A DNA stretch of 64,000 bases, from positions 248,001 through 312,000 of the forward strand of contig JAHBXW010000001.1 in NCBI GenBank assembly GCA_019636235.1. The letters run 5' to 3'. Below, piece by piece: positions 1 through 64,000 of the stretch. Within the stretch, counting starts at the first letter, position 1. Each line of letters starts with the position of its first letter. Position numbers and translations under genes: made by a program. The DNA is from Planctomyces sp. (GTDB lineage: Bacteria; Planctomycetota; Planctomycetia; Planctomycetales; Planctomycetaceae). The notes beneath the pieces were generated by a model. The model was not told where the DNA came from. It saw only the letters and a program-made list of their open reading frames with translations, and ran no database searches.

Positions 1-2408
1 GGATTCGTTGGCGGGGAGTCGAACGGAATCCGGCGGATGCGAATGTTGCGGTAGACCACGGAGTGCGTGGCCGTGAGCGTGTTGATCGAGCCGAAATGCA
101 GGTGGTCGCCGGCCGGGAACGGCATGTCGTGGATCGCGGAAACCCGCGCCCCGTTGTGATACGTCTCGATCGCGTCGTCCCACACGCGCACGCCCAACCT
201 CACGAAGCCGTCCTCGCGCGGCGACTTCAGAAACTTTCGCGGCGACATGAGCGTCGGCACGTACGTCGAAACGTGATGGCTCGACAGCCCATAAGCCAGG
301 CCCGGTTCGCGCCAGACGTACACGTGCTGGGGCGTCCGCCCAAACGGATCCTTCGCGTCATTCGACACCACGGTGATTCCGAAACCCTTGGCCTCGCGTC
401 CCGTATGGCTCGACTCCGGCAGGCTCAATTCCGCCTCGACGTCGAACGGCGGCGCGAAGCGCAACAGCGGCTCGATATACACGACGAGATTGTGGTCCGC
501 GGCCCCCAGGCGCACCGATCGTTCGTCCAGCACGTCGAACTCCGCGGCCCGCACAATCCAGTTCGACAGCAGCCTGTCGAACGTCAGCTCCACCCAGTCG
601 CCCGCCACGTACCGGTCCAGCATCTCCAGCATCCGGTCCGCGGTCGCATAGTACTCCTGGGCCTCGGGCCGCGCGTTCTTCGTTCGCTCGCTGGCGAGCA
701 TCTCCCGCAGCTCGGCCAAATCCTGACGTTCCGGGAGTTGTCGCTGGGGCAGCGTCAGCAGCCGATGCACCGTCAGCATGTTGTCGCGGTTCGGAGTGTC
801 CATCGCGAAACACACCGCGCGGCAGTACTCCGGCTGCGTCCGTGTGTCCGAGGGCCACAGCCGGGCGATCTCGCTGAAGTTCGAATTCTCGAACATCCGC
901 CGGGCGACGTCGAATTCCTCGGCCTGGATCAGGATTGATGTCGCATCTGTCAGATCCCGGGCCATCGGGATTCGCGTTGCGGGATCCGCCGCGAGGTAGC
1001 CCTCGACCAGTTTGCGGGCCACGCCCGCGATCGGCTGCACCAGCCCCAGCGGCAGATCCTGGGGGAGGTCCGTCCGCACGTGGCGGATCGCGACCATCGC
1101 CTGCTTTGGAATCGCCGTGTCATACCGGCCGGATTCGGCACAGCTCCGGCCGATGTTCAGGATTTCCTCGTGCGTGCCGCCCCAGCGCGGCATCTTGGCC
1201 CAGAACAACGCCCGATAGGCCTCCTCGTGGTCGCATTGGGCGAGAACCGCTTCATGAAACCATTGCTCCGGCTCCCACTCCGGCTCCTGCTGGCCCATCG
1301 CGATGCGAATCAGCAGCGTCGCCGGCTGCGGGAATTCCGGGTGCAGCACCCAGGCGCTCGTCGCGTGCCGCTCGGCCGCGTTCAGCGCGCTGTAAAACGT
1401 CGCCCACGCCTCCGGCCGCACCGAATCAACGTAACCAGTGCCCCGAGCGTTCCAGCCCGACTCGACGTACCACCGCGCCGCCAGCAGGTGCAGCGCCCAC
1501 GGATCCGTCCCGGGCGTCGCCACGCACGCCTGCAGCAGCTCCTGCAGCTCTGGATAAGGGAGCGCTCGCGCTCCCATGGCCGACTCCACCAGCGCCATGC
1601 GGATCTCCGGGCTGTGCGGATTGCCGGCTTCCGACAGGAATTTCGCGGCCGCATCCATCGCGACGCGCCGCGCGGTCGCCTGAGTGGGGTGTCCCTTCGC
1701 CCAGGACTCCATCGCGTGCAGGCACCAGGCGCGGACCAGAAACCGGTGCACCGGCAATGCCGCAGGACCATTCAGCGAATCGCGCAACTGCAGGAACCGC
1801 GAATGCGCGGCGCGGTCGTCGATTTGCCCCGCGGACATTCGCAGCCGAGTCAGATAGATGCCGAGGGTCGGATCCGTGCTGCCCTTTGCGAGAGCTTCGT
1901 CGCCCAGCGCCAGGATGCTGGCCGATTCGGAGACCGGCCGCACTCCGGTGGCGATTTCGACGTACTGCTGCATGACCTTGACGCCAATCGCCTTGGCCTC
2001 CGGCGGGTCCGGCGAGTGTTCGGCGTAATGCGTCGCTTCCATCGTGCGCAGATCGACGTACGACTGGTTCCAGGCCTCCATGGTCCGGGATTCCGGGGGC
2101 GCGAAGACCAGCGGCTCGGACGCGGCCTCGGCAGCGCGGCGCTCTTTGCGCTCGCGCACCGCGGCCGCCTGGTCCGGCAGCATCGTCAGCAGGCTGCTTT
2201 CCATCTCCGACAGCGGCCGGCTGTAGTATTCCGGAGCCGGCTCGAGCGGGGGGACGACTCCCCCCGGCGTCGAGGACGCAGTCGTCGTCGGCGGGACGAC
2301 CGGCTGCTCCGACGTCGAGGACCCGTTCTGACAGCCGGACGGAGCCAGCAGCAACAGCCCGACCATACACACCGAGGCGGCCGAATGGCCAATGCGAGCG
2401 CAGCGCAT
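1..2408 (-). CDS. Large lipoprotein with DUF4034-like and concanavalin-like regions (3' end outside window)
   Basis: Reading leftward from an ATG at 2408, one frame stays open to the window edge (about 802 residues, no stop seen). The N-terminus is a lipoprotein signal: a basic start, the hydrophobic run VCMVGLLLL and a lipobox ending APSGC. A helical middle holds a block reading WFHEAVLAQCDHEEAYRALF followed by PRWGG, which resembles DUF4034. The last part in the window has beta-type features ending VVYRNIRIRRI, like the edge of a concanavalin-like or DUF1080-type fold. It is probably an envelope-anchored protein of unknown role. Domain names rest on motif resemblance only; the lipoprotein call is firm. 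Confidence 0.85.
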   Translation of the reverse strand, partial: MRCARIGHSAASVCMVGLLLLAPSGCQNGSSTSEQPVVPPTTTASSTPGGVVPPLEPAPEYYSRPLSEMESSLLTMLPDQAAAVRERKERRAAEAASEPLVFAPPESRTMEAWNQSYVDLRTMEATHYAEHSPDPPEAKAIGVKVMQQYVEIATGVRPVSESASILALGDEALAKGSTDPTLGIYLTRLRMSAGQIDDRAAHSRFLQLRDSLNGPAALPVHRFLVRAWCLHAMESWAKGHPTQATARRVAMDAAAKFLSEAGNPHSPEIRMALVESAMGARALPYPELQELLQACVATPGTDPWALHLLAARWYVESGWNARGTGYVDSVRPEAWATFYSALNAAERHATSAWVLHPEFPQPATLLIRIAMGQQEPEWEPEQWFHEAVLAQCDHEEAYRALFWAKMPRWGGTHEEILNIGRSCAESGRYDTAIPKQAMVAIRHVRTDLPQDLPLGLVQPIAGVARKLVEGYLAADPATRIPMARDLTDATSILIQAEEFDVARRMFENSNFSEIARLWPSDTRTQPEYCRAVCFAMDTPNRDNMLTVHRLLTLPQRQLPERQDLAELREMLASERTKNARPEAQEYYATADRMLEMLDRYVAGDWVELTFDRLLSNWIVRAAEFDVLDERSVRLGAADHNLVVYIEPLLRFAPPFDVEAELSLPESSHTGREAKGFGITVVSNDAKDPFGRTPQHVYVWREPGLAYGLSSHHVSTYVPTLMSPRKFLKSPREDGFVRLGVRVWDDAIETYHNGARVSAIHDMPFPAGDHLHFGSINTLTATHSVVYRNIRIRRIPFDSPPTN

Positions 2409-2514
2409 TTCAGAGGCCCTTTGACAGAATGCGGATGAACAGCAGCGGGCTCAGACTAACACACCGGGATTTTCAGAAACACCATCCGCCCGCCATTGAA
2501 ATAGTGTCCGTGCG

Positions 2515-2520
2515 TACACT
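2515..2520 (+). promoter_or_regulatory. Possible -10 element (TACACT) upstream of the DinB-like gene
   Basis: The hexamer TACACT sits 60 nt before the start codon at 2580 and is preceded by TGCG. The same TGCGTACACT occurs before the ABC permease, and TACACT also precedes glnS. A TTGAAA lies upstream but only 13 nt away, too close for a normal -35 box, so this is only a weak candidate. Confidence 0.25.
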
Positions 2521-2579
2521 AACCTCCTGAGAGTCGCCACGCTCGCCGCCCGCCTGACACTTTCGACCGGAGACGAATC

Positions 2580-3083
2580 ATGACCCTCGCAGAATCGCTG
2601 TTGCCGGAGTTTGACCAGGAAATGGCCAGCACGCGGAAGGTGCTGGAGCGCATGCCCGATGACAAGCTCGGCTGGAAGGCCCATCCGCGCTCGAATTCCA
2701 TCGGGTGGGTCGGTTCGCACCTCGTCGAGATTCCCGGTTGGGTCGAGGGGGTCCTGAAAGAACCGACGTGGGAGTCCCACCCGCCGGGAGGAGAGCCTTA
2801 CCGGACGCCCGTGCTGCGCAGCCGGCAGGAGATGCTGGAGGCATTCGATCGCCATGTCGCGGCCGCGCGACGGGCCTTGGAGTCGACTCCCGATGAAGAA
2901 ATCGTGAAAGAGTGGTCGCTGCTGGAGCAGGGAAAGCCGATCATCACGATGCCCCGAATTGGCGTGATGCGGACATTCATCTTGAACCACACGATTCACC
3001 ATCGTGCGTTTCTGTGCGCCTACTACCGGCTGAACGACATCCCCGTGCCCGGCCTGTACGGCCCCTCGGGAGACGAGCAATGA
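2580..3083 (+). CDS. DinB family protein
   Basis: A 167-residue protein whose length and four-helix character fit the DinB/YfiT metal-binding superfamily, here likely cytosolic. The expected histidines are visible: one in GWVGSHLVEIPGW near residue 47, and a pair in LNHTIHHR near residue 140 followed by the family's usual tail (LNDIPVPGLYGP). The start is supported by GGAGA at 2569-2573. The gene stands alone, divergent from the lipoprotein gene. Family members are often thiol-dependent transferases or damage-inducible proteins, but no substrate can be inferred here. Confidence 0.88.
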   Translation: MTLAESLLPEFDQEMASTRKVLERMPDDKLGWKAHPRSNSIGWVGSHLVEIPGWVEGVLKEPTWESHPPGGEPYRTPVLRSRQEMLEAFDRHVAAARRALESTPDEEIVKEWSLLEQGKPIITMPRIGVMRTFILNHTIHHRAFLCAYYRLNDIPVPGLYGPSGDEQ

Positions 3084-3180
3084 GGTCGGCGACCTCCAGG
3101 CAGCCATGATGCGCAGGCGCGGGCCTCGCGAATCAGTCCCTGCGCGACGAGGCGCGCCCGGCGACATCCGATGCTGGCGT

Positions 3181-3372
3181 TCAGTCTTCGCGCTGACGCC
3201 AGCGTTTCATGGCTTCTTCGCGGGCGAGCCGAAACTTCTCGGCGCGGGCAGCCGCCTCTTTGGCGCTCGACTTTGAGGGCTTCGCGGCGGAGGCATCCAG
3301 CGGTGGGGATGCGGCGGCCTTGGGAGATTTCGAAACGGGTTTCGATGCCGGACGACGTGTAGTTCTGGCCAT
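3181..3372 (-). CDS. Small Lys/Ala-rich protein of unknown function
   Basis: The preferred start (ATG at 3372, GAGG immediately upstream) gives 63 residues rich in Ala, Lys, Ser and Arg, with a low-complexity N-terminal half and a charged helical tail (EKFRLAREEAMKRWRQRED). An open frame extends further upstream to 3492, but that stretch is Cys/Arg-rich and unlike protein. Such short basic proteins occur in planctomycete genomes; a nucleic-acid-binding role would be a guess. I recognise no family. Confidence 0.5.
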   Translation of the reverse strand: MARTTRRPASKPVSKSPKAAASPPLDASAAKPSKSSAKEAAARAEKFRLAREEAMKRWRQRED

Positions 3373-3501
3373 GCCTCTATTGTGCCAAAATTCTGTGCAT
3401 CCGTCCACGTGGTTCGTGGAAATGCACGGCGTTTTACGTTCTTTTTTACGACAGCGACAAGTTCGAGATTCCTGCCGCGGCATCGATCGCACATCGATTC
3501 T

Positions 3502-3579
3502 TTTCGTATCTTTCGTCGTTTTCGTGGTTCCCTTTCCGCGAGCAGGGGACCAACCACGAAAGGCACGAAAGAGACGAAA
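3502..3579. repeat. Long imperfect inverted repeat built of CACGAAA units
   Basis: The left arm (3502-3532) carries TTTCGT units and CGTGGTT. The right arm (3546-3579) carries the complement, AACCACGAAAGGCACGAAA and further GACGAAA. The arms pair over about 30 bp with a few mismatches around a loop at 3533-3545. It lies 22 bp past the stop of the ceramidase-like gene, so in minus-strand mRNA it would form a large 3' hairpin, perhaps for termination or mRNA protection. The unit looks like a dispersed intergenic repeat, which I cannot confirm from one window. Confidence 0.6.
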
Positions 3580-3601
3580 CGTTTCGTGATGAGGCCGCCC
3601 C

Positions 3602-4894
3602 TCAGGGCGCGTCCGGATGCGGCGCCTCCGCCACCATGTCCAGCGCCGCCTCGATCAGGATCTCGCCCGTCATTTCCCCCAGCGACGTCCGCGACACGTA
3701 GTCGTACCGCGGGAAACTCTGGAAATCGACCTTCGTCATGATGTAGCCGAACGCGTCATTCGTCAGGCCGAACAGCAGATTGTGACGGCCCCGCATCTTG
3801 CGCTTCAGGTAACAGCCGATGTTCGGCAGCGCCTCGCCCGGAATCGTCAGGATCTGACAGTCCCCGATGTTCAGCAACGTCACCCGCGTCGTAATCGAGC
3901 GGTCGGCGGCATTGTGCGGGTACTTCAGAGGCGAGCCGAGCACGACTTGCCACAGCAGCGGCGACTCGACGGGAAACGTCACTGGATTCGTCCGACAGTG
4001 CAGTCCCGGATCGGGCTGGAACGGGGCATCCTTCAGAATCCGCTGCGCCTCGCTGGCCATCAGATGCCCGATCCGCAGGCACTCTTCCCAGGTCCGGTCA
4101 TCGTTCCAGTAGCCGCGCAGCGGGTCCTTCGGGGCATCGAGGTTGCGGTTGTCCGCGGTGACCATGCCCCCCTGGGCGCCGTTGATGAACATCGCCAGTC
4201 CGCCCAGTTCGGCTTCCAGCCGGTCGCACAGCGGCCCTGTCAGATCCGGGCTGAGAATCCCCACGCTGTTGCCCAGCACTTCGGGATGCACGGCGTAATT
4301 GACGAGCGTGACGATCGGCGGGCCGTCCGCCGGAACGGCCTGCAGCACGCTCATTCGCCGGTCGTACAGGTCCGGCGCATAGAAGTTGTAGGCGATCTTG
4401 CCCTGCGCCTCGCCGGTGGCGGAACGCAGCGACGCGGGCTGCAGCGCGTCGTACGCGGCGTTGAGCGCCTCCGCGACGCGGCCGCAAACGACGTCGAGGT
4501 ACTCCAGATCGCCGGTGTGTCCCCCTTTCCCGTCCGGAAACGCGTAGCAGTCCGGGCCGCTGTGGGTGTGCGTGGCGGCGATCAGAATGTTGTCGCCGGA
4601 GATGCGGGGAACCTGCGCGCGAACACGGTCCCCCAGCACGGACGGAAACCCCAGGAGATCCACGACGGCGATGCCGACCGTCTGATCCCCCTGCTGGAAG
4701 ACGACGGCCCGGGCCGTCAGTTCGCCCCGTTTCTCGGTGGCTGGCTTGGGGATCCCCACGCCCCCCGATACGGGCAGCAGCGGATCGGGGGTAATGACGC
4801 GCATCGCCGCCCCGGCGCGAAACTCAGCCAGTCCCTCCCGGGCTAGGACAACGAGCAACAGGCAGGGCAGGGCGAAGCGGATCAGCAAAGGCAT
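3602..4894 (-). CDS. Secreted neutral/alkaline ceramidase-like hydrolase
   Basis: A 430-residue protein with a signal peptide (hydrophobic residues 4-17, cleavage likely near AEF) followed by a neutral/alkaline non-lysosomal ceramidase N-terminal domain. The zinc-site signature AATHTHSGPD is at residues 106-115 (H109, H111) and a further histidine lies in NYAVHPEVLG (H203). Other family blocks are INGAQGGMV and a GEALPNIG segment. Family enzymes cleave the amide bond of N-acyl sphingosines; planctomycete relatives may have other amide substrates. The protein is shorter than full ceramidases and lacks a clear C-terminal domain. It is followed downstream by the CACGAAA inverted repeat. Confidence 0.85.
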   Translation of the reverse strand: MPLLIRFALPCLLLVVLAREGLAEFRAGAAMRVITPDPLLPVSGGVGIPKPATEKRGELTARAVVFQQGDQTVGIAVVDLLGFPSVLGDRVRAQVPRISGDNILIAATHTHSGPDCYAFPDGKGGHTGDLEYLDVVCGRVAEALNAAYDALQPASLRSATGEAQGKIAYNFYAPDLYDRRMSVLQAVPADGPPIVTLVNYAVHPEVLGNSVGILSPDLTGPLCDRLEAELGGLAMFINGAQGGMVTADNRNLDAPKDPLRGYWNDDRTWEECLRIGHLMASEAQRILKDAPFQPDPGLHCRTNPVTFPVESPLLWQVVLGSPLKYPHNAADRSITTRVTLLNIGDCQILTIPGEALPNIGCYLKRKMRGRHNLLFGLTNDAFGYIMTKVDFQSFPRYDYVSRTSLGEMTGEILIEAALDMVAEAPHPDAP

Positions 4895-4995
4895 GCGCGC
4901 ATCCAGAAACGGTAATCGAATCGACGAATGGAACCAACGGGTTCAGGACGAACCCCGGGACGTCTGGGCAGGGAGCGTTCCGGGGCGGAATGCCG

Positions 4996-6312
4996 TCAGA
5001 CGCCCTCAGGCGTCGCCCAATGCTCCCGATACGTCCGCTTCAACAGGGCGTTGGCCTCGGCGTCGCCGGGTATCCGCTCCGCCTCCGGATCGAGATGCAG
5101 AGTGCGTTCCACACGGCAGGCAATGTTCGCCAGGTGCGCCAGCGACGCGGACAAATGCCCTTCTTCGACGTCCGCATGCGGTCGCCCGCCGTTTCGGACG
5201 CAGTCCAGAAAATTCTGATGATGGGCGGGCAGATCGATCTTTCCCTCCATCGAATCCACGAGCTTGTTCCGCGGCCCGAACAGTTGAAACCCGCCGTGCT
5301 TGCCGAGCAGGATCATGCCTTTCGTGCCGTAGAACCCATTGCCGTTTTCGAAGCCCTCCTGCACGTAAGGGGACCAGTCCCGCTGCTCGTAGATCAACTG
5401 CCGCTTCTGGCCGACGGCCCCGCTTCCGCTCCACTCGAACACGCAATACTGCGTGTCGGCGAACTCCTGATCGTCATCGAAGAAGAATTTGCTGCCGAGC
5501 GCCGCCACGGTGTTGGGCTGGGTCGTGACGCCCAGGCCCCAGCGGGCGATGTCGAGTTCGTGGACGCCGTCGTTCCCGATGTCGCCCACGCCGAATTCGC
5601 GCCAGAACCTCCAGACGCCGTGCAGCAGGTTCGACTGATACGGGCGTTTTGGCGCGGGGCCCAGCCACGCATCGAAATCGAGATGCGCGGGAGGATCGCT
5701 GGGCTGCTGTTTGCCGATGCTGCTGCGGAGCTGGCTGTTCCAGGCCTTGGCGACAAGCACGTCGCCGATGGCGCCGTCGCGAATGAGTTCGACCGCCCGC
5801 CGAACGGTCGCGGTCGAGCGACTTTGCGTGCCGACCTGCACGACGCGGTTGTTCCGCCGCGCGGCCTCCAGCAGCAGGCGGCCTTCGCGGACGTTGTGGG
5901 AGACCGGCTTTTCGATGTAAGCGTGCTTGCCGGCGTTGACCGCCAGAATGCCGGCCGGGGAGTGCCAGTGGTCGGGCGTGGCGATCCAGACGGCGTCGAC
6001 GGAAGGATCGTCCAGCACTTGGCGCAGATCGCTGACCGGCTGGGCCGAGCCGCCGTGCTTTTCGACGAATGCCGCCGCGTCCGCGCGCCGGTTGGCGTCC
6101 ACGTCGCAGACATGCGTGATCCGCACATCCTGTCGGGCCACCAGCAACTGCAGATGGTTGCTGCCCATGCCGCCGGGCCCGATGACGCCGACGTTGATGA
6201 CATTGGAGGGGCCTGCCGCCGCCGCGCCCCAGCGGGCGGCGGCCGAAACGGCCGCCGCGGTCACCAGGCCTGCGGACGTGTTCAACAGTTGCCGTCGAGT
6301 CAGGTCGGACAC
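4996..6312 (-). CDS. Tat-exported Gfo/Idh/MocA family oxidoreductase
   Basis: A 438-residue protein with a Tat leader (TRRQLLNTSAG at residues 5-15, then an Ala-rich hydrophobic stretch). The Rossmann motif VGVIGPGGMGSNH covers residues 41-53 and binds NAD(P). The catalytic EKPVS motif is at 134-138, and a downstream DGVHELD block matches the second domain. Family members oxidise or rearrange sugars and cyclitols, and exported versions are abundant in planctomycetes. It sits upstream of the ceramidase-like gene on the same strand with about 100 bp between them. The substrate is unknown. Confidence 0.92.
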   Translation of the reverse strand: MSDLTRRQLLNTSAGLVTAAAVSAAARWGAAAAGPSNVINVGVIGPGGMGSNHLQLLVARQDVRITHVCDVDANRRADAAAFVEKHGGSAQPVSDLRQVLDDPSVDAVWIATPDHWHSPAGILAVNAGKHAYIEKPVSHNVREGRLLLEAARRNNRVVQVGTQSRSTATVRRAVELIRDGAIGDVLVAKAWNSQLRSSIGKQQPSDPPAHLDFDAWLGPAPKRPYQSNLLHGVWRFWREFGVGDIGNDGVHELDIARWGLGVTTQPNTVAALGSKFFFDDDQEFADTQYCVFEWSGSGAVGQKRQLIYEQRDWSPYVQEGFENGNGFYGTKGMILLGKHGGFQLFGPRNKLVDSMEGKIDLPAHHQNFLDCVRNGGRPHADVEEGHLSASLAHLANIACRVERTLHLDPEAERIPGDAEANALLKRTYREHWATPEGV

Positions 6313-6380
6313 CGCACGTCTCCAGCCAGGGAGGGAAGGCAGGGGAATGGGACGCCGCCCGGCCCATGCGGGTCTTCACG

Positions 6381-7898
6381 CTACTCGTCGTCGTCAGTGT
6401 CCGGCCCGGTCGGAAAGGGGTACGAGCCGGGTGATCCGGGCGCGCCACTGGGGAAGGACGGCGGCGGGCCGAAGGACGGCGGCGAGCCGAAATCGACGGG
6501 CTCGTCGGGCATCCCGCCCCCCAGGCCGCCCATCATGGCGGCCATGCCGATCAGCGACTTGGCTTCATCCACAAACGCCCCGGGGAGCGTGACGCTGACC
6601 TGACAGACACTGCCGCTGCTCGTGCCCTTGGCGGAGCGCAGTGCCGTTTCCACCTGGCCCAGCATGCGATCGGCGCCGGCGCCCAGCATCATCGTCATTG
6701 GATTGAATCCCTGGCCAGCCTGCTGACGCGACTGGGCGACCTGATCGGCGAGCTGGCGAACCTCCTGCTCCAGCTGGCCGGCGGAATTGCTGGCCGTTCC
6801 GGAAGACCTGGATTTCATTCCGTAGCCGATCGTCAGGTCGCTGGTGAGCCTCAGCGTGGCGAACATGCCCTGCAACTCTTCCGAAACATTCCCTGCCTGC
6901 TTCGAGCCAAATGGGCCTCGCTTGGAGAATGTCATGCCCATCGAGTCGAACTCTTTGGTGTCGCTGGGGGCGAAAGCGAACAGGACGTGCGCCTTTCCAT
7001 CCGCCCAGTTGAACCGGCTTGCCGCGGCGCACTTGCCGCCTGCATCCAGCGACTTCCGCACGTCTGCATCGGATCCAATCAGCACCGTGCGGTCGTCCAC
7101 GAAACTGATCGCCACTTTCATGGCGCCTTCCTGCATCGTGTGCAGCGTCCGGCCATTGTGCGTTTCGCTCTGCAATCCTCCCAGCCGGCCCTGGGCGACC
7201 TTCTGCCGCCAGTCCGCGTCGTTGATGGGGTTCTTGAACGACATGACGATCGTCCGCCGCACCTGAGCGCTGGCGCCCGAATTGATCGAACTCATACTGG
7301 GCAGTCCGACCGTGACGCGATCGATATCCTGAATGCTGAATCCGAGGTCGGTGGTCGACGCATTCAGTTGCGAGGAGATTGCCGCGTCGCTCGTCAGTTT
7401 CTGGGCGACCGGAGACGACATGATGTCGCCCACGCGAAGCTGCAGAACGACATTGGTGTCGTCCGGCAGCCAGGCCATTTCCGGGCCGCCCCCCCCGATG
7501 CCCACGCGGCCCGCCAACTGCATGATCCCATACACCACCCCCGCCAGGACCGTCACGCCCAGCAGGATGCCGCCGCCAAGTTGCAGCGGCGTTTTCCAAT
7601 CCGTCGACCGCCGTTTCTTCGACGACTTCTTCTTGCTGCCGCTTTTCCCCCTGGACGTCCCGGACGATTTGCGGGACCGCGGGGGGGGCGCATCGTCTTC
7701 TTCGTCGGCGTTCTCGTCCGACACATCCCCGTATTCGCCCAGCGATCCCAGGTCGAACTCGTCGTCCTGCGGCAGTTCCTCCAATACGAACTTCTCTCCA
7801 CAGCGGGGGCAGGGCGCCGACCGGCCCAATGCGGCCGCATTGCGGATCTTCATCTGAGAATTGCAGTGCGGGCACTGCACAGTGATCGGTGACGTCAT
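6381..7898 (-). CDS. Zinc-ribbon membrane protein of unknown function
   Basis: The start chosen (ATG at 7898, with GAGGCAGG upstream) gives 505 residues and puts the zinc ribbon at the N-terminus: CPHC and CPRC pairs within the first 35 residues, a layout common in planctomycete membrane proteins. An acidic then Lys/Ser-rich linker leads to one transmembrane helix near residues 105-127. The large outer region contains PDDTNVVLQLRVGDI and other beta segments. The C-terminus is Gly/Pro-rich and acidic. The cytosolic ribbon plus exported domain suggests a bitopic envelope protein. The function is unknown. Confidence 0.8.
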   Translation of the reverse strand: MTSPITVQCPHCNSQMKIRNAAALGRSAPCPRCGEKFVLEELPQDDEFDLGSLGEYGDVSDENADEEDDAPPPRSRKSSGTSRGKSGSKKKSSKKRRSTDWKTPLQLGGGILLGVTVLAGVVYGIMQLAGRVGIGGGGPEMAWLPDDTNVVLQLRVGDIMSSPVAQKLTSDAAISSQLNASTTDLGFSIQDIDRVTVGLPSMSSINSGASAQVRRTIVMSFKNPINDADWRQKVAQGRLGGLQSETHNGRTLHTMQEGAMKVAISFVDDRTVLIGSDADVRKSLDAGGKCAAASRFNWADGKAHVLFAFAPSDTKEFDSMGMTFSKRGPFGSKQAGNVSEELQGMFATLRLTSDLTIGYGMKSRSSGTASNSAGQLEQEVRQLADQVAQSRQQAGQGFNPMTMMLGAGADRMLGQVETALRSAKGTSSGSVCQVSVTLPGAFVDEAKSLIGMAAMMGGLGGGMPDEPVDFGSPPSFGPPPSFPSGAPGSPGSYPFPTGPDTDDDE

Positions 7899-8001
7899 GC
7901 GGCCTGCCTCGATCGGACTGCACTGTTCAGAATTGTGGCAACGGTCGCTCAAACGTACCGCCCCGCCCCGCCTCTGTAAACGACGGCCGCGGGACGCGAA
8001 A

Positions 8002-9378
8002 TCAAGCGACCGCCGTCAGTTCCGGAATGGGATGGCCGTCGGACAGCACCGGCACCGGCCGGCCGGAATGGTCTTCGAACGACAGCGATTCCGCATCGAT
8101 TCCCAGGTGACGGTACAGCGTCGCGAGGAAATCTCCCCGCCCGACGATCCGATCGATCGCGTCCTCGCCCCGGCTGTCTGTCGCGCCGACGACTTCGCCC
8201 GTGCGAATCCCGCCGCCGGCGAACAGCATCGATGTCGCCCGGGGCCAGTGATCGCGACCCGGCTGCTGCGTTCCCGGTGGGCCGCTGGCGATGCCTTCGC
8301 CGGTGCTGGCCTCGTAACTGATCTTTGGCGTGCGTCCGAACTCGCCGGTGACGACGACCATCACGCGGCGGTCGAGGCCGCGTTCGTAGATCTCGCCCAC
8401 GAGCGCCGCCACAGCGCGGTCGTAAAACTCACAGCGGTAGCGCATGCCGTCGAACACATGATGGTTCACCGCGTGATCGTCCCAGTTCTGCACGCGCCCG
8501 CATAAAGGTCCGCCGAACTGCACCGTGACAAGTTCGACTCCCGCCTCGACCAGCCGCCGCGCAAGGAGGCACTGCTGGCCCCACGAATTCCGGCCGTAGC
8601 GGTCCCGGACTGCTTCCGATTCGGCCGCCAGGTCGAACGCGTCCCGGGTTTCGACCGCTGTCAGCAGCCCCCAGGCCTGGGCCTCGTACTGGTCCAAGGC
8701 GTCCATTTCGCCGAACCGGTCGACGTCCCGGCAGAGCCGGTCGAGCTGCCGCCGCAGGGACATGCGGTCCTGGAGTTGTGCGGCGCGTGCGACGTCCGGC
8801 AGGGCCAGATTGGGAATCGCGAACGACGGTGAATTCGGGTCGCCGTACACCGCGAACGGATCGTACCCCGACCCCAGATACGCGGAGCCGGAATAGTTCA
8901 CCGGCGGGAGTCCGACGTAGTTCGGCAGCGTTCTCCGGGCGTCATGGCGGACGCGATGCGCGATGCTCAACAGGTCCGGGTGATCCGGCTGGTTTTTCAT
9001 CTGCAGCACGGGATGGCCCGTCAGCAACTGCTGCGTCCCCTGCTGATGGCAGAACCCGGTGTGGACGACGGAGCGGAGGATCGTGAAGCGATCGGCGATG
9101 GCGGCATGCCGGGGCAGGAGCTCGCACAGGCGGACGCCGGGCGCCGTGGAGTCGATGGGCTGAAACGGACCCCGGTACTCGGACGGCGCGTCCGGCTTGG
9201 GGTCATAGGTCTCAATGTGGCTGGCCCCGCCGGGCAGCCAGACGAGAATCAGAGCGGTGTTGGCCTGATGCACGGGCGCGTCCGCCGCAGCGGCCCGCGC
9301 GCGAAACAATTCCGGCAGGGACAGGCCCGCCAGCCCGCCCAGTCCGACTCGCAGTACGTCTCGACGCGACCGAGTCAT
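8002..9378 (-). CDS. DUF1501 family Tat-exported protein
   Basis: An ATG at 9378 gives 458 residues opening with a twin-arginine-type leader (TRSRRDVLRVGLGGLAG). The DUF1501 signature follows: LILVWLPGGASHIETYDPKP near residue 40, and later VVVTGEFGRTPKI and DHWP, which align with the sulfatase/alkaline-phosphatase-like fold of this family. The open frame extends to 9672, but that stretch has no protein-like character. DUF1501 proteins are usually encoded beside PSD1/DUF1553 partners; this copy has none next to it. Its activity is unestablished. Confidence 0.9.
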   Translation of the reverse strand: MTRSRRDVLRVGLGGLAGLSLPELFRARAAAADAPVHQANTALILVWLPGGASHIETYDPKPDAPSEYRGPFQPIDSTAPGVRLCELLPRHAAIADRFTILRSVVHTGFCHQQGTQQLLTGHPVLQMKNQPDHPDLLSIAHRVRHDARRTLPNYVGLPPVNYSGSAYLGSGYDPFAVYGDPNSPSFAIPNLALPDVARAAQLQDRMSLRRQLDRLCRDVDRFGEMDALDQYEAQAWGLLTAVETRDAFDLAAESEAVRDRYGRNSWGQQCLLARRLVEAGVELVTVQFGGPLCGRVQNWDDHAVNHHVFDGMRYRCEFYDRAVAALVGEIYERGLDRRVMVVVTGEFGRTPKISYEASTGEGIASGPPGTQQPGRDHWPRATSMLFAGGGIRTGEVVGATDSRGEDAIDRIVGRGDFLATLYRHLGIDAESLSFEDHSGRPVPVLSDGHPIPELTAVA

Positions 9379-9487
9379 CGCATCAAGCCTAGCTGATGCG
9401 TGATGTCCGGCACAAGGCGCGCCGCGACGCCCCCGCGAGGCGGCTTGCGCAACTCGCCGGTCAACTGTCAGATCGACGCGACCGCCT

Positions 9488-9955
9488 CTAGTCGCCTCGC
9501 TGCGATTCCCGATCCGGCTGACGGCGTCGCCCGGGACGCTGTTCCATCTCGGGCGCTGCGTCGCGCGCCCGGTCCCGACCATCCTCGCGACGGAACTGCT
9601 CGAGCCATTCGCGGTATTCCGCGTCTGTCCGCGCCGGATCCTCGACGTCGCGCTCGGCCCGGGAACGATCACGCTCGGTCCGGCGACGAAGCTCCGCGTG
9701 TGCCTCCTCGACGGACATCTGCGTAAACGTCGAGCCGGCCGTCATCGCGCCGCAGCACGAGCGCCCTTCGAAGGCAAAGCTCTGATCGAGGCTGCGGATC
9801 GCGAATGCGACCTCCTCGAGTTCGGAATTCAGCGACGTCGACGCGGCCGACAGCCCGACCGTCGCTCCCGCCACGCCCAACGTGCCAATGGCGACCGCCT
9901 CGGCCGACAACACCAGGCCCGCTTCGTCTTTCCACAACGCGATCAACGCGCGCAT
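9488..9955 (-). CDS. Planctomycete pilin-like small membrane protein
   Basis: This 155-residue protein starts behind a strong GAGGAG. The N-terminus (WKDEAGLVLSAEAVAIGTLG, then a small-residue hydrophobic helix) looks like a Flp/TadE-type pilin segment: acidic-Gly-hydrophobic with a conserved Glu. It continues AIRSLDQSFAFEGRSCCG. Proteins of this build are frequent in planctomycetes and are often mislabelled as branched-chain aminotransferase, for which there is no support here. The C-terminal half is charged, Arg/Glu-rich and probably disordered. It is divergent from glnS. Confidence 0.8.
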   Translation of the reverse strand: MRALIALWKDEAGLVLSAEAVAIGTLGVAGATVGLSAASTSLNSELEEVAFAIRSLDQSFAFEGRSCCGAMTAGSTFTQMSVEEAHAELRRRTERDRSRAERDVEDPARTDAEYREWLEQFRREDGRDRARDAAPEMEQRPGRRRQPDRESQRGD

Positions 9956-10301
9956 CGCAACGGCTCCTCAGGGTTCGCGCGGGCGGCTGCAACGCCCACA
10001 GGTCACCGTGCGTGACGAACCTTCAGAGACCGGTTCGAGCCTACGAAGCGCGGTGCGCCAATGTCAAGAAGCGCCTGTTTCATTCCGCGGACAGTTCGTT
10101 CAGCCCTCGATGCGCGACGTCCAGCCGGCGAGACGCCCGCTGCGCGGCCCGATCGCAGGACATCGTGCCCGCTCGCAGACGGCCGAGGGCAACGTCAATC
10201 TCGCAGCGCTGCGAACCGTCCCGCTACACTCCCGGTCTGATTGCGGGACGCCGGCCCGACGCGCCCCCAGCCCCCGCACCCATGACGCCTGAAGGATCCT
10301 C
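9956..10301. other. Divergent intergenic region, pilin-like gene / glnS
   Basis: These 346 bases separate two divergent genes. I see no convincing open frame or RNA gene. The only promoter-like item is TACACT at 10225-10230, 72 nt before the glnS start, without a recognisable -35 box. GAAGGA at 10290-10295 is the likely glnS ribosome-binding site. Confidence 0.5.
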
Positions 10302-11996
<1,695 letters not shown>

Positions 11997-12048
11997 TGCA
12001 GAAGCCAGTTCGTGGCAGCATACATGAAACCGTGCGGGGGCCGGGTCG

Positions 12049-12480
12049 ATGGAGCCGTGGTGGATCGAAGCGCAACTGCGTGACGGAGGTCGATGTGTGT
12101 ACTGCGGGTTTCACCTGTATGCCGCATTCGAGGCGTATTGGACGACGCAGGCCGACCACCTGATTCCGCAAAGGTTGATCGCGCTGCCTGAATTGAACGG
12201 GCTTTTACAAAGTCACGATGTGTTTCGGGGCGGGCCTGTTGAACGGGATGCCCTCGGCAACTGCGTCACGGCCTGCACGTTCTGCAATCAACTCAAGGGC
12301 GGCTGGATTCCCCCCGATTGGGAGCGAATGACGCGCGAGCAGATCGTCGACGCGAATCGCGTGCGACTGATTGCATTGCGTGTTCGTCACGAACGGGAAT
12401 TCCTGCGAAGGGTTGAGATGTTGAGTCAGCGCAGGACCTCCATGGAGCGGAGTGCGACCGGTGCCGTAACGCGTGGATGA
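12049..12480 (+). CDS. HNH endonuclease-like protein
   Basis: A 143-residue protein with the layout of an HNH nuclease: a CxxC pair (C16, C19), then an ADHLIPQ segment (D36-H37) corresponding to the catalytic His, and a second zinc pair in GNCVTACTFCNQLKGG (C76, C79, N80). The tail is helical. The coding sequence has lower GC and less biased third positions than its neighbours, which fits recent acquisition. No restriction partner, integrase or phage gene is adjacent, so its target is unknown. It is the only clear nuclease in the window. Confidence 0.75.
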   Translation: MEPWWIEAQLRDGGRCVYCGFHLYAAFEAYWTTQADHLIPQRLIALPELNGLLQSHDVFRGGPVERDALGNCVTACTFCNQLKGGWIPPDWERMTREQIVDANRVRLIALRVRHEREFLRRVEMLSQRRTSMERSATGAVTRG

Positions 12481-12648
12481 AACAGGCGATTTCGCCACCG
12501 ACGTCTGAACCGCGCCAAGATGAAATCGCGAGACTTTCCCAGTTCGCGTGAATTGACACGCCGGGGAGGGCTGGCGAATCTGGGAGCCGAGCCTGATGGC
12601 TCGGAGGGCATCTTCAAGGGTCAACTAGTCTTTCGGGAGGGCCTTGTC

Positions 12649-13545
12649 ATGGCACGAGTCTGTGCAGTGCTGTGCGCCGCGGGTGCGGCGCTGGTGTTCG
12701 CGAATCTGGCTGAGTCGGCGGAGCGTACGAAAGTGGACCGGGCGGCGATGTCGCGCCCAGTGTCGGCGGAACGCCCAGACCGCGAGAGCCGGTCGCGGGA
12801 GAATTTGCCGCAGCGGGGCGAAGCGGTTCGCGCGGGGGGCGTGCAGATCACGACGGTCGGCGTGCGGGCGGCGCAGCGGCGGGCGAACCGAGTCGCGCGG
12901 CGCTGCCCGCCGGCGTGTGCGCCGGCGGGTGCGCCGGTGTGCCAGATGCCCGCTCCAAAAACCAATCACGATCAGGCGGACGATTGTCGCCATTCGATTG
13001 TGATGCAGATGGGTGGAACGTATCTATGGATGCACCTCAATTGCATGAATGGCAATGCGCATCATTGGCTCTATGAGCCTTCCACCAGCCCATTCTGGAG
13101 TTGCGTGAATTCTCAATGCGTCCGCTCGCCGTCGCCGGCGTCAACGGATCTCCGTGACGGTCCGTATGCGCCGGCTGAAATGCTGTCCGATAAGACGACC
13201 GCAGGACTGCGAAGCCGATTTGATCCGGCGACGCCCTCGATGGCATCGAAGCGGCAGATTTACTTCGCCGATGACTTTCGCGAATTCAATGCAAAAGATC
13301 AGCACGGAGCGACATATGCAATCCAAATGTTGAAGGCGACAGTTGCAGTCGCGCACAATAATGGACAAGTGGTCGAGAACGACTTCTGGGTCGGGTTTGA
13401 AGTGACGGACGCCATCTCGAGCGCCCCGATAGTACTGTCGGTTCGTGACAACTCGATTCGATTGAGCAGCCGTGACCTGAATGAAAAATTTCAGATTGAT
13501 TATCCGCATGAAGTGTGTGTAATTCTCCGGGGGTTCTCTCCATAG
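12649..13545 (+). CDS. Secreted protein of unknown function, lower GC
   Basis: The start at 12649 has GGGAGG 9 nt upstream and opens with a signal peptide (ARVCAVLCAAGAALVFANLA, cleavage near ESAE). An upstream extension to 12520 is possible but would bury the signal. The mature protein (298 residues with signal) has an Arg-rich, low-complexity N-terminal third, a Cys/Trp/His-rich middle with MQMGGTYLWMHLNCMNG and SPFWSCVNSQC, and a beta-like C-terminal third. Base composition falls through the gene to well below the neighbours. I recognise no family. Confidence 0.65.
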   Translation: MARVCAVLCAAGAALVFANLAESAERTKVDRAAMSRPVSAERPDRESRSRENLPQRGEAVRAGGVQITTVGVRAAQRRANRVARRCPPACAPAGAPVCQMPAPKTNHDQADDCRHSIVMQMGGTYLWMHLNCMNGNAHHWLYEPSTSPFWSCVNSQCVRSPSPASTDLRDGPYAPAEMLSDKTTAGLRSRFDPATPSMASKRQIYFADDFREFNAKDQHGATYAIQMLKATVAVAHNNGQVVENDFWVGFEVTDAISSAPIVLSVRDNSIRLSSRDLNEKFQIDYPHEVCVILRGFSP

Positions 13546-13614
13546 TGCTCACCCGATTCAAGGCGTTGCTCTGGCTTCAATTTCGTAGTGAAGTCGCAAG
13601 TTGAGTGGTTGACT

Positions 13615-16062
13615 TCATTTGTAAATTTCGATTGAGGTCGCCTGCAAATCCGAACGTTCGAGTCGGGGCTTCTTGCTGACGGCGAAACGGACTCCGTGCC
13701 GCGCCGTCGGCGGGAACCCGGCTCGAAACTTGACGCCGCGGTCCGACCAGGCCCTCACCGGCACTTCCCGCATCGCCGCCGCAATCTCCTCAGTGTCCTT
13801 CTGTTTGAGCTGCAGAGAATCATAATCGCCGTCGGCAGGATATCCGCGAACGACATACGCCCCCCAGGTCATTCCGGGAGGCGGGCTGGGCAACACGGCT
13901 CCGGCGACCTTTATGGGGGGCAGAAACATGGCCGTCACAGTCCATTCGCCCGCATTCGAGTACAAGCCCCGGACGCCGGCTGGGTCGATAGTGACGTCCG
14001 CTCCCGACTCCGCCGCAGCGTGAAACGACCACGGAATCGCCGTCGCGGGGTCGTCTCCCCATGGAAACCGGGTCGTCCCGCGATTCGATGCGACATACTC
14101 GTACTCGGCCTCTGACATCAGCCGCTTGCCTGCCCGCTCCGCGAAGTCCATGGCTTCGTCCCAAGTGACGAGCACGGGCTCATCGTCGCCAACTGTTGCC
14201 CGACTGGGACTCCAGGAGGGCGGGGCTGTTCCGACAACTCGCCGGTAGTCCGACCAGGTCGCTTCGACGGGATCGATCCAGAATCCAGGCAGATTCACGC
14301 GCAAAGGCGGGGCGTCCAGTCGCAGCGGTGGCGTGTTGCGAGAGTCGTTATCGTCGGGGATTGGAAACCCTTGCTGAAAGGCGATCTGCCCCTCCGCCTC
14401 GATCATGGATTCGGTCGCTGAGCCGCCCGGAATTTCGATGCGCTGCCACCGCAAGGCGTCAATTTCCGGGTCCCATTTCCAGTACGCGTGTGAATACGCC
14501 AAAGCGCCCATGTAGGGATCCTCCGGCACGGTCCGGTACACCTCGTGGAACCGGCCGTCGTCCATCGCCGCCACCACCAGGTACCGCCCCGGCCGCAGGG
14601 CCACCGTCACGGGAGACGGGTCGCTCTCAAACCGGGAGTCCGGGTCCGGCTCGTTCGTCGTCGGAAGGATCCTCCAGAAGACGAGGCGCGGACCTTTCAG
14701 TGCGTCCGACTGTGGGCGGTTCGGCGGAGGATCCTCGGACGTCGTCACGCGGACGTTCACCGTCGCGGGGCGATTCCGATACCACTCCGACACGGGAATC
14801 AGCGCCGCAGCCGCCGCGGCCGCCCCGGCGCCCCAGGTCAGCAGCCGCCGACGCGACATTCCCGGCGGCCTCGCGGACGGCGGGCTGACGATCACTGTCT
14901 CGCCGTCCGAGGCCACCGACTTCAGATGCCGCTCGATCGCCCGGCCCAGTTCTCCCGCGGTCCGGTAGCGGTCTGTCGGCCGTTTGGCCATCGCCTTCGA
15001 GCAGATGTCCTCCAGGACCGGATCGGCGCCGGGCAGACGCTCCCGCATCGGCGGCGGCGGTTCCTCCCGAATGCGCCGCAGCAGGTCGCTGCTGGAGGAT
15101 TGAAACGGCCGCTCGCCCGTCAGCAGTTCGTACAGGATGACCCCCAGCGCATAGACGTCGGTCGCGGGAGTCACCGATCCGCTTTCGCCAGCCGCCTGCT
15201 CGGGCGACATGTACTGCGGCGTGCCGGCCAGTTGCCAGCTCCCGGGGCCGGTGGGCTCCCCCGTCGGCAGTTTGGCCATCCCGAAATCGACAATGTGCGG
15301 TTCGCCGCGCTTGTCGATCAGCACGTTGGCCGGCTTGAGATCGCGGTGCACGATGCCGGCCGCGTGTGCGTTGTCCACGCCGGCGCAGATCTTCAGGAAC
15401 AGCGACAGCGCGGAGTGCTCGTTGAGGCGGCCGCGCTGCAGCAGGTTCCGCAGCGACTCGCCTTCGATGTACTCGTAGACGATGTATGGACGTCGTTCCA
15501 GGAATCCTACGTCGTAGACCGCCGCGATGTTCGAATGCCGCAGTCGGGCGACGCGTTGCGCTTCCGCATGAAACCGGTTCAATCCCTCCGCCGAAATATG
15601 CACGTCGCTGCGCGGCGTCTTGATGGCCACGAGCCGCAACAGCCGGCTGTCGTAGGCCGTCCAGACCTCTCCGAACGCCCCCTGGCCGACCAGTTCCTGC
15701 AGCTGGTAGGGCCCCGCATGCAGTCCGGGCGTCAGCGGTTCCAGCAGCGCCTCGCCGTTCGTGGCGTGGCCGACTGTCGACAGCAGTTTCTCCGAAGACA
15801 CGCTGAGAAACTCCGCGACATCCCCGAACCGTTGCACGTAGACGTCCGCCGACGGCGACTGCCCGTGCGACTTCAGATGGGCGATCTCCGCTTCCGCGAG
15901 GCGTCGCGTCAACAGGGGCCGGTCGCACTCTGGCGCGCGGTCGAGAAATTCCTCGATCGCGGGGCTCTCCCCGTCGCGCAGTCGCGTTTCAAACTCCCGG
16001 CAGATGGGAGCGATCCGCAGGAGCGCTTCCTGTTCCTCAGCCGCCGTGCATTGGTCGTTCAT
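13615..16062 (-). CDS. Ser/Thr protein kinase fused to an FGE/SUMF1-like domain
   Basis: An 815-residue protein. A leader of about 115 residues precedes a Hanks-type kinase: glycine loop VGQGAFGEVW (125-134), lysine in VAIKTP (K148), HRDLKPAN (239-246), DFGMAK (259-264) and SPEQ near 286-289. The kinase ends near 385. A twin-Arg-like motif with an Ala-rich transmembrane helix follows (403-424), then a beta region (about 430-540) and an FGE-sulfatase domain from about 590 (GFWIDPVEATWSDY; RLMSEAEYEYVA; FPWGDD). The layout puts the kinase inside and the FGE-like part outside. All catalytic kinase residues are present. This architecture recurs in planctomycetes; the substrates are unknown. Confidence 0.93.
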   Translation of the reverse strand: MNDQCTAAEEQEALLRIAPICREFETRLRDGESPAIEEFLDRAPECDRPLLTRRLAEAEIAHLKSHGQSPSADVYVQRFGDVAEFLSVSSEKLLSTVGHATNGEALLEPLTPGLHAGPYQLQELVGQGAFGEVWTAYDSRLLRLVAIKTPRSDVHISAEGLNRFHAEAQRVARLRHSNIAAVYDVGFLERRPYIVYEYIEGESLRNLLQRGRLNEHSALSLFLKICAGVDNAHAAGIVHRDLKPANVLIDKRGEPHIVDFGMAKLPTGEPTGPGSWQLAGTPQYMSPEQAAGESGSVTPATDVYALGVILYELLTGERPFQSSSSDLLRRIREEPPPPMRERLPGADPVLEDICSKAMAKRPTDRYRTAGELGRAIERHLKSVASDGETVIVSPPSARPPGMSRRRLLTWGAGAAAAAAALIPVSEWYRNRPATVNVRVTTSEDPPPNRPQSDALKGPRLVFWRILPTTNEPDPDSRFESDPSPVTVALRPGRYLVVAAMDDGRFHEVYRTVPEDPYMGALAYSHAYWKWDPEIDALRWQRIEIPGGSATESMIEAEGQIAFQQGFPIPDDNDSRNTPPLRLDAPPLRVNLPGFWIDPVEATWSDYRRVVGTAPPSWSPSRATVGDDEPVLVTWDEAMDFAERAGKRLMSEAEYEYVASNRGTTRFPWGDDPATAIPWSFHAAAESGADVTIDPAGVRGLYSNAGEWTVTAMFLPPIKVAGAVLPSPPPGMTWGAYVVRGYPADGDYDSLQLKQKDTEEIAAAMREVPVRAWSDRGVKFRAGFPPTARHGVRFAVSKKPRLERSDLQATSIEIYK

Positions 16063-16281
16063 AGCCCACTCTCACAGTCAGCGCCCTGGCCACGGGATCA
16101 CAGAGAGCACAAGCAGCGGCGATTTTACCGGCCCCAGTTCGAACCTGACAATCACCCAGTTAGGGAAATCGCGAATGTGAACGGTGTTAAAAACGCTCAT
16201 CGGCGATTGCCCGGGCGCGTGCCATCGCGCGCCCCGGTCGATACCATCCCCTGCGATTCCTATCCCCATTGAGCGATCCTG

Positions 16282-17472
16282 ATGAGCGCGTCCGTGCCCG
16301 CCGCTGTCTGCCCCCCGAAACGCATCCTTTTGGGCCCAGGGCCCAGCGAAATCGCCCCCCGCGTCCTGGCCGCGCTCGCCGCCCCCACCGTCGGGCACCT
16401 CGATCCGTATTTCCTGCGGATCATGGACGAGACGCAACAGATGCTGCGGGACGTGTTCCGGACGCAAAACGCCTTGACGATCGCCGTCAGCGGGACCGGC
16501 AGCGCCGGCATGGAGACGTGCCTCGTCAATCTCCTGGAACCGGGGGATCGGGCCGTCGTGTGCGTGAACGGCGTGTTCGGCACACGCATGGCCGATGTCG
16601 CGGCACGGTGCGGCGCCGAGGTGACGACGCTCGAACGCCCGTTCGGCGAAGTCATTCCGGCCGACGAACTGCAGGCCGTCGTCCGGAAGGTGCGTCCAAA
16701 GGTCGTCGGCATCGTGCACGCGGAGACGTCGACAGGGGCCTGGCAGCCGCTGGAGGAGATCTCCGCCGCGGTCCGCGAGGTCGATGCGCTGCTGGTTGTT
16801 GACTGCGTGACGTCGCTGGGCGGGCTGCCGGTCGAGATTGATGGCTGGGGGATCGACGCGGCCTACTCGGGAACGCAGAAGTGCCTGAGCTGCCCTCCCG
16901 GGCTGGCGCCGGTGACGTTCGGCCCCAGGGCCGTGGAAGCGCTGGACCGGCGGAAGACCAAGGTGCGGAGCTGGTATCTCGATCTGCAGATGGTCCGCAA
17001 CTACTGGAGCGGTCAGTCGCGCGCGTATCACCACACGGCGCCGATCAACATGAACTTCGCGCTGCATGAAGCCCTGCGGATCGTTCTCGAGGAAGGGCTG
17101 GATGCGAGATTCGAACGACACCAGCGGAATCACCGGGCGCTCAAGGCGGGTCTGGCGGCGATGGGGTTGTCGTACGCGGTCCAGGAGCCGTTCCAGCTGC
17201 CGACGTTGAACGCCGTCATAATTCCCGAGGGGGTCGACGACAAGGCCGTCCGCGGGCAGTTGCTGAACGAGTTCGGCATCGAGATCGGCGCGGGGCTGGG
17301 GCCGATGGCGGGGAAGGTCTGGCGGATCGGCCTGATGGGCGAGGCGAGTTCGCCGCGGAATGTGCTGCTGGTGCTGGCCGCTCTGGAGGCCTGCCTGAAG
17401 GCTCAGGGGCGTTCGCCGCAGGCGGGAGCGGGAGTCGCCGGAGCGATCGCCTCCTACGACGGACGGGCCTGA
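16282..17472 (+). CDS. PLP-dependent aminotransferase, alanine-glyoxylate / serine-pyruvate type
   Basis: A 396-residue class V aminotransferase. Early signature [17 protein letters not shown] (16-32) and the HLDPYF block match the alanine-glyoxylate/serine-pyruvate family. The PLP lysine lies in [12 protein letters not shown] near residue 200, and [10 protein letters not shown] supplies the PLP-ring aspartate. It transfers the amino group of Ala or Ser to glyoxylate or pyruvate. It begins a plus-strand run with the ATP-grasp genes 72 bp downstream, so a shared role in an amino-acid-derived pathway is possible. Which amino donor is used cannot be read from sequence. Confidence 0.93.
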
Positions 17473-17544
17473 TCCCGGTTTGAACGCGGTTCATCGCGGA
17501 CCGGAGCGCGCCGCAAGCACAAACGGAGTTGTTCGAGTCGAGCC

Positions 17545-18543
17545 ATGCAGATTGGATTCACGTACGACCTGCGGTCGGAGTACCTCGCGCTGGGGTATTC
17601 CGAGGAGGAGACCGCGGAGTTCGATCGCGAGGAAACGATCGATTCGATCGCCGGCGCGCTCGAGTCATTGGGCCACGTGGTGACGCGGATCGGCAACGTC
17701 CGCAATCTCGCCGCGCGACTGGCCGCCGGAGAACGCTGGGACCTGGCGTTCAACATCTGCGAGGGGCTGCATGGAATCGCACGGGAGGCGCAGGTTCCGG
17801 CGCTGCTGGACGCGTTTGACGTTCCGTGCACGTTTTCGGACCCGCTCGTCATCGCTCTGAGTCTTCACAAGGGGCTGACGAAAACCGTGGTGCGGGCTGC
17901 GGGGGTGCCGACGCCGGAATTCGCGGTCGTCCAAGCTCCTGAAGAAGCCGCCGCGGTCCGGCTCCGGCCGCCGCTGTTCGCCAAGCCCGTGGCGGAAGGC
18001 ACCGGGAAGGGGGTCTCGCCGCTGTCGAAGGTCGCCCGTCTGGACGACCTCGAGGCCGTCTGCCGGACCCTGATCGAGCAGTTCCAGCAGCCGGTGCTGG
18101 TCGAGGAATTCCTGCCCGGACGGGAATTCACCGTGGGCGTGCTGGGGACCGGCGCCGCGGCGCAAGTCGTCGGCACGTTCGAGATCCTGCTGCTGCCGAA
18201 AGCGGAAGCGGAGATCTATTCCTACGCGAACAAGGAGAACAGCGAGGAGCTGGTGCGTTACGAACTCGTCCGGCCTACCGATCCGGTCGTTGCCGAGGCG
18301 GAGGAACTGACGCTGCGGGCCTGGCGGGCGCTGGGGGGCCGCGATGCGGGCCGCATCGATGTGCGGTGCGACGCTGCCGGCCATCCACAGTTCATAGAGG
18401 TCAATCCGCTGGCGGGGCTGCATCCGACGCACAGCGATCTGCCGATGATCTGTGCGGCCTGCGGCATTCCGTTCGTCGAGCTGATCCGGCGGATCGTCGA
18501 ATCCGCTCGCCATCGCATCGGCCGTCCTCCCGGACTGACCTGA
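17545..18543 (+). CDS. ATP-grasp ligase, D-Ala-D-Ala ligase-like (first of pair)
   Basis: A 332-residue ATP-grasp protein. The N-terminal domain contains FNICEGLHG, the family's early glycine/glutamate block. ATP-binding features follow: LFAKPVAEGTGKGVS (lysine and glycine loop) and VEEFLPGREFTVGVLG. Metal ligands are in RIDVRCD and FIEVNPLAGL. The enzyme should join a carboxylate to an amine with ATP through an acyl-phosphate. It differs from cell-wall ddl and directly precedes a second ATP-grasp gene with 2 bp between stop and start, so the two are almost certainly co-translated. The product is unknown. Confidence 0.88.
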   Translation: MQIGFTYDLRSEYLALGYSEEETAEFDREETIDSIAGALESLGHVVTRIGNVRNLAARLAAGERWDLAFNICEGLHGIAREAQVPALLDAFDVPCTFSDPLVIALSLHKGLTKTVVRAAGVPTPEFAVVQAPEEAAAVRLRPPLFAKPVAEGTGKGVSPLSKVARLDDLEAVCRTLIEQFQQPVLVEEFLPGREFTVGVLGTGAAAQVVGTFEILLLPKAEAEIYSYANKENSEELVRYELVRPTDPVVAEAEELTLRAWRALGGRDAGRIDVRCDAAGHPQFIEVNPLAGLHPTHSDLPMICAACGIPFVELIRRIVESARHRIGRPPGLT

Positions 18544-18545
18544 CG

Positions 18546-19526
18546 ATGCCGGTCGCCATTCTGCACCAGGCGGTCCCCGCGGACGCCCCGGCCGATGAGC
18601 AGGACGTCCTCGTTCAAGTCGCGGCGGTTGAAGCGTCGCTGGGACGGCTCGGCCATCGCACGATCACAATTCCCTGCACGCTGAACCTCGAGGCTCTGCG
18701 GCAGTCGCTTGTCGCCGCGCGACCTGAAATCGTGTTCAATCTCGTCGAATCGCTGGGAGGCTCGGACGCGCTGCAGCCGCTGGTTCCCGCGCTCGTGGAA
18801 TCGATGCGGATTCCCCTCACCGGCGCATCCTCGCAGGTCATCCAGATGACAGGCCGCAAGGGGACCGCGAAACGGATGCTCCAGCACTGCGGGCTGCCGA
18901 CTCCTGCATGGCGGGAGGCCGGCCACGCAGAAGTCAGCGACTTCGAGCCGGGGACGTACATCGTCAAACCGCTGGCCGAACATGCGTCCCTGGGCATGAC
19001 CGACGCGGATGTCGTCGACGTTGACACGACGGACGCCCTCGATGCCCTGATCGAGAGCAAATCGCAAGCGCTGAGGCGGCCCTGCTTCGCGGAGCGCTAC
19101 ATCGACGGGCGTGAATTCAATCTGTCGCTGCTGGCGGACGGATCGAGCCGGGTGCAGGTGTTGCCCCCCGCGGAAATCCGGTTCGAAGGCTTTCCCGCCG
19201 GCAAGCCGCGGATCGTCGGGCACGCGGCCAAATGGGCGGTCGACTCGTTCGAATACGCGGCGACGGTCCGCTCGTTCGATCTGCCCCCCGCGGACGCGCC
19301 GCTGGCGCAGCGGTTGGCAGGATTGGCCTCAGCGTGCTGGTCCGCATTCGACACGACGGGCTACGCCCGGGTCGATTTCCGCGTCGACGAAGCGGGCGAA
19401 CCGTGGATCCTGGAGATCAATGCGAATCCCTGCCTGTCGCCGGATGCGGGATTTCTCGCGGCTGCACAGCATGCCGGGCTGTCGTACGATGACGTCGTCC
19501 AGCGAATCGTGAGCGCGGCATGGTGA
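18546..19526 (+). CDS. ATP-grasp ligase (second of pair)
   Basis: The start at 18546 lies 2 bp past the previous stop and gives 326 residues. A longer in-frame extension overlaps the first ligase and is rejected. Recognisable blocks are IVFNLVESLGG, the ATP lysine in YIVKPLAEHASLGM, FAERYIDGREFNLSLL and the metal-binding VDFRVDEAGEPWILEINANP. The protein is diverged from the first ligase, so this is an old duplication or a recruited partner. The last 7 bases overlap the propeller gene that follows. The pair could add two residues in succession or form a heteromer; the substrate is unknown. Confidence 0.88.
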   Translation: MPVAILHQAVPADAPADEQDVLVQVAAVEASLGRLGHRTITIPCTLNLEALRQSLVAARPEIVFNLVESLGGSDALQPLVPALVESMRIPLTGASSQVIQMTGRKGTAKRMLQHCGLPTPAWREAGHAEVSDFEPGTYIVKPLAEHASLGMTDADVVDVDTTDALDALIESKSQALRRPCFAERYIDGREFNLSLLADGSSRVQVLPPAEIRFEGFPAGKPRIVGHAAKWAVDSFEYAATVRSFDLPPADAPLAQRLAGLASACWSAFDTTGYARVDFRVDEAGEPWILEINANPCLSPDAGFLAAAQHAGLSYDDVVQRIVSAAW

Positions 19527-20410
19527 TGCGTTTGTCCCGACTAATTTTACTCGCCGTTCTGGCGGCTGTGCTGCTTGACGGCGCGGCGCGTGGCGGCGAG
19601 CCGGCCTGGACGCGGCTGACGACGGACGGCCTGCACAAGCAGCGTCCGAACTGGTCGCCCGACGGACGGCGGCTGATGTTCACCCGCCAGCAGGGAATCA
19701 CGTTCCGGCTGTATGAACTGGACATCGAGTCCGGCGAGGAGCGGCGGCTGCTTCCCGGCGACCACCTCGAGCTGGACGGCGTCTGGTCGCCCGACGGGGA
19801 CGAGTTGGCACTGACCTTGAACAAACCTCAGCCCAATCAAAGCGACGTCGACGTTTATCGCTTCCGACTGGCCGACGAGTCGCTGATCCCGGTGGCCGCG
19901 ACGGAGAAGAAGCTGTCGCACGAGGAGTATCCGTCATGGTCGCCGGATGGCGTCCGACTGGCGTGGACGTCCACGCGCGACGGGAATCAGGAGGTCTACA
20001 CGAGCCGGCCCGATGGCACGGACATCATCCGGTTGACGAACGATCCCGCGCATGACGCGCATCCGGCTTGGTCGCCGAACGGCGACTGGATCGCGTTCGC
20101 GACGGACCGCTGGGGCGATCTGGAGATCGCCATCATTCGCCCCGATGGCGCCGGGCTGCGACGGCTGACGGCCAGCCCCGGGCTGGATGACTTTCCCGTC
20201 TGGTCCCCGGACGGCCTGCGCCTGGCGTTCACTTCCAGTCGCGACGGCAATCGAGAGGCGTACGAACTGGAGATCGCCAGCGGCGCCGTGCGCCGGCGGA
20301 CCTTTCACGCGGGGATCGACGACTATCCGGCCTGGACTCCGGACGGACGATTGACTGTCGTCTCCCAGCGCGAGGACGGATTCGACATTTACGTGGAGTC
20401 GGCTCCCTGA
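19520..20410 (+). CDS. TolB-like beta-propeller protein, exported
   Basis: A 296-residue protein with a signal peptide (RLSRLILLAVLAAVLLDGAA) and five to six PD40/WD40-like repeats marked by recurring WSPDG or WTPDG motifs (for example PNWSPDGRRLMF, PSWSPDGVRLAW, PAWSPNGDWIAF, PVWSPDGLRLAF). It resembles the TolB C-terminal propeller without its N-terminal domain. The start at 19520 overlaps the upstream ligase; the next Met at 19526 overlaps its stop as TGATG, so either start implies coupling. It is likely a periplasmic binding module; the partner is unknown. Confidence 0.88.
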   Translation: MVMRLSRLILLAVLAAVLLDGAARGGEPAWTRLTTDGLHKQRPNWSPDGRRLMFTRQQGITFRLYELDIESGEERRLLPGDHLELDGVWSPDGDELALTLNKPQPNQSDVDVYRFRLADESLIPVAATEKKLSHEEYPSWSPDGVRLAWTSTRDGNQEVYTSRPDGTDIIRLTNDPAHDAHPAWSPNGDWIAFATDRWGDLEIAIIRPDGAGLRRLTASPGLDDFPVWSPDGLRLAFTSSRDGNREAYELEIASGAVRRRTFHAGIDDYPAWTPDGRLTVVSQREDGFDIYVESAP

Positions 20411-20446
20411 AGCGGCTCGTATCCGGTTTCCGGCGGAGGTGCAGAG

Positions 20447-20968
20447 ATGGCGGCATTCAGACCACCCGATCAACGGACCCTGATCGTCATGCGCCACGCG
20501 AAATCGAGCTGGGACAACCCGGGACAGTCCGATCACGAGCGTCCTCTGAACGAGCGCGGGCGGCGGGACGCGCCGCGGATGGGCCGACTGCTGGAACAAC
20601 GGGGGCTGCTGCCCACGCTGATCGTGTCGTCGACGGCAACGCGCGCCCGGGAAACGGCGAAGGCTGTTGCGCACGCCGCGGGATATTCCGGGCAGATTGT
20701 GCTGGAACCTCGGTTGTATCACGCGACGCGCGGCGACTGGGACGCGGTGCTGCATGGTCTGCCGTCCGATCAGCAGCGGGTGCTGTGCGTGGGCCACAAT
20801 CCGGGGTTGGAGGACCTGCTGCGACGCTGGACGGGGGAGTCGATCGCCATGCCGACGGCAGCTGTGGCGGTCTGCGAGCTGCCGCAATTGCCATGGAAGG
20901 AGATGGATCTGAATTCGGCGACGGTCGAAGCGGTGCATCGGCCGAAAGAACTCGAGGAAGAAGGGTGA
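20447..20968 (+). CDS. SixA-type phosphohistidine phosphatase
   Basis: A 173-residue histidine phosphatase with the catalytic MRHAKSSWDN (histidine of the RHG-type motif near residue 17), an LNERGRRDA block and the second catalytic histidine in CVGHNPGLED. Length and motifs match SixA, which in other bacteria removes phosphate from histidine on phosphotransfer proteins. GGAGG lies upstream of the start. It follows the propeller gene by 36 bp and is probably in the same transcript. The target is unknown; no phosphorelay is encoded nearby. Confidence 0.88.
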   Translation: MAAFRPPDQRTLIVMRHAKSSWDNPGQSDHERPLNERGRRDAPRMGRLLEQRGLLPTLIVSSTATRARETAKAVAHAAGYSGQIVLEPRLYHATRGDWDAVLHGLPSDQQRVLCVGHNPGLEDLLRRWTGESIAMPTAAVAVCELPQLPWKEMDLNSATVEAVHRPKELEEEG

Positions 20969-21056
20969 CACTCCCCGCCGGGAGCGTCAGAATCCGCCTT
21001 CACGACGTCGCCGCGTTCGCGGACGATTTCCGAGTTTCTCACTGACGAACCGCCTG

Positions 21057-22499
21057 ATGACCGTCGCCAATTCGCAGCATGCTCCCTGGAAGCGGACCAG
21101 CCGCACGAAGATCGTGGCCACGATCGGCCCGGCCTGTTCGGGCGTGGACCGGCTGGTCGAACTGGTGCGCGCCGGAGTCGACGTGTTTCGGATCAATACG
21201 GCGCACGGAACGCGCGACGATCACCAGGCTGCGTTGAATGCCGTGCGGGCGGCCGAGGAGCGTCTGGAGAGTCCCGTCGGGGTGCTCGTGGATCTCGCCG
21301 GTCCAAAGATGCGGCTGACCGAACTCGATGGCGGCGAGGTGCAGTGCGTGACGGGCGAGTCGGTCCGAATCCTTCGCGCGGGGCCCCCCGGACCGGGCGA
21401 ACTCGCATCCGCGTACCTGCCGTTGCTCGATGAACTCCGTCCCGGAAACCGGGTGATGCTGGCGGACGGGACGGTCAGTCTGCTGGTCGAGCGGGTTGAA
21501 CCGGGCGCGGCATATTGCACGGTGGTGCAGGGGGGCGTGGTTCGCAGCCGCCAGGGCATCAACCTGCCGGGCGTGAAGCTGAGCGCTCCGGCGGTCAGCC
21601 CCGAGGACGCCGCGAACGCCGAGTGGGCGGCGACGGCCGGCGCGGACTACATCAGTTTGAGCTTCGTGCGGCGGGCCGACGACGTGCGCGGCCTGCGTCG
21701 GCTGTTGCGACGGCTGGGCGCGGAATCGCACATCTGCGCCAAGATCGAAAAGCCGGAGGCCCTCGCCGATCTGGAGGCGATCATTGAAGAAGCCGACTGC
21801 GTGATGGTCGCCCGCGGCGATCTGGGAGTCGAGATCGACATCGCGCAGATGGCCGTCGTGCAGAAGCGGATCGTCGCCGCCTGCCGCAAGGCCTTCCGGC
21901 CCGTGATCATCGCCACGCAGATGCTGGACAGCATGCATCACTCGCGGCTGCCGACGCGGGCGGAAGCGACGGACGTGGCCAACGCCATTCTGGACGGCGC
22001 CGACGCCTGCATGCTGTCCGGAGAAACGGCGGTGGGCAAATATCCCGTGGAATCGGTGGAGATGATGCATCGCATCGCCATCGCGACAGAGCCGCTGCTG
22101 CAGCGGCCTCCGGTGGTGCGGTCCGCGCCGGGGATTTCGCCGATCACGGCGGCGACCACGTCGTCCGCGGTCGAGATCGCCGAGTCCCTCGGAGCGAAGC
22201 TGGTGATCGTCGCTTCGGCCAGCGGGCTGTCCGCGCTGTGCGTGTCCCAGCAGCGGGGCGCCGTGCCGATTGTCGGGGTCAGCGAATCGGCAGCGACGCT
22301 GCGGCGGTTGTGCCTGCACTGGGGAGTGATTCCGCTGCCGAACATGCCGCTGCAGGACGATTCCCGGCTGCTGGACGCGATCATCTCGCGGGGGCTGGCG
22401 ACGGGGGACCTGACGACGGGCGACCGGCTGATCCTGCTGTCGGGGACCGGACTGCCCACCAGCCGGCACAACATGCTGCTCGTTCACGAAATCGGATAG
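21057..22499 (+). CDS. pyk: Pyruvate kinase, probable K+-independent type
   Basis: Transfers phosphate from phosphoenolpyruvate to ADP, the last step of glycolysis. The 480-residue protein has the (beta/alpha)8 start SRTKIVATIGPAC (residues 15-27), the catalytic CAKIEKPEAL and the Mg-binding VARGDLGVEI. The usual RxNFSHG is RINTAHG (45-51) and the usual DTKGPEIR is DLAGPKMR (79-86). These positions form the K+ site and its neighbours in rabbit muscle enzyme (Ser76 to Ala, Thr113 to Leu, Glu117 to Lys, Thr120 to Leu). Lys at 117 is the known mark of K+-independent pyruvate kinases. Confidence 0.95.
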   Translation: MTVANSQHAPWKRTSRTKIVATIGPACSGVDRLVELVRAGVDVFRINTAHGTRDDHQAALNAVRAAEERLESPVGVLVDLAGPKMRLTELDGGEVQCVTGESVRILRAGPPGPGELASAYLPLLDELRPGNRVMLADGTVSLLVERVEPGAAYCTVVQGGVVRSRQGINLPGVKLSAPAVSPEDAANAEWAATAGADYISLSFVRRADDVRGLRRLLRRLGAESHICAKIEKPEALADLEAIIEEADCVMVARGDLGVEIDIAQMAVVQKRIVAACRKAFRPVIIATQMLDSMHHSRLPTRAEATDVANAILDGADACMLSGETAVGKYPVESVEMMHRIAIATEPLLQRPPVVRSAPGISPITAATTSSAVEIAESLGAKLVIVASASGLSALCVSQQRGAVPIVGVSESAATLRRLCLHWGVIPLPNMPLQDDSRLLDAIISRGLATGDLTTGDRLILLSGTGLPTSRHNMLLVHEIG

Positions 22500-22550
22500 A
22501 CTGCATGTCTGTCGGCCGCTTTCATCTCCCGGACATCCTGAGTTGATCGA

Positions 22551-23156
22551 ATGCGATTGATTGTCCAACGGCTCTGGCGGAGCTCCGGTCCGCGGGAATC
22601 GGCGATCGGCGCCGCAATGACGGCCGCAGCCGCCGGCATGTATGCCGTCACGCAGCCGGCCAGCCCGTACGCCCACAGCCCCGCGCGGACGATCGCGGTC
22701 CGCGGCGCGGCGCCCACAGCCGACATCGCGCCGGAACCCGCAACGGCGATGGAGCCCGACGAGGGGTTGACCGACCGGCGGCTTCGCAAGGTCGTCATCG
22801 GACGCTGGCGGACGTACTACCACGGCGAATGGCTGATCGAGAACCGCCCGGACGGCAGCGCCACGATGAACCTGACGTTCGATTTCCTGGCGGCCCTGCG
22901 GTACGGACCGAAGATGTCGGTGCAGCTGAACTGGGTCATTGAAGACGGCCAGATGACCTACGTCATGACGTCCGGCGACCCGAGCGACAAGTTTCAGCGG
23001 ATGATCGACGACTACGGGGACCGCGCCACTTGGAAGTTCCAGACTTTCAGCTCGGATGAAATGAAGCTGCTGAAAGTCGCGGAGTACGAGGAATCGTACG
23101 TCTGGAAGCGAATTGTCGAGGGCGGGGCGTCGGACTCGTCCGCAGCCATGGAATAA
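22551..23156 (+). CDS. Hypothetical protein, possibly exported
   Basis: A 201-residue protein with a moderately hydrophobic, Ala-rich N-terminal segment (residues 18-32), then a Pro/Ala linker to about residue 70. A compact C-terminal domain follows with RLRKVVIGRWRTYYHGEWL, DGSATMNLTFDFLAAL and an aromatic end (YEESYVWKRIVEG). The strand pattern is like small lipocalin-type domains, but I recognise no family. It lies between pyk and the thioredoxin-like gene, 24 bp from the latter, which suggests joint transcription. Confidence 0.75.
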   Translation: MRLIVQRLWRSSGPRESAIGAAMTAAAAGMYAVTQPASPYAHSPARTIAVRGAAPTADIAPEPATAMEPDEGLTDRRLRKVVIGRWRTYYHGEWLIENRPDGSATMNLTFDFLAALRYGPKMSVQLNWVIEDGQMTYVMTSGDPSDKFQRMIDDYGDRATWKFQTFSSDEMKLLKVAEYEESYVWKRIVEGGASDSSAAME

Positions 23157-23179
23157 CTGGCGCTCGCGCAGGAGGTCTC

Positions 23180-23740
23180 ATGTTCCCGTATGCGGAAAAG
23201 CACAAGGCGGGTCTCGAGTATGCCGCGTTTCTCGATCGCTACGCGACGCCCGAGCAGCGGATTCGCTGGGACCGCGTGTTCAGCGAGGTCCGCATTACGG
23301 ACCAGCAGCAATCACTGCTGCAATCGTTCGTCCGGGACATGCCCATTCTGGCGCTCGTGGGGGCCTGGTGCGGCGACTGCGTCAATCAGTGTCCGATCTG
23401 GGAGCGGTTCGCCCAGGTGACGCCGCGCATCCAGGTCCGGTACTTCGATCGGGACGAACACCCGGACCTGGCGGCCGAGTTGTCGACGTGCGGCGCCGCG
23501 CGCGTGCCGGCCGTCGCGTTCCTCAGCGAGGACGGGCACCTCTGCGGACGGTATGGCGACCGGACGCTTTCGAAGTACCGGCGGATCATGTCGTCGCAGG
23601 GCGGCGCGGCCTGCCCGACCGGCCTGGCGACTCCGCAATCGGAACTTGAGGACGTCACACAGGACTGGCTGAACGAGTTTGAACGCATCCAGGCGATGCT
23701 GCGGACGTCCGGCCGGTTGCGGCAACTTCACGGCGACTGA
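23180..23740 (+). CDS. Thioredoxin-family protein with CGDC active site
   Basis: A 186-residue protein behind a perfect AGGAGG. A helical N-terminal extension of about 50 residues precedes a thioredoxin fold: VGAWCGDCVNQCP holds the CxxC redox pair, ARVPAVAFLSEDG provides the cis-proline, and a C-terminal helix follows. No signal peptide is visible, so it is probably cytosolic. CGDC rather than CGPC is common in a TlpA/YbbN-unrelated group whose partners are unknown. Two further Cys (CAACP-like region near residue 145) may be structural. It is convergent with the FAH-family gene. Confidence 0.88.
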   Translation: MFPYAEKHKAGLEYAAFLDRYATPEQRIRWDRVFSEVRITDQQQSLLQSFVRDMPILALVGAWCGDCVNQCPIWERFAQVTPRIQVRYFDRDEHPDLAAELSTCGAARVPAVAFLSEDGHLCGRYGDRTLSKYRRIMSSQGGAACPTGLATPQSELEDVTQDWLNEFERIQAMLRTSGRLRQLHGD

Positions 23741-23772
23741 CATGCGCCGCTGCCGTTGGGCGGGGGCCGGAG

Positions 23773-24579
23773 TCAGACGGCCTCTTCGATGACCGGGTTG
23801 CTCAACAGGCCGATCTTCTCGATGTCGATGTCGACGACGTCGCCCGGCTTCAGATACACGGGGGGCGTCCGCGCCGCGCCGACGCCATGCGGCGTGCCGG
23901 TGAGGATCACCGTCCCCGGCAGCAGCGTTGTGCTGCCGCTGAGAAATTCAATCAGCGTGGGGACGTCGAAGATCATGTCTTCGGTCGTCCAGTCCTGCAT
24001 GACATCGCCGTTGAGGATCGTGCGGATCCGGAGTGCGTTGGGATTGGGGATTTCGTCGGTCGTGACGAGGGCCGGCCCCAGCGGGCAGAAGGTGTCGAAC
24101 GTCTTGCCGCGGCACCACTGGCCGCCGCCCCACTTGATCTGCCAGTCGCGGGCGCTGACGTCGTTCGCGCAGGTGTACCCGGCGACGAAGCTGAGCGCGT
24201 TCTCGCGCGTCGCATTGCGGCAGGCCTGGCCGATGACGACCGCGAGTTCGCATTCATAATCGACCGCGTCGCTGCGAAGCTTGCGGGGCAGGGCGATGGG
24301 GTCGCCGGGGTTCTGCGTCGCGGCGGGGCCTTTCATGAACAGCACGGGCTGATCCGGGTGCGGCTTGCCCCCTTCGTCCGCGTGCTTGCGGTAATTGAGG
24401 CCGATGCACAGGATCGCGCGGGGCTCGATGGGCGCGAGCCGCTTGCCGTCAGAGAGCGGCCTGCCCGTGTCATGGAACCCCGCGGAAATGTCCCCCTCGA
24501 CGGCCGTCAACCTGCCGTCCGCGTGTTCGCAGGCGGTGTGGATCTGTCTGTCGCCGGACTGAATGCGGACGATTCTCAT
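23773..24579 (-). CDS. Fumarylacetoacetate hydrolase (FAH) family protein
   Basis: A 268-residue protein of the FAH superfamily, which cleaves or decarboxylates 2,4-diketo or 2-keto-enoic acids. It has the family blocks ILCIGLNYRKHADEGG, VDYECELAVVIG (carboxylate metal ligands), ANDVSARDWQ and GTPHGVGAARTP. The short N-terminal region matches the ureidoglycolate lyase/acylpyruvase type rather than the eukaryotic hydrolase. It lies downstream of serS on the same strand, 100 bp away. The exact substrate is unknown. Confidence 0.9.
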   Translation of the reverse strand: MRIVRIQSGDRQIHTACEHADGRLTAVEGDISAGFHDTGRPLSDGKRLAPIEPRAILCIGLNYRKHADEGGKPHPDQPVLFMKGPAATQNPGDPIALPRKLRSDAVDYECELAVVIGQACRNATRENALSFVAGYTCANDVSARDWQIKWGGGQWCRGKTFDTFCPLGPALVTTDEIPNPNALRIRTILNGDVMQDWTTEDMIFDVPTLIEFLSGSTTLLPGTVILTGTPHGVGAARTPPVYLKPGDVVDIDIEKIGLLSNPVIEEAV

Positions 24580-24679
24580 GGCGGGGCTTTCTCGAGTGGC
24601 GGGTCAGGGGAGGGTGAATGATCCGGTGCTGCGAAAGGCCGGCGGGCCGCGTCGCGCGTGCGGCCGCCGGAGCCGGGGG

Positions 24680-25957
24680 TCAGGCCTTGGGCGAGATCCG
24701 GTCGCAGCCGACCCAGGGGCGCAGCGCCGGGGGAATTACGACGCTGCCGTCCGCCTGCTGATGGTTTTCCAGGATGGCGATCATCGCCCGCGTGCAGGCG
24801 ACGGCCGTCCCGTTTAATGTGTGGACGAACCGCGTCCCCTTCCAGTCGGGGGACTTGCAGCGAATGCCCAGCCGCCGGGACTGGTAATCGGTGCAGTTCG
24901 AGGCGGACGTCACTTCGCCGTACTCGTTCCGCCCGGGCATCCAGGCTTCGAGATCGAACTTGCGATAGGCCGGTCCGCCCAGGTCGCCGGTGCAGGTGTC
25001 GATGACTCGGTACGGAATCCCCAGGCCCTGGAAGATGTCCTCTTCGATGCGCACGATCGTCGCGTGCAGTTCGTCCGAGGCGGCGACATCCGGCCCGGTG
25101 TAGCCGAACATCTCGACCTTCGTGAACTGGTGCACGCGGTAAATGCCCCGCGTCGCCTTGCCGTGGCCGCCGGCTTCGGTGCGGAAGCAATGCGACAGGC
25201 CGGCGTACTTCCGCGGCAGCGTGCCGGCGTCGAGAATCTCGTCCTTCAGCAGCCCGCCCAGGGTGATCTCCGCCGTCGCCACCAGCGACAGGTCCGTGTT
25301 CTGGACCGAATAGATCTGCGTCTCCGGTCCCCGCGGGTTGAACCCGATCCCCTCCAGGACTTCGTCCCGGGCGAGGTCCGGCGTCGTGAACAGCGTGAAC
25401 CCTTCGGCCCTCAGCTTTGCGACGGCGTACTGCACCAGCGCCAGCTCCAGCAGCACCGCTTCGTTCTTCAGGTAATAGAAGCCGTGCCCGGCGACCTTCG
25501 CCCCGCCCTCGAGATCGACGAGGTCCAGCTGCGACATCAGCTCGACGTGATCGCGCGGCTGGAAATCGAACTTCGGCTTGTCGCCCCACTCCCGGATGGT
25601 CCGGCTGTGAGACTCATCCGGCCCGACCGGGGCGTCCGGATGGGTCATGTTGGGAATCTGCAGTTGCCGGGCGCGAAGCGCCGATTCGACGGCCGCAAGC
25701 TCCTTCTCTTTGTCGGAGACGAGTTCGCGAAGCTCCTTGCCGCGCGCCACAAGGCCGCCGCGCTCGTCCGCGGGGGCCTTCGGTATCTTCCCGGAAACCT
25801 CCTTCTGCTCGTGACGCAGCGCATCGCCGGCGGCGATCAGCGTCCGCCGCTGCTCCGCGAGCGACAGCAGCTCGCCGATCTCGAAGGCCACGCCGCGGTC
25901 GCGGCAGTTCTGCTGAACGGCGTCAGCGTTCTCCGTGATGTACGTCAGGTCGAGCAT
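24680..25957 (-). CDS. serS: Seryl-tRNA synthetase
   Basis: Attaches serine to tRNA-Ser in the cytosol. The 425-residue protein has the long N-terminal coiled-coil arm (about residues 30-100, with KEVSGKIPKAP and KEKELAAVESAL) and a class II core. Motif 2 is CFRTEAGGHGKATRGIYR (257-274) and motif 3 is GTAVACTRAMIAILENHQQ near the end. Length and order match bacterial SerRS throughout. No strong ribosome-binding site precedes the ATG at 25957. Confidence 0.97.
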   Translation of the reverse strand: MLDLTYITENADAVQQNCRDRGVAFEIGELLSLAEQRRTLIAAGDALRHEQKEVSGKIPKAPADERGGLVARGKELRELVSDKEKELAAVESALRARQLQIPNMTHPDAPVGPDESHSRTIREWGDKPKFDFQPRDHVELMSQLDLVDLEGGAKVAGHGFYYLKNEAVLLELALVQYAVAKLRAEGFTLFTTPDLARDEVLEGIGFNPRGPETQIYSVQNTDLSLVATAEITLGGLLKDEILDAGTLPRKYAGLSHCFRTEAGGHGKATRGIYRVHQFTKVEMFGYTGPDVAASDELHATIVRIEEDIFQGLGIPYRVIDTCTGDLGGPAYRKFDLEAWMPGRNEYGEVTSASNCTDYQSRRLGIRCKSPDWKGTRFVHTLNGTAVACTRAMIAILENHQQADGSVVIPPALRPWVGCDRISPKA

Positions 25958-26041
25958 GTTTCGTCGGCGGTCGGCCGGCAGGCGTGTGAAGGACCGGCGC
26001 GGAACCGTCAGGTCCCATCGCGCGGGGAAAAAACGGCGGCG

Positions 26042-27028
26042 TCAATCGAGCTGGCGGAGCCGGACAATCTCCGCTTCCCGCTGCTCAATGAGCGGATCGA
26101 ACTTGGGAATCTCGACCGCGTTGTTGCCCTGTTCGTAGTTGCGGAACCCGAACAGGTAGGTGAAATTCTGCGGGCGCCAGCGATGAAAGAAGAGTTCGTT
26201 CTTGGCGACGATCTGCTCGCGAAGCTGTTCCAGCGGGTCGCTGCTGGAGGTGACCGGGCGCGTGGGATAGGGGGCCGCCGGACGGGGGAGCGCGACTCCC
26301 TCGCGACTGACCTGGAACTGGTCCCTGAGGCGGTGGGCCAGCGCCCAGTATCCGACGGCGTTCCACTGCACGCCGTCGGCGGTGAGGTCGTCTGGCGACA
26401 GGTCCGCTTCGTCCGCCGCGGGCGTGCTGAGATCGATCACTGACGCATTCCGTTCCCCGGCGAACCGCCGAATGGCGTCCGCGAACGTCGCGATGCGGAC
26501 GTTCTGCGCCTCCACCCGCGGCGGATCCGCGGTCGCGGAGGCCGTCATCGGCAACGGCAGAAGGCAGGCGAACCGCGCCCCCGTCGGGCTGAGATCGTCG
26601 ACCAGTTTGCCATACTGGGTCAGGAACCTGCGGAGCCGGCGCTCGCCGCCGCCAAAGGACTCGTTCGCCCCGTACGCGAGAATGATCATCGTCGGCTGCT
26701 GCTCGCGGACGAGTTCCAGCATCCGGGCGTAACCCTGTTCCGGAGAGTCGAACATGCCCCGGGATTCGGCCCAGACGGTGTCGCCGCTCCAGCCGAGGTT
26801 CCGGAAGGTGACAGTGCGATCCGGGTACGACGCCGACAGCATCGTCTCCCAGTAACCGAAAATCTGTTCCCGCTCGATGAGCGTTCCGCCGATCCACACG
26901 ACCCGGTCGCCGTCCCGGAGTTCGACCTTGTCCGCCGCGCGCGCCGCGCAGTCCGCCAGCAGCAGACCGACCGCCGCCGTCAGCACAAGGGGTAGACGGC
27001 TGCCGCGGGAGAGTCGACGCATGCACAT
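26042..27028 (-). CDS. SGNH-like protein with altered catalytic residues
   Basis: The start at 27028 (AGGAG 8 nt upstream) gives 328 residues with a signal peptide (LPLVLTAAVGLLLADCAARA). The fold follows SGNH hydrolases: block I is WIGGTLIERE (45-54), block II NLGWSGDTVW, block III AYGANESF with N122, and block V ADGVQWNAVGYW (217-228). The usual GDS nucleophile position reads G-T (T49) and the usual DxxH reads D218-G-V-Q221, so the Ser and His of the active site are both replaced. A catalytically inactive or changed role is likely. It lies downstream of the LolA-like gene, same strand. Confidence 0.85.
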   Translation of the reverse strand: MCMRRLSRGSRLPLVLTAAVGLLLADCAARAADKVELRDGDRVVWIGGTLIEREQIFGYWETMLSASYPDRTVTFRNLGWSGDTVWAESRGMFDSPEQGYARMLELVREQQPTMIILAYGANESFGGGERRLRRFLTQYGKLVDDLSPTGARFACLLPLPMTASATADPPRVEAQNVRIATFADAIRRFAGERNASVIDLSTPAADEADLSPDDLTADGVQWNAVGYWALAHRLRDQFQVSREGVALPRPAAPYPTRPVTSSSDPLEQLREQIVAKNELFFHRWRPQNFTYLFGFRNYEQGNNAVEIPKFDPLIEQREAEIVRLRQLD

Positions 27029-27198
27029 GGGACAGGACTCCTGCGATCTCCGGGGACGAAAACGAATCGATTGCGGCAGATGGAAGCACACCGGCACCGG
27101 CCGCGTCAAACGTCCGCTGTCAGCGATCCGGGAACGCGCCCCGGACCGCGGCGGCCGTTCAAGCGTCGAGACGGCCGGCGACGTCCCCCGGGCGGGCG

Positions 27199-28206
27199 TC
27201 AGCCGCCGCGGCCAGTTCCGCCGGAATTCGGCGCAACGGGCGGCCCCTGCAGCAACTGGATGAACGCCGCAGTATCGTCCCCTTCCTCGACGCCGGGGGG
27301 CAGCTGAAAGGCGAACGTGTCTGCGGGCAGGTCGACATCGAACTCGACATCGCGGAATTCGAGAATCAGCATCGGCCGATAGGTCTTGCGCTCGGCGGAC
27401 GCGCGCTGCAGGTACGCGAATCTCATCGGGAATTTCGTCTCCCGGTCGAACTCGATCCGCACCGCGTCCGGCATAAAACCGTCCAGCGTCCGCAGCGCCG
27501 AGCCCATCTGCTGATTCAAACGGGCGAGAACGTCGGGTTTCCAGCGGCCCTGGACGATCTGGATCGCCTGCCCCTGGACCGTTTCCTCACGCAGGGACTC
27601 AAACGTCATCGCATGCTCGAGCGCGGCCAGAACCGCTGGCACGCCCCCCAGTCCGAGGTCGGCGGCGTGAATCGGCAGCGCGGCGTTTCGCGCGTTGGGA
27701 GCGGCCCGCAGGATCTGCTGGACGTCCCGGCGCACCGCTTCGATGACCGGCTTGCGGCCATCGCCGGAGGATTCCTCGCCATCCTTGGGGGCGTCCGGCG
27801 CGGCGCGTTCGATCGTGCGCAGGATGTGCAGCACCTGCCCGTCGCAGACTTCCAGCAGGGAGCCGACCGTGTTGCCGACGGTCACTTCGTATTCCAGCCG
27901 TGTGCGGGGGAACTCGCCGGCGATGTACCGCCCCTCGGCGCGAAACCGCCGATCGCCGATGTCGACGCGTTCAATGATCGTCGCCGACACCGATCGCCAC
28001 TGGCTGAGCTGATCCCGCGCGGCCTGCACGAGCGCGACGGCCTCGGCGGACTCGACCGGGTCCGGCTCGGGCGTTGGTTGGGCGACCGGCGGATTCTGCC
28101 CGGCGGCCGGCGCCTGCCAGGCCCGGGCCGTTTTACGCAAGGCCAGACTGCATAAGGCGATCAGCGCCACGGCCACCGCCAATGTCAACTTGGAGCGTCT
28201 TTGCAT
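27199..28206 (-). CDS. LolA-like exported protein
   Basis: The start at 28206 puts a signal anchor first (SKLTLAVAVALIALCSLAL); the open frame upstream to 28329 is rejected. After a Pro-rich linker to about residue 55 a beta-rich domain follows, with SVSATIIERVDIGDRRFRA, PRTRLEYEVTVGN, LLEVCDGQVLHIL and EFRDVEFDVDLPADTFAFQL. The pattern and the final LPADTFxFxLPPGV type segment resemble LolA/outer-membrane lipoprotein carrier proteins of planctomycetes. The family placement is by pattern only. It may be envelope-located and co-transcribed with the SGNH-like gene. Confidence 0.75.
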   Translation of the reverse strand: MQRRSKLTLAVAVALIALCSLALRKTARAWQAPAAGQNPPVAQPTPEPDPVESAEAVALVQAARDQLSQWRSVSATIIERVDIGDRRFRAEGRYIAGEFPRTRLEYEVTVGNTVGSLLEVCDGQVLHILRTIERAAPDAPKDGEESSGDGRKPVIEAVRRDVQQILRAAPNARNAALPIHAADLGLGGVPAVLAALEHAMTFESLREETVQGQAIQIVQGRWKPDVLARLNQQMGSALRTLDGFMPDAVRIEFDRETKFPMRFAYLQRASAERKTYRPMLILEFRDVEFDVDLPADTFAFQLPPGVEEGDDTAAFIQLLQGPPVAPNSGGTGRGG

Positions 28207-28396
28207 GGAACACGGAAAATGCCGGTTTTGCCTCAGAAAACGGCGAGCAGCACGCCGAATCAAGAGGTAGCTGCTTGCGCGGCCCGTGCCATTCCCGGAC
28301 GGGTCGCGTCGATTGTAGACGGTCGTCACAAGGCAGGTCGACCGCAGATCGGTGTTCAGGACGTTCGACGGGACCAGCCATTCGAGGATACTGGCG

Positions 28397-29581
28397 ATGA
28401 AACTGTACTTTCTCGCTCTTGCAACCTTGCTGATCGTCTGCGTGGGCTGTGCTTACGACGGACAGGAAGCGTTCCAACGCAATGAGTACCACGCGCCGCC
28501 TGCGGCGATGCTCGCCCAGCCCGGGCCCATGGTCGCGGGCCCTGGTCCAGGGGTGATGGGCCCCTATGCGATGGGACCCTACGGGATGGGCGCCATGGCC
28601 ATTCCCGGACCTCCGGCGGCGACCCGGACGACTCAGGTCCGCTTCAACGGCCCCGAAGGCATGAACATCGGCTGGCAGATCGGCGAAGCGTTCGCCGAGA
28701 ACCAGTTGATGGCCCCGGCCAGCTACAACTTCGTGCAGGGCGCGTCCTACCGCCTCAAGCTGACGGACATCCCCGGGCGTGAGATGGGCGCGGTCTACCC
28801 GACGCTGCACGTCTACCCGGCCCATCCGACGACCGAGGCGTACCTCGCGCACAACGCCGTGCCGATCCGCATCAACGATGAGGATCTGGACCAGGTCGCG
28901 ACGAACAACTTCGTGACGAAGGTCATCTACCTGCCGGATGCCCGGTACCAGGACCTGGCGATCGCCGGGGTCGAAGAACTGGTCTCCACGCGGCTGCCGC
29001 TGGGTCAGGACCCGATCCAGGAAGCCGACCGCCGCGGCACGATCATGGCCGTCATCCGGATGGGCAACATGAACCTCGAAATGCCCGGCCAGCCGCTCCC
29101 CGGAGCCCAGGTGACGCAGACTGCGTACAACCAGGTTGACGGCGAGAATGGCGACTTCGTGCCGCCCGTCGCCATCGGCGACCTCCGCTCGTGCGGCAGC
29201 GGCGTCCCCAGCGACGTGCTTGTCGCCGGCCCGTCGATCACGCAGTGCGGACCGGGCTGCGGCCCCGTGTGCAACGCGGGCGGACCGACCTGGGGCTACC
29301 CGCACGTCGGCACGCCGATCGGCCTCGCCGGCCCGCCGCACCTGCCGCTGGGCCGTCCGGCCGGACTCAAGTCGCACACCATGCGGAACCTGACCAACGT
29401 CGACGTCGGCCAGCCCGTGGACCACATGCTGATCGACGTCAAGCACGAGCCGGGCATCAGCCTGCCGCACCCGGTCAAGCACGTGCAGTACACTGAGAAG
29501 CACCCGGTCTACAGCCCGGGCGAACTCTCGATGCCGGCCGGCGCCGGAGCTGGCGGAGCCTACTGCCCGCCCGGTTACTGA
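28397..29581 (+). CDS. Lipoprotein with a planctomycete repeat domain (paralogue 1)
   Basis: The start at 28397 (GAGGA upstream) gives 394 residues with a lipobox after [18 protein letters not shown] Pro/Gly/Met-rich linker leads to the core: [57 protein letters not shown] and KVIYLPD. The same order recurs in the next gene (VPIAITAEDIEAAIQNRLVT, KVVYLEQPD), so the two are diverged paralogues. The C-terminal third is Gly/Pro/His-rich. It is divergent from the LolA-like gene. The function is unknown; the protein is envelope-anchored. Confidence 0.85.
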
Positions 29582-29612
29582 GCGGCGTCCGCGGCAACTG
29601 TTCTGAACACCC

Positions 29613-29649
29613 ATCAGCCGCCGACGCCTGCGTCCGGCGGCTGATTTTT
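29613..29649 (+). terminator. Rho-independent terminator after the first paralogue
   Basis: An 11-bp perfect stem (ATCAGCCGCCG at 29613-29623 with CGGCGGCTGAT at 29635-29645) runs into TTTTT at 29645-29649. The loop can extend the stem further. It lies 32 bp past the stop at 29581 and 27 bp before the next start. Confidence 0.88.
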
Positions 29650-29675
29650 CATCACGCCCCCCATTAGGCGCCAGC

Positions 29676-30554
29676 ATGCGACCGTTCGCCCTGTGCCTGC
29701 TCGCCCTGCTTCCGCTCGGCGCCGCCGTCGCCGAGGCCCAGTCCAGCCCCCGCTACTATCCGCTCGATCATCGCGTCCCCGGCCAGGCCGGCCAGTGGCA
29801 GACGACCATCGACCGGACCCGGCAGGGGAAACTGCAGGTCGTCGAGTTCCTGCTGCCCGATGGCGGGCATGTCAGCCACGCGGCGGGCTCTGATGAGGCG
29901 CCGATCGCCGCACCGGCAACGACCGATCTGCTCGTGGGCCGCGTGCACCGCTTCCGCATCAGCGATCTCGAGGAGTTCCCCGGAATCGAGCTGTATCCCA
30001 GCGTCGAGATGCTGGATCACCTCCACGCGCCCGCCGGGCTGGAGCGGGACTTCCCGGTTCCGATCGCCATCACCGCCGAGGACATCGAGGCGGCCATCCA
30101 GAACCGGCTGGTGACGAAAGTGGTCTACCTGGAACAGCCCGATCTGGCGCTGCCCGAGCCGCAGAACGATGGCCCGCATACGACGGAGTTCTCGCCCCGC
30201 GCCAATCTGCTGAAGGTGGCGGACGAGCGCGGCCGGCCGATCGCCATTCTGAGGTTGGGCGGGCGGCGTCCCGATCCGAGAACCGGACACGCGGACTTCT
30301 CCGACGTTGAGGTGATCGCCCCCATCACTCCCTCGCCGGCCAAAGTGCGGGTCTCCACGCCCGCCGCCCCGCGAACGACGCCCCAGCCATTGACGGCCCC
30401 GCCCACCGCGCCGCCAGCCGCCGCGGAACGCCTGCCGCTCGAGCAGCCGGCCCCGGACGAGCCGGCTGGCGATAACGACTCCTCCGATCCGCCGCCGGTC
30501 GAGCTGGACACGCCTGACGGGCCTCGCCCGTTCCCCGCGGACACGGACTTCTGA
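29676..30554 (+). CDS. Secreted protein with the same planctomycete domain (paralogue 2)
   Basis: A 292-residue protein with a signal peptide (RPFALCLLALLPLGAAVAEA). The core matches the upstream gene: RVHRFRISDLEEFPGIELYP, VPIAITAEDIEAAIQNRLVT, KVVYLEQPDLAL, and a middle segment with KVADERGRPIAILRLGGR, the equivalent of [13 protein letters not shown] there. The C-terminal third is Pro/Ala-rich and probably disordered. It begins right after a strong terminator, so it needs its own promoter or read-through. The function is unknown. Confidence 0.8.
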   Translation: MRPFALCLLALLPLGAAVAEAQSSPRYYPLDHRVPGQAGQWQTTIDRTRQGKLQVVEFLLPDGGHVSHAAGSDEAPIAAPATTDLLVGRVHRFRISDLEEFPGIELYPSVEMLDHLHAPAGLERDFPVPIAITAEDIEAAIQNRLVTKVVYLEQPDLALPEPQNDGPHTTEFSPRANLLKVADERGRPIAILRLGGRRPDPRTGHADFSDVEVIAPITPSPAKVRVSTPAAPRTTPQPLTAPPTAPPAAAERLPLEQPAPDEPAGDNDSSDPPPVELDTPDGPRPFPADTDF

Positions 30555-30615
30555 CCCGCGACGCGACGAATCGCAGGGCCCGCGCGGATCACCTCAGCAC
30601 ATTCGGGAGGACGAC

Positions 30616-32043
30616 ATGAGTGAGCTTCGCAATCAGTCGATGCGGCGCCGGGCCGGTTCCGCCGGACTTCGGCTCGCAGGAATCTCCGCGCTGGCCGGAA
30701 TGACGTTCGCCAGCGGCTGCACAAGTCTGCCGCGATTCCTGTCGGATGCGGGGGGCCGGAACAGGGAAGCGCGCGTCGCTCAAGCCGACCCATTCGCCGC
30801 CGCCGCGACGAACGACGAACGCGCATCGGTCAGCCCGCCGCCCCGCGCCGCCCAGAGCGTGCAGCAGGCCGCCGGCCACAACGACGGAGTCGCTGTCATC
30901 CAGCAGCTCTCTCATGAGGAACTGGAGGAGCCGGCCGAACTGCCGCGGGTTCCGCAAACGCGGCCCTGGGCCTCGGACCTTGAACAGACGGCCGTCATTC
31001 CCAGCGTCAACACGGCGGCGATCGCCGCGGCCGTGGCGCATGCTCCCTGCCCGCGCGTGCATGTCGACCTTCCGGGCTGTCCGCAGGACGGCTGCCAGAG
31101 CCCGCTGCCCGGGGCCGTGGGGGTCGGCTTTGAGAACGGGCGCGACGAATACGTCTGCGACGGCGGCGATCACGGCCTGCCAGTCCACTTCCAGCGGGGC
31201 GTCGTCGCCGGTCTGGAGAACGAAGACACTGTGGCGACGTACGTCGATGAATCGGGTCGGCGGCGGGTGAAGCCTTCGAATCAGGTCTGCGTTTACGCGC
31301 CCCGCTTCGGGGTTGCCCGCGCCGTCACCGAAGCGATCGAGGACTACAACGTCGACCGCGCGCTGGGCGCGCACGACGGCGTCAAGATCGCGGGCTTCAC
31401 GAACCGGACCGGCATCACCGAACGGGCCAAAATCGACGCCCTGTCCGCACTGCGGACGCGCGACCGGCTGAGCGGGATGAACTCCGCGCAGCAGGACGGC
31501 GAGGTGGCCTACGACCTGAAGCCCAACACGCATGCGAAGCTCGTCAACGCCTTCCAGGACTACGCCTTCGCGCCGACATTCACGATGGACATTGTCGCTG
31601 ATCCGCGGGTCATCGATCTGATGGTCGCCGCGAACGAGTGGTCCACCAACCAGGCGCCGCGAATCGTCGCCAAAGACCTCGCGGGTCAGCAGGTGTCGGC
31701 CGCGTTCGTCGCCGAAGAGGTCGTCGGCGTCGAGGACCGCCGGGCGCCGGGCGAGCTGCAACTCGTCAAACTGGCGGATCGCGGGTCCGCGAAGCTGGGC
31801 GACGTGGTGTCGTTCTCGCTGCGGTTCAGCAACCTGGGGGGCAAACCGCTGACGGACGTGCAGGTCATCGACAACCTGTCGCCGCGGCTGGAGCTGCTGG
31901 AAGAGACGGCCGAGTGGGATCTCGAGGGCGAGCTGGAGGTCGTCGACAACGGCCGGCAGGGGACGGTGATCACCTTCCGGCTGGCCGAGCCGCTGCAGGG
32001 CCAGGCGAGCGGCGTGCTGACGTTCCAGTGCCGCGTGCGGTGA
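30616..32043 (+). CDS. DUF11-domain lipoprotein
   Basis: A 475-residue protein behind GGGAGG. The N-terminus has a lipobox (ISALAGMTFASGC). A disordered stretch to about residue 120 precedes a segment with a CPRVHVDLPGCPQDGC cluster. The C-terminal domain (about residues 375-475) is DUF11-like: LVKLADRGSAKLGDVVSFSL, RFSNLGGKPLTDVQVIDNLS and ITFRLAEPLQ. DUF11 domains are extracellular beta modules. The gene closes the three-gene run of envelope proteins; none has a known role. It is convergent with the HAD gene 46 bp away. Confidence 0.87.
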   Translation: MSELRNQSMRRRAGSAGLRLAGISALAGMTFASGCTSLPRFLSDAGGRNREARVAQADPFAAAATNDERASVSPPPRAAQSVQQAAGHNDGVAVIQQLSHEELEEPAELPRVPQTRPWASDLEQTAVIPSVNTAAIAAAVAHAPCPRVHVDLPGCPQDGCQSPLPGAVGVGFENGRDEYVCDGGDHGLPVHFQRGVVAGLENEDTVATYVDESGRRRVKPSNQVCVYAPRFGVARAVTEAIEDYNVDRALGAHDGVKIAGFTNRTGITERAKIDALSALRTRDRLSGMNSAQQDGEVAYDLKPNTHAKLVNAFQDYAFAPTFTMDIVADPRVIDLMVAANEWSTNQAPRIVAKDLAGQQVSAAFVAEEVVGVEDRRAPGELQLVKLADRGSAKLGDVVSFSLRFSNLGGKPLTDVQVIDNLSPRLELLEETAEWDLEGELEVVDNGRQGTVITFRLAEPLQGQASGVLTFQCRVR

Positions 32044-32089
32044 CGGGGACCAGAGCGCCGGCAGCGCCGCTCGCGCCGAGCGGACGGGG

Positions 32090-32941
32090 TCAGGCGATCG
32101 CGGAGAGCGCGGGCCGCTGCGGGCTGAGTCGCCAGGGAGGCGCCCAGCGTCGCCGGTCGAGCGTCGTGGCCAGCGCGCCCAGCGAGTCGACGACCAGCTC
32201 GGGCCGGAAGGCATACCGCGGGAGATCTTCGGCGCGCGTGCCCCCGCTCAGAACGAGGATTGTGTGCATGCCCAGCTGCACGCCGCCCAGGATGTCGGTC
32301 TCCATCGTGTCGCCGATCATGGCGGCATCGGCCGGGTCGAGCCCCAGCTCTTCGCAGGCCGCGCGCATCATGATCGGGTTCGGCTTGCCGACGCTGAAGG
32401 CCTTGATGCCGGTCGCGGCCTCGAGCATGGCGACCATCGCGCCGCAACCAGGCCGGATGCCGTGCTGCGTCGGACAGTTCGGGTCCAGATTCGTGGCGAT
32501 CAGCTTCGCCCCGTTCGAGATCATCCGCACGGCGGCCTCGACGAGTTCGAGGTTGAACGTGCGTCCTTCGCCCACGACGACGTAATCGGGATCGTGATCC
32601 ACGACGGCGTAGCCGTTCTGGTGCAGGGCCGTCAGCAGCCCCCCTTCGCCGATCACGAACGCCGTGCCCCCCGGCTTTTGCTGGGCCAGGAACCGCGCCG
32701 TGGCCATCGCGCAGGTGAACACGTCGTCATCCTCGGCCGGCACGCCCATGCGGCTCAGCTTGGCGACGACGTCGCGTCGCGTCCGCTGGCTGTTGTTCGT
32801 CAGAAACCGGAAAGGGATGCGCCGTTCGCGCAGCCTGCGGATGAAGAGGTCCGCGCCGGGGATCAACGCCGATCCCCGGTACAGAACGCCGTCCATGTCA
32901 ATCAGATACCCGTGACGCCTCAGCGTCGTCCGTCGCGCCAT
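32090..32941 (-). CDS. HAD-IIA family phosphatase (NagD-like)
   Basis: The chosen start (ATG at 32941) comes one base after the stop of a short upstream frame, as TGA-A-ATG, and gives 283 residues; an in-frame Met at 32953 is the alternative. HAD motif I is LIDMDGVLYRG, motif II FLTNNSQRTRRD, motif III GKPNPIMM and motif IV MIGDTMETDI, with the IIA cap between II and III. Family enzymes remove phosphate from small sugar or nucleotide phosphates in the cytosol. It follows the UDP-glucuronate decarboxylase on the same strand. Confidence 0.9.
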   Translation of the reverse strand: MARRTTLRRHGYLIDMDGVLYRGSALIPGADLFIRRLRERRIPFRFLTNNSQRTRRDVVAKLSRMGVPAEDDDVFTCAMATARFLAQQKPGGTAFVIGEGGLLTALHQNGYAVVDHDPDYVVVGEGRTFNLELVEAAVRMISNGAKLIATNLDPNCPTQHGIRPGCGAMVAMLEAATGIKAFSVGKPNPIMMRAACEELGLDPADAAMIGDTMETDILGGVQLGMHTILVLSGGTRAEDLPRYAFRPELVVDSLGALATTLDRRRWAPPWRLSPQRPALSAIA

Positions 32942-32942
32942 T

Positions 32943-33179
32943 TCACTTGCCATCGATATCGAATTCGCCGCCGAGCGCGACATGGTCCCTGCGTCCCAGC
33001 AGGTCGGAGAATTCCGAGCGAACGGCGAATGCGTCCTGATCCTGCACATGGCAAGTTGCATGCCGGGGGCGAAGCGGCGGGCGGCCGCCATCCTCAAGCC
33101 GAGTCCGGTGCTTGGGTTTCAACGGGCGGACGCGAAACAGGCGCGACGCGGCCAGCGCGAGGGCGCTGCCCGTGTACAA
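32943..33179 (-). CDS. Possible small protein between uxs and HAD genes
   Basis: A 78-codon frame with a TTG start at 33179 and AGGG 5 nt upstream. It begins 43 bp after the preceding gene's stop and ends one base before the HAD start. Third positions are GC-rich in the manner of real genes here, and the C-terminal half (FAVRSEFSDLL, HVALGGEFDIDGK) looks like folded protein. Against it, the start is rare and I know no relative. If real, it is part of the same transcript and is translationally coupled to the HAD gene. Confidence 0.35.
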   Translation of the reverse strand: MYTGSALALAASRLFRVRPLKPKHRTRLEDGGRPPLRPRHATCHVQDQDAFAVRSEFSDLLGRRDHVALGGEFDIDGK

Positions 33180-33221
33180 GGCAGCCCTGCGTGCGCGCCG
33201 GTCACTTCCGCCGGGCCGGTC

Positions 33222-34160
33222 TCATGACGAGAACTGCGTTTTGCGGTAGTAATCGATCGTCCGCGACAACCCCGTGCGGAGGTCGATCTTCGGCTCCCAG
33301 TTGAGCAGCCGGCGGGCCTTGGAGATGTCGGGGCAGCGCTGACGCGGATCGTCCTGGGGCAGGGGCCGGTGCTCGATCGTGGCCTTCGAGCCCGTCACAT
33401 CCAGCACCGTTTGCGCGAGTTCGAGCATCGTGTTCTCGACCGGATTGCCGACGTTCACCGGACCGATGTCGCCATCCTGATCCATCATCCGGATCAGCCC
33501 CTCGACGAGGTCATCGACATAGCAGAACGAGCGAGTCTGCTGTCCCTCGCCATAGACGGTCAGCGGTTCGCCGCGCAGCGCCTGCATGATGAAGTTCGAC
33601 ACGACGCGCCCGTCGTTCGGATCCATCCGCGGCCCGTACGTGTTGAAGATCCGCACGATCCGGATCTCGACGCCGTGCGCCAGGTGGTAATTCATGCACA
33701 GCGATTCCGCGACTCGCTTGCCCTCGTCGTAGCAGGACCGCGGGCCCAGCGGATTGACGTGCCCCCAATAGTCCTCGCGCTGCGGATGCACCTCCGGATC
33801 GCCGTACACCTCCGACGTCGACGTGTGCAGCAGCCGCGCGCGGCAGCGCTTGGCGAGCCCCAGCATGTTGACCATGCCGACCGTCGACGTCTTGATCGTC
33901 TTGATCGGGTTGTACTGGTAGGCCACCGGGGACGCGGGGCAGGCCAGGTTGTAGATCTGCTCCGCCTCGATGTAGATCGGATGCACAATGTCGTGACGGA
34001 TCAATTCGAAGTTCGAACTGCCCAGCAGATGCGCGATGTTCGCCTTGCGTCCGGAGAAATAGTTGTCGAGGCAGATCACCTCGTCGCCGCGGTCGAGCAG
34101 CCGTTCGCAGAGGTGGCTGCCGAGGAAACCCGCGCCACCCGTCACCAGAATCGTCGTCAT
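33222..34160 (-). CDS. UDP-glucuronic acid decarboxylase (UDP-xylose synthase)
   Basis: The start at 34160 (GGAG upstream) gives 312 residues. It is an extended short-chain dehydrogenase: NAD loop [11 protein letters not shown] (7-17), STSEVYGDP (114-122) and the catalytic pair Y144-x3-K148 in [29 protein letters not shown] and [14 protein letters not shown] are typical of UDP-glucuronate decarboxylases. It converts UDP-glucuronate to UDP-xylose for surface polysaccharides. The open frame upstream of 34160 has no family similarity. The nearest glycosyltransferase in this window is more than 13 kb away. Confidence 0.93.
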
Positions 34161-34602
34161 GTCAGTTCTCCAGACGCCTTGAAACGGGGGGATCGTAGGG
34201 ATTGCAGACGTTTTTCGGGAGCGCGACGCGGGATTGTCCGCATCGCGCCGTCGGAACGCCCGACGATTCGGGGAATCCTCAGCAGTTTCGGCTTGCACGG
34301 CCGTCCGCCGCGAAGCGACCTGCTGCATCCGGAATGTTGACGCCGATCGGCGGCACGCCCGCAATCGTCATGTCTTGCGTCCGCCGCGCAGATTGCCAAA
34401 GCATCCCGTTCGGATCGGGATCGCGGAATTCCGGACGGCGGCGAGCCGCAACAATTGCAGGCGGTCCGTTCCCGCCTGATGATGCTCAACCGTCGGCCTG
34501 ATGAGCCGCGCCGCCGCAGGGAATGATGCGGTTCATACGACGCAGGACGTTCCGATCGAGACCGGTCGGAACGCGGACACCCGCTGAGACTGGAGCAGTC
34601 TG
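34161..34602. other. Intergenic region, uxs / small protein gene
   Basis: These 442 bases between divergent genes hold short overlapping frames in several phases, none with consistent codon bias or a ribosome-binding site. The only clear structure is an inverted repeat at 34548-34573 near the right end. I see no RNA gene and no convincing promoter. Confidence 0.45.
34548..34573. repeat. Inverted repeat upstream of the small gene at 34603
   Basis: CGTTCCGA (34548-34555) and TCGGAACG (34566-34573) form a perfect 8-bp stem around a 10-base loop, 29 bp before the start codon at 34603. No T-run follows. It could be an operator or a leader hairpin. Confidence 0.45.
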
Positions 34603-34854
34603 ATGATCGGCGACCTCTGCCATCTCGAGTTGATCGAATCTCCCAAACTTCCGCCGCGGACGCTGGTGGCGCCGCTGCTGGTCGTGCGCGAGATCCGAGC
34701 CGCGCTGGGACGGATCGACCTCAACATCCAGATCGGCGTCACCGAAGAAGTGCTGATCTCGTCGGACCTGTTCGAGGCCTTCGGCCAGTGGACGGCCCGC
34801 GAAGAGGGTCAGACCGATGAAGAGCCGCAGGCGCCGGACGCGGATCTGAACTGA
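34603..34854 (+). CDS. Small protein of unknown function
   Basis: An 83-residue frame with GGAG upstream and strongly GC-biased third positions matching neighbouring real genes. The protein is acidic, with alternating hydrophobic segments (TLVAPLLVVREIRAALG, LNIQIGVTEEVLI) and a charged tail. There is no signal peptide, transmembrane helix or known motif. It is followed by the zinc-ribbon gene 192 bp on. Confidence 0.55.
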   Translation: MIGDLCHLELIESPKLPPRTLVAPLLVVREIRAALGRIDLNIQIGVTEEVLISSDLFEAFGQWTAREEGQTDEEPQAPDADLN

Positions 34855-35009
34855 CCGGAGGCTGCCGTCGGTGCGGCTTGCGGGCCGCGCCCGACTGTTC
34901 GGCTCGACCGTGTGGCCCGGGCTCTGGCGCCGCCCGGAGATCGGCTGTTTCCCCGTCGCCCCCGCCATTTGTGAGCTAAGGTCGAAGGGGGGACGGCGTT
35001 TGATCGTGC

Positions 35010-35045
35010 AGACGCGTCCCCGCCGGAATCCGACGCGGGGCGTCT
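35010..35045 (+). promoter_or_regulatory. GC-rich leader hairpin overlapping the ribosome-binding site
   Basis: AGACGCGTCCCCGC (35010-35023) pairs with GCGGGGCGTCT (35035-35045), with a two-base bulge. The start codon is at 35047, and the only Shine-Dalgarno-like sequence (GGGG, 35037-35040) is inside the right arm. Folded, the hairpin would hide the initiation site of the zinc-ribbon gene. Confidence 0.4.
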
Positions 35046-35046
35046 C

Positions 35047-35538
35047 ATGTCCAACTGCCGACGCTGCGGCGCGCCGCAGGCGCTGGAATTGAAGAACGGC
35101 CGCGTCGTCTGCGAGTTCTGCGCCACGTCCTCCCTGCCGCTGGCCGGCAGCGGTCTGCTCGAGGACATCATCGATCTCGGGTGCGAGGCTCAGACGGACT
35201 GCCCGGGCTGCGGAACCCGGCTGCGCTCGGGACTCATTGAAGGCCAAGCCGTCGCCTGGTGTTCCGATTGCCGGGGGATGCTGTTCGCTGATGTCGCATT
35301 CGCGGCCGCCGTGCGGATCCGCCGGGCCGCGTTTGGAGAGTACGGCCGGGCCCCGCGTCCGCTTGATCCGCAGGCCCTGGAACGCCGCATCGCGTGCAGC
35401 CGCTGCCGCCGACCGATGCAGGTGCATCCGTATTACGGGCCGGGCAACGTCGTTGTCGACTCCTGCTATCCCTGCGGACTCGTGTGGATCGACGCGGGCG
35501 AACTCGTGCAGATCGAACAGGCGCCAGGCCGGCGCTGA
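35047..35538 (+). CDS. Triple zinc-ribbon (TFIIB-type) protein
   Basis: A 163-residue protein made of three zinc-ribbon units, each a pair of CxxC: C4/C7 with VVCEFC; DCPGCGTRL with VAWCSDCRGMLF; ACSRCRRPM with DSCYPCGLVWIDAGEL. The last two match the zf-TFIIB family (C-x2-C ... C-x2-C-G-x-W-h-D). It is likely cytosolic, binding three zinc ions. Such proteins are common without known role; nucleic-acid or protein binding are both possible. Its only ribosome-binding-site candidate lies in a stable hairpin. Confidence 0.85.
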   Translation: MSNCRRCGAPQALELKNGRVVCEFCATSSLPLAGSGLLEDIIDLGCEAQTDCPGCGTRLRSGLIEGQAVAWCSDCRGMLFADVAFAAAVRIRRAAFGEYGRAPRPLDPQALERRIACSRCRRPMQVHPYYGPGNVVVDSCYPCGLVWIDAGELVQIEQAPGRR

Positions 35539-35630
35539 GCGTGAATATCGTGAGGCGCGATCGAGCGAGACGTGTCGCCGCCGCCCCGACAGTCGAACCG
35601 GTCGCCCGGTTCGGGCTCTGATCAGAGCGC

Positions 35631-37514
35631 CTACAACCGCGGCCGCTGGCGTTCCGGCGCCTGGGGCGCCGCCTGCATCTGCTGCTGCCGCATTTCATCT
35701 TCCGCCAGCAGCAGCCGGGCGACTTCCTCATCGGAAGCGTTGTTCCCGAGGTCCATGCCGGCGACCGCCATGTGGTACTCCTGCCACTGCCATCCCAGTT
35801 CGTGCTGGAGTTCCCGCTGAGCCAGCATCGCCCAGGGCGTGCCGGGATGTTCATCGATGACGCGGCTGAGGTACATCCGCGCCTGGTCGGCGCGCTGCTT
35901 GACGAGCGGGCCGACCTTCGCGATGTCGATGTCCTTCGAAGGCGCGATCCGCCAGTGGTTGTTCTTCGCGTCGCTGAACGTGGCCGGACTGACCTTCATG
36001 TCGGCCAGCATCCGGTTGTAGCCGTCGTACCGGGTGTGCATCGCCAGCAGCCGCCCCAGGGCCAGGTCGAAAGCCGCCCGCCAGCGCGACTCTTTCAGAT
36101 TCGGACGCGATTTCTCGCCTTCCTTCAGCACCTTGTACAGCTCGTCGATCCGGTAGAAGACCGTCGCCACCGGCCGCTGAGCTTCCGTCAACTGCGTGCG
36201 CAGCACGTTGTCGTTGAACGCGCGGAATTCCGTCTGGGGCAGCATGAACCGCTCCCCCTTGAGAGTCATCTCCGCCGCGCGGACCAGCGCCATCTTGGAC
36301 GGATGCTTGGCGATCTCCGATTCCTGGACCTTCACCGGGCGGTAATCCGGCGTGTAGTCCCGCATCACGGCGGGATCGAACTGCCGGCCGTGCGTGTCCT
36401 CGGCGATCAGGTAGCGGCCTCCGGTTTCCGCGCACAGCCGCGTCAGCGCGTAAGGGCCGTAATTCGCCGAAATGCGTTCCGAACGCCAGTCGCCGCCGCC
36501 CCAACTGGGAAGCTGCAGGCCCTCAGGAAACGCCGTTTCCGGCCCCTGATCGACTTCAATGTCTTCCTCGAATCCGTCCGCGTACTTCCAGCGGACGTAG
36601 CCGATCTTCTGCCCGAACACCGCCGCGTTGCCCACGACGTACACCCGCACGCCGTAGCGCTTGCAGAGCGAAATGACTTCTTCGAGCTGCGCCTCCGCGT
36701 CATCGCCGCGCTCGTCGGTGACGATGAACAGCAGCTTGTTCCAGCGGCCTTCGCTGCGTTTCCACTGCTTCCACTTGTCCACCGACATGCGGACAGCGGT
36801 GAAGACATTCTCAATGCCCGACTCATCGACCTCGATGCTCCGCACGGGCTCGATGAACTCGCGGACATCCTTGACCGGGTCTTTGGAGATCAGCTTCACC
36901 TGCTCGCCATAGCTGACGACGGCGGTGTGCAGCCCGTCGGTGTCCCCCAGGTCGCCCAGCTGACGGTAAACATTCTCGAACCGCTCGGTGATTTCACGCC
37001 GGCGGTCGTTCAGCGAACCGGAGGCGTCGAACAGCCACATCACCAGGGTTTGCCGCTCTTCAAGCGACTGCCGGATCTCGTGGGTGATCCGATCCATTGA
37101 ACCAGCGATGCCCCCGTCGACTTTGTCGCTCGTCCCGCGGACGGCGACCCGCGCGGTCAACTGGGCGTTCGACGGCAGGGGCACGGTGTCCGCGATCCGG
37201 GGCGCCTCCGGCAGAATGGCTTCCTGAATCTTTTGCTCGATCGCTGTCTCCGCCGGTCCGACATCCGCCGCCGCCGACAGCGAGGCCGAGGTCAGCGAGA
37301 GATTCTCGCCCGAGCCCATGCCGACCTGGTCGAACTTCGATACCGCGTTGAACTGAAACTCCTCAGGCCCAAGATCATCCATCAGCGAAGTGATCTCGGT
37401 CAGCGAATCGTCCTGCGCGGCCGACATCATCACGAAGTTCAACGGGATCAACATCGTCAGGTTGACGAGCAGACTCACGCCGAGTGCGGGCAGGCTCGTG
37501 GATCGGCTGGTCAC
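35631..37514 (-). CDS. Membrane-anchored VWA-domain protein
   Basis: A GTG at 37514 with GAGGAG just upstream is the best start and gives 627 residues; the open frame to 37730 is rejected as Cys/Arg-rich noise. A transmembrane segment lies at residues 8-30 (PALGVSLLVNLTMLIPLNFV). A von Willebrand A domain starts near 155 with the MIDAS motif DASGS at 163-167 and continues to about 330 (LLFIVTDERGDD; VRVYVVGNAAVFG). The C-terminal part is helical and ends in a charged tail. It is convergent with the zinc-ribbon gene. Its role is unknown, possibly metal-dependent adhesion or complex assembly at the membrane. Confidence 0.87.
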   Translation of the reverse strand: MTSRSTSLPALGVSLLVNLTMLIPLNFVMMSAAQDDSLTEITSLMDDLGPEEFQFNAVSKFDQVGMGSGENLSLTSASLSAAADVGPAETAIEQKIQEAILPEAPRIADTVPLPSNAQLTARVAVRGTSDKVDGGIAGSMDRITHEIRQSLEERQTLVMWLFDASGSLNDRRREITERFENVYRQLGDLGDTDGLHTAVVSYGEQVKLISKDPVKDVREFIEPVRSIEVDESGIENVFTAVRMSVDKWKQWKRSEGRWNKLLFIVTDERGDDAEAQLEEVISLCKRYGVRVYVVGNAAVFGQKIGYVRWKYADGFEEDIEVDQGPETAFPEGLQLPSWGGGDWRSERISANYGPYALTRLCAETGGRYLIAEDTHGRQFDPAVMRDYTPDYRPVKVQESEIAKHPSKMALVRAAEMTLKGERFMLPQTEFRAFNDNVLRTQLTEAQRPVATVFYRIDELYKVLKEGEKSRPNLKESRWRAAFDLALGRLLAMHTRYDGYNRMLADMKVSPATFSDAKNNHWRIAPSKDIDIAKVGPLVKQRADQARMYLSRVIDEHPGTPWAMLAQRELQHELGWQWQEYHMAVAGMDLGNNASDEEVARLLLAEDEMRQQQMQAAPQAPERQRPRL

Positions 37515-37873
37515 GATGTCACTCCTCGGGGACAAATCCCGACAGGGGGCGATTCCGCACGCCGCAGGGCGGCGACTGCTGCAAGATATCTCGTTCACTC
37601 TACAGCGGGGATCGGCCGACCGCCAGTTGTGCTGGCCGCAAGACATTGCCTGCCAGCGGGTAACGACGCACCGCCCCCCTGTGGAAGAATACCTCGGGAA
37701 TGGGCGGTCTGTTCGCCGCGATCCCGGCAATTCCCCCGGGTTTCCCGCAGCGGGACGGCTGCCTGCCGATCGCGGGCGTCGGCAAACCTGAGCAGCGGCT
37801 TTGCCTGCCTGGAACGATCGCGTTAATCTGAATCTGAATTGCGTTCCATTTTCCTTCGCAACATCTTTGCCCT
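37515..37873. other. Divergent intergenic region, VWA / NHL-like genes
   Basis: These 359 bases carry the GAGGAG site of the VWA gene at the left edge and a good sigma70-type promoter for the plus-strand gene near the right edge (37801-37829). Between them I see no convincing frame or RNA. Confidence 0.5.
37801..37829 (+). promoter_or_regulatory. Sigma70-type promoter of the NHL-like gene
   Basis: TTGCCT (37801-37806) and TAATCT (37824-37829) are separated by exactly 17 bases and lie 44 nt before the ATG at 37874. It is the clearest promoter-like sequence in the window. Confidence 0.45.
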
Positions 37874-38782
37874 ATGAACATTGTGACTCATGCGCCGGCC
37901 TGGCTGGCCGGTCTCGCCTGCCTGTTCACCGTCTGGCAGACGCCAGTAAACGCGGCCGACTGGCAGTACCCGCTGGGCGTCGCCATCGACTCCCAGGGCC
38001 GGGTTCTGCTTTCGGATCGTCGGTTCCACGGCGTCCTGGCGCTGCAGGACGGCGAGCTGACGCCCGTGTACGAGGGGCTGGCCACGTTTCGGACGCCCTT
38101 GAACGCGGTCTACTGCATCCATGTGGCCCGGGATGGAGCGATCTTCGTCGGCGATTCGGCGACGCGCGACGTGTACCGCTTGTCGCCCGAAGGGGAGTTG
38201 ACATCGCTGACGAGCGGGCACGACGGCCCGGCCCCGAAGGATGAGTACCGGCCAGGGAAAATCGGCGTCCCGACTCAAATCGCCAGCAACAGCCAGGGCG
38301 AGCTGTTCGTCACCGATCTCGAGCTGCAGCGGGTCTGGAAGCTGCCGGCTGCAGGGGGCGAACCCCAGGAATTCGCAGTGCTGGCGGGAGCCCGGGGCGT
38401 CGCTGTCGATGCGGAGAACAACGTCTGGATCCTGACGGCCCAGCCGCCCCACATTCGTCGGGTTTCTCCGGACGGCCAGACGACGACGGAGCTGGTGGCC
38501 GAGCGGACCTTCGAGTTTCCGCACCAGATCGCGATCCGCCAGGACGGCACGGCGCTGGTGACCGACGGCTACGGCAAGGCGGTCTGGGCGGTGACGCCGG
38601 AAGGGGCGACGTCTCGGCTCGCCTCGGGAGACCCGTTCGTCAATCCGGTCGGCCTGTGCCTTCGTGAGGACGGGATGACGGCCCTTGTCATCGACCCCAG
38701 AGCCCCGGGGCTGTTTGAAGTCGATACGGACGGCAAGGTGCAACGATTATACCCGCCAGCGAACGGAGCCGCGGCGCCCTGA
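37874..38782 (+). CDS. Exported NHL/SMP-30-like beta-propeller protein
   Basis: A 302-residue protein with a signal peptide (WLAGLACLFTVWQTPVNA). It has several propeller repeats of the form PxGVAIDSQGRVLLSD, with variants PTQIASNSQGELFVTD, ARGVAVDAENNVWILT, PHQIAIRQDGTALVTD and PVGLCLREDGMTALVID. It resembles NHL-repeat or SMP-30-type lactonase-like proteins, but I see no clear lactonase metal site, so binding is more likely than catalysis. It is located outside the cytoplasm. A sigma70-type promoter lies upstream. Confidence 0.87.
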   Translation: MNIVTHAPAWLAGLACLFTVWQTPVNAADWQYPLGVAIDSQGRVLLSDRRFHGVLALQDGELTPVYEGLATFRTPLNAVYCIHVARDGAIFVGDSATRDVYRLSPEGELTSLTSGHDGPAPKDEYRPGKIGVPTQIASNSQGELFVTDLELQRVWKLPAAGGEPQEFAVLAGARGVAVDAENNVWILTAQPPHIRRVSPDGQTTTELVAERTFEFPHQIAIRQDGTALVTDGYGKAVWAVTPEGATSRLASGDPFVNPVGLCLREDGMTALVIDPRAPGLFEVDTDGKVQRLYPPANGAAAP

Positions 38783-38849
38783 TCCCCGCGGTCTGGACTC
38801 GCGGTCCCGTGCTTGGAACTTTCGTTCCACACCGCAGCCTCGGGCTGCG

Positions 38850-38855
38850 TACACT
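38850..38855 (+). promoter_or_regulatory. Possible -10 element (TACACT) of the permease gene
   Basis: TACACT preceded by TGCG sits 45 nt before the start at 38900. The decamer TGCGTACACT is identical to the one before the DinB-like gene. No good -35 box accompanies it. Confidence 0.25.
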
Positions 38856-38899
38856 GGTCGAGACCTGACTGACGGACGCTGGAGCCACAGGCCGACGCG

Positions 38900-40648
38900 A
38901 TGCGGTTTCTGAAACGCCCCGAAACGCCGCTGCTGCTGAAGGAGCTGTCCGAACTGGCGGCGCGGCGACGGACGTACGTCGTGCGGTTCGCCTATGCCAC
39001 CGCGCTGTTCGCGGCGGGCCTGCTGCTGTTGTTCGGCGGGAACGTAAATCCGGAGGCGCTGCTGGGGCGCGGCCTGGGGCTGTTCCAGAGCCTGTTCTGG
39101 ATCGAGTACGTGGCGGTGCTGGTGCTCGTCCCGGCGATCACAGCCAGCGCGCTGACGATCGAAAAAGAGCGGGAAACGCTGGCGATCCTGCTGCTCACGA
39201 CAATCCGGCCCGTCGAGATCATTCTGCAGAAGTTCCTGAGCCGGGTCGTTCCCGCGCTGTCGTATGTGATGCTGTCATTTCCCCTGATGGCTGTGGCCTA
39301 CAGTTACGGAGGCGTGACGCGGGATCATCTGTTGATCGCCTGCGGCTCGCTGATTCTGGCCGTCATTTATTCCGCTTCGTTCTCGCTGTTGTGCTCGTCG
39401 TACTTCCGGACGACCGTCGAAGCGGTGATGGCGTCGTACGCGGGGCCGGTGGTGATCTCGGTGCTGACGCTGGGGCTGGCGCCGTTCATGACGGGCATGC
39501 CGGGTTCGGATTCGTTTCTGGGGGCGACGCCGGAGAACTTCGTGCTGTTGTTCGCGCGGGTTTCGATCTGCTCGCTTCTGGCGTTGCTGCTGGCGACGGA
39601 ATTCCTGCAGAGCCGGGCATTCGTGCCAGCCCGGAACGTCCTGCTGCAGGTGTTTCAGGCGATGGACCGCTGGTTCAACGAGTGGAACACCGTGACGGGG
39701 GGAGTCGTTCTGGTGCACGACGGCAAGCCGCTGCCGGAGGACCATCCGGTGGCCTGGCGGGAGACGTCGAAGCGGTCGCTGGGAACGTTCCGCTATCTGG
39801 TGCGGGTGCTGGTCGTGCTCGAGCTGCCGATTCTGTTCGTCTCGCAGATGGTCAACATCGAGATGGTCCGCGGGCACCAGTCGATGTCGTACCTGTGGTA
39901 CACGCTGTGGGTCATTTCCGTGGCGATGCTCTGCGTGCATGCGGCGAACGTGATTACGTCCGAACGTTCCCGGCAGACGCTGGACGTGCTGCTGGCGACG
40001 CCGATTCCGGGCCGGCAGCTGATGCAGGAGAAACTGGCCGGCGTGCGCCGGCTGCTGCTGGTCCTGTCCGTTCCGTTCGTAACGATCATTGCCTTTGAGC
40101 ACTGGTACCGGGACTACAAATGGGACCTGTCCTACCTGGCGCAGTCGCTGACGGCGACGGTCGTGTTCGGCTGGCTGCTGATGTGGATCGCCTTCTCGAT
40201 CGGCCTGCGGATGCGATCGGGGCTGGCGGCGATCTTCACATCGCTGGGAGTCGTGGCGGCGGCGTGCGGCGTGCCGCTGCTGTTGAGCTACGCGGCGCGG
40301 CTGACGCTGCGAGGCGCGGCGGCGAACGTGATTGTCGCGGGCCTGTCATTGAATCCGGCGACGATTCTGCGGATGGCCGAGACGGTTCCCGCGGAGGAAT
40401 TCCGGATGGAGCAGGGGTGGTCGCGACTGTCGTACCCGTGGGGCTTCGCCGGGGGGCTGGCGCTGTATGTGCTGGCGGGGCTGTACCTGCGGCGGCGGTG
40501 CCTGCGAGGGGCCGATGCGCGGCTGGGCCGGCCGACGACGCATTCGGGGACTGGCCAGACGCGACGGCCCCCGGCCGGAAATGCGGTCCACGCCAGTCCG
40601 GATTCGTCCCAGATTCCAGCATTTGGGATCGAACCTTTGTCCCCGTAA
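38900..40648 (+). CDS. ABC-2 type transporter permease
   Basis: A 582-residue inner-membrane protein with about ten to twelve hydrophobic helices. Recognisable parts are the amphipathic N-terminus (FLKRPETPLLLKELSELAAR) common to planctomycete permeases, the ALTIEKERETLAILLLTTI block and the TSERSRQTLDVLLATPI block, both characteristic of ABC-2/NatB-type permeases where they contact the ATPase. Two repeats of this block suggest a fused double permease. No ATPase gene is adjacent, so the partner is elsewhere. Substrate unknown. Confidence 0.88.
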   Translation: MRFLKRPETPLLLKELSELAARRRTYVVRFAYATALFAAGLLLLFGGNVNPEALLGRGLGLFQSLFWIEYVAVLVLVPAITASALTIEKERETLAILLLTTIRPVEIILQKFLSRVVPALSYVMLSFPLMAVAYSYGGVTRDHLLIACGSLILAVIYSASFSLLCSSYFRTTVEAVMASYAGPVVISVLTLGLAPFMTGMPGSDSFLGATPENFVLLFARVSICSLLALLLATEFLQSRAFVPARNVLLQVFQAMDRWFNEWNTVTGGVVLVHDGKPLPEDHPVAWRETSKRSLGTFRYLVRVLVVLELPILFVSQMVNIEMVRGHQSMSYLWYTLWVISVAMLCVHAANVITSERSRQTLDVLLATPIPGRQLMQEKLAGVRRLLLVLSVPFVTIIAFEHWYRDYKWDLSYLAQSLTATVVFGWLLMWIAFSIGLRMRSGLAAIFTSLGVVAAACGVPLLLSYAARLTLRGAAANVIVAGLSLNPATILRMAETVPAEEFRMEQGWSRLSYPWGFAGGLALYVLAGLYLRRRCLRGADARLGRPTTHSGTGQTRRPPAGNAVHASPDSSQIPAFGIEPLSP

Positions 40649-40774
40649 GGGCATCATTCAAGTTGAACGCGCGGAAACGCCGACTTGACACCTGCCCGGG
40701 AACCGATATCAATACTCCAGCCAACCGGTTCGCGTTTCGTCGCATCCAGCGGGGAAACGCTGCGGAGCGCACAC

Positions 40775-40847
40775 GGCCCCATCGTCTAGCGGCCTAGGAC
40801 ACTGGATTTTCAGTCCAGGTACAGGGGTTCAAATCCCCTTGGGGTCA
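40775..40847 (+). tRNA. tRNA-Glu (UUC)
   Basis: A 73-base cloverleaf with acceptor GGCCCCA pairing with TGGGGTC (one G-U) and discriminator A at 40847. The anticodon stem CTGGA/TCCAG encloses the loop TTTTCAG, giving anticodon TTC. The T-arm is AGGGG-TTCAAAT-CCCCT. CCA is not encoded. Confidence 0.95.
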
Positions 40848-40875
40848 CTTGAGTTTCCGGCGACATTTCCGGACA

Positions 40876-40902
40876 AACCCGGGTTCAGACCCGGGTTTTT
40901 TT
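40876..40902 (+). terminator. Rho-independent terminator of tRNA-Glu
   Basis: The stem AACCCGGGT (40876-40884) pairs with ACCCGGGTT (40889-40897) around the loop TCAG, with a T-run to 40902. It lies 28 bp after the tRNA and 82 bp before fabD, so it should separate the two transcripts. Confidence 0.9.
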
Positions 40903-40983
40903 GTGCGCCGGCAGAAGGTCCGGCGGTCCCCGGCCAAGCCGCGCGGTCTCCGATCAGGCCGCATCGTTCGAAAGTGACCGGAC

Positions 40984-41904
40984 ATGAGTCGAATCGCGTT
41001 CCTGTTTCCCGGCCAGGGCGCTCAGCACGTGGGGATGGGCAAGTCGATCGCCGAGCGCTATCCCGCGGCCGCCCGACTGTACGAGCAGGCCGGGGACATT
41101 CTCGGGTATGACCTCGCGAAGCTCTGTTTCGAGGGGCCGGCATCGGAACTCGACACGACCGTCGTCAGCCAGCCGGCCATTTTCGTGACCAGTCTGGCCT
41201 GCCTGGAAAAGCTGCGAGCCGACGCGCCGGATGTTTCGCTGGCCTGCGAAATCGCGGCCGGGCTGTCGCTGGGCGAATACACGGCTTTGGTGTTCAGCGG
41301 CGCGATGTCGTTCGAGGACGGGCTGCGCGTCGTTCAGCAGCGGGGGCAGGCGATGCAGGACGCGGCGGACGCGACCCCCTCGGGCATGGTCAGCGTGCTG
41401 CTGCTGTCCCCCGAGCAGGTCGCTGAGATCCGGGATGAGGCGTCAGCCGAAGGCCTGCTGCAGATCGCGAACTACCTGTGTCCGGGCAATCTGGTGTTGT
41501 CGGGAGTGAACGCCGCCTGCGAAAAGGCGGCCGAGCTGGCGCAGGCCCGGGGAGGCCGCGCGATTCCGCTGGCGGTCGCCGGGGCGTTCCACACGGACAT
41601 CATGAAGCCGGCGGATGACCGGCTCGCGGCGGCGCTGGCCCCGGTGACCATGCGGGCGCCGGAAATTCCCGTCGTGTCGAATGTCGACGCGCGCACCCAT
41701 GCCGAAGCTGACGAACTCAAGCGGATCCTCGTCCAGCAGGTCGTCTCCCCCGTGCGGTGGGAGGACAGCATTCGCCACATGCTCGACTCGGGGATCGACG
41801 AGTTCTACGAGATCGGTCCCGGGCGGGTACTGACGGGGCTGCTCAAACGGATCAGCCGCAAGACGCCCTGCACGATCATCAACGATTCCGCGGGCGGGGG
41901 GTGA
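40984..41904 (+). CDS. fabD: Malonyl-CoA:ACP transacylase
   Basis: Moves malonyl from CoA to acyl carrier protein to feed fatty-acid synthesis. The 306-residue protein has FPGQGAQHVGMG (8-19), the nucleophile S95 in GLSLGEY (93-99), the arginine of QRGQAMQ (R120) and the catalytic histidine H203 in AGAFHTDIMKPA. Length and motifs are those of a standalone FabD. The other fab genes are absent from this window; the nearest lipid-related gene is acpS at 43.2 kb on the other strand. Confidence 0.95.
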   Translation: MSRIAFLFPGQGAQHVGMGKSIAERYPAAARLYEQAGDILGYDLAKLCFEGPASELDTTVVSQPAIFVTSLACLEKLRADAPDVSLACEIAAGLSLGEYTALVFSGAMSFEDGLRVVQQRGQAMQDAADATPSGMVSVLLLSPEQVAEIRDEASAEGLLQIANYLCPGNLVLSGVNAACEKAAELAQARGGRAIPLAVAGAFHTDIMKPADDRLAAALAPVTMRAPEIPVVSNVDARTHAEADELKRILVQQVVSPVRWEDSIRHMLDSGIDEFYEIGPGRVLTGLLKRISRKTPCTIINDSAGGG

Positions 41905-42091
41905 AGGGTCCCGCGCCGTTGCGGTTCTCTGGTCAGGCGATGCGAAAGTCCGACGTTCCCGGCCGATGGCGGCGCGGAGCGGCGGCCAGCGTCTGCAACC
42001 CCTACAATCACCGCGGGCGCCGGGCTGGACCGAGTCCGCGACGGCCGTCCCCTGCGGCGTCGAACCTGACAGACACACTGCGATCCGAGAG

Positions 42092-43219
42092 ATGATGACG
42101 GCTTCCGGAATGCTGGATGACATCCGCCGCAAGGTCGAGAACGGGGAACGGCTGTCGTTTGAGGACGGCCTGTTTCTGGACGAACACTGCGACCTGTTGA
42201 CGCTGGGACGGATGGCGAATCGGGTTCGCGAACGGAAGAACGGCGACGTCGCGTACTACAACACAAACGTCCACCTGAACCCGACGAACGTCTGCGTGTA
42301 CCGCTGCACGTTCTGCGCGTTTCGTTCGGACCTGCGATCAGACCGCGCATACGTGTTCAGCGACGACATGATCCGCGAGCGGGTGCTGGAGGCGCAGGCC
42401 CGCGGCGCGACCGAGATTCACGTCGTCGGCGGGCTGCATCACCAGCGCAAGTTCGACTGGTACGTGAACGTCGTGCGGGTCATCCACGAGACGTGGCCGC
42501 AGATTCATATCAAGGCCTGGACGGGCGTGGAGATCAACTGGTTCGCCCACCTGACGAAGCAGCCCTACGAATGGGTGTTGCGGGAGCTGATGGCCGCCGG
42601 GCTGGGCAGTCTGCCCGGAGGCGGAGCCGAAATCTTCGACGAGCACGTGCGCTCGCAGATCTGCGAACACAAGGCGGACTCGCAGCACTGGATCGACATC
42701 CACCGCACGGCCCATCAACTGGGTCTGCGCTCCAACGCGACGATGCTGTACGGCCACGTGGAGCAGGCCCGACACCGCATCGATCACCTGCTGCGGTTGC
42801 GCGATCTGCAGGACGAGACGGGCGGATTTCAGACATTCATCCCGCTGGCCTTCCATCCCGAGAACACCGGGATGTCGCACCTCCACAAGCCGACCGGTCA
42901 CATGGACCTGCGGATGATCGCGCTGTCGCGGCTGATGCTGGACAACTTCGACCACATCAAGGCGTATTGGATCATGCTGGGGGAGAAGACGGCCCAGGTG
43001 GCGCTGGGCTTCGGCGCCGACGACATCGACGGCACGGTCGTCCACGAGCTGATCTATCACGATGCCGGCGCGAAGACGCCCGAAGGGCTGACGGTCGACC
43101 AGCTGCACCGGCTGATCCGCGAGGCGGGACGCGAGCCGGTGGAGCGGGACACGCTGTACCGGCGGGTCCAGCGGCGCGGGGCGGAATGGTGGATTGACGA
43201 GCCGGCGTTGAGCGCCTGA
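42092..43219 (+). CDS. mqnE: Aminofutalosine synthase (radical SAM)
   Basis: Makes 6-amino-6-deoxyfutalosine from chorismate-derived enolpyruvyl benzoate and SAM, in the futalosine route to menaquinone. The start at 42092 (GAGAG upstream) gives 375 residues; an upstream extension is rejected. The radical SAM cluster motif is C68-x3-C72-x2-C75 (NVCVYRCTFCAF), followed by TEIHVVGGLHH and a TIM-barrel body with LGSLPGGGAEIFDEHVR and FIPLAFHPENTG, all typical of MqnE. TACAAT at 42003-42008 may be its -10 box. Other mqn genes are not in the window. Confidence 0.93.
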   Translation: MMTASGMLDDIRRKVENGERLSFEDGLFLDEHCDLLTLGRMANRVRERKNGDVAYYNTNVHLNPTNVCVYRCTFCAFRSDLRSDRAYVFSDDMIRERVLEAQARGATEIHVVGGLHHQRKFDWYVNVVRVIHETWPQIHIKAWTGVEINWFAHLTKQPYEWVLRELMAAGLGSLPGGGAEIFDEHVRSQICEHKADSQHWIDIHRTAHQLGLRSNATMLYGHVEQARHRIDHLLRLRDLQDETGGFQTFIPLAFHPENTGMSHLHKPTGHMDLRMIALSRLMLDNFDHIKAYWIMLGEKTAQVALGFGADDIDGTVVHELIYHDAGAKTPEGLTVDQLHRLIREAGREPVERDTLYRRVQRRGAEWWIDEPALSA

Positions 43220-43235
43220 GAGATCCGCTCCAAAG

Positions 43236-43637
43236 TCACTCGGGGCCGTTCACCCGGCGATGCTGCACGGCGATCGCGGTCGCCGTCGCGTAGGCCCGGC
43301 AGTGGGAAATGGTGATCAAAACATCGTCGATTCCCAGCCGTCGCGACGTTTCTTTGGCCGTGGCGGACAGCTCGATGACGGGCTGTCCGCTTTTCAGCGA
43401 GGCGACTTCGATGTCGCGGAAGCCGACGCCCTTGGCGAAGCCGGTGCCAAAGGTCTTCATCACGGCTTCTTTCGCCGCCCAGCGGCCGGCGTAATGCTGC
43501 ATCGCCAGCTTTCGCTGCTGGCAGTAATGGATTTCCTGCTCGGTGAAGACGCGCTGCAGAAACAGTTCGCCGTGGCGCTCGATCATCTCGCCGATGCGCA
43601 CGACCTCAATGATGTCCGTTCCGATGCCGACGATCAT
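43236..43637 (-). CDS. acpS: Holo-[acyl-carrier-protein] synthase
   Basis: Transfers 4'-phosphopantetheine from CoA to acyl carrier protein. The start at 43637 overlaps the upstream stop as TGATG, giving 133 residues, the normal AcpS length. Motifs are GIGTDIIEVVRI (metal ligand D8), RWAAKEAVMKTFG (E57, K56) and ISHCRAYA. The long open frame beyond 43637 belongs to the upstream membrane protein in another phase. Translation is probably coupled to that gene. Confidence 0.95.
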   Translation of the reverse strand: MIVGIGTDIIEVVRIGEMIERHGELFLQRVFTEQEIHYCQQRKLAMQHYAGRWAAKEAVMKTFGTGFAKGVGFRDIEVASLKSGQPVIELSATAKETSRRLGIDDVLITISHCRAYATATAIAVQHRRVNGPE

Positions 43638-44263
43638 CACGCGTCTTTCGAGGGTTCGTTGAGGGGCAGGCTGGCGGGGGGGCGATCGCTGTCGCCGCGG
43701 GGCGCGCCCAGGCGCAGGCCCGCGGCCGCGCCGACCGCCGTCAGCAGGAGTTCGCTGGCGAACAGAGTCCGCGGCCAGTCCGACGTCCACGCGCCGAATG
43801 GTCGAAACCGATGATTGAGAAACAGCGGCCAGGACCAGCCGCCTGAGTCGAGTTCCTCCTCATAGCGGCGAATCAGACCCGGGTCATCGGCCGCCGTCTG
43901 GCGCAGCATTTCGAGCGCGAGTATCCGCTGCCCGGCCTGGTCGCGGTCCCGGCGGATTTCATCGCGCGACCGCAGGTAGCCTTGCCGGACGCTCCAACCG
44001 AAGCCAGCCGTCAGCAGCGCCACGGTCAATGCGGCCACGCCCGGAAGCCGGCGGACGGCCGTCGCGGTCGCCAGTTGAGTCAACAGCACGGCCCCGATCA
44101 GTCCGTAGAACAGCGGCAGCAGGAACAGCGGCCGCGCACGTGCCGGGAGCAGCGTCATGCTCCAGGTCAGCGCCCAGCCGGTCAACAGCGCCAGCAGGAT
44201 CCAGAGCACGAGGCCCGAAGACGTCTGGCGGGAAATCTCAGGGGACACGGCGGACGCGCTCAA
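43637..44263 (-). CDS. Multi-pass membrane protein of unknown function
   Basis: A 208-residue protein with hydrophobic segments near residues 16-36 (GLVLWILLALLTGWALTWSM), 46-65 (LFLLPLFYGLIGAVLLTQLA), 72-88 (LPGVAALTVALLTAGFG) and 168-185 (LFASELLLTAVGAAAGL). A charged helical region and NHRFRPFGAW lie between the third and fourth. Its stop overlaps the acpS start, so the two genes are one transcript. I know no family. It could be a small membrane helper of phospholipid metabolism, but that is only guilt by neighbour. Confidence 0.78.
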   Translation of the reverse strand: MSASAVSPEISRQTSSGLVLWILLALLTGWALTWSMTLLPARARPLFLLPLFYGLIGAVLLTQLATATAVRRLPGVAALTVALLTAGFGWSVRQGYLRSRDEIRRDRDQAGQRILALEMLRQTAADDPGLIRRYEEELDSGGWSWPLFLNHRFRPFGAWTSDWPRTLFASELLLTAVGAAAGLRLGAPRGDSDRPPASLPLNEPSKDA

Positions 44264-44368
44264 ACAGGCGGATCAAAACACTGGATAGGACCTGCTGATG
44301 TTATCGACTGCCGGCCTGGGCGGGCCAATGACGAGCCAGAGTCGCTGAGGCTTCCGACCGAGGGGCGC

Positions 44369-44403
44369 AAAAAAGCCCCGGGGGACAGAGGGTCGCCCGG
44401 GGC
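44369..44403 (-). terminator. Rho-independent terminator of the Hsp20 operon
   Basis: On the minus strand GCCCCGGG (44403-44396) pairs with CCCGGGGC (44382-44375) and is followed by six T (44374-44369). It lies 31 bp past the stop of the second Hsp20 gene, before the membrane-protein gene. Confidence 0.88.
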
Positions 44404-44433
44404 CGTGCGCTGGGAGCTGCCGCATCCTCGAAA

Positions 44434-44820
44434 TCAGGCCTGGCGGACGGCGATCTTCCGCCGCAGGGCCTGCTCGCTCTTGGGCATGCGGACCGTCAGC
44501 ACGCCGTTCTTCATCGAAGCATCGAGCGCGGCGCCGTCGATGCCGTCCGGCAGACGGAAGGAGCGACGATACTGCCGGGGCCGGTAGTCGCCGGCCGCCG
44601 GCCTCAGCCCCTCGAAGGTCGAAACGGCGGTTTCGCCCGTGATGCCAAGAATGTTCTTCTCGAGCGTGACGTCGGAATGGGCGTCGTCGACGCCCGGCAT
44701 TTCGACCGCCAGGAAATAGGCGTCCTCCGTCTCCCAGGCATCCGCATGTGGAGTGATGGCGACGAATCGAACGGCTTCTTCCTGCGCCGGCCTGGACTCG
44801 TTTTGCAGCGTGGTGGACAT
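44434..44820 (-). CDS. Hsp20 small heat-shock protein (second)
   Basis: The start at 44820 (AAGGAA upstream) gives 128 residues. An alpha-crystallin domain covers most of it: DAWETEDAYFLAVEMPGVD, LGITGETAV, YRRSFRLPDGID and the end of the domain at GVLTVRMPKSE. The C-terminal I/V-x-I/V tail reads KIAVRQA. It prevents aggregation of unfolded proteins in the cytosol as an oligomer. It lies 61 bp after the first Hsp20 gene and is the promoter-distal gene of the pair, with an unusual leader (see separate entry). Confidence 0.93.
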   Translation of the reverse strand: MSTTLQNESRPAQEEAVRFVAITPHADAWETEDAYFLAVEMPGVDDAHSDVTLEKNILGITGETAVSTFEGLRPAAGDYRPRQYRRSFRLPDGIDGAALDASMKNGVLTVRMPKSEQALRRKIAVRQA

Positions 44821-44848
44821 GATTGAGGTTCCTTGATTGTTCAATCAA
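44820..44848 (-). promoter_or_regulatory. Hsp20 leader that can occlude the ribosome-binding site
   Basis: In the mRNA, TTGATTG and CAATCAA (44848-44842 and 44839-44833) form a hairpin just before AAGGAA. Alternatively TGATTGA can pair with TCAATCA, which spans the base before and the A of the start codon, enclosing the AAGGAA site in a 14-base loop. The AT-rich, mutually exclusive stems are the layout of an RNA thermometer, as known for other small heat-shock genes. This is inferred from sequence only. Confidence 0.4.
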
Positions 44849-44881
44849 TGAGGTGTGATGGCAGGATTCGCGGGGCCGGGG

Positions 44882-45316
44882 TCAGTTGGCTTTGACGGCG
44901 ATCCGCGCTGGCTTGGAGTCTTCGCGGCGGTGCAGGGAAATCCGCAGGATTCCCCGGTCATAGACGGCTTCCGTCCGGCTGGCGTCCAGCGGGAAAGGGA
45001 GTTGCACCTGCTGTCGCAGGTCCGAACGCGAGCGTTCCCTGAGGTGCACGCGCGTGGCGGCCTCGGGGGAGTCGGGGGCGGCCGCCGTCGTCACGCTGAC
45101 GAGCGCGTCCTTGATGGAAATGTCGCACGCGTCGGGGTCGATTCCGGGTGCATCGACCTCAATGACGGCGGAATCATCAGACGACCAGATGCGGACCCGG
45201 TCCCCCCCCATGCCAGCGTTGAAGAGGCTTGACACATCCCGCTGAAGCTCATCGAACAACTCCCAGGGTCCGCGGACCTGAGGCTCCAGAAAGCGACGCA
45301 ATCGATGTGACACCAT
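44882..45316 (-). CDS. Hsp20 small heat-shock protein (first)
   Basis: The start at 45316 (GGAGGAACTGAG before the ATG) gives 144 residues. After the N-terminal arm (RRFLEPQVRGPWELFDELQR, SSLFNAG) comes an alpha-crystallin domain: VRIWSSDDSAVIEVDAPGID, ISIKDALVSVTTA, QQVQLPFPLDAS and YDRGILRISLHRRE. The tail KPARIAVKAN has the I-x-V motif. It is diverged from its neighbour, so the pair probably forms hetero-oligomers or has different substrates. It is the first gene of the Hsp20 transcript. The open frame upstream to 45445 is rejected. Confidence 0.92.
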   Translation of the reverse strand: MVSHRLRRFLEPQVRGPWELFDELQRDVSSLFNAGMGGDRVRIWSSDDSAVIEVDAPGIDPDACDISIKDALVSVTTAAAPDSPEAATRVHLRERSRSDLRQQVQLPFPLDASRTEAVYDRGILRISLHRREDSKPARIAVKAN

Positions 45317-45514
45317 CTCAGTTCCTCCATTCGATCCAATGCGGCCAGCGGGCCTCACATCGGCCGTTGACCTGCGATGTTCGTTTCGAAAACCGGCCAT
45401 CGCACGCCGAATGCCAAACAAGAAATGGCAGCAATGAAATATCACAACACTAATACACCACTGAGTTTACAGCCATACCCTTCAGTCAGGCTCCAGCGCG
45501 CCGATCGCGACTAA

Positions 45515-45572
45515 TGCCAAAGTGGCACCCCTCGCCTTCCAGGGGGAGTGGCCAAATTGGCACCGCTGCCAA
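45515..45572. promoter_or_regulatory. Cluster of TGCCAA/TTGGCA half-sites
   Basis: Two related near-palindromes, TGCCAAAGTGGCACC (45515-45529) and TGGCCAAATTGGCACC (45549-45564), are 35 bp apart centre to centre. A third element is the perfect inverted repeat TTGGCA-CCGC-TGCCAA (45557-45572). Five half-sites fall in 58 bp, between the divergent Hsp20 and membrane-protein genes. An operator array for a dimeric repressor is the natural reading. Confidence 0.45.
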
Positions 45573-45719
45573 TCGTGCAGATGCAGCGTTCGGCGGGTCG
45601 AGCGGAGGGATGCCTGTGCAGGTGCTGTCGGTCGTAGTTCAACCGGTGCAGCAACCCGGACGTCCCGCACGGCGAGGCGGGGAATCCGAGCGTCTCCGGA
45701 CGTGTTCGCTCCGATCACT

Positions 45720-45740
45720 ACTCCGTGAAACGGAGTTTTT
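45720..45740 (+). terminator. Terminator-like hairpin just before the membrane-protein gene
   Basis: ACTCCGT (45720-45726) and ACGGAGT (45730-45736) make a 7-bp stem with loop GAA and a T-run to 45740. It ends 10 bases before the start at 45751, so it would terminate or attenuate transcription right at the gene's leader. Confidence 0.6.
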
Positions 45741-45750
45741 GGCGGGCGAC

Positions 45751-47016
45751 ATGACCGCGCGATTCACAGGGGCACGAACGGTCCACGAGCGTCGACGGCG
45801 AAGGCTCGCCTGCGAGGGGGACGCGGCCGTATCGCTGCTTTCGCACCCGGCCACGACGGCTGAGGCCAGCAGCGCGCCCGCTGCTGCGGCGCATGCGCCG
45901 CAAAAACGCGTCCTGGGTCGCGTCAGCAGTCTGGTGGCCCCGGAACTCTGGAAGTCCTGGGTTCTCGTCGCCGGCGCGCTGTGCCTGTGGCTGTTCGCGG
46001 CGGCGGCCCCGGTGATTGTGGATCGGCTGCGACCGGAACTCAGCGGGCTGTTCGGACTGCGATCCGGGAACATCGGCGGGTTCTTTCGGGGCGTTTCGCT
46101 GCTGGCCGCCTGCCAGTTGTCGTTTCTGATTCTGTGGCATCGGACGGACAGCCGGAAGGACTTTCACGGTCGTTACCGGGCCTGGATCTGGTCGAGCCTG
46201 ACCTGGCCGACGGTGCTGGCGGCGCACGTCACTGGCTGGCACGCGACGCTGGCTGCTCGTCTGCAGGAGTCGTCGACGGCGGCGGCCGCGTTGCCTTGCT
46301 CGGCGATCTGGCTGGCGCCCGCGGCCATCCTGGTCTGGACCACATCCCGGTTGTTGCTGATCGAAATGGCCAGTTGTGGAGCGAGCCGGATCTTGCTGCG
46401 GATGGCGCTGGCCGCGCTGGCGGCGTCGCTGGTGGTCCAGGAGCTGGCGGTGAGCCGGAGTTCAGAGGCCTGGATCGTCGGGCAGGGGGCGCTCAATACG
46501 CTGTGGCCCCTGCTGGCTGCGGCGTCGCTGTGGCATCACGCTCGATACGTGATCCATGTCACAAACGAAGCTGCGCCGTTGCGGCAGAAACACGGCCGAT
46601 GGAAACGGTTTTCACGGGATGTGCGGGGCGAATTGCGGGACATGCTGCCGACGTGGGAGGGGTTGCTGGAGCGTGCTCAACCGGGGCGTCGGTCCGCGCG
46701 GCTTGCCAGGGGATTGCTGCCGTTCTGCCGCCGAGTCTGCAGGGGATTCCTGGCGGCGATGGGCTGGGTTTTGCGGCGTATGGCGGGCGGCATCGGGGCG
46801 ATCGGGCGGCGTGCCGGGAGTTCGGAAGCGCGTGTGCGGAAATCAAAGTCGTCGAAGGTCAGGAGCCCGGCCGTGGCCCCGGCGAATCTGGTCGAGAGTC
46901 CAGCGCTCGAGGCCTCAACAAGAGAGACCGTCGCGCGGGCGCCGGAGCGCGACGGTCCGCGTTCGAGCCGCAAGTCGAAGCGGCTGGCCGCCAGCGGGAA
47001 GGGGGGCTCGGCCTGA
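45751..47016 (+). CDS. Multi-pass membrane protein with basic C-terminal tail
   Basis: The start at 45751 gives 421 residues; the frame is open to 45514 but that part crosses a terminator-like hairpin and has no protein character. Hydrophobic helices lie near residues 70-88, 112-130, 145-165, 180-200, 215-232 and 240-258. After them the protein is Arg/Lys/Ala-rich and probably cytosolic and disordered. I recognise no family. It is followed by a second membrane protein 99 bp downstream; the two may be functionally linked. Confidence 0.75.
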   Translation: MTARFTGARTVHERRRRRLACEGDAAVSLLSHPATTAEASSAPAAAAHAPQKRVLGRVSSLVAPELWKSWVLVAGALCLWLFAAAAPVIVDRLRPELSGLFGLRSGNIGGFFRGVSLLAACQLSFLILWHRTDSRKDFHGRYRAWIWSSLTWPTVLAAHVTGWHATLAARLQESSTAAAALPCSAIWLAPAAILVWTTSRLLLIEMASCGASRILLRMALAALAASLVVQELAVSRSSEAWIVGQGALNTLWPLLAAASLWHHARYVIHVTNEAAPLRQKHGRWKRFSRDVRGELRDMLPTWEGLLERAQPGRRSARLARGLLPFCRRVCRGFLAAMGWVLRRMAGGIGAIGRRAGSSEARVRKSKSSKVRSPAVAPANLVESPALEASTRETVARAPERDGPRSSRKSKRLAASGKGGSA

Positions 47017-47114
47017 ACGGAGGTCGGAGTTTCGGCGAAACGCCGCAGTTGACTCCGGGGAGCGGCGGGCGGAACAATCGCGTGTGCTTCTGAGAGCCTT
47101 CGAATGGATGCCGC

Positions 47115-47756
47115 GTGAACCTGACCGGACTGCCTGGAGAACTGGGACGGCCCTTGATGCCGTCGGAGCCAAGGAGCCGCTGGGCGCGGCCGGCGGCGAT
47201 CGTGCTGCTGTGCGCGGGGGTGCTGTCGGCGCTGATCTGCGGCTATCTGTTGACGCTGATGCGGCCCCGGCTGTACGAGGATCCGGCCGTGGCGCGGTCG
47301 GTCGCCGACAGTCTGTTGACGTTCACTCCTCCTCCCGGCTATGAGCCGAAGGGGACGATCGACTGGCGGTTGCTGACATTCCTGTCGCTGCAGGGAGTGT
47401 ATTACGAGCACCGCTCGGTGGACGGCATGCTGATGCTGCTGCAGGTGGCCTCGCCGGGGCTGCAGGGCTCGGACACGGTGCGCCAGCACATCGACGAAGT
47501 GCTGCGCGAGAAGAATGGCGTCAGCGACGCGCTCGTGGTCAGTCCGAATGTGGAGCGGATGACGATCGAGGTGCAGGGCCGACAGCGTGATTTTTCGGTG
47601 TCTCGGGCGGTGGACAGCGCGACGGACGCGAACTATCGGCTGCTGGAGGGCACGGTCGAGGGGCGGAACGGCGTGCCGGTGCTGATCGGCATGCGCGTGG
47701 TGGAATCGGCGTGGAACATCGACGCGGTGAAGGCGATGCTGCAGTCGATCCGTTGA
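47115..47756 (+). CDS. Single-pass membrane protein of unknown function
   Basis: A 213-residue frame starting at GTG 47115; an ATG at 47157 (with GGGACGG upstream) is an alternative and drops 14 residues. One transmembrane helix (IVLLCAGVLSALICGYLLTL) precedes a beta-rich domain: FTPPPGYEPKGTIDW, GVYYEHRSVDGMLMLL and MTIEVQGRQRDFSVSRAVDS. The small outward domain with DGMLMLLQVASPGL looks like a conserved planctomycete unknown. It is convergent with the glycosyltransferase gene, 6 bp away. Confidence 0.75.
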   Translation: MNLTGLPGELGRPLMPSEPRSRWARPAAIVLLCAGVLSALICGYLLTLMRPRLYEDPAVARSVADSLLTFTPPPGYEPKGTIDWRLLTFLSLQGVYYEHRSVDGMLMLLQVASPGLQGSDTVRQHIDEVLREKNGVSDALVVSPNVERMTIEVQGRQRDFSVSRAVDSATDANYRLLEGTVEGRNGVPVLIGMRVVESAWNIDAVKAMLQSIR

Positions 47757-47762
47757 AATGCT

Positions 47763-48806
47763 TCAGGCGGCGCGGCGGGCGGGAGCGGAACCGGCGAGGA
47801 TGGCGTCGAGGACCTGCTCGCTGCCGGTCGTCAGCCAGCGGTGCAGTGGATGCTCAGGCCGCGGGGCCGGAATCTCCAAGAGCCGGTTGTAATCCCAGGC
47901 CGACGAAGCGACGGCCATGCCCAGGTTCTCCAGGTGAGCCGCGTTGGCCTGCTGTTCCCATTGGCCGGGCAAAGGCACGACGCAGACCGGCTTGTGCAGC
48001 AGGAAGCCTTCGGCGGGCGTCGTCAGCCCCGACGTGGTTGCGATCGCCCGGGCCGTCGCCATATCGAGCAGCATTTGCGATCGGCTCGAGGGCTGGAACC
48101 GGACGTAGCCGATCCGTCCGCGAGGGACGCTCGTGAACCCATAGGCCCGGACCTCCATCCGACGGTCGCTGGCCCAGCGGATCAGCCGCTCAGCTTCGCC
48201 TTCGAGGACGTAGTGATGGTTGTAGATGAGGACATGGTTTCCCGGTTCCGGCCGCAGCAGGAACAGTTCCGGGCGGATGATGGGGGGCAGGCAGCGTCGC
48301 GATTCCGGAGCGTAGTGGTAGCCCAGACGCCGGTCAGCCCCGAGAAGGAACAGCCGGATGACGGTGCGGGCGAGGTGCGCGGCGCGGGTGGTCGGCGGAG
48401 GCGTGGAGATGGCCGGATCGAGCAGCGCGGCCTGCCGGCAGACGGAAACGACCTCGCAGGGAGGGGAAATGAGCGGGCTGGCGGTGAACGGCTCGAAGTC
48501 GCTGAGGATCAGTTCGGGCTGGAAATCCGCGACGAGTCGCCGGACCTGCCTGAGGCTGGCGAGCAGCTGGGGGGAGGAACGGAGCCAGTCCCGAGCGGTG
48601 CGGGCGATGTCGGCGCGACCGGCCTCAATGGCATACTCGAGGCCAGCGACGTGGAGATGGCCGGGAAAGCGGTAATGCTCCGGCGGCCTGGGACCCGACG
48701 AAACGACACGCACTTCGTGGCCGCGCGCCAGGAGCGCCGGGACGAGCACGGCGGCCTTGCCGAGGTGCCCCTGGCCCTGCGTGTTGCAACCGTAAAGAAC
48801 TCGCAT
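47763..48806 (-). CDS. GT-B glycosyltransferase
   Basis: The start at 48806 puts the family's opening RVLYGCNTQGQGHLGKA at the N-terminus; M at 48815 is an alternative, and the frame to 48938 is rejected. It has 347 residues. The second Rossmann domain carries VLIYNHHYVLEGEAERL, then AIATTSGLTTPAEGFLLHKP, PLPGQWEQQANAAHLENLG, the UDP-sugar site of MurG/UGT-type enzymes. It resembles the MJ1255-like glycosyltransferases. No sugar donor or acceptor can be assigned. It may act in surface glycan synthesis with the UDP-xylose route at 33 kb, though the distance makes this weak. Confidence 0.87.
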   Translation of the reverse strand: MRVLYGCNTQGQGHLGKAAVLVPALLARGHEVRVVSSGPRPPEHYRFPGHLHVAGLEYAIEAGRADIARTARDWLRSSPQLLASLRQVRRLVADFQPELILSDFEPFTASPLISPPCEVVSVCRQAALLDPAISTPPPTTRAAHLARTVIRLFLLGADRRLGYHYAPESRRCLPPIIRPELFLLRPEPGNHVLIYNHHYVLEGEAERLIRWASDRRMEVRAYGFTSVPRGRIGYVRFQPSSRSQMLLDMATARAIATTSGLTTPAEGFLLHKPVCVVPLPGQWEQQANAAHLENLGMAVASSAWDYNRLLEIPAPRPEHPLHRWLTTGSEQVLDAILAGSAPARRAA

Positions 48807-49036
48807 TCCCAACATCCCGGCGGTCGTGGACCGAGGCATCCCCAGCGGACGTCGGCGTGGGGCGGCCAGGCGATGGACGGAATCCGCGGCTGGACGGGCG
48901 GATTGCGGAGACTGCCGGTCCGGCTGCGCCAAGGTCACGGGTGACGCGGTCCGGGCGGCTTGTTCGGCGCAGCAGCGATGTCGATAATTCCCCGAGGACT
49001 GACGCGACCCGTCGATTCAGGGATTGAAGTGCCACG

Positions 49037-52000
49037 ATGATGAGCATTCCGCGGGGAGGCGATGCGGACCGGGTTCAGGCCGTGCGCCGTCGGGGCAGCA
49101 AGGCGGGATCCGGGCGGCCGGTCCGGGCGCTGGTCCTGCTGGCGGCGCTGGCGGCGGGGAGCAGCGCGCGCGGGGCCGAACCCTGGCAGAAGTTCGTCGA
49201 CGGGCTTCGCGACCGCGGGTACTACAACACGGCACTGGAATATCTGGACCAGGCCGAGCAGGGGACGTCGACGCCGGCGGAATTTCGCGAAAAGATCGCT
49301 TATGAACGCGCCCAGGTGCTGCTGGCGTCGGCCAGTGCGCTGGTCAGTCTGGATGAACGTCGGGCGCAACTCGATCGCGCGGAGCAGGAGCTGACGCGAT
49401 TCGTGACGGCCTCGCCTCAGCATCCGCTGGCGGCCCGGGCAAAGTCGGATCGCGCGGGCATTTTGATCGGACGCGCGCAGGTCGACCTGTGGCAGGCGGC
49501 GGACGCTGCCGACGAGCAGAAGAAGAATGAGCTTCGGACGCGCGGACGCGATCTGCTCGGGCAGGCCCGGGGGATTCTGACGCAGGCGATCGAGCAGCAT
49601 CGCGCGGACTGGCGGACGTATCCGACGTCGATCCCGGAATCGGACGTCGCGCGTCGGAGGGCCCGCGATGCGGCGCTCGATCGCTTGATGCAGTCGCAGC
49701 TCGCCGCGGCCGAGGTGCAGTATTGGGAGGCCCGGTCCTATGCGGAGGGGAGCCCGCAACGCACCGCGGCCCTGGAAAAGGCGGTCGAGGCGTTTGAAGA
49801 CGTCGCGCAGCAGTACAGCCAGTCGCTGGCCGGCATGTACGCGAAAGTCTGGCAGGGCAAGTGTTACGAGGAGCTGGGGGACGTCCGCCGCGCGCTGGGC
49901 GTGTTCGACCTGATACTTGCGTACGACGACCAGCAACCCGCCGTGCTGGCCCTGAAGGACGTCACACAGCGGTTCCGACTGATCTGCCTGAACCACGAGC
50001 AGCGGAAAGACTACGCGGTCGTCATCGAAGAAGCTGAAGGCTGGTTGCGCCAGAACCGGGATCGGGCGTTGACGGCGGCGGGCCTGGGCATTCAATGGGA
50101 GCTTTGCCGGGCGCTGGAACTGCAGGTGGCCGATCGGAACCGTTCGGACGCGCAGCGGCGGGGGGACCTGACGGCGGCGCTGGAGCGTGCGCGGACCGTG
50201 AGCCGATTCGGCGGCGAGCACAAGGCGGCGGCGGCGCGAATGGCGCAGCGGCTGGTTCTGGCCCTGGACCGGAAGGGGACGGACGTCCGGGACTTCGCCA
50301 GCGCGTACGCGGCGGCGACATCGCTGATGGAGACCGCGCAGACCGACAGCGAGGCGTACCGGGCGGCTGTCGCCGAAGGGGACGATCAGCGGGCGGCGGA
50401 GCTGCAGCGGACGATCCGGGCGACCGGCGACGAGATGGCGCGGCTGCTGACGCTGGCCATCCGCCTGCGGGGATCGAGCACGGAGGCGGACAAGGCGGCG
50501 ATGGCGCGGCTGCAGCTCGCGTACGCATATTTTCTGCAAGGCCGCTATCTGGATTGCGCAGTGCTCGCGGAGCATCAGTTGAAGGCGGACGCGACGGAGT
50601 TCCCAGATCTGGCGCGGAGCGCAGGGGCGCTGGCGATCTCGGCGCTCGAGGCTGCCGGCGGGGCGGCGTCGGAGGCGTCCGGAAATCTGGAGCGGGAATG
50701 GCAGGCGCGGATCGCCGAAGACGTCGTCCGGCGCTGGCCGGACGCTGAACAGTCGCAGGCGGCCCGAATGGCCGTCGCCCGATCGCACTGGGTACGGGAT
50801 GAGCCGCTGAAGGCAGCCGACTGGTGGTCGCAGATTCCGGCATCGTCCGCGCAGTACCCGGCGGCGCAGATCAGCGCCGGACAGGCCTACTGGTCACAAT
50901 ACGTGCAGGCGTCGCGGCTGCCGGATTCGGAACGTCCTGACGCCGTGCAACTGCGAAACTGGAAACAGGCGGCGATCGAACGGCTGGCGAACGGGATCGA
51001 AAAGCGGCAACAGGGGCTGGCGGAAAACGCCCCCACTCCAGACGACCTGGTGATCGGCAAGGCGACGCTGGCGCAGATCCGCAATTCCGACGGCGTGTTT
51101 CAAGCGGACGGCGGAACGCCGGGGGCGGTCGAGCTGCTGACACAAGGGCCGCATTCGGTCGTCGAGGCGGTGCGGGCTCCGCTGAACGGCGAACGGCCGA
51201 AAGATCCCCGCAAGGCGCAGAGCGAACACCTGGCGGGATTCGCCTGGCAGCAGTTGCTGCGCAGCTACATCGGACTCAAGGACCTCGATGCGGCGCGGAA
51301 AGCCCGGGAAGAGCTGGAGGCCGTCGCCGGGGCTTCCAATCCGGCGGCGCTGACGGCGATCTACGTGGAATTTGGTCGGGAGCTGCAGCGGGAACTGGAT
51401 CAACTGGCGGCATCAGGAGAGGCGGCCCGAGCGGCGTCGACGCGGCGCGGATTCGAGGAGTTCCTGTCGGACCTGTCCGGCCGGGTCGACGGGCAGACCT
51501 TCAGTTCCCTGCTATGGGTGGCGGAGACGTTCGCCGGGCTGGCCGAGGGGGCGGATGATCCGGCCGACGCGGAGCGGGGGTTCGCGAAGAGCGCGGGGAT
51601 CTATCAGCAGATGCTGGCACGCGTCGATGAGGCGGGCTTTCTGCCGGCCCCGGAGTATCGGGACGTCCTGAAGCTGCAACTGGCGGGAAATCTTCGGCGG
51701 CAGGGCGAGTTCAGCGAAGCGGAAACGATGCTGCTGGGGATTCTCGAATCGAACCCCAGCGCTCCGGACGCGCAGTTTGAGGCGGCGCGGCTGTACCAGG
51801 AGTGGGGCGCGTCCAAAACATCGGGCAACGAGGATCGTCTGCGGACGGCGATTGTCGGCCGGCCGGCGCCCGTGGAGATCTGGGGCTGGACGTCGACGAT
51901 TCAGCGGCTGCAAAAGCAGGCCGCGGGGGCGTCGGACGAACGACTGCTGGGACTGTTGACGGACGCGCGGTATCAGCTTGCGAGGACGGAGCTGGCGCTG

Positions 52001-52444
52001 TCGCGGGTCGTGAGCGACGATCGGGAACGGGACAAGCATCTGGCTCTGGCCCGGCACGCGATCTTCACGTTTGTGCGGTCGCGGCCGGAGATCGTGGCCA
52101 CGGAGTACGATCGCTTCAACGCGTTGTATGGCGAGGTGCAGTCGGAACTCGGATTGCCGGCCCGGGCGCTGCCCCGGGACGCGGAGGGTCTGGCCGCTGA
52201 GACGCGGGCGGTTTCGACGCCTGTCGGCAGTTCATCCAGGGGGGCGCGACAGGACGCAACCGTTACAGCGGCCGTCCCGACGCGGCGCTCGAACACGCGC
52301 TTGGCGCTGGTGGGCACGCTGTTCGGAGTCGGACTGCTGGCGGCCGGCGGGATCGTGTATCTGTGGATGCGACAAACATCGCAGCGGCGCCGGCGGCTGT
52401 TGGAAATCAGTCGCGGATCGCCGGCTCCGTCCGGCCGACGATGA
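49037..52444 (+). CDS. Large TPR-repeat exported membrane protein
   Basis: A 1135-residue protein with an N-terminal signal anchor (PVRALVLLAALAAGSSARGA) and a C-terminal transmembrane helix (LVGTLFGVGLLAAGGIVYLW) followed by a basic tail. Between them it is helical with TPR-like repeats: RDRGYYNTALEYLDQAEQ, AKVWQGKCYEELGDVRRALG, AYFLQGRYLDCAVLAEHQL, RRQGEFSEAETMLLGIL. The design suits a periplasmic scaffold anchored at its C-terminus. The next gene also encodes a TPR protein 85 bp downstream, so they are probably partners. I see no enzymatic motif. Confidence 0.85.
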   Translation: MMSIPRGGDADRVQAVRRRGSKAGSGRPVRALVLLAALAAGSSARGAEPWQKFVDGLRDRGYYNTALEYLDQAEQGTSTPAEFREKIAYERAQVLLASASALVSLDERRAQLDRAEQELTRFVTASPQHPLAARAKSDRAGILIGRAQVDLWQAADAADEQKKNELRTRGRDLLGQARGILTQAIEQHRADWRTYPTSIPESDVARRRARDAALDRLMQSQLAAAEVQYWEARSYAEGSPQRTAALEKAVEAFEDVAQQYSQSLAGMYAKVWQGKCYEELGDVRRALGVFDLILAYDDQQPAVLALKDVTQRFRLICLNHEQRKDYAVVIEEAEGWLRQNRDRALTAAGLGIQWELCRALELQVADRNRSDAQRRGDLTAALERARTVSRFGGEHKAAAARMAQRLVLALDRKGTDVRDFASAYAAATSLMETAQTDSEAYRAAVAEGDDQRAAELQRTIRATGDEMARLLTLAIRLRGSSTEADKAAMARLQLAYAYFLQGRYLDCAVLAEHQLKADATEFPDLARSAGALAISALEAAGGAASEASGNLEREWQARIAEDVVRRWPDAEQSQAARMAVARSHWVRDEPLKAADWWSQIPASSAQYPAAQISAGQAYWSQYVQASRLPDSERPDAVQLRNWKQAAIERLANGIEKRQQGLAENAPTPDDLVIGKATLAQIRNSDGVFQADGGTPGAVELLTQGPHSVVEAVRAPLNGERPKDPRKAQSEHLAGFAWQQLLRSYIGLKDLDAARKAREELEAVAGASNPAALTAIYVEFGRELQRELDQLAASGEAARAASTRRGFEEFLSDLSGRVDGQTFSSLLWVAETFAGLAEGADDPADAERGFAKSAGIYQQMLARVDEAGFLPAPEYRDVLKLQLAGNLRRQGEFSEAETMLLGILESNPSAPDAQFEAARLYQEWGASKTSGNEDRLRTAIVGRPAPVEIWGWTSTIQRLQKQAAGASDERLLGLLTDARYQLARTELALSRVVSDDRERDKHLALARHAIFTFVRSRPEIVATEYDRFNALYGEVQSELGLPARALPRDAEGLAAETRAVSTPVGSSSRGARQDATVTAAVPTRRSNTRLALVGTLFGVGLLAAGGIVYLWMRQTSQRRRRLLEISRGSPAPSGRR

Positions 52445-52529
52445 CGGCGTCGCATCCCGAGCCGCCGCGCGGGACGAATCCCGCGCCGGCGAACGACATC
52501 ACAACTTTGTTTTTGCCGCGTGTGGACCC

Positions 52530-53636
52530 ATGCCGACGATCACCCGGGGACTGACAGCCGCGATCTCCTGCGCCAGGGCGAGCCTGACGGCCGCCATCGG
52601 GCTGCTCCTGCTCGCGGGACCGACTCTGGCCCTCGACATTGTGTATCGCAAAGGGGGCGGGCGGACCGTCGGCGGCGACATCACGAAGGTCACCAAATCG
52701 GAAGTGGTCGTGAATCAGAAGGTCGGCAACCGGGAGGAGGCGGTGCCGGCCAACGAGATCAGCCACATTGAATGGGACGCGGAGCCGGGACCGCTCAAAT
52801 TGGCCCGGGGCAGCGAGAACACGGGCAATCTCGACGAGGCGATTCGGCAGTACGAAGAGGCGGTCAAAGCGGCTCCGGCCGGTCGGGACGGCTTGCGACG
52901 GGAGATCGAGTTCGGGCTGGCGCGTGCGACGGCCCGTCGCGCGCTGCGTTCCGGAGGCGAACTCGAGCCAGCGGTGACGCGTCTGAAGAACTTCATCAAC
53001 GGCAACCGCGACCATTATCGGGTCTTCGATGCGCAGCTGCTGTTGGGCGAAGCACTGCTGGCTTCTGAGGATGCGCTGACTGCGGACGTCAGCTTCCAGA
53101 TCGTCTCGGAGGCTCCCTGGGGCGATTACCAGATGGCGGGGAAGAACGGGATGGCGCGTTCGGCGCTGGCCCGGGGAGACGCGGCGGCCGCCCGGGCGCT
53201 GTTTGATGAAGTGGCTGCGGTGAATCCCGCGGACCCGGCGCAGAAGTCTCGCCGACTTGAGGCGCTGCTGGGACAGGCGCAGTGCCTGTCGACCGAGGGG
53301 CAGGCCGACGAGTCGCTGAAGATTCTGGGGCAAGTGATCGACGAGGCGGCGGAGGCGGACTCCCGAATCCAGGCGACGGCTTACCTGCGGCAGGGGGACA
53401 TTCTCCGCGCCGCGGGCAGCAATCCGAAGGAGGCGGTGCTTGCGTACCTGCACGTCGACGTAATTCCCGACTTCTCGGCCGAGGCCGACTTGCATGCGGA
53501 GGCGCTGTATCATCTGGCGGCGCTGTGGCCGGCGGCCGGCGAGGCGGCGCGGGGCGCGGACGCTGGCGCGCGGCTGCAGGCGCAGTATCCGCAAAGCCCG
53601 TGGACGGCGAAGCTGGGATCGCCGCCTACGAATTGA
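52530..53636 (+). CDS. Exported TPR-repeat protein
   Basis: The start at 52530 gives 368 residues with a signal peptide (SLTAAIGLLLLAGPTLA). A short beta segment (DIVYRKGGGRTVGGDITKVT, IEWDAEPG) precedes TPR-like repeats: [54 protein letters not shown] and LHAEALYHLAALWPAAGEA. It is likely periplasmic and follows the large TPR gene on the same strand. The upstream frame to 52071 lies inside that gene and is rejected. Partner unknown. Confidence 0.87.
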   Translation: MPTITRGLTAAISCARASLTAAIGLLLLAGPTLALDIVYRKGGGRTVGGDITKVTKSEVVVNQKVGNREEAVPANEISHIEWDAEPGPLKLARGSENTGNLDEAIRQYEEAVKAAPAGRDGLRREIEFGLARATARRALRSGGELEPAVTRLKNFINGNRDHYRVFDAQLLLGEALLASEDALTADVSFQIVSEAPWGDYQMAGKNGMARSALARGDAAAARALFDEVAAVNPADPAQKSRRLEALLGQAQCLSTEGQADESLKILGQVIDEAAEADSRIQATAYLRQGDILRAAGSNPKEAVLAYLHVDVIPDFSAEADLHAEALYHLAALWPAAGEAARGADAGARLQAQYPQSPWTAKLGSPPTN

Positions 53637-53666
53637 GCGCGGGCGACGTCGCGGTTCAACACCCCG

Positions 53667-53691
53667 ATGCGATTCTGAGTGGAAATCGCAT
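53667..53691. repeat. Stem-loop between the TPR gene and the PSD1 gene
   Basis: ATGCGATT (53667-53674) and AATCGCAT (53684-53691) form an 8-bp stem around a 9-base loop, 30 bp past the TPR stop. No T-run follows, so it is a weak terminator or a processing site. Confidence 0.35.
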
Positions 53692-53766
53692 TTCGCATCC
53701 GGGAAGATTGATGTGTGGCCGCCGTGGGATCGGCGGCCGTCCAGCGATGCGTCCGGGAGCCGCAGT

Positions 53767-56700
53767 GTGGATTCAGATCGGCGAAGCGGAGTTCAACTCA
53801 CGCGACGGTGTCTTCAACTGGCCTTGATGGCGGGTGTGCTGACGTTGGGCGCCCTGACGTCGACGACGCTTGCCGCGGAGACCGGGTTCGACCATTTCGA
53901 AACGTCCGTCCGACCGCTGCTCGTCGAGCATTGTCAGAGTTGCCACGGGGCGAAGAAGCAGGAGGGCGGACTGCGGCTGGACCTCAAGTCGGGGCCGTTG
54001 ACGGGAGGCGACAGCGGACCGGCGATCGTTCCGGGCCAGCCGGGAGAGAGCCTGTTGCTGAAGGCCGTCCGGCATGAGGATGGGCTGGAGATGCCCCCGC
54101 GGCAGCCGCAACTTTCGGCCGACGCGATCGCGGCCCTGGAACAGTGGATTTCCGCGGGAGCGGCCTGGCCCGAAGCCGATGCGCCCACGGAGGCGTCCAT
54201 CGCGGAGCGGGCCGCCGGCCACTGGGCGTTTCAACCGGTCTCGCGGCCGGAACCGCCGGAAATCGCAAATTCGGACTGGGTTCGCACGCCGATCGATCGG
54301 TTCGTATTGGCGCGACTGAACGCGACAGGGCTGTCGCCATCACCCGAAGCCGACCGCAGGACGCTGATCCGGCGGGCGACGTACGCGCTGACCGGGCTTC
54401 CGCCGACCGCGGACGCCGTCGAGGCGTTTGTCGCCGATCCCGCTCCGGAGGCGTACGAGGCGCTCGTCGAGCGTCTGTTGGATTCGCCGCAGTTCGGGGA
54501 ACACTGGGCGCGGCAGTGGCTCGATCTGGCGCGGTACTCGGACACGAAGGGCTACGTGTATGCGCGCGAGGAGCGGTTCTGGACGCATGCCTGGACGTAC
54601 CGCGACTGGATCGTGCGGGCTTTGAACGAGGACCTGCCCTACGACCGCTTCTTGCTGCTGCAACTTGCGGCGGACCAGGTGGAGGACGCCCGGCCGGATG
54701 ATCTGGCGGCGATGGGCTTCCTGACGCTGGGGCGGCGTTTTCTGGGGGTCAAGCGAGACATCATCGACGACCGGATCGATGTGGTGACGCGGGGGACGAT
54801 GGGGCTGACGGCCGCGTGCGCGCGGTGTCACGACCACAAGTACGATCCGATTCCGACGGCCGATTACTACTCGCTGTACGGCGTGTTCGACAGTTGCCGC
54901 GAGGAGCGCGTCCCGCTCGGAAGGGGGGACGAGGCTTTCGAGGCGGAGCTGGCCAGCCGGCAGCGAAAGCTCGACGAGCTGCTGCAGTCGAAACGCGTGG
55001 AAACGGCGGCGCGCGTGCGGGGGCGCATCGGCGACTATCTGCAGGCACAGTTCGAACTGGAGAACTACCCGGAAGAGGGGTTCGACCAGGTGATTCAGAC
55101 GACCGACCTGCTGCCGTCGTTCGTCCGTCGCTGGCAGGCGGCGCTGCGGGCGGCCGAGCAGAATCAGGATCCGGTGTTTCGTGCCTGGCATGCGTTTCGG
55201 ACGCTGCCGGGGGACGCATTCGCGGCGGAGGCCGTGGCTGTCGCCGAGACATTGCGTGTGGAATCGGGCGGTTGGAATCCGCTGGTTTCGGGACTGTTCG
55301 CTGATCCGCCGCGGTCGATGGCGGAAGTGAACCAGCGCTACGGCGAACTATTCGCGAAGATCGACGCCGACTGGCAGGCGGCGCTGCAGGCCGCGGGCGA
55401 GTCGGGCGGCGCGGCGCCCGAGGGGCTGGCCGATCCGGCGGCGGAGGAGATTCGCCAGTGGATGTACCGATCGGGAGGCCCCTGCGTCGTCCCGGACGAG
55501 CCGGTGGTTCATACGGAGTACGATTTCGATTCGGGAACCTGCAACGAATTGTGGAGACTGCAGGCGGAGGTGGACCGCTGGATCATCGATTCCCCGGCGG
55601 GCGTCGCACAGGCGGTCCTGTTGCGGGATCGTGAGACACCGGCGGAGCCGCGCATTTTCCGGCGCGGGAACCCGGCCAACCTCGGCGAAGACGTGCCGCG
55701 ACGGTTTCTGGAATTGCTTGCCGGCCCGGACCGCAGGCCGTTCGAAACGGGCAGCGGCCGGTTGGAAATGGCCCAGCGGATTGTCGATCCGGAGAATCCG
55801 CTGACGGCGCGGGTGTTCGTCAATCGTGTGTGGATGGGGCACTTTGGCGAGGGGCTGGTCACGACGCCCAGCGACTTCGGGACGCGGGCCGAGCCGCCGT
55901 CGCATCCGGAGCTACTCGACTGGCTGGCCGCGAGCGCGATCGATGGAGGGTGGAGCGTGAAGGCGCTGCACCGGATGATCGTCCTGTCAGCGACGTTCCG
56001 GCAGTCGTCGTCCGGCCCCGAGGATGCCGACGCGCTCGCCCGTGCGCAACAACTTGATCCGGCGAATCGACTGCTGTGGCGGATGAATGCGCGCCGATTG
56101 TCGTTCGAGGAGTTTCGCGATTCGCTGCTGGCGGCGTCCGGCGAACTCGATCCGCAGTCCGGCGGCAAGCCGGTGAATCTGTTCGCGACGCCCTATCCCC
56201 GCCGGCGGACGTTGTATGGGCTGGTCGATCGCCAGTTTCTGCCGGCGACGCTGCGAATTTTCGACTTCGCGAATCCCGATCTGCACCTGCCGAAGCGCGC
56301 GGAGACGACCGTTCCGCAGCAGGCGCTGTTTCTGCTGAACCATCCGCTCATGCTCGAACGCGTGCGGGCCCTGGCGGGTCGCATTCAGTCCGAACCGGAA
56401 TCGGAAGGCGCCGTCGTCGAGCTATTCCAACGGGCGCTGCAGCGGCCGCCCTCGGCCGACGAGTCGCTGGCGGCGTTGGAACTGCTGGCCATTGACGAAC
56501 CGCTTGCGACGCCAGAAGCGAGTCCGACCGCCGGAGACTGGACTTACGGATTCGGCGCCTATGAGGAGGCGGGCGGACGAACTCGATCCTTCACGCCGCT
56601 GCCGCACTTCACGGGGACCGCCTGGCAGGGGGGGCCGAGCTTCCCCGATGGCCCCCTGGGCTGGGTGCAGTTGACGGCCGACGGTGGGCATCCAGGGAAC

Positions 56701-57114
56701 GATCGGGCGCACGCGTCGATTCGTCGCTGGACGGCCCCGCGCGCCGGTTCGATTGCCATTCAGTCACGGATCGTCCACGAGCCCCCGCCCGGAGACGGCA
56801 TTCGCGCGTTCGTCGTCAGCTCCCGAACAGGGCTGCTGCAGTTTGCGAAAGTTCACCAGCAGACCTCTGAGTGGAGTCTTGCGGCGCTGACGGTCGAACC
56901 GGGGGAGACGATTGACTTCATCGTGGACATCGGCGACGAGTTGAACAGCGATCAGTATCTGTGGAGCGTGACGCTGACCGAGCAGGGGGTGGAAGCGCCT
57001 GTTCGCTGGAGTTCCACGGAGGACTTTCCGCGAGCCACGCCGACGCAATTATCGCCGCTGGAGCAACTGGCGCAGGTGCTGTTGAGTTCCAACGAGTTCC
57101 TGTTCGTGGATTAG
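53767..57114 (+). CDS. PSD1 / DUF1549 / DUF1553 protein with c-type-like heme motifs
   Basis: A GTG at 53767 with GGGAG (53755-53759) gives 1115 residues and a clean leader (TRRCLQLALMAGVLTLGALT). The N-terminal PSD1 domain has C56-x2-C59-H60 (HCQSCHGAKKQEGGLRLD). DUF1549 follows, with WLDLARYSDTKGY and a second motif C351-x2-C354-H355 (CARCHDHKYDPIP). DUF1553 follows with TARVFVNRVWMGHFGEGLV. A beta domain (about 919-1093) is inserted before the closing LAQVLLSSNEFLFVD. The protein should bind heme outside the cytoplasm; the substrate is unknown. The DUF1501 gene next door is its usual partner. Confidence 0.92.
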   Translation: MDSDRRSGVQLTRRCLQLALMAGVLTLGALTSTTLAAETGFDHFETSVRPLLVEHCQSCHGAKKQEGGLRLDLKSGPLTGGDSGPAIVPGQPGESLLLKAVRHEDGLEMPPRQPQLSADAIAALEQWISAGAAWPEADAPTEASIAERAAGHWAFQPVSRPEPPEIANSDWVRTPIDRFVLARLNATGLSPSPEADRRTLIRRATYALTGLPPTADAVEAFVADPAPEAYEALVERLLDSPQFGEHWARQWLDLARYSDTKGYVYAREERFWTHAWTYRDWIVRALNEDLPYDRFLLLQLAADQVEDARPDDLAAMGFLTLGRRFLGVKRDIIDDRIDVVTRGTMGLTAACARCHDHKYDPIPTADYYSLYGVFDSCREERVPLGRGDEAFEAELASRQRKLDELLQSKRVETAARVRGRIGDYLQAQFELENYPEEGFDQVIQTTDLLPSFVRRWQAALRAAEQNQDPVFRAWHAFRTLPGDAFAAEAVAVAETLRVESGGWNPLVSGLFADPPRSMAEVNQRYGELFAKIDADWQAALQAAGESGGAAPEGLADPAAEEIRQWMYRSGGPCVVPDEPVVHTEYDFDSGTCNELWRLQAEVDRWIIDSPAGVAQAVLLRDRETPAEPRIFRRGNPANLGEDVPRRFLELLAGPDRRPFETGSGRLEMAQRIVDPENPLTARVFVNRVWMGHFGEGLVTTPSDFGTRAEPPSHPELLDWLAASAIDGGWSVKALHRMIVLSATFRQSSSGPEDADALARAQQLDPANRLLWRMNARRLSFEEFRDSLLAASGELDPQSGGKPVNLFATPYPRRRTLYGLVDRQFLPATLRIFDFANPDLHLPKRAETTVPQQALFLLNHPLMLERVRALAGRIQSEPESEGAVVELFQRALQRPPSADESLAALELLAIDEPLATPEASPTAGDWTYGFGAYEEAGGRTRSFTPLPHFTGTAWQGGPSFPDGPLGWVQLTADGGHPGNDRAHASIRRWTAPRAGSIAIQSRIVHEPPPGDGIRAFVVSSRTGLLQFAKVHQQTSEWSLAALTVEPGETIDFIVDIGDELNSDQYLWSVTLTEQGVEAPVRWSSTEDFPRATPTQLSPLEQLAQVLLSSNEFLFVD

Positions 57115-57170
57115 CGGTTTCGGGGTCGCGTTTTGGCGTGTTCCCCTGGATTCTGGAAGGCGAACGACCC

Positions 57171-58592
57171 ATGCATCGTCCAGTATTTCCTGGCAGTCTC
57201 CGGCGGCGCGATGTGCTGGCCAGGTCCGCATTGGGCCTGGGGGCGCTGGGCCTCGCGGGCGTGCTGCGGGATCAGGGAGAGTTGCTGGCGGGAGATGACG
57301 CGCAATCTCCCCTGGCGCCGCGGCAGCCGCATTTCGACTCCCGGGCGAAGCGAGTCATCCACTTCTTCCTGAACGGCGGTCCGTCGCACGTCGATACGTT
57401 CGACCACAAGCCGGCGCTCAAGGAATACGAGGGGCGGACGGTCGAGGGGACGCTGCGCACGGAGCGCAAGACGGGTGCAGCGTTCCCGTCGCCGTTCGAA
57501 TTCCGTCCCCGTGGCGAATCCGGGCTGATGATCAGCGACCTGTTCTCGCGGACGGCCGAGCACGCGGACGACATCGCCGTCATCCGTTCCATGTATGCGC
57601 AGGTGCCGAACCACGAGCCTTCGCTGATGCTGATGAACTGCGGCGACTCGGTTCAGCCGCGTCCCAGCGTGGGCGCGTGGGTGCTGTACGGGCTGGGGAC
57701 CGAGAACCAGAACCTGCCGGGATTCGTGGCGATGTGCCCGGGGGGCATGCCGATCAAGGATTCGGAAAACTGGCAGTCGGGCTTCCTGCCGGGGGCGCTG
57801 CAGGGGACATATGTCGATTCGCAGCACAAGGAGCTGAGCCGGCTGATCGAGAACATCGAACACCCGCAGATCTCGACGGCGGCCCAGCGGCGGCAACTGG
57901 ACCTGTTGGCGAAGCTGAACGCCGAACATCGCGCGGCGCGGCTGGATTCCCGACTGGACGCGCGGATTCAATCGTTTGAGCTCGCGTTCCGGATGCAGCG
58001 GGACGCCAGCGAGGCGTTCGACCTGACCGAGGAACCGGAGCACGTCCAGCAGGCGTACGGGGACGGCGTGCATGGCCGGCAGACGCTGATCGCCCGCCGG
58101 CTACTGGAGCGGGGCGTCCGCTACGTCCAGTTGTGGCACGGGGCGGGGCAGCCCTGGGACAATCACGACAACATCGAGAAGAACCACCGCACGCTGGCCG
58201 GACAGATCGACCAGCCGATCGCCGCGCTGATCGCCGACCTCAAGCAGCGGGGAATGTTCGACGACACGTTGATCATCTGGGGGGGCGAATTCGGGCGGAC
58301 TCCGACCGTCGAGCTGGGCGGCGACGGCAAATCGCAGCTGGGCCGGGACCACAACCACTATGGGTTCAGCGTCTGGCTGGCAGGGGGCGGCATCAAGGGG
58401 GGACAGGCCTACGGCGCGACGGACGAGCTCGGCTTCCAGGCGGTGGAGAATCCGGTCAGCGTGCATGACCTGCACGCGACGGTCCTGCACCAGCTCGGTT
58501 TCGACCATGAACGGCTGACGTATCGCTATGCCGGCCGGGATTTCCGGCTGACGGACGTGCACGGCCGGGTGATTCGTGAGATTCTGGCGTGA
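57171..58592 (+). CDS. DUF1501 protein, partner of the PSD1/DUF1553 protein
   Basis: The start at 57171 (GGAAGG upstream) gives 473 residues with a Tat-type leader (SLRRRDVLARSALGLGALGL). DUF1501 signatures are VIHFFLNGGPSHVDTFDHKP, a DHNHYGFSVWLAGGG segment and WGGEFGRTPTVELGGDGK, matching the sulfatase-like fold. The spacing of 56 bp from the PSD1 gene and same strand fit the widespread DUF1553-DUF1501 pair of planctomycetes, whose joint activity is often linked to sulfated or complex polysaccharide use but is unproven. Confidence 0.93.
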   Translation: MHRPVFPGSLRRRDVLARSALGLGALGLAGVLRDQGELLAGDDAQSPLAPRQPHFDSRAKRVIHFFLNGGPSHVDTFDHKPALKEYEGRTVEGTLRTERKTGAAFPSPFEFRPRGESGLMISDLFSRTAEHADDIAVIRSMYAQVPNHEPSLMLMNCGDSVQPRPSVGAWVLYGLGTENQNLPGFVAMCPGGMPIKDSENWQSGFLPGALQGTYVDSQHKELSRLIENIEHPQISTAAQRRQLDLLAKLNAEHRAARLDSRLDARIQSFELAFRMQRDASEAFDLTEEPEHVQQAYGDGVHGRQTLIARRLLERGVRYVQLWHGAGQPWDNHDNIEKNHRTLAGQIDQPIAALIADLKQRGMFDDTLIIWGGEFGRTPTVELGGDGKSQLGRDHNHYGFSVWLAGGGIKGGQAYGATDELGFQAVENPVSVHDLHATVLHQLGFDHERLTYRYAGRDFRLTDVHGRVIREILA

Positions 58593-58617
58593 TGCTGTGG
58601 AGCGTGTTGAAGCGTCG

Positions 58618-58692
58618 ATGCTCAGCCCATCCGAAAGGAGTGGACCGTGGGATGCCGAGCATTCTCGTGTCGACTGGAGCATGAGCACGAGA
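58618..58692. repeat. Two adjacent inverted repeats flanking the entry point of the lower-GC gene
   Basis: An imperfect inverted repeat uses ATGCTC...CATCC (58618-58632) and its complement (58649-58662). A second, perfect 7-bp one is TCTCGTG (58663-58669) with CACGAGA (58686-58692). They lie directly before the GTG at 58700. They could be a terminator for the DUF1501 gene plus a regulatory site, or traces of insertion. Confidence 0.4.
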
Positions 58693-58699
58693 GAGCGTA

Positions 58700-59269
58700 G
58701 TGAGCAACTCAGCCAGCCGACAGATTCCTGAGTTCCGAGAGGATGGTTACCTTCCAGTTGGTGTGTTTCGCGCTTCCGCTGAAAAAGTCATATTCCGCTT
58801 TGGTTCGCCGAATCGGAAGCGACGCCAACTCGTGCTGCGAATCCGTCGCTGGATTGAACTCGCGAAGGCAGTCGGCGCCATTAAACTATTGGTTGATGGC
58901 AGTTTTGTGACTTCAGCAGAGTCTCCGAATGATGTGGACGCCGTCGTGTGGTTGCCCTTGGATTTTGCCGAGCAGCTTGCGCGCACTTTTGAGCCGGCGA
59001 TGGAACTTGAGTCGATGCTGCTGTCGCGAAGTCCAGAAGAGCAAGGGGCTGGTGGAGGTGGAGCTATGATCTCGACTCTGACGGAATACGAGCGTGCCCG
59101 CGATGAACTTCGGGATCTGGAAAGCCGACTCGGTCGGCTTGAGCAGGAGTATCCGATTGGAAAGAAGGGGTACACGAAGGCGGGCGTGCGGAAGTTGATC
59201 GCGAGGCTGCATGAGGAGTTGGCTGTCTATGAAGGGGCCGAGGCTTCGAGGTCCACGGAAACTCAGTAG
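58700..59269 (+). CDS. Nucleotidyltransferase-like (DUF6932-type) protein fused to a coiled-coil partner
   Basis: A GTG start with GAGAG upstream gives 189 residues. Residues 1-112 look like the DUF6932 nucleotidyltransferase group: YLPVGVFRASAEKVIFRFG, and the NTase core G67-S68-x9-D78-V-D80 in LLVDGSFVTSAESPNDVDAV. A Gly-rich linker (116-121) leads to a charged helical segment (123-178: YERARDELRDLESRLGRLE, YTKAGVRKLIARLHEELAVY). The linker's codons read GGTGGAGGTGGAG directly before an internal ATG (59066), an excellent ribosome-binding site, so the second part may also be made alone. Lower GC than its neighbours. Possible fused toxin-antitoxin-like pair. Confidence 0.7.
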   Translation: MSNSASRQIPEFREDGYLPVGVFRASAEKVIFRFGSPNRKRRQLVLRIRRWIELAKAVGAIKLLVDGSFVTSAESPNDVDAVVWLPLDFAEQLARTFEPAMELESMLLSRSPEEQGAGGGGAMISTLTEYERARDELRDLESRLGRLEQEYPIGKKGYTKAGVRKLIARLHEELAVYEGAEASRSTETQ

Positions 59270-59326
59270 TCAGGGTGCAGACGCCCCGGCCAGAGACGTG
59301 CGGAAACGGGATTTCACAGGTGATGC

Positions 59327-60355
59327 ATGACGCGAAGGATCGTCCGTCCCGACAAGCTCGATCTCGATTCCCCCGGCCGGCGGGATTACTGGGTGGCGCT
59401 CGAACACGACAGCATCTGGGGGGATCACCTGATCCCGCTGACGGTGTTCGTCGGACCTGAGGCGCGGGACGGGCAGGGGCTGGTCGCGTTCGGCTCGAAT
59501 CACGGCAACGAATACGAAGGGCCCGTCGTCCTCAAACACCTGTTGCGGCAGATCCGCATCGAGGATGTCCGCGGCCGGGTGATTCTGATTCCCGTTCTGA
59601 ATCCCGCGGCCTTTCTCGCGGGCACGCGCGAAAGCCGGCTGGACGACGACGTGAACCTGAACCGGGCGTTTGTGGACGGGGCGGGCGTGACGCCGGCGCT
59701 GGGCGGCATCACCCACCGCATCGCGGCGTTCGTGCGGCAGCAGATCTGGCCGCGCGTGCACATCGTCCTCGACCTGCATTCGGGAGGAGACGTCGCGCGG
59801 TTCGCGATCTGCGCGAACTATCACCCGCTCGAAGACCCCGCGCTCAGCGCACAGATCGAGGACACGGCGCGATGGTTCGGCACGCCGGCCATCATGGTCT
59901 ACCAGAACCTCACGCCGGGGTTATTGCCCAGCGAGGCCGAGCGGCTGGGCAAGATCACCGTGGGAACCGAGTTGGGCTGGGGCCGGGCCGTCAACACGGA
60001 CGGCGTCCGATACGGGCGGCAGGGAGTGCTGGCGGCGCTCATCCGCAACGGCCTGCTGCACGGCACGATCGAGCCGATCGGACATCACCGCGACGGCACG
60101 CAGCGCAAGCTGGAGATGGTCGACCGCGACTGCTTTATCCCCGCGCCGTTCGCCGGCCATTACGAACCGCTCATCGACTGCGGCGCGGCGGTCCAGCGCG
60201 GTCAGACCGTCGGCCTGCTGCATGATTTCGACCACATTGACCTCGAGCCCTGGCCCTGCGTCGCGGCGCTGGACGGCGTCGTGCTGGCCCAGGCCTGGGC
60301 CGCGCCGGTGCCGAAAGGCCAGCACATCGTCGTGGTGGCCCGCGACATCACCTGA
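59327..60355 (+). CDS. Succinylglutamate desuccinylase/aspartoacylase-family metallohydrolase
   Basis: A 342-residue protein behind AGGTGA. The zinc site of the AstE/AspA group is visible: FGSNHGNEYEGPVVL (His and Glu), DVNLNRAF and VLDLHSGGDVARF (second His). The C-terminal half has FAGHYEPLIDCGAAVQRGQ, the beta-barrel segment of the AstE/AspA-like group. It would remove an acyl group from an amino-acid or sugar-acid amide, or process a related carboxylate. It begins a plus-strand run with the enolase-type enzyme and the MFS transporter, which suggests catabolism of one substrate. Confidence 0.87.
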   Translation: MTRRIVRPDKLDLDSPGRRDYWVALEHDSIWGDHLIPLTVFVGPEARDGQGLVAFGSNHGNEYEGPVVLKHLLRQIRIEDVRGRVILIPVLNPAAFLAGTRESRLDDDVNLNRAFVDGAGVTPALGGITHRIAAFVRQQIWPRVHIVLDLHSGGDVARFAICANYHPLEDPALSAQIEDTARWFGTPAIMVYQNLTPGLLPSEAERLGKITVGTELGWGRAVNTDGVRYGRQGVLAALIRNGLLHGTIEPIGHHRDGTQRKLEMVDRDCFIPAPFAGHYEPLIDCGAAVQRGQTVGLLHDFDHIDLEPWPCVAALDGVVLAQAWAAPVPKGQHIVVVARDIT

Positions 60356-60418
60356 GCCCGCCATCCGCGGGGCATTCCAGTCTTCCTTCCATTCGATCGA
60401 TCCCTCTTCGGTTCCCTT

Positions 60419-61540
60419 ATGAAGATCACGGAAATCGTCTGTCAGATCCTGCGGATCAAGAATGTCGAGGCCAAGACCGCCAGCAGTCAGGATTCGGTCC
60501 TGGTGCGGGTCCGGACCGACAACGGCCTGGAAGGCATCGGCGAAGCGGACTCCTCGCCGGAAATGGTGAAGGCCGTCATCGATGCGCCCTTCAGTCACAA
60601 CGTGGCGACCGGCCTGCGGCAGCTGTTGATCGGCGAGAATCCGCTGGAGACCGAACGGCTGTGGCAGACGATGTACCGCCGGACCATGTATTGCGGCCGT
60701 CGGTCGGTCACGCTGACGGCCATGTCGGCGATCGACATGGCGCTGTGGGACATCAAGGGCAAGCACTTCGGCGAGCCGATCCACCGGCTGCTGGGGGGCA
60801 AACGCCACTGCCGGATCCTGGCGTACGCGTCGATCCTGTTCGGCAAGAACGGGGATGAGACGGCGGAGATCGGCCGCCGCTGGCGGGAGGCGGGCTACAA
60901 GGCGGTGAAGTTCGGCTGGGAGCCGATGGGGGAGAGCGAGGCGGTGGACGTCGACCTGGTGCGCGGGGCGCGGCGGGGCGTCGGGAATGACGGGACCGTG
61001 CTGATCGACGCGGGCTGCGTCTGGGACGCTCGAACCGCGCTGCAGCGTGCGGAGGCGTTCGCCGAGCAGAAGATCGGCTGGCTGGAGGAGGCCCTGCATC
61101 CGGACGATTATGAGGGCTACCGCTGGCTGCGGGATCGCTCGCCGGTGCCGATCGCGGCGGGGGAGGAGGAATGCGGTCGGCAGTCGTTCCGGCCGCTGAT
61201 CGACGGCCGCTGCCTGGACATCTATCAGGTCGATCTGTCGCGGAACGGGTTCACGGACGCCGCGTACATCCGGCAGCGCGTCGAAGAGATTGGCGCGCGG
61301 CTGTGCAATCACTGTTACACCAGTCCCGTGACGGTGGCGGCCAGCCTGCACTGGCTGAGCACCTGTCGGGACGCGTTTCTGTTTGAGGACTGCGTCGAGG
61401 ATTCGCCGCTGCGGCACGAGTTGACGCAGGAACGGGTGCAGGCGGTGGACGGCTGGATCGAAGTGCCGGACCGCCCGGGCCTGGGAGTGACGCTGAATGA
61501 GGACTTCGTGCGTTCGACGCTGATCTCGGAATCGGCATGA
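60419..61540 (+). CDS. Enolase-superfamily enzyme (mandelate racemase / muconate lactonizing group)
   Basis: A 373-residue protein with the capping domain start KITEIVCQILRIKNVEAKTA and a barrel. Metal ligands are D in VLIDAGCVWD, E in GWLEEALHPDD and E in AAGEEECGRQSF. Candidate acid/base residues are the lysine in GYKAVKFGWEP and the histidine in LCNHCYTSPVT. Members abstract a proton next to a carboxylate to dehydrate or racemise sugar acids. It sits between the metallohydrolase and MFS genes, which supports a sugar-acid or related catabolic route. Dehydratase is more likely than racemase, but unproven. Confidence 0.9.
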   Translation: MKITEIVCQILRIKNVEAKTASSQDSVLVRVRTDNGLEGIGEADSSPEMVKAVIDAPFSHNVATGLRQLLIGENPLETERLWQTMYRRTMYCGRRSVTLTAMSAIDMALWDIKGKHFGEPIHRLLGGKRHCRILAYASILFGKNGDETAEIGRRWREAGYKAVKFGWEPMGESEAVDVDLVRGARRGVGNDGTVLIDAGCVWDARTALQRAEAFAEQKIGWLEEALHPDDYEGYRWLRDRSPVPIAAGEEECGRQSFRPLIDGRCLDIYQVDLSRNGFTDAAYIRQRVEEIGARLCNHCYTSPVTVAASLHWLSTCRDAFLFEDCVEDSPLRHELTQERVQAVDGWIEVPDRPGLGVTLNEDFVRSTLISESA

Positions 61541-61610
61541 CGCGGGGCCCGCGCGGCGGGACCGGGAACTTGGACCGCCGGCCGGGGTCGGCGCGGGTCG
61601 GACGCAGCGC

Positions 61611-63008
61611 ATGATGCCTGAGGAGCCATCGCCGACGCGGGTCCGTTACGGAGTGCTGGCGTTCGTCTGCGGCCTGTCGATGGTCACGTACCTCGACCGG
61701 GTCTGTTTCGGGGCGGCGGCGATCGCGATCGCCGAGGCGCTGTCGTTGCGGGATGTGACGGAGCTGAAGGGCGCGTTCACGGCGTTTGCGCTGGCGTACG
61801 CGATTTTCGAAGTTCCGGCCGGCTGGATGGGGGACCGTCTGGGGCCGCGCGGGACGTTGATTCGGATCGTCGTCTGGTGGTCCGTCTTCACGGCGCTGAC
61901 GGGTCTGGTGGGATTGCAAATCGGCGGCGTGACATTGGGCGGGCTGGGGGTGCTGATCACGCTGCGGTTTCTGTTCGGCGCCGGCGAAGCGGGCGCGTAC
62001 CCGAACATCACGCGGGCGATCCACAACTGGTTTCCGCCGGGAATGTGGGAGACGGCCCAGGGCTGCGTGTGGATGAGCGGCCGGCTGATGGGGGGCCTGA
62101 CGCCCTTCTTGTGGGGGCTGCTGGTGGCGGGCACGGCGGAGCGGGCGCCGTTGATGACCTGGCGGGGGGCCTTCGTGACGTTCGGCCTGTTGGGGCTGGT
62201 GTGGTCGGCGGCGTTCGCGCTGTGGTTTCGCAACACGCCGGACGAACATCCCGGAACGAATGACGCCGAGCGGGAGTTGATCGCGACCTCGACGCGCTGG
62301 CAGGCGGGGCACTCGGACACGCCCTGGCGGGCGTTGCTGACCAATCGCTCTTTGTGGCTGTTGTGCGGGATGTACACGCTCGTCAACTACGGCTGGATCT
62401 TCAATATCACATATCTGCCCTCGTACCTGACGACGCGGTTCGCGCTGTCCGAGACGAGCGTCCTCGGAAACCTGTACAAAGGAGCGCCGCTGTGGTTCGG
62501 CGCGGCCGGCTGCCTGCTGGGGGGGCTGGTGGTGAACGCGATCAGCCGCCGGATCGGCGACCGGATGCGGGCCCGCCGGATGGTCTGCGCGCCGGTGATG
62601 CTGCTGTGCGCGGCGTGCTGGTGGACGGCGCTGTCCGCCGAGAATGTGCACGCGTTCTGCGTGTCGGTTTCGCTGGCCGCGTTCTGCATCGATCTGACCC
62701 TGGGCTCGGCGTGGGCGACGTGTCAGGACCTGGGGCGGCGACACGCGGCGGTGGCGGCCGCGTGCATGAACACCATCGGCACGCTGGGCGCGGCGGTGTC
62801 CGGATGGCTGACCGGTTCGCTGGTGGAGTGGACCGTGGCGGCACGGGCCGGCGCGCTGCATGTGCCCGTCGAACGGCTGTCCGAGACGGAGAAGCAGGCG
62901 GCGCTGATGGCCGGCTATGATTCCGTGTTCGTCAGCTATGCCGCGGTGTACGTCGTGGCCGCGCTGTGCTGGACGTTGATCAGCACGCGCCGGCCGATCG
63001 GCGAGTGA
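61611..63008 (+). CDS. MFS transporter, anion:cation symporter type
   Basis: A 465-residue inner-membrane protein with about twelve hydrophobic helices. The first (VLAFVCGLSMVTYLDRVCFG) carries the YLDRxCFG signature of the ACS/hexuronate-phthalate branch, and the loop GWMGDRLGPRGTLIR is the MFS motif A. It should import an organic anion with protons or sodium. Its place between the enolase-type enzyme and a secreted carbohydrate-active-like gene points to uptake of a sugar acid. Confidence 0.92.
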   Translation: MMPEEPSPTRVRYGVLAFVCGLSMVTYLDRVCFGAAAIAIAEALSLRDVTELKGAFTAFALAYAIFEVPAGWMGDRLGPRGTLIRIVVWWSVFTALTGLVGLQIGGVTLGGLGVLITLRFLFGAGEAGAYPNITRAIHNWFPPGMWETAQGCVWMSGRLMGGLTPFLWGLLVAGTAERAPLMTWRGAFVTFGLLGLVWSAAFALWFRNTPDEHPGTNDAERELIATSTRWQAGHSDTPWRALLTNRSLWLLCGMYTLVNYGWIFNITYLPSYLTTRFALSETSVLGNLYKGAPLWFGAAGCLLGGLVVNAISRRIGDRMRARRMVCAPVMLLCAACWWTALSAENVHAFCVSVSLAAFCIDLTLGSAWATCQDLGRRHAAVAAACMNTIGTLGAAVSGWLTGSLVEWTVAARAGALHVPVERLSETEKQAALMAGYDSVFVSYAAVYVVAALCWTLISTRRPIGE

Positions 63009-63048
63009 GACCAAAGGCGGATCGTTCCGGCCCCTTCTTCAAGGAACA

Positions 63049-64000
63049 ATGCGGATGACGCGACTGGTTCGAAGTCTGGCGCTCGGCCTGCTGCTGGCCG
63101 CGGCTTCCCGGGCGGCATACGCGGAGGAGGGCGCGGGGCCAGCGGAGGAGAACCGCAGCCCGCTGGGCATCAATCTGTCGGGCGTCGTCGACTGGTCGAC
63201 CGAATACCCCTTCGTCGATGTGTTCCGCATGTCCCGGGCATGGGTGTCGAACGCGGAAGGGAAGCCGTGGGGACAGGGAGGCGAGCTGGATGTCGACGAG
63301 CGGGGCTGGGTCCGCCAGCTCGCGCCTGGCCAGTTCGCGACAACGCTGATCCTGACGTCCCCGGGCTACCCGACGGGACAGTACGTGTGCCTGTACGACG
63401 GCGACGGCATGCTGCGGATCGATTCGCAGCGCGTTGTGGAATCGCAGCCGGGTCGGCTGGTCGTCGAGGTGGGCGATCGTCCGGGGCTGCTGCTGCACAT
63501 TCGCCGGACGAACCCGGAGAACCCGGTGCGGAACATCCGGTTCCTGATGCCGGGCTGCGAGGAGACGCATCAATCGCAGCCCTTTTATAAGCCGTTCCTC
63601 GAGCGGACAAAGCGGTTTCCCGTGCTGCGATTCATGGACTGGATGCAGACGAACGGCAGCCGGCAGGAGCAGTGGAGCGACCGGCCCCGTCCGGATGACG
63701 CGAACCAGTCGCGCGGCGTGTGCCTGGAGCACATGCTCGATTTGTGCAACGAACTGGGCGTCGATCCGTGGTTCTGCATGCCGCACCGGGCCGATGACGA
63801 GTACGTGCGCGAGTTCGCACGACTGGTGTGGGATCGACTGGAACTCACGCGCCGCGTGTATGTCGAGCATTCCAACGAAGTCTGGAACTTCGGGTTCGAG
63901 CAGGCCCGCTATGCGGCGGCCGAGGGCAAGCGTCTGCAGTTGTCGGACAACGAGTATCAGGGGGCGCTGCGTTTCCATTCGCGGCGATCCGTGGCGATCT
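63049..64000 (+). CDS. Secreted carbohydrate-active-like protein (3' end outside window)
   Basis: The frame from ATG 63049 is open to the right edge (317 residues seen). An ATG at 63055 has a better-spaced AAGGA (63041-63045) and is the alternative. A signal peptide (LVRSLALGLLLAAASRAAYA) precedes LGINLSGVVDWSTEYPFVDV, GYPTGQYVCLYDGDGML, VLRFMDWMQTNGSRQEQW and VYVEHSNEVWNFGFEQARYA. The EHSNEVWN block with nearby acidic and aromatic residues resembles a group of planctomycete glycoside-hydrolase-like or cellulose-binding proteins. The family is not certain. It may degrade the polymer whose acid is used by the upstream genes. Confidence 0.82.
   Translation, partial: MRMTRLVRSLALGLLLAAASRAAYAEEGAGPAEENRSPLGINLSGVVDWSTEYPFVDVFRMSRAWVSNAEGKPWGQGGELDVDERGWVRQLAPGQFATTLILTSPGYPTGQYVCLYDGDGMLRIDSQRVVESQPGRLVVEVGDRPGLLLHIRRTNPENPVRNIRFLMPGCEETHQSQPFYKPFLERTKRFPVLRFMDWMQTNGSRQEQWSDRPRPDDANQSRGVCLEHMLDLCNELGVDPWFCMPHRADDEYVREFARLVWDRLELTRRVYVEHSNEVWNFGFEQARYAAAEGKRLQLSDNEYQGALRFHSRRSVAI

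Follow-up and report, generated by a model that had tools for sequence, protein, structure and literature searches.

In HEPN/MNT systems, a minimal nucleotidyltransferase (NTase) is encoded in a small two-gene operon (PMC2701414). The Xre-MNT type II toxin-antitoxin (TA) systems, such as Xress-MNTss of Streptococcus suis, comprise an NTase toxin encoded beside its antitoxin (PMC8406773), and in MenAT the NTase is likewise the toxin of a two-gene module (PMC10435456, PMC11541572). DUF6932 (PF22014) is a Pfam family of unknown function that carries an NTase motif, GS-x9-DxD, and our literature search did not find a paper on it. We analysed a 64,000-nucleotide stretch of Planctomyces sp. DNA, referred to here as the window, in which one open reading frame (ORF) shares this motif and differs from DUF6932 by its fusion to a partner. 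The parts of this ORF are as follows.

58700-59269, plus strand: fused ORF, GTG start at 58700, TAG stop at 59269, 189 aa.
58700-59041, plus strand: truncated DUF6932 NTase, residues 1-114, with the catalytic GS-x9-DVD (PF22014 profile match, alignment to intact homologues).
59041-59042, plus strand: deletion junction, placement +/- 1-2 nt (DNA alignment).
59043-59069, plus strand: old 3' end of the NTase gene, out of frame, AAG GGG CTG GTG GAG GTG GAG CTA TGA, encoding KGLVEVEL and stop (sequence, homologue alignment).
59054-59058, plus strand: GGAGG Shine-Dalgarno (SD) site of the partner gene, 7 nt 5' of its ATG (duplex energy, homologues).
59066-59269, plus strand: gene of the 67-aa partner, a helical hairpin (coiled coil), with its native ATG at 59066 and the ATGA overlap kept (partner alignment, fusion model).

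The original prediction had read G67, S68, D78 and D80 as the hG[GS]x9-13DhD core of NTases of the MNT/DUF6932 kind. This reading held, as residues 10-100 matched PF22014 with an E-value of 1.3e-20 and 74.7 bits (curated cut-off 27 bits) and the four residues were invariant in the alignment of relatives. The match covered only positions 1-91 of the 142 in the profile, the remainder being deleted or out of frame, and alignment to homologues shows the copy to be short of the family's final ~35 residues. The window copy is a truncated rather than an intact DUF6932 member. The second half, 67 aa from ATG 59066, had no significant match among the Pfam, NCBIfam, PADLOC and PHROGs models. Searching PDB sequences gave no convincing relative. 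A GreA-like assignment of the partner was rejected, the E-values of 0.001-0.2 falling under the cut-off and reflecting a coiled-coil resemblance. The gene is present in one copy in the source genome. Its GC content, noted as low in the original prediction, is 57% compared to 65-68% in the flanks, and third-position GC is 0.55 in the NTase part, 0.69 in the partner and 0.87 in the neighbours.

Homologues of the fused ORF were searched for in 149 related genomes and in GTDB contigs, and relatives were found in Planctomycetes, Deltaproteobacteria and Limisphaerales MAGs. In these relatives' loci, the NTase and the partner are read in different frames. The TGA stop of the NTase gene overlaps the start of the partner gene by 4 nt in each of the 18 intact pairs (L002-L006, L031-L038, L094, L096 and L098-L100). 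The search for genomes with two adjacent genes, which had been proposed, yielded these 18 intact two-gene loci, and the homologues are not one conserved polypeptide. The part from Met123, encoded by ATG 59066, had been taken for a separate small protein, and it has its own gene in each of these 18 relatives. Comparison with them shows that the internal start of the window ORF is the native start of the partner. The strong SD signal pointed out before this ATG is a native site: GGAGG forms a duplex of -10.6 kcal/mol with the anti-SD, an energy equalled or beaten by 1.6% of the 744 plus-strand ATGs of the window, and a similar site is found in most intact homologues. The region around ATG 59066 was also less folded than 200 of 200 shuffles (z +2.4). 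The strong SD site and the weak folding make separate production of the partner plausible, and the partner is probably still made from its own start in the window. Its identity to the partners of alignment A1 is 52-65%. It keeps all 14 positions that are otherwise invariant, and the NTase part departs at 3 of 29.

DNA alignment revealed that exactly 80 nt are absent from the window; they are present, without indels there, in 15 of 15 aligned homologues, where the segment codes for IFAAED..DW..W.EFFSRTRE.DGRR. In relatives the NTase ends with KGLVEVEL, and the same letters survive directly after the junction in the other frame. Since 80 is 2 modulo 3, the deletion shifts the NTase frame into the partner frame. 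The Gly-rich stretch that had been described at the join is present, but it is the old NTase tail read out of frame and hence an accident of frame. A programmed frameshift or an evolved linker is ruled out by the 80 missing nt and by the old tail lying intact in another frame. We are close to certain that a deletion fused two overlapping genes, and the small remainder falls to an error of sequencing or assembly, in which case the real gene would contain the 80 nt and the locus would be an ordinary two-gene module. Such an error is very improbable. The genome is a 45-contig draft assembly and the only genome of its species in the comparison, but its completeness is 99.99 with contamination of 0.07, a clean 80-nt internal deletion is atypical for base-calling, and NTase damage recurs in unrelated relatives (see below).

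To place the deletion on the fold, we used an AlphaFold2 model of an intact homologue (L032, NTase at 917-1342; pLDDT 95), which has strands at residues 55-59 (before the GS loop), 73-77 (DxD), 108-111 and 136-140 and a helix at 114-125. The deletion corresponds to residues 108-134 of this model, so that strand 108-111 and helix 114-125 are lost and the last strand is out of frame; the out-of-frame deletion removed about a quarter of the NTase. A model of the fusion itself reached a pLDDT of 72.5, dropping below 50 at the junction and to 52 across residues 71-80 of the active site, which is weak evidence, since the alignment was shallow and trimmed. It placed the partner helices at residues 126-150 and 160-188 of the fused ORF. 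As the missing segment codes for a core strand and helix, the NTase is very probably inactive in the window copy.

The original prediction had offered two possibilities, two overlapping genes that became one or one gene with two products. The 4-nt overlap in relatives and the 80-nt gap support the first. In the second, the fusion would be functional, a single-chain protein in which a tethered NTase is restrained by its own partner, with a free shorter partner made from the internal start. The frame is indeed open through the join, the GS and DxD residues are kept, which also counts against our overall reading, the partner half shows good conservation, and both the SD site and the ATG inside the gene are strong. 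An open frame needs no selection, however, since one in three random deletions at this place would leave an open fusion, and the fusion therefore does not imply selection. Every intact subfamily member has the core strand and helix that are lost here, and no second fusion was found among the ~30 loci with a 67-aa hairpin partner. We consider a working fusion highly unlikely.

The fold of the NTase was examined by structural comparison. The best neighbours of the intact L032 model were NTases, namely AadA (Z 5.4), 1ylq (5.3), a CCA-adding enzyme and Pol X, all with Z below 8, and a Foldseek search for the NTase fold did not reach E < 0.1. Because the Z-scores are low and the Foldseek matches are not significant, the fold assignment rests on the motif together with the list of structural neighbours. 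The comparison with NTase structures that had been suggested thus agrees in the kind of protein recovered and falls short in significance, also for the MNT entry 7ae9.

To determine if one half is kept without the other, we searched 170 genomes of the same family with each half separately. All nine intact NTases were accompanied by a partner (9/9), and six of 15 partners had no intact NTase (the window, G508, G037, G052, G538 and G540); an NTase match cut by a contig end (G563) and a decayed partner (G567) were excluded from the count. This is the pattern of type II TA systems, in which an antitoxin is found without its toxin and never the reverse, at modest significance. In the set obtained with the whole protein as query, the NTase was broken and the partner kept in seven loci, and the reverse was seen in none. 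The loci with a deleted, truncated or frameshifted NTase and a kept partner are the window, L007 (in which the partner tail is short), L008, L040, L041, L042, L043, L092, L097 and L101. Both genes have decayed in L054, L103, L105 and L106, and no damaged partner was found beside an intact NTase in loci of the window's subfamily. A sign test gave p 0.016 if loss is equal and 0.10 when weighted by gene length, and the asymmetry is modest. A harmful NTase with a protective partner would be expected to decay in this way, but the asymmetry is not proof of it. Two of the orphan partners follow, by our reading, not an NTase gene but a gene for an HTH-like protein (L097) or a HicB-like protein (L043).

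The decay also bears on the assignment of roles. In HEPN/MNT the NTase is the antitoxin, and the top Foldseek row of our search, 7ae9, was an MNT with AMPylated HEPN, although not a significant match. By analogy, the hairpin partner could be the toxin and the NTase its antitoxin, silencing it by transferring nucleotides in the way MNT acts on HEPN. This reversal is unlikely, as it is the partner that is kept upon loss of the NTase, the partner has no HEPN match, and related partners carry an HTH of the antitoxin type. Membership in HEPN/MNT itself was ruled out, with HEPN matches in 0 of 20 partners.

We then compared DUF6932 loci beyond the window's subfamily. In a first locus set, every NTase gene was followed by a partner gene whose start lay at or close to -4. 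Searching the phylum with the Pfam model revealed three partner styles: the 67-aa hairpin, a hairpin with an XRE HTH, and a protein of ~310 aa, the last observed in L069, L071, L077, L080, L081 and L084. The XRE-type partners match HTH_3 with E-values of 1e-8 to 6e-10, and the partner in L015:1938-3236 combines an N-terminal hairpin and an XRE HTH with an IrrE/ImmA-like peptidase domain. The 67-aa partners matched the partners of L010 and L014, from other DUF6932 branches, with E-values below 1e-8, and matched the N-terminal part of XRE-type partners weakly (hmmsearch E 0.003-0.06, 31-sequence set). Collectively, the 4-nt overlap, the one-sided decay and the XRE partners elsewhere suggest, from sequence comparison, that the TA-like module of the original prediction was a sound proposal.

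Exceptions to these styles were also found. On the Klebsiella plasmid NZ_CP141988.1 (L088:1495-2670), DUF6932 is the N-terminal part of a 392-aa protein without a hairpin partner, the C-terminal part of which reads like an alpha/beta hydrolase with an AHSFG motif and without a Pfam match there. This partnerless protein counts against the TA reading. A gene of similar length is present on a Pantoea plasmid (L090:1-1200). In Mycobacterium phage prophiGD21-3 (L087:353-2897), a DUF6932 NTase gene lies between an 'immunity repressor' gene and a 292-aa gene, overlapping each by 4 nt, next to the integrase; this looks like a module carried by a prophage.

A further reading is another kind of two-gene module, for phage defence or consisting of a nucleotidylating resistance enzyme and a helper. 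The NTase matches PDC-M63A, a model of the PADLOC phage-defence candidate PDC-M63AB, with an E-value of 3e-9 for the window copy and 1e-13 for the intact L032, judged by E-value; the fold neighbours include aminoglycoside nucleotidyltransferases, and a DUF6932 gene adjoins a repressor in mycobacterial prophages. However, the XRE-type and orphan partners fit a TA system better, and in the one test of such a pair, removing PDC-M63AB from an E. coli isolate made no difference to ten phages (PMC12409345). We give such a module a minority share of the probability.

The fused gene lies, as first described, between a DUF1501 gene (56961-58592) and a metabolic cluster, here an AstE/AspA and mandelate-racemase-like cluster (59327-61540). 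These two are neighbours in the window and not in G001, G002 or G034. No clean empty site emerged: G002 has the AstE/AspA-racemase block but neither the module nor an upstream DUF1501 gene, and G001 has a different gene after its closest DUF1501 gene. The module therefore sits at the meeting point of two blocks that are otherwise separate. The inverted repeats that had been reported upstream did not stand up as a functional element, as they were no better folded than shuffles (z -0.38), a repeat search reported no local inverted pair, and there was no Rfam match. A phage-borne module was rejected, since viral contigs yielded one decayed partner (L054) and no NTase of the window's subfamily.

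Together, these results make it likely that the locus is a TA-like two-gene module fused by an 80-bp deletion, with an NTase that is most likely dead and a partner probably kept as an orphan antitoxin. That the intact module is TA-like with the NTase as toxin is a somewhat weaker claim, which we hold as probable on balance. The ancestor was a module of foreign composition, with a DUF6932 NTase gene followed by the gene for the 67-aa hairpin partner at a 4-nt overlap. An out-of-frame deletion of 80 bp near the end of the NTase gene removed the strand and helix after the DxD strand, left the last strand in the wrong frame and created one reading frame that runs from the truncated NTase into the partner. 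We infer that the intact module works as a type II TA pair. Its NTase may modify a cellular target by nucleotide transfer, with tRNA as a candidate if MenT is a guide, and the hairpin partner, which would be equivalent to the N-terminal hairpin of XRE-type partners but without an HTH, may bind and restrain the NTase. In the window, the partner is probably made both as the tail of the fusion and from its own start, and would be an orphan antitoxin whose toxin has been lost.

For DUF6932, these findings mean that in almost all loci examined a small partner gene overlaps the NTase gene, and that the NTase decays as expected for a toxin whose antitoxin is kept, which offers a direct test of its function. 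By this analogy, the window copy would be a clear example of overlapping toxin and antitoxin genes fusing by one deletion.

Compared with the described systems, the layout is that of type II TA: every intact relative has a small operon of two genes that overlap by 4 nt, an arrangement that the fusion has abolished in the window. MenAT resembles the module in organisation and in the NTase as toxin. MenT belongs to a different NTase family. HEPN/MNT differs in that the partner here is not HEPN and the roles are apparently reversed. The PADLOC model PDC-M63B was not matched by the 67-aa partners. Xre-MNT is approached by other DUF6932 operons, which have XRE-HTH partners, and differs from the window partner and its 67-aa relatives, which have no HTH match. 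These comparisons point to the 67-aa partner as an antitoxin-like family that lacks a model in Pfam, NCBIfam, PADLOC and PHROGs, and suggest that DUF6932 with an HTH-less hairpin partner may form a TA-like family not described so far, with the window copy as a decayed member.
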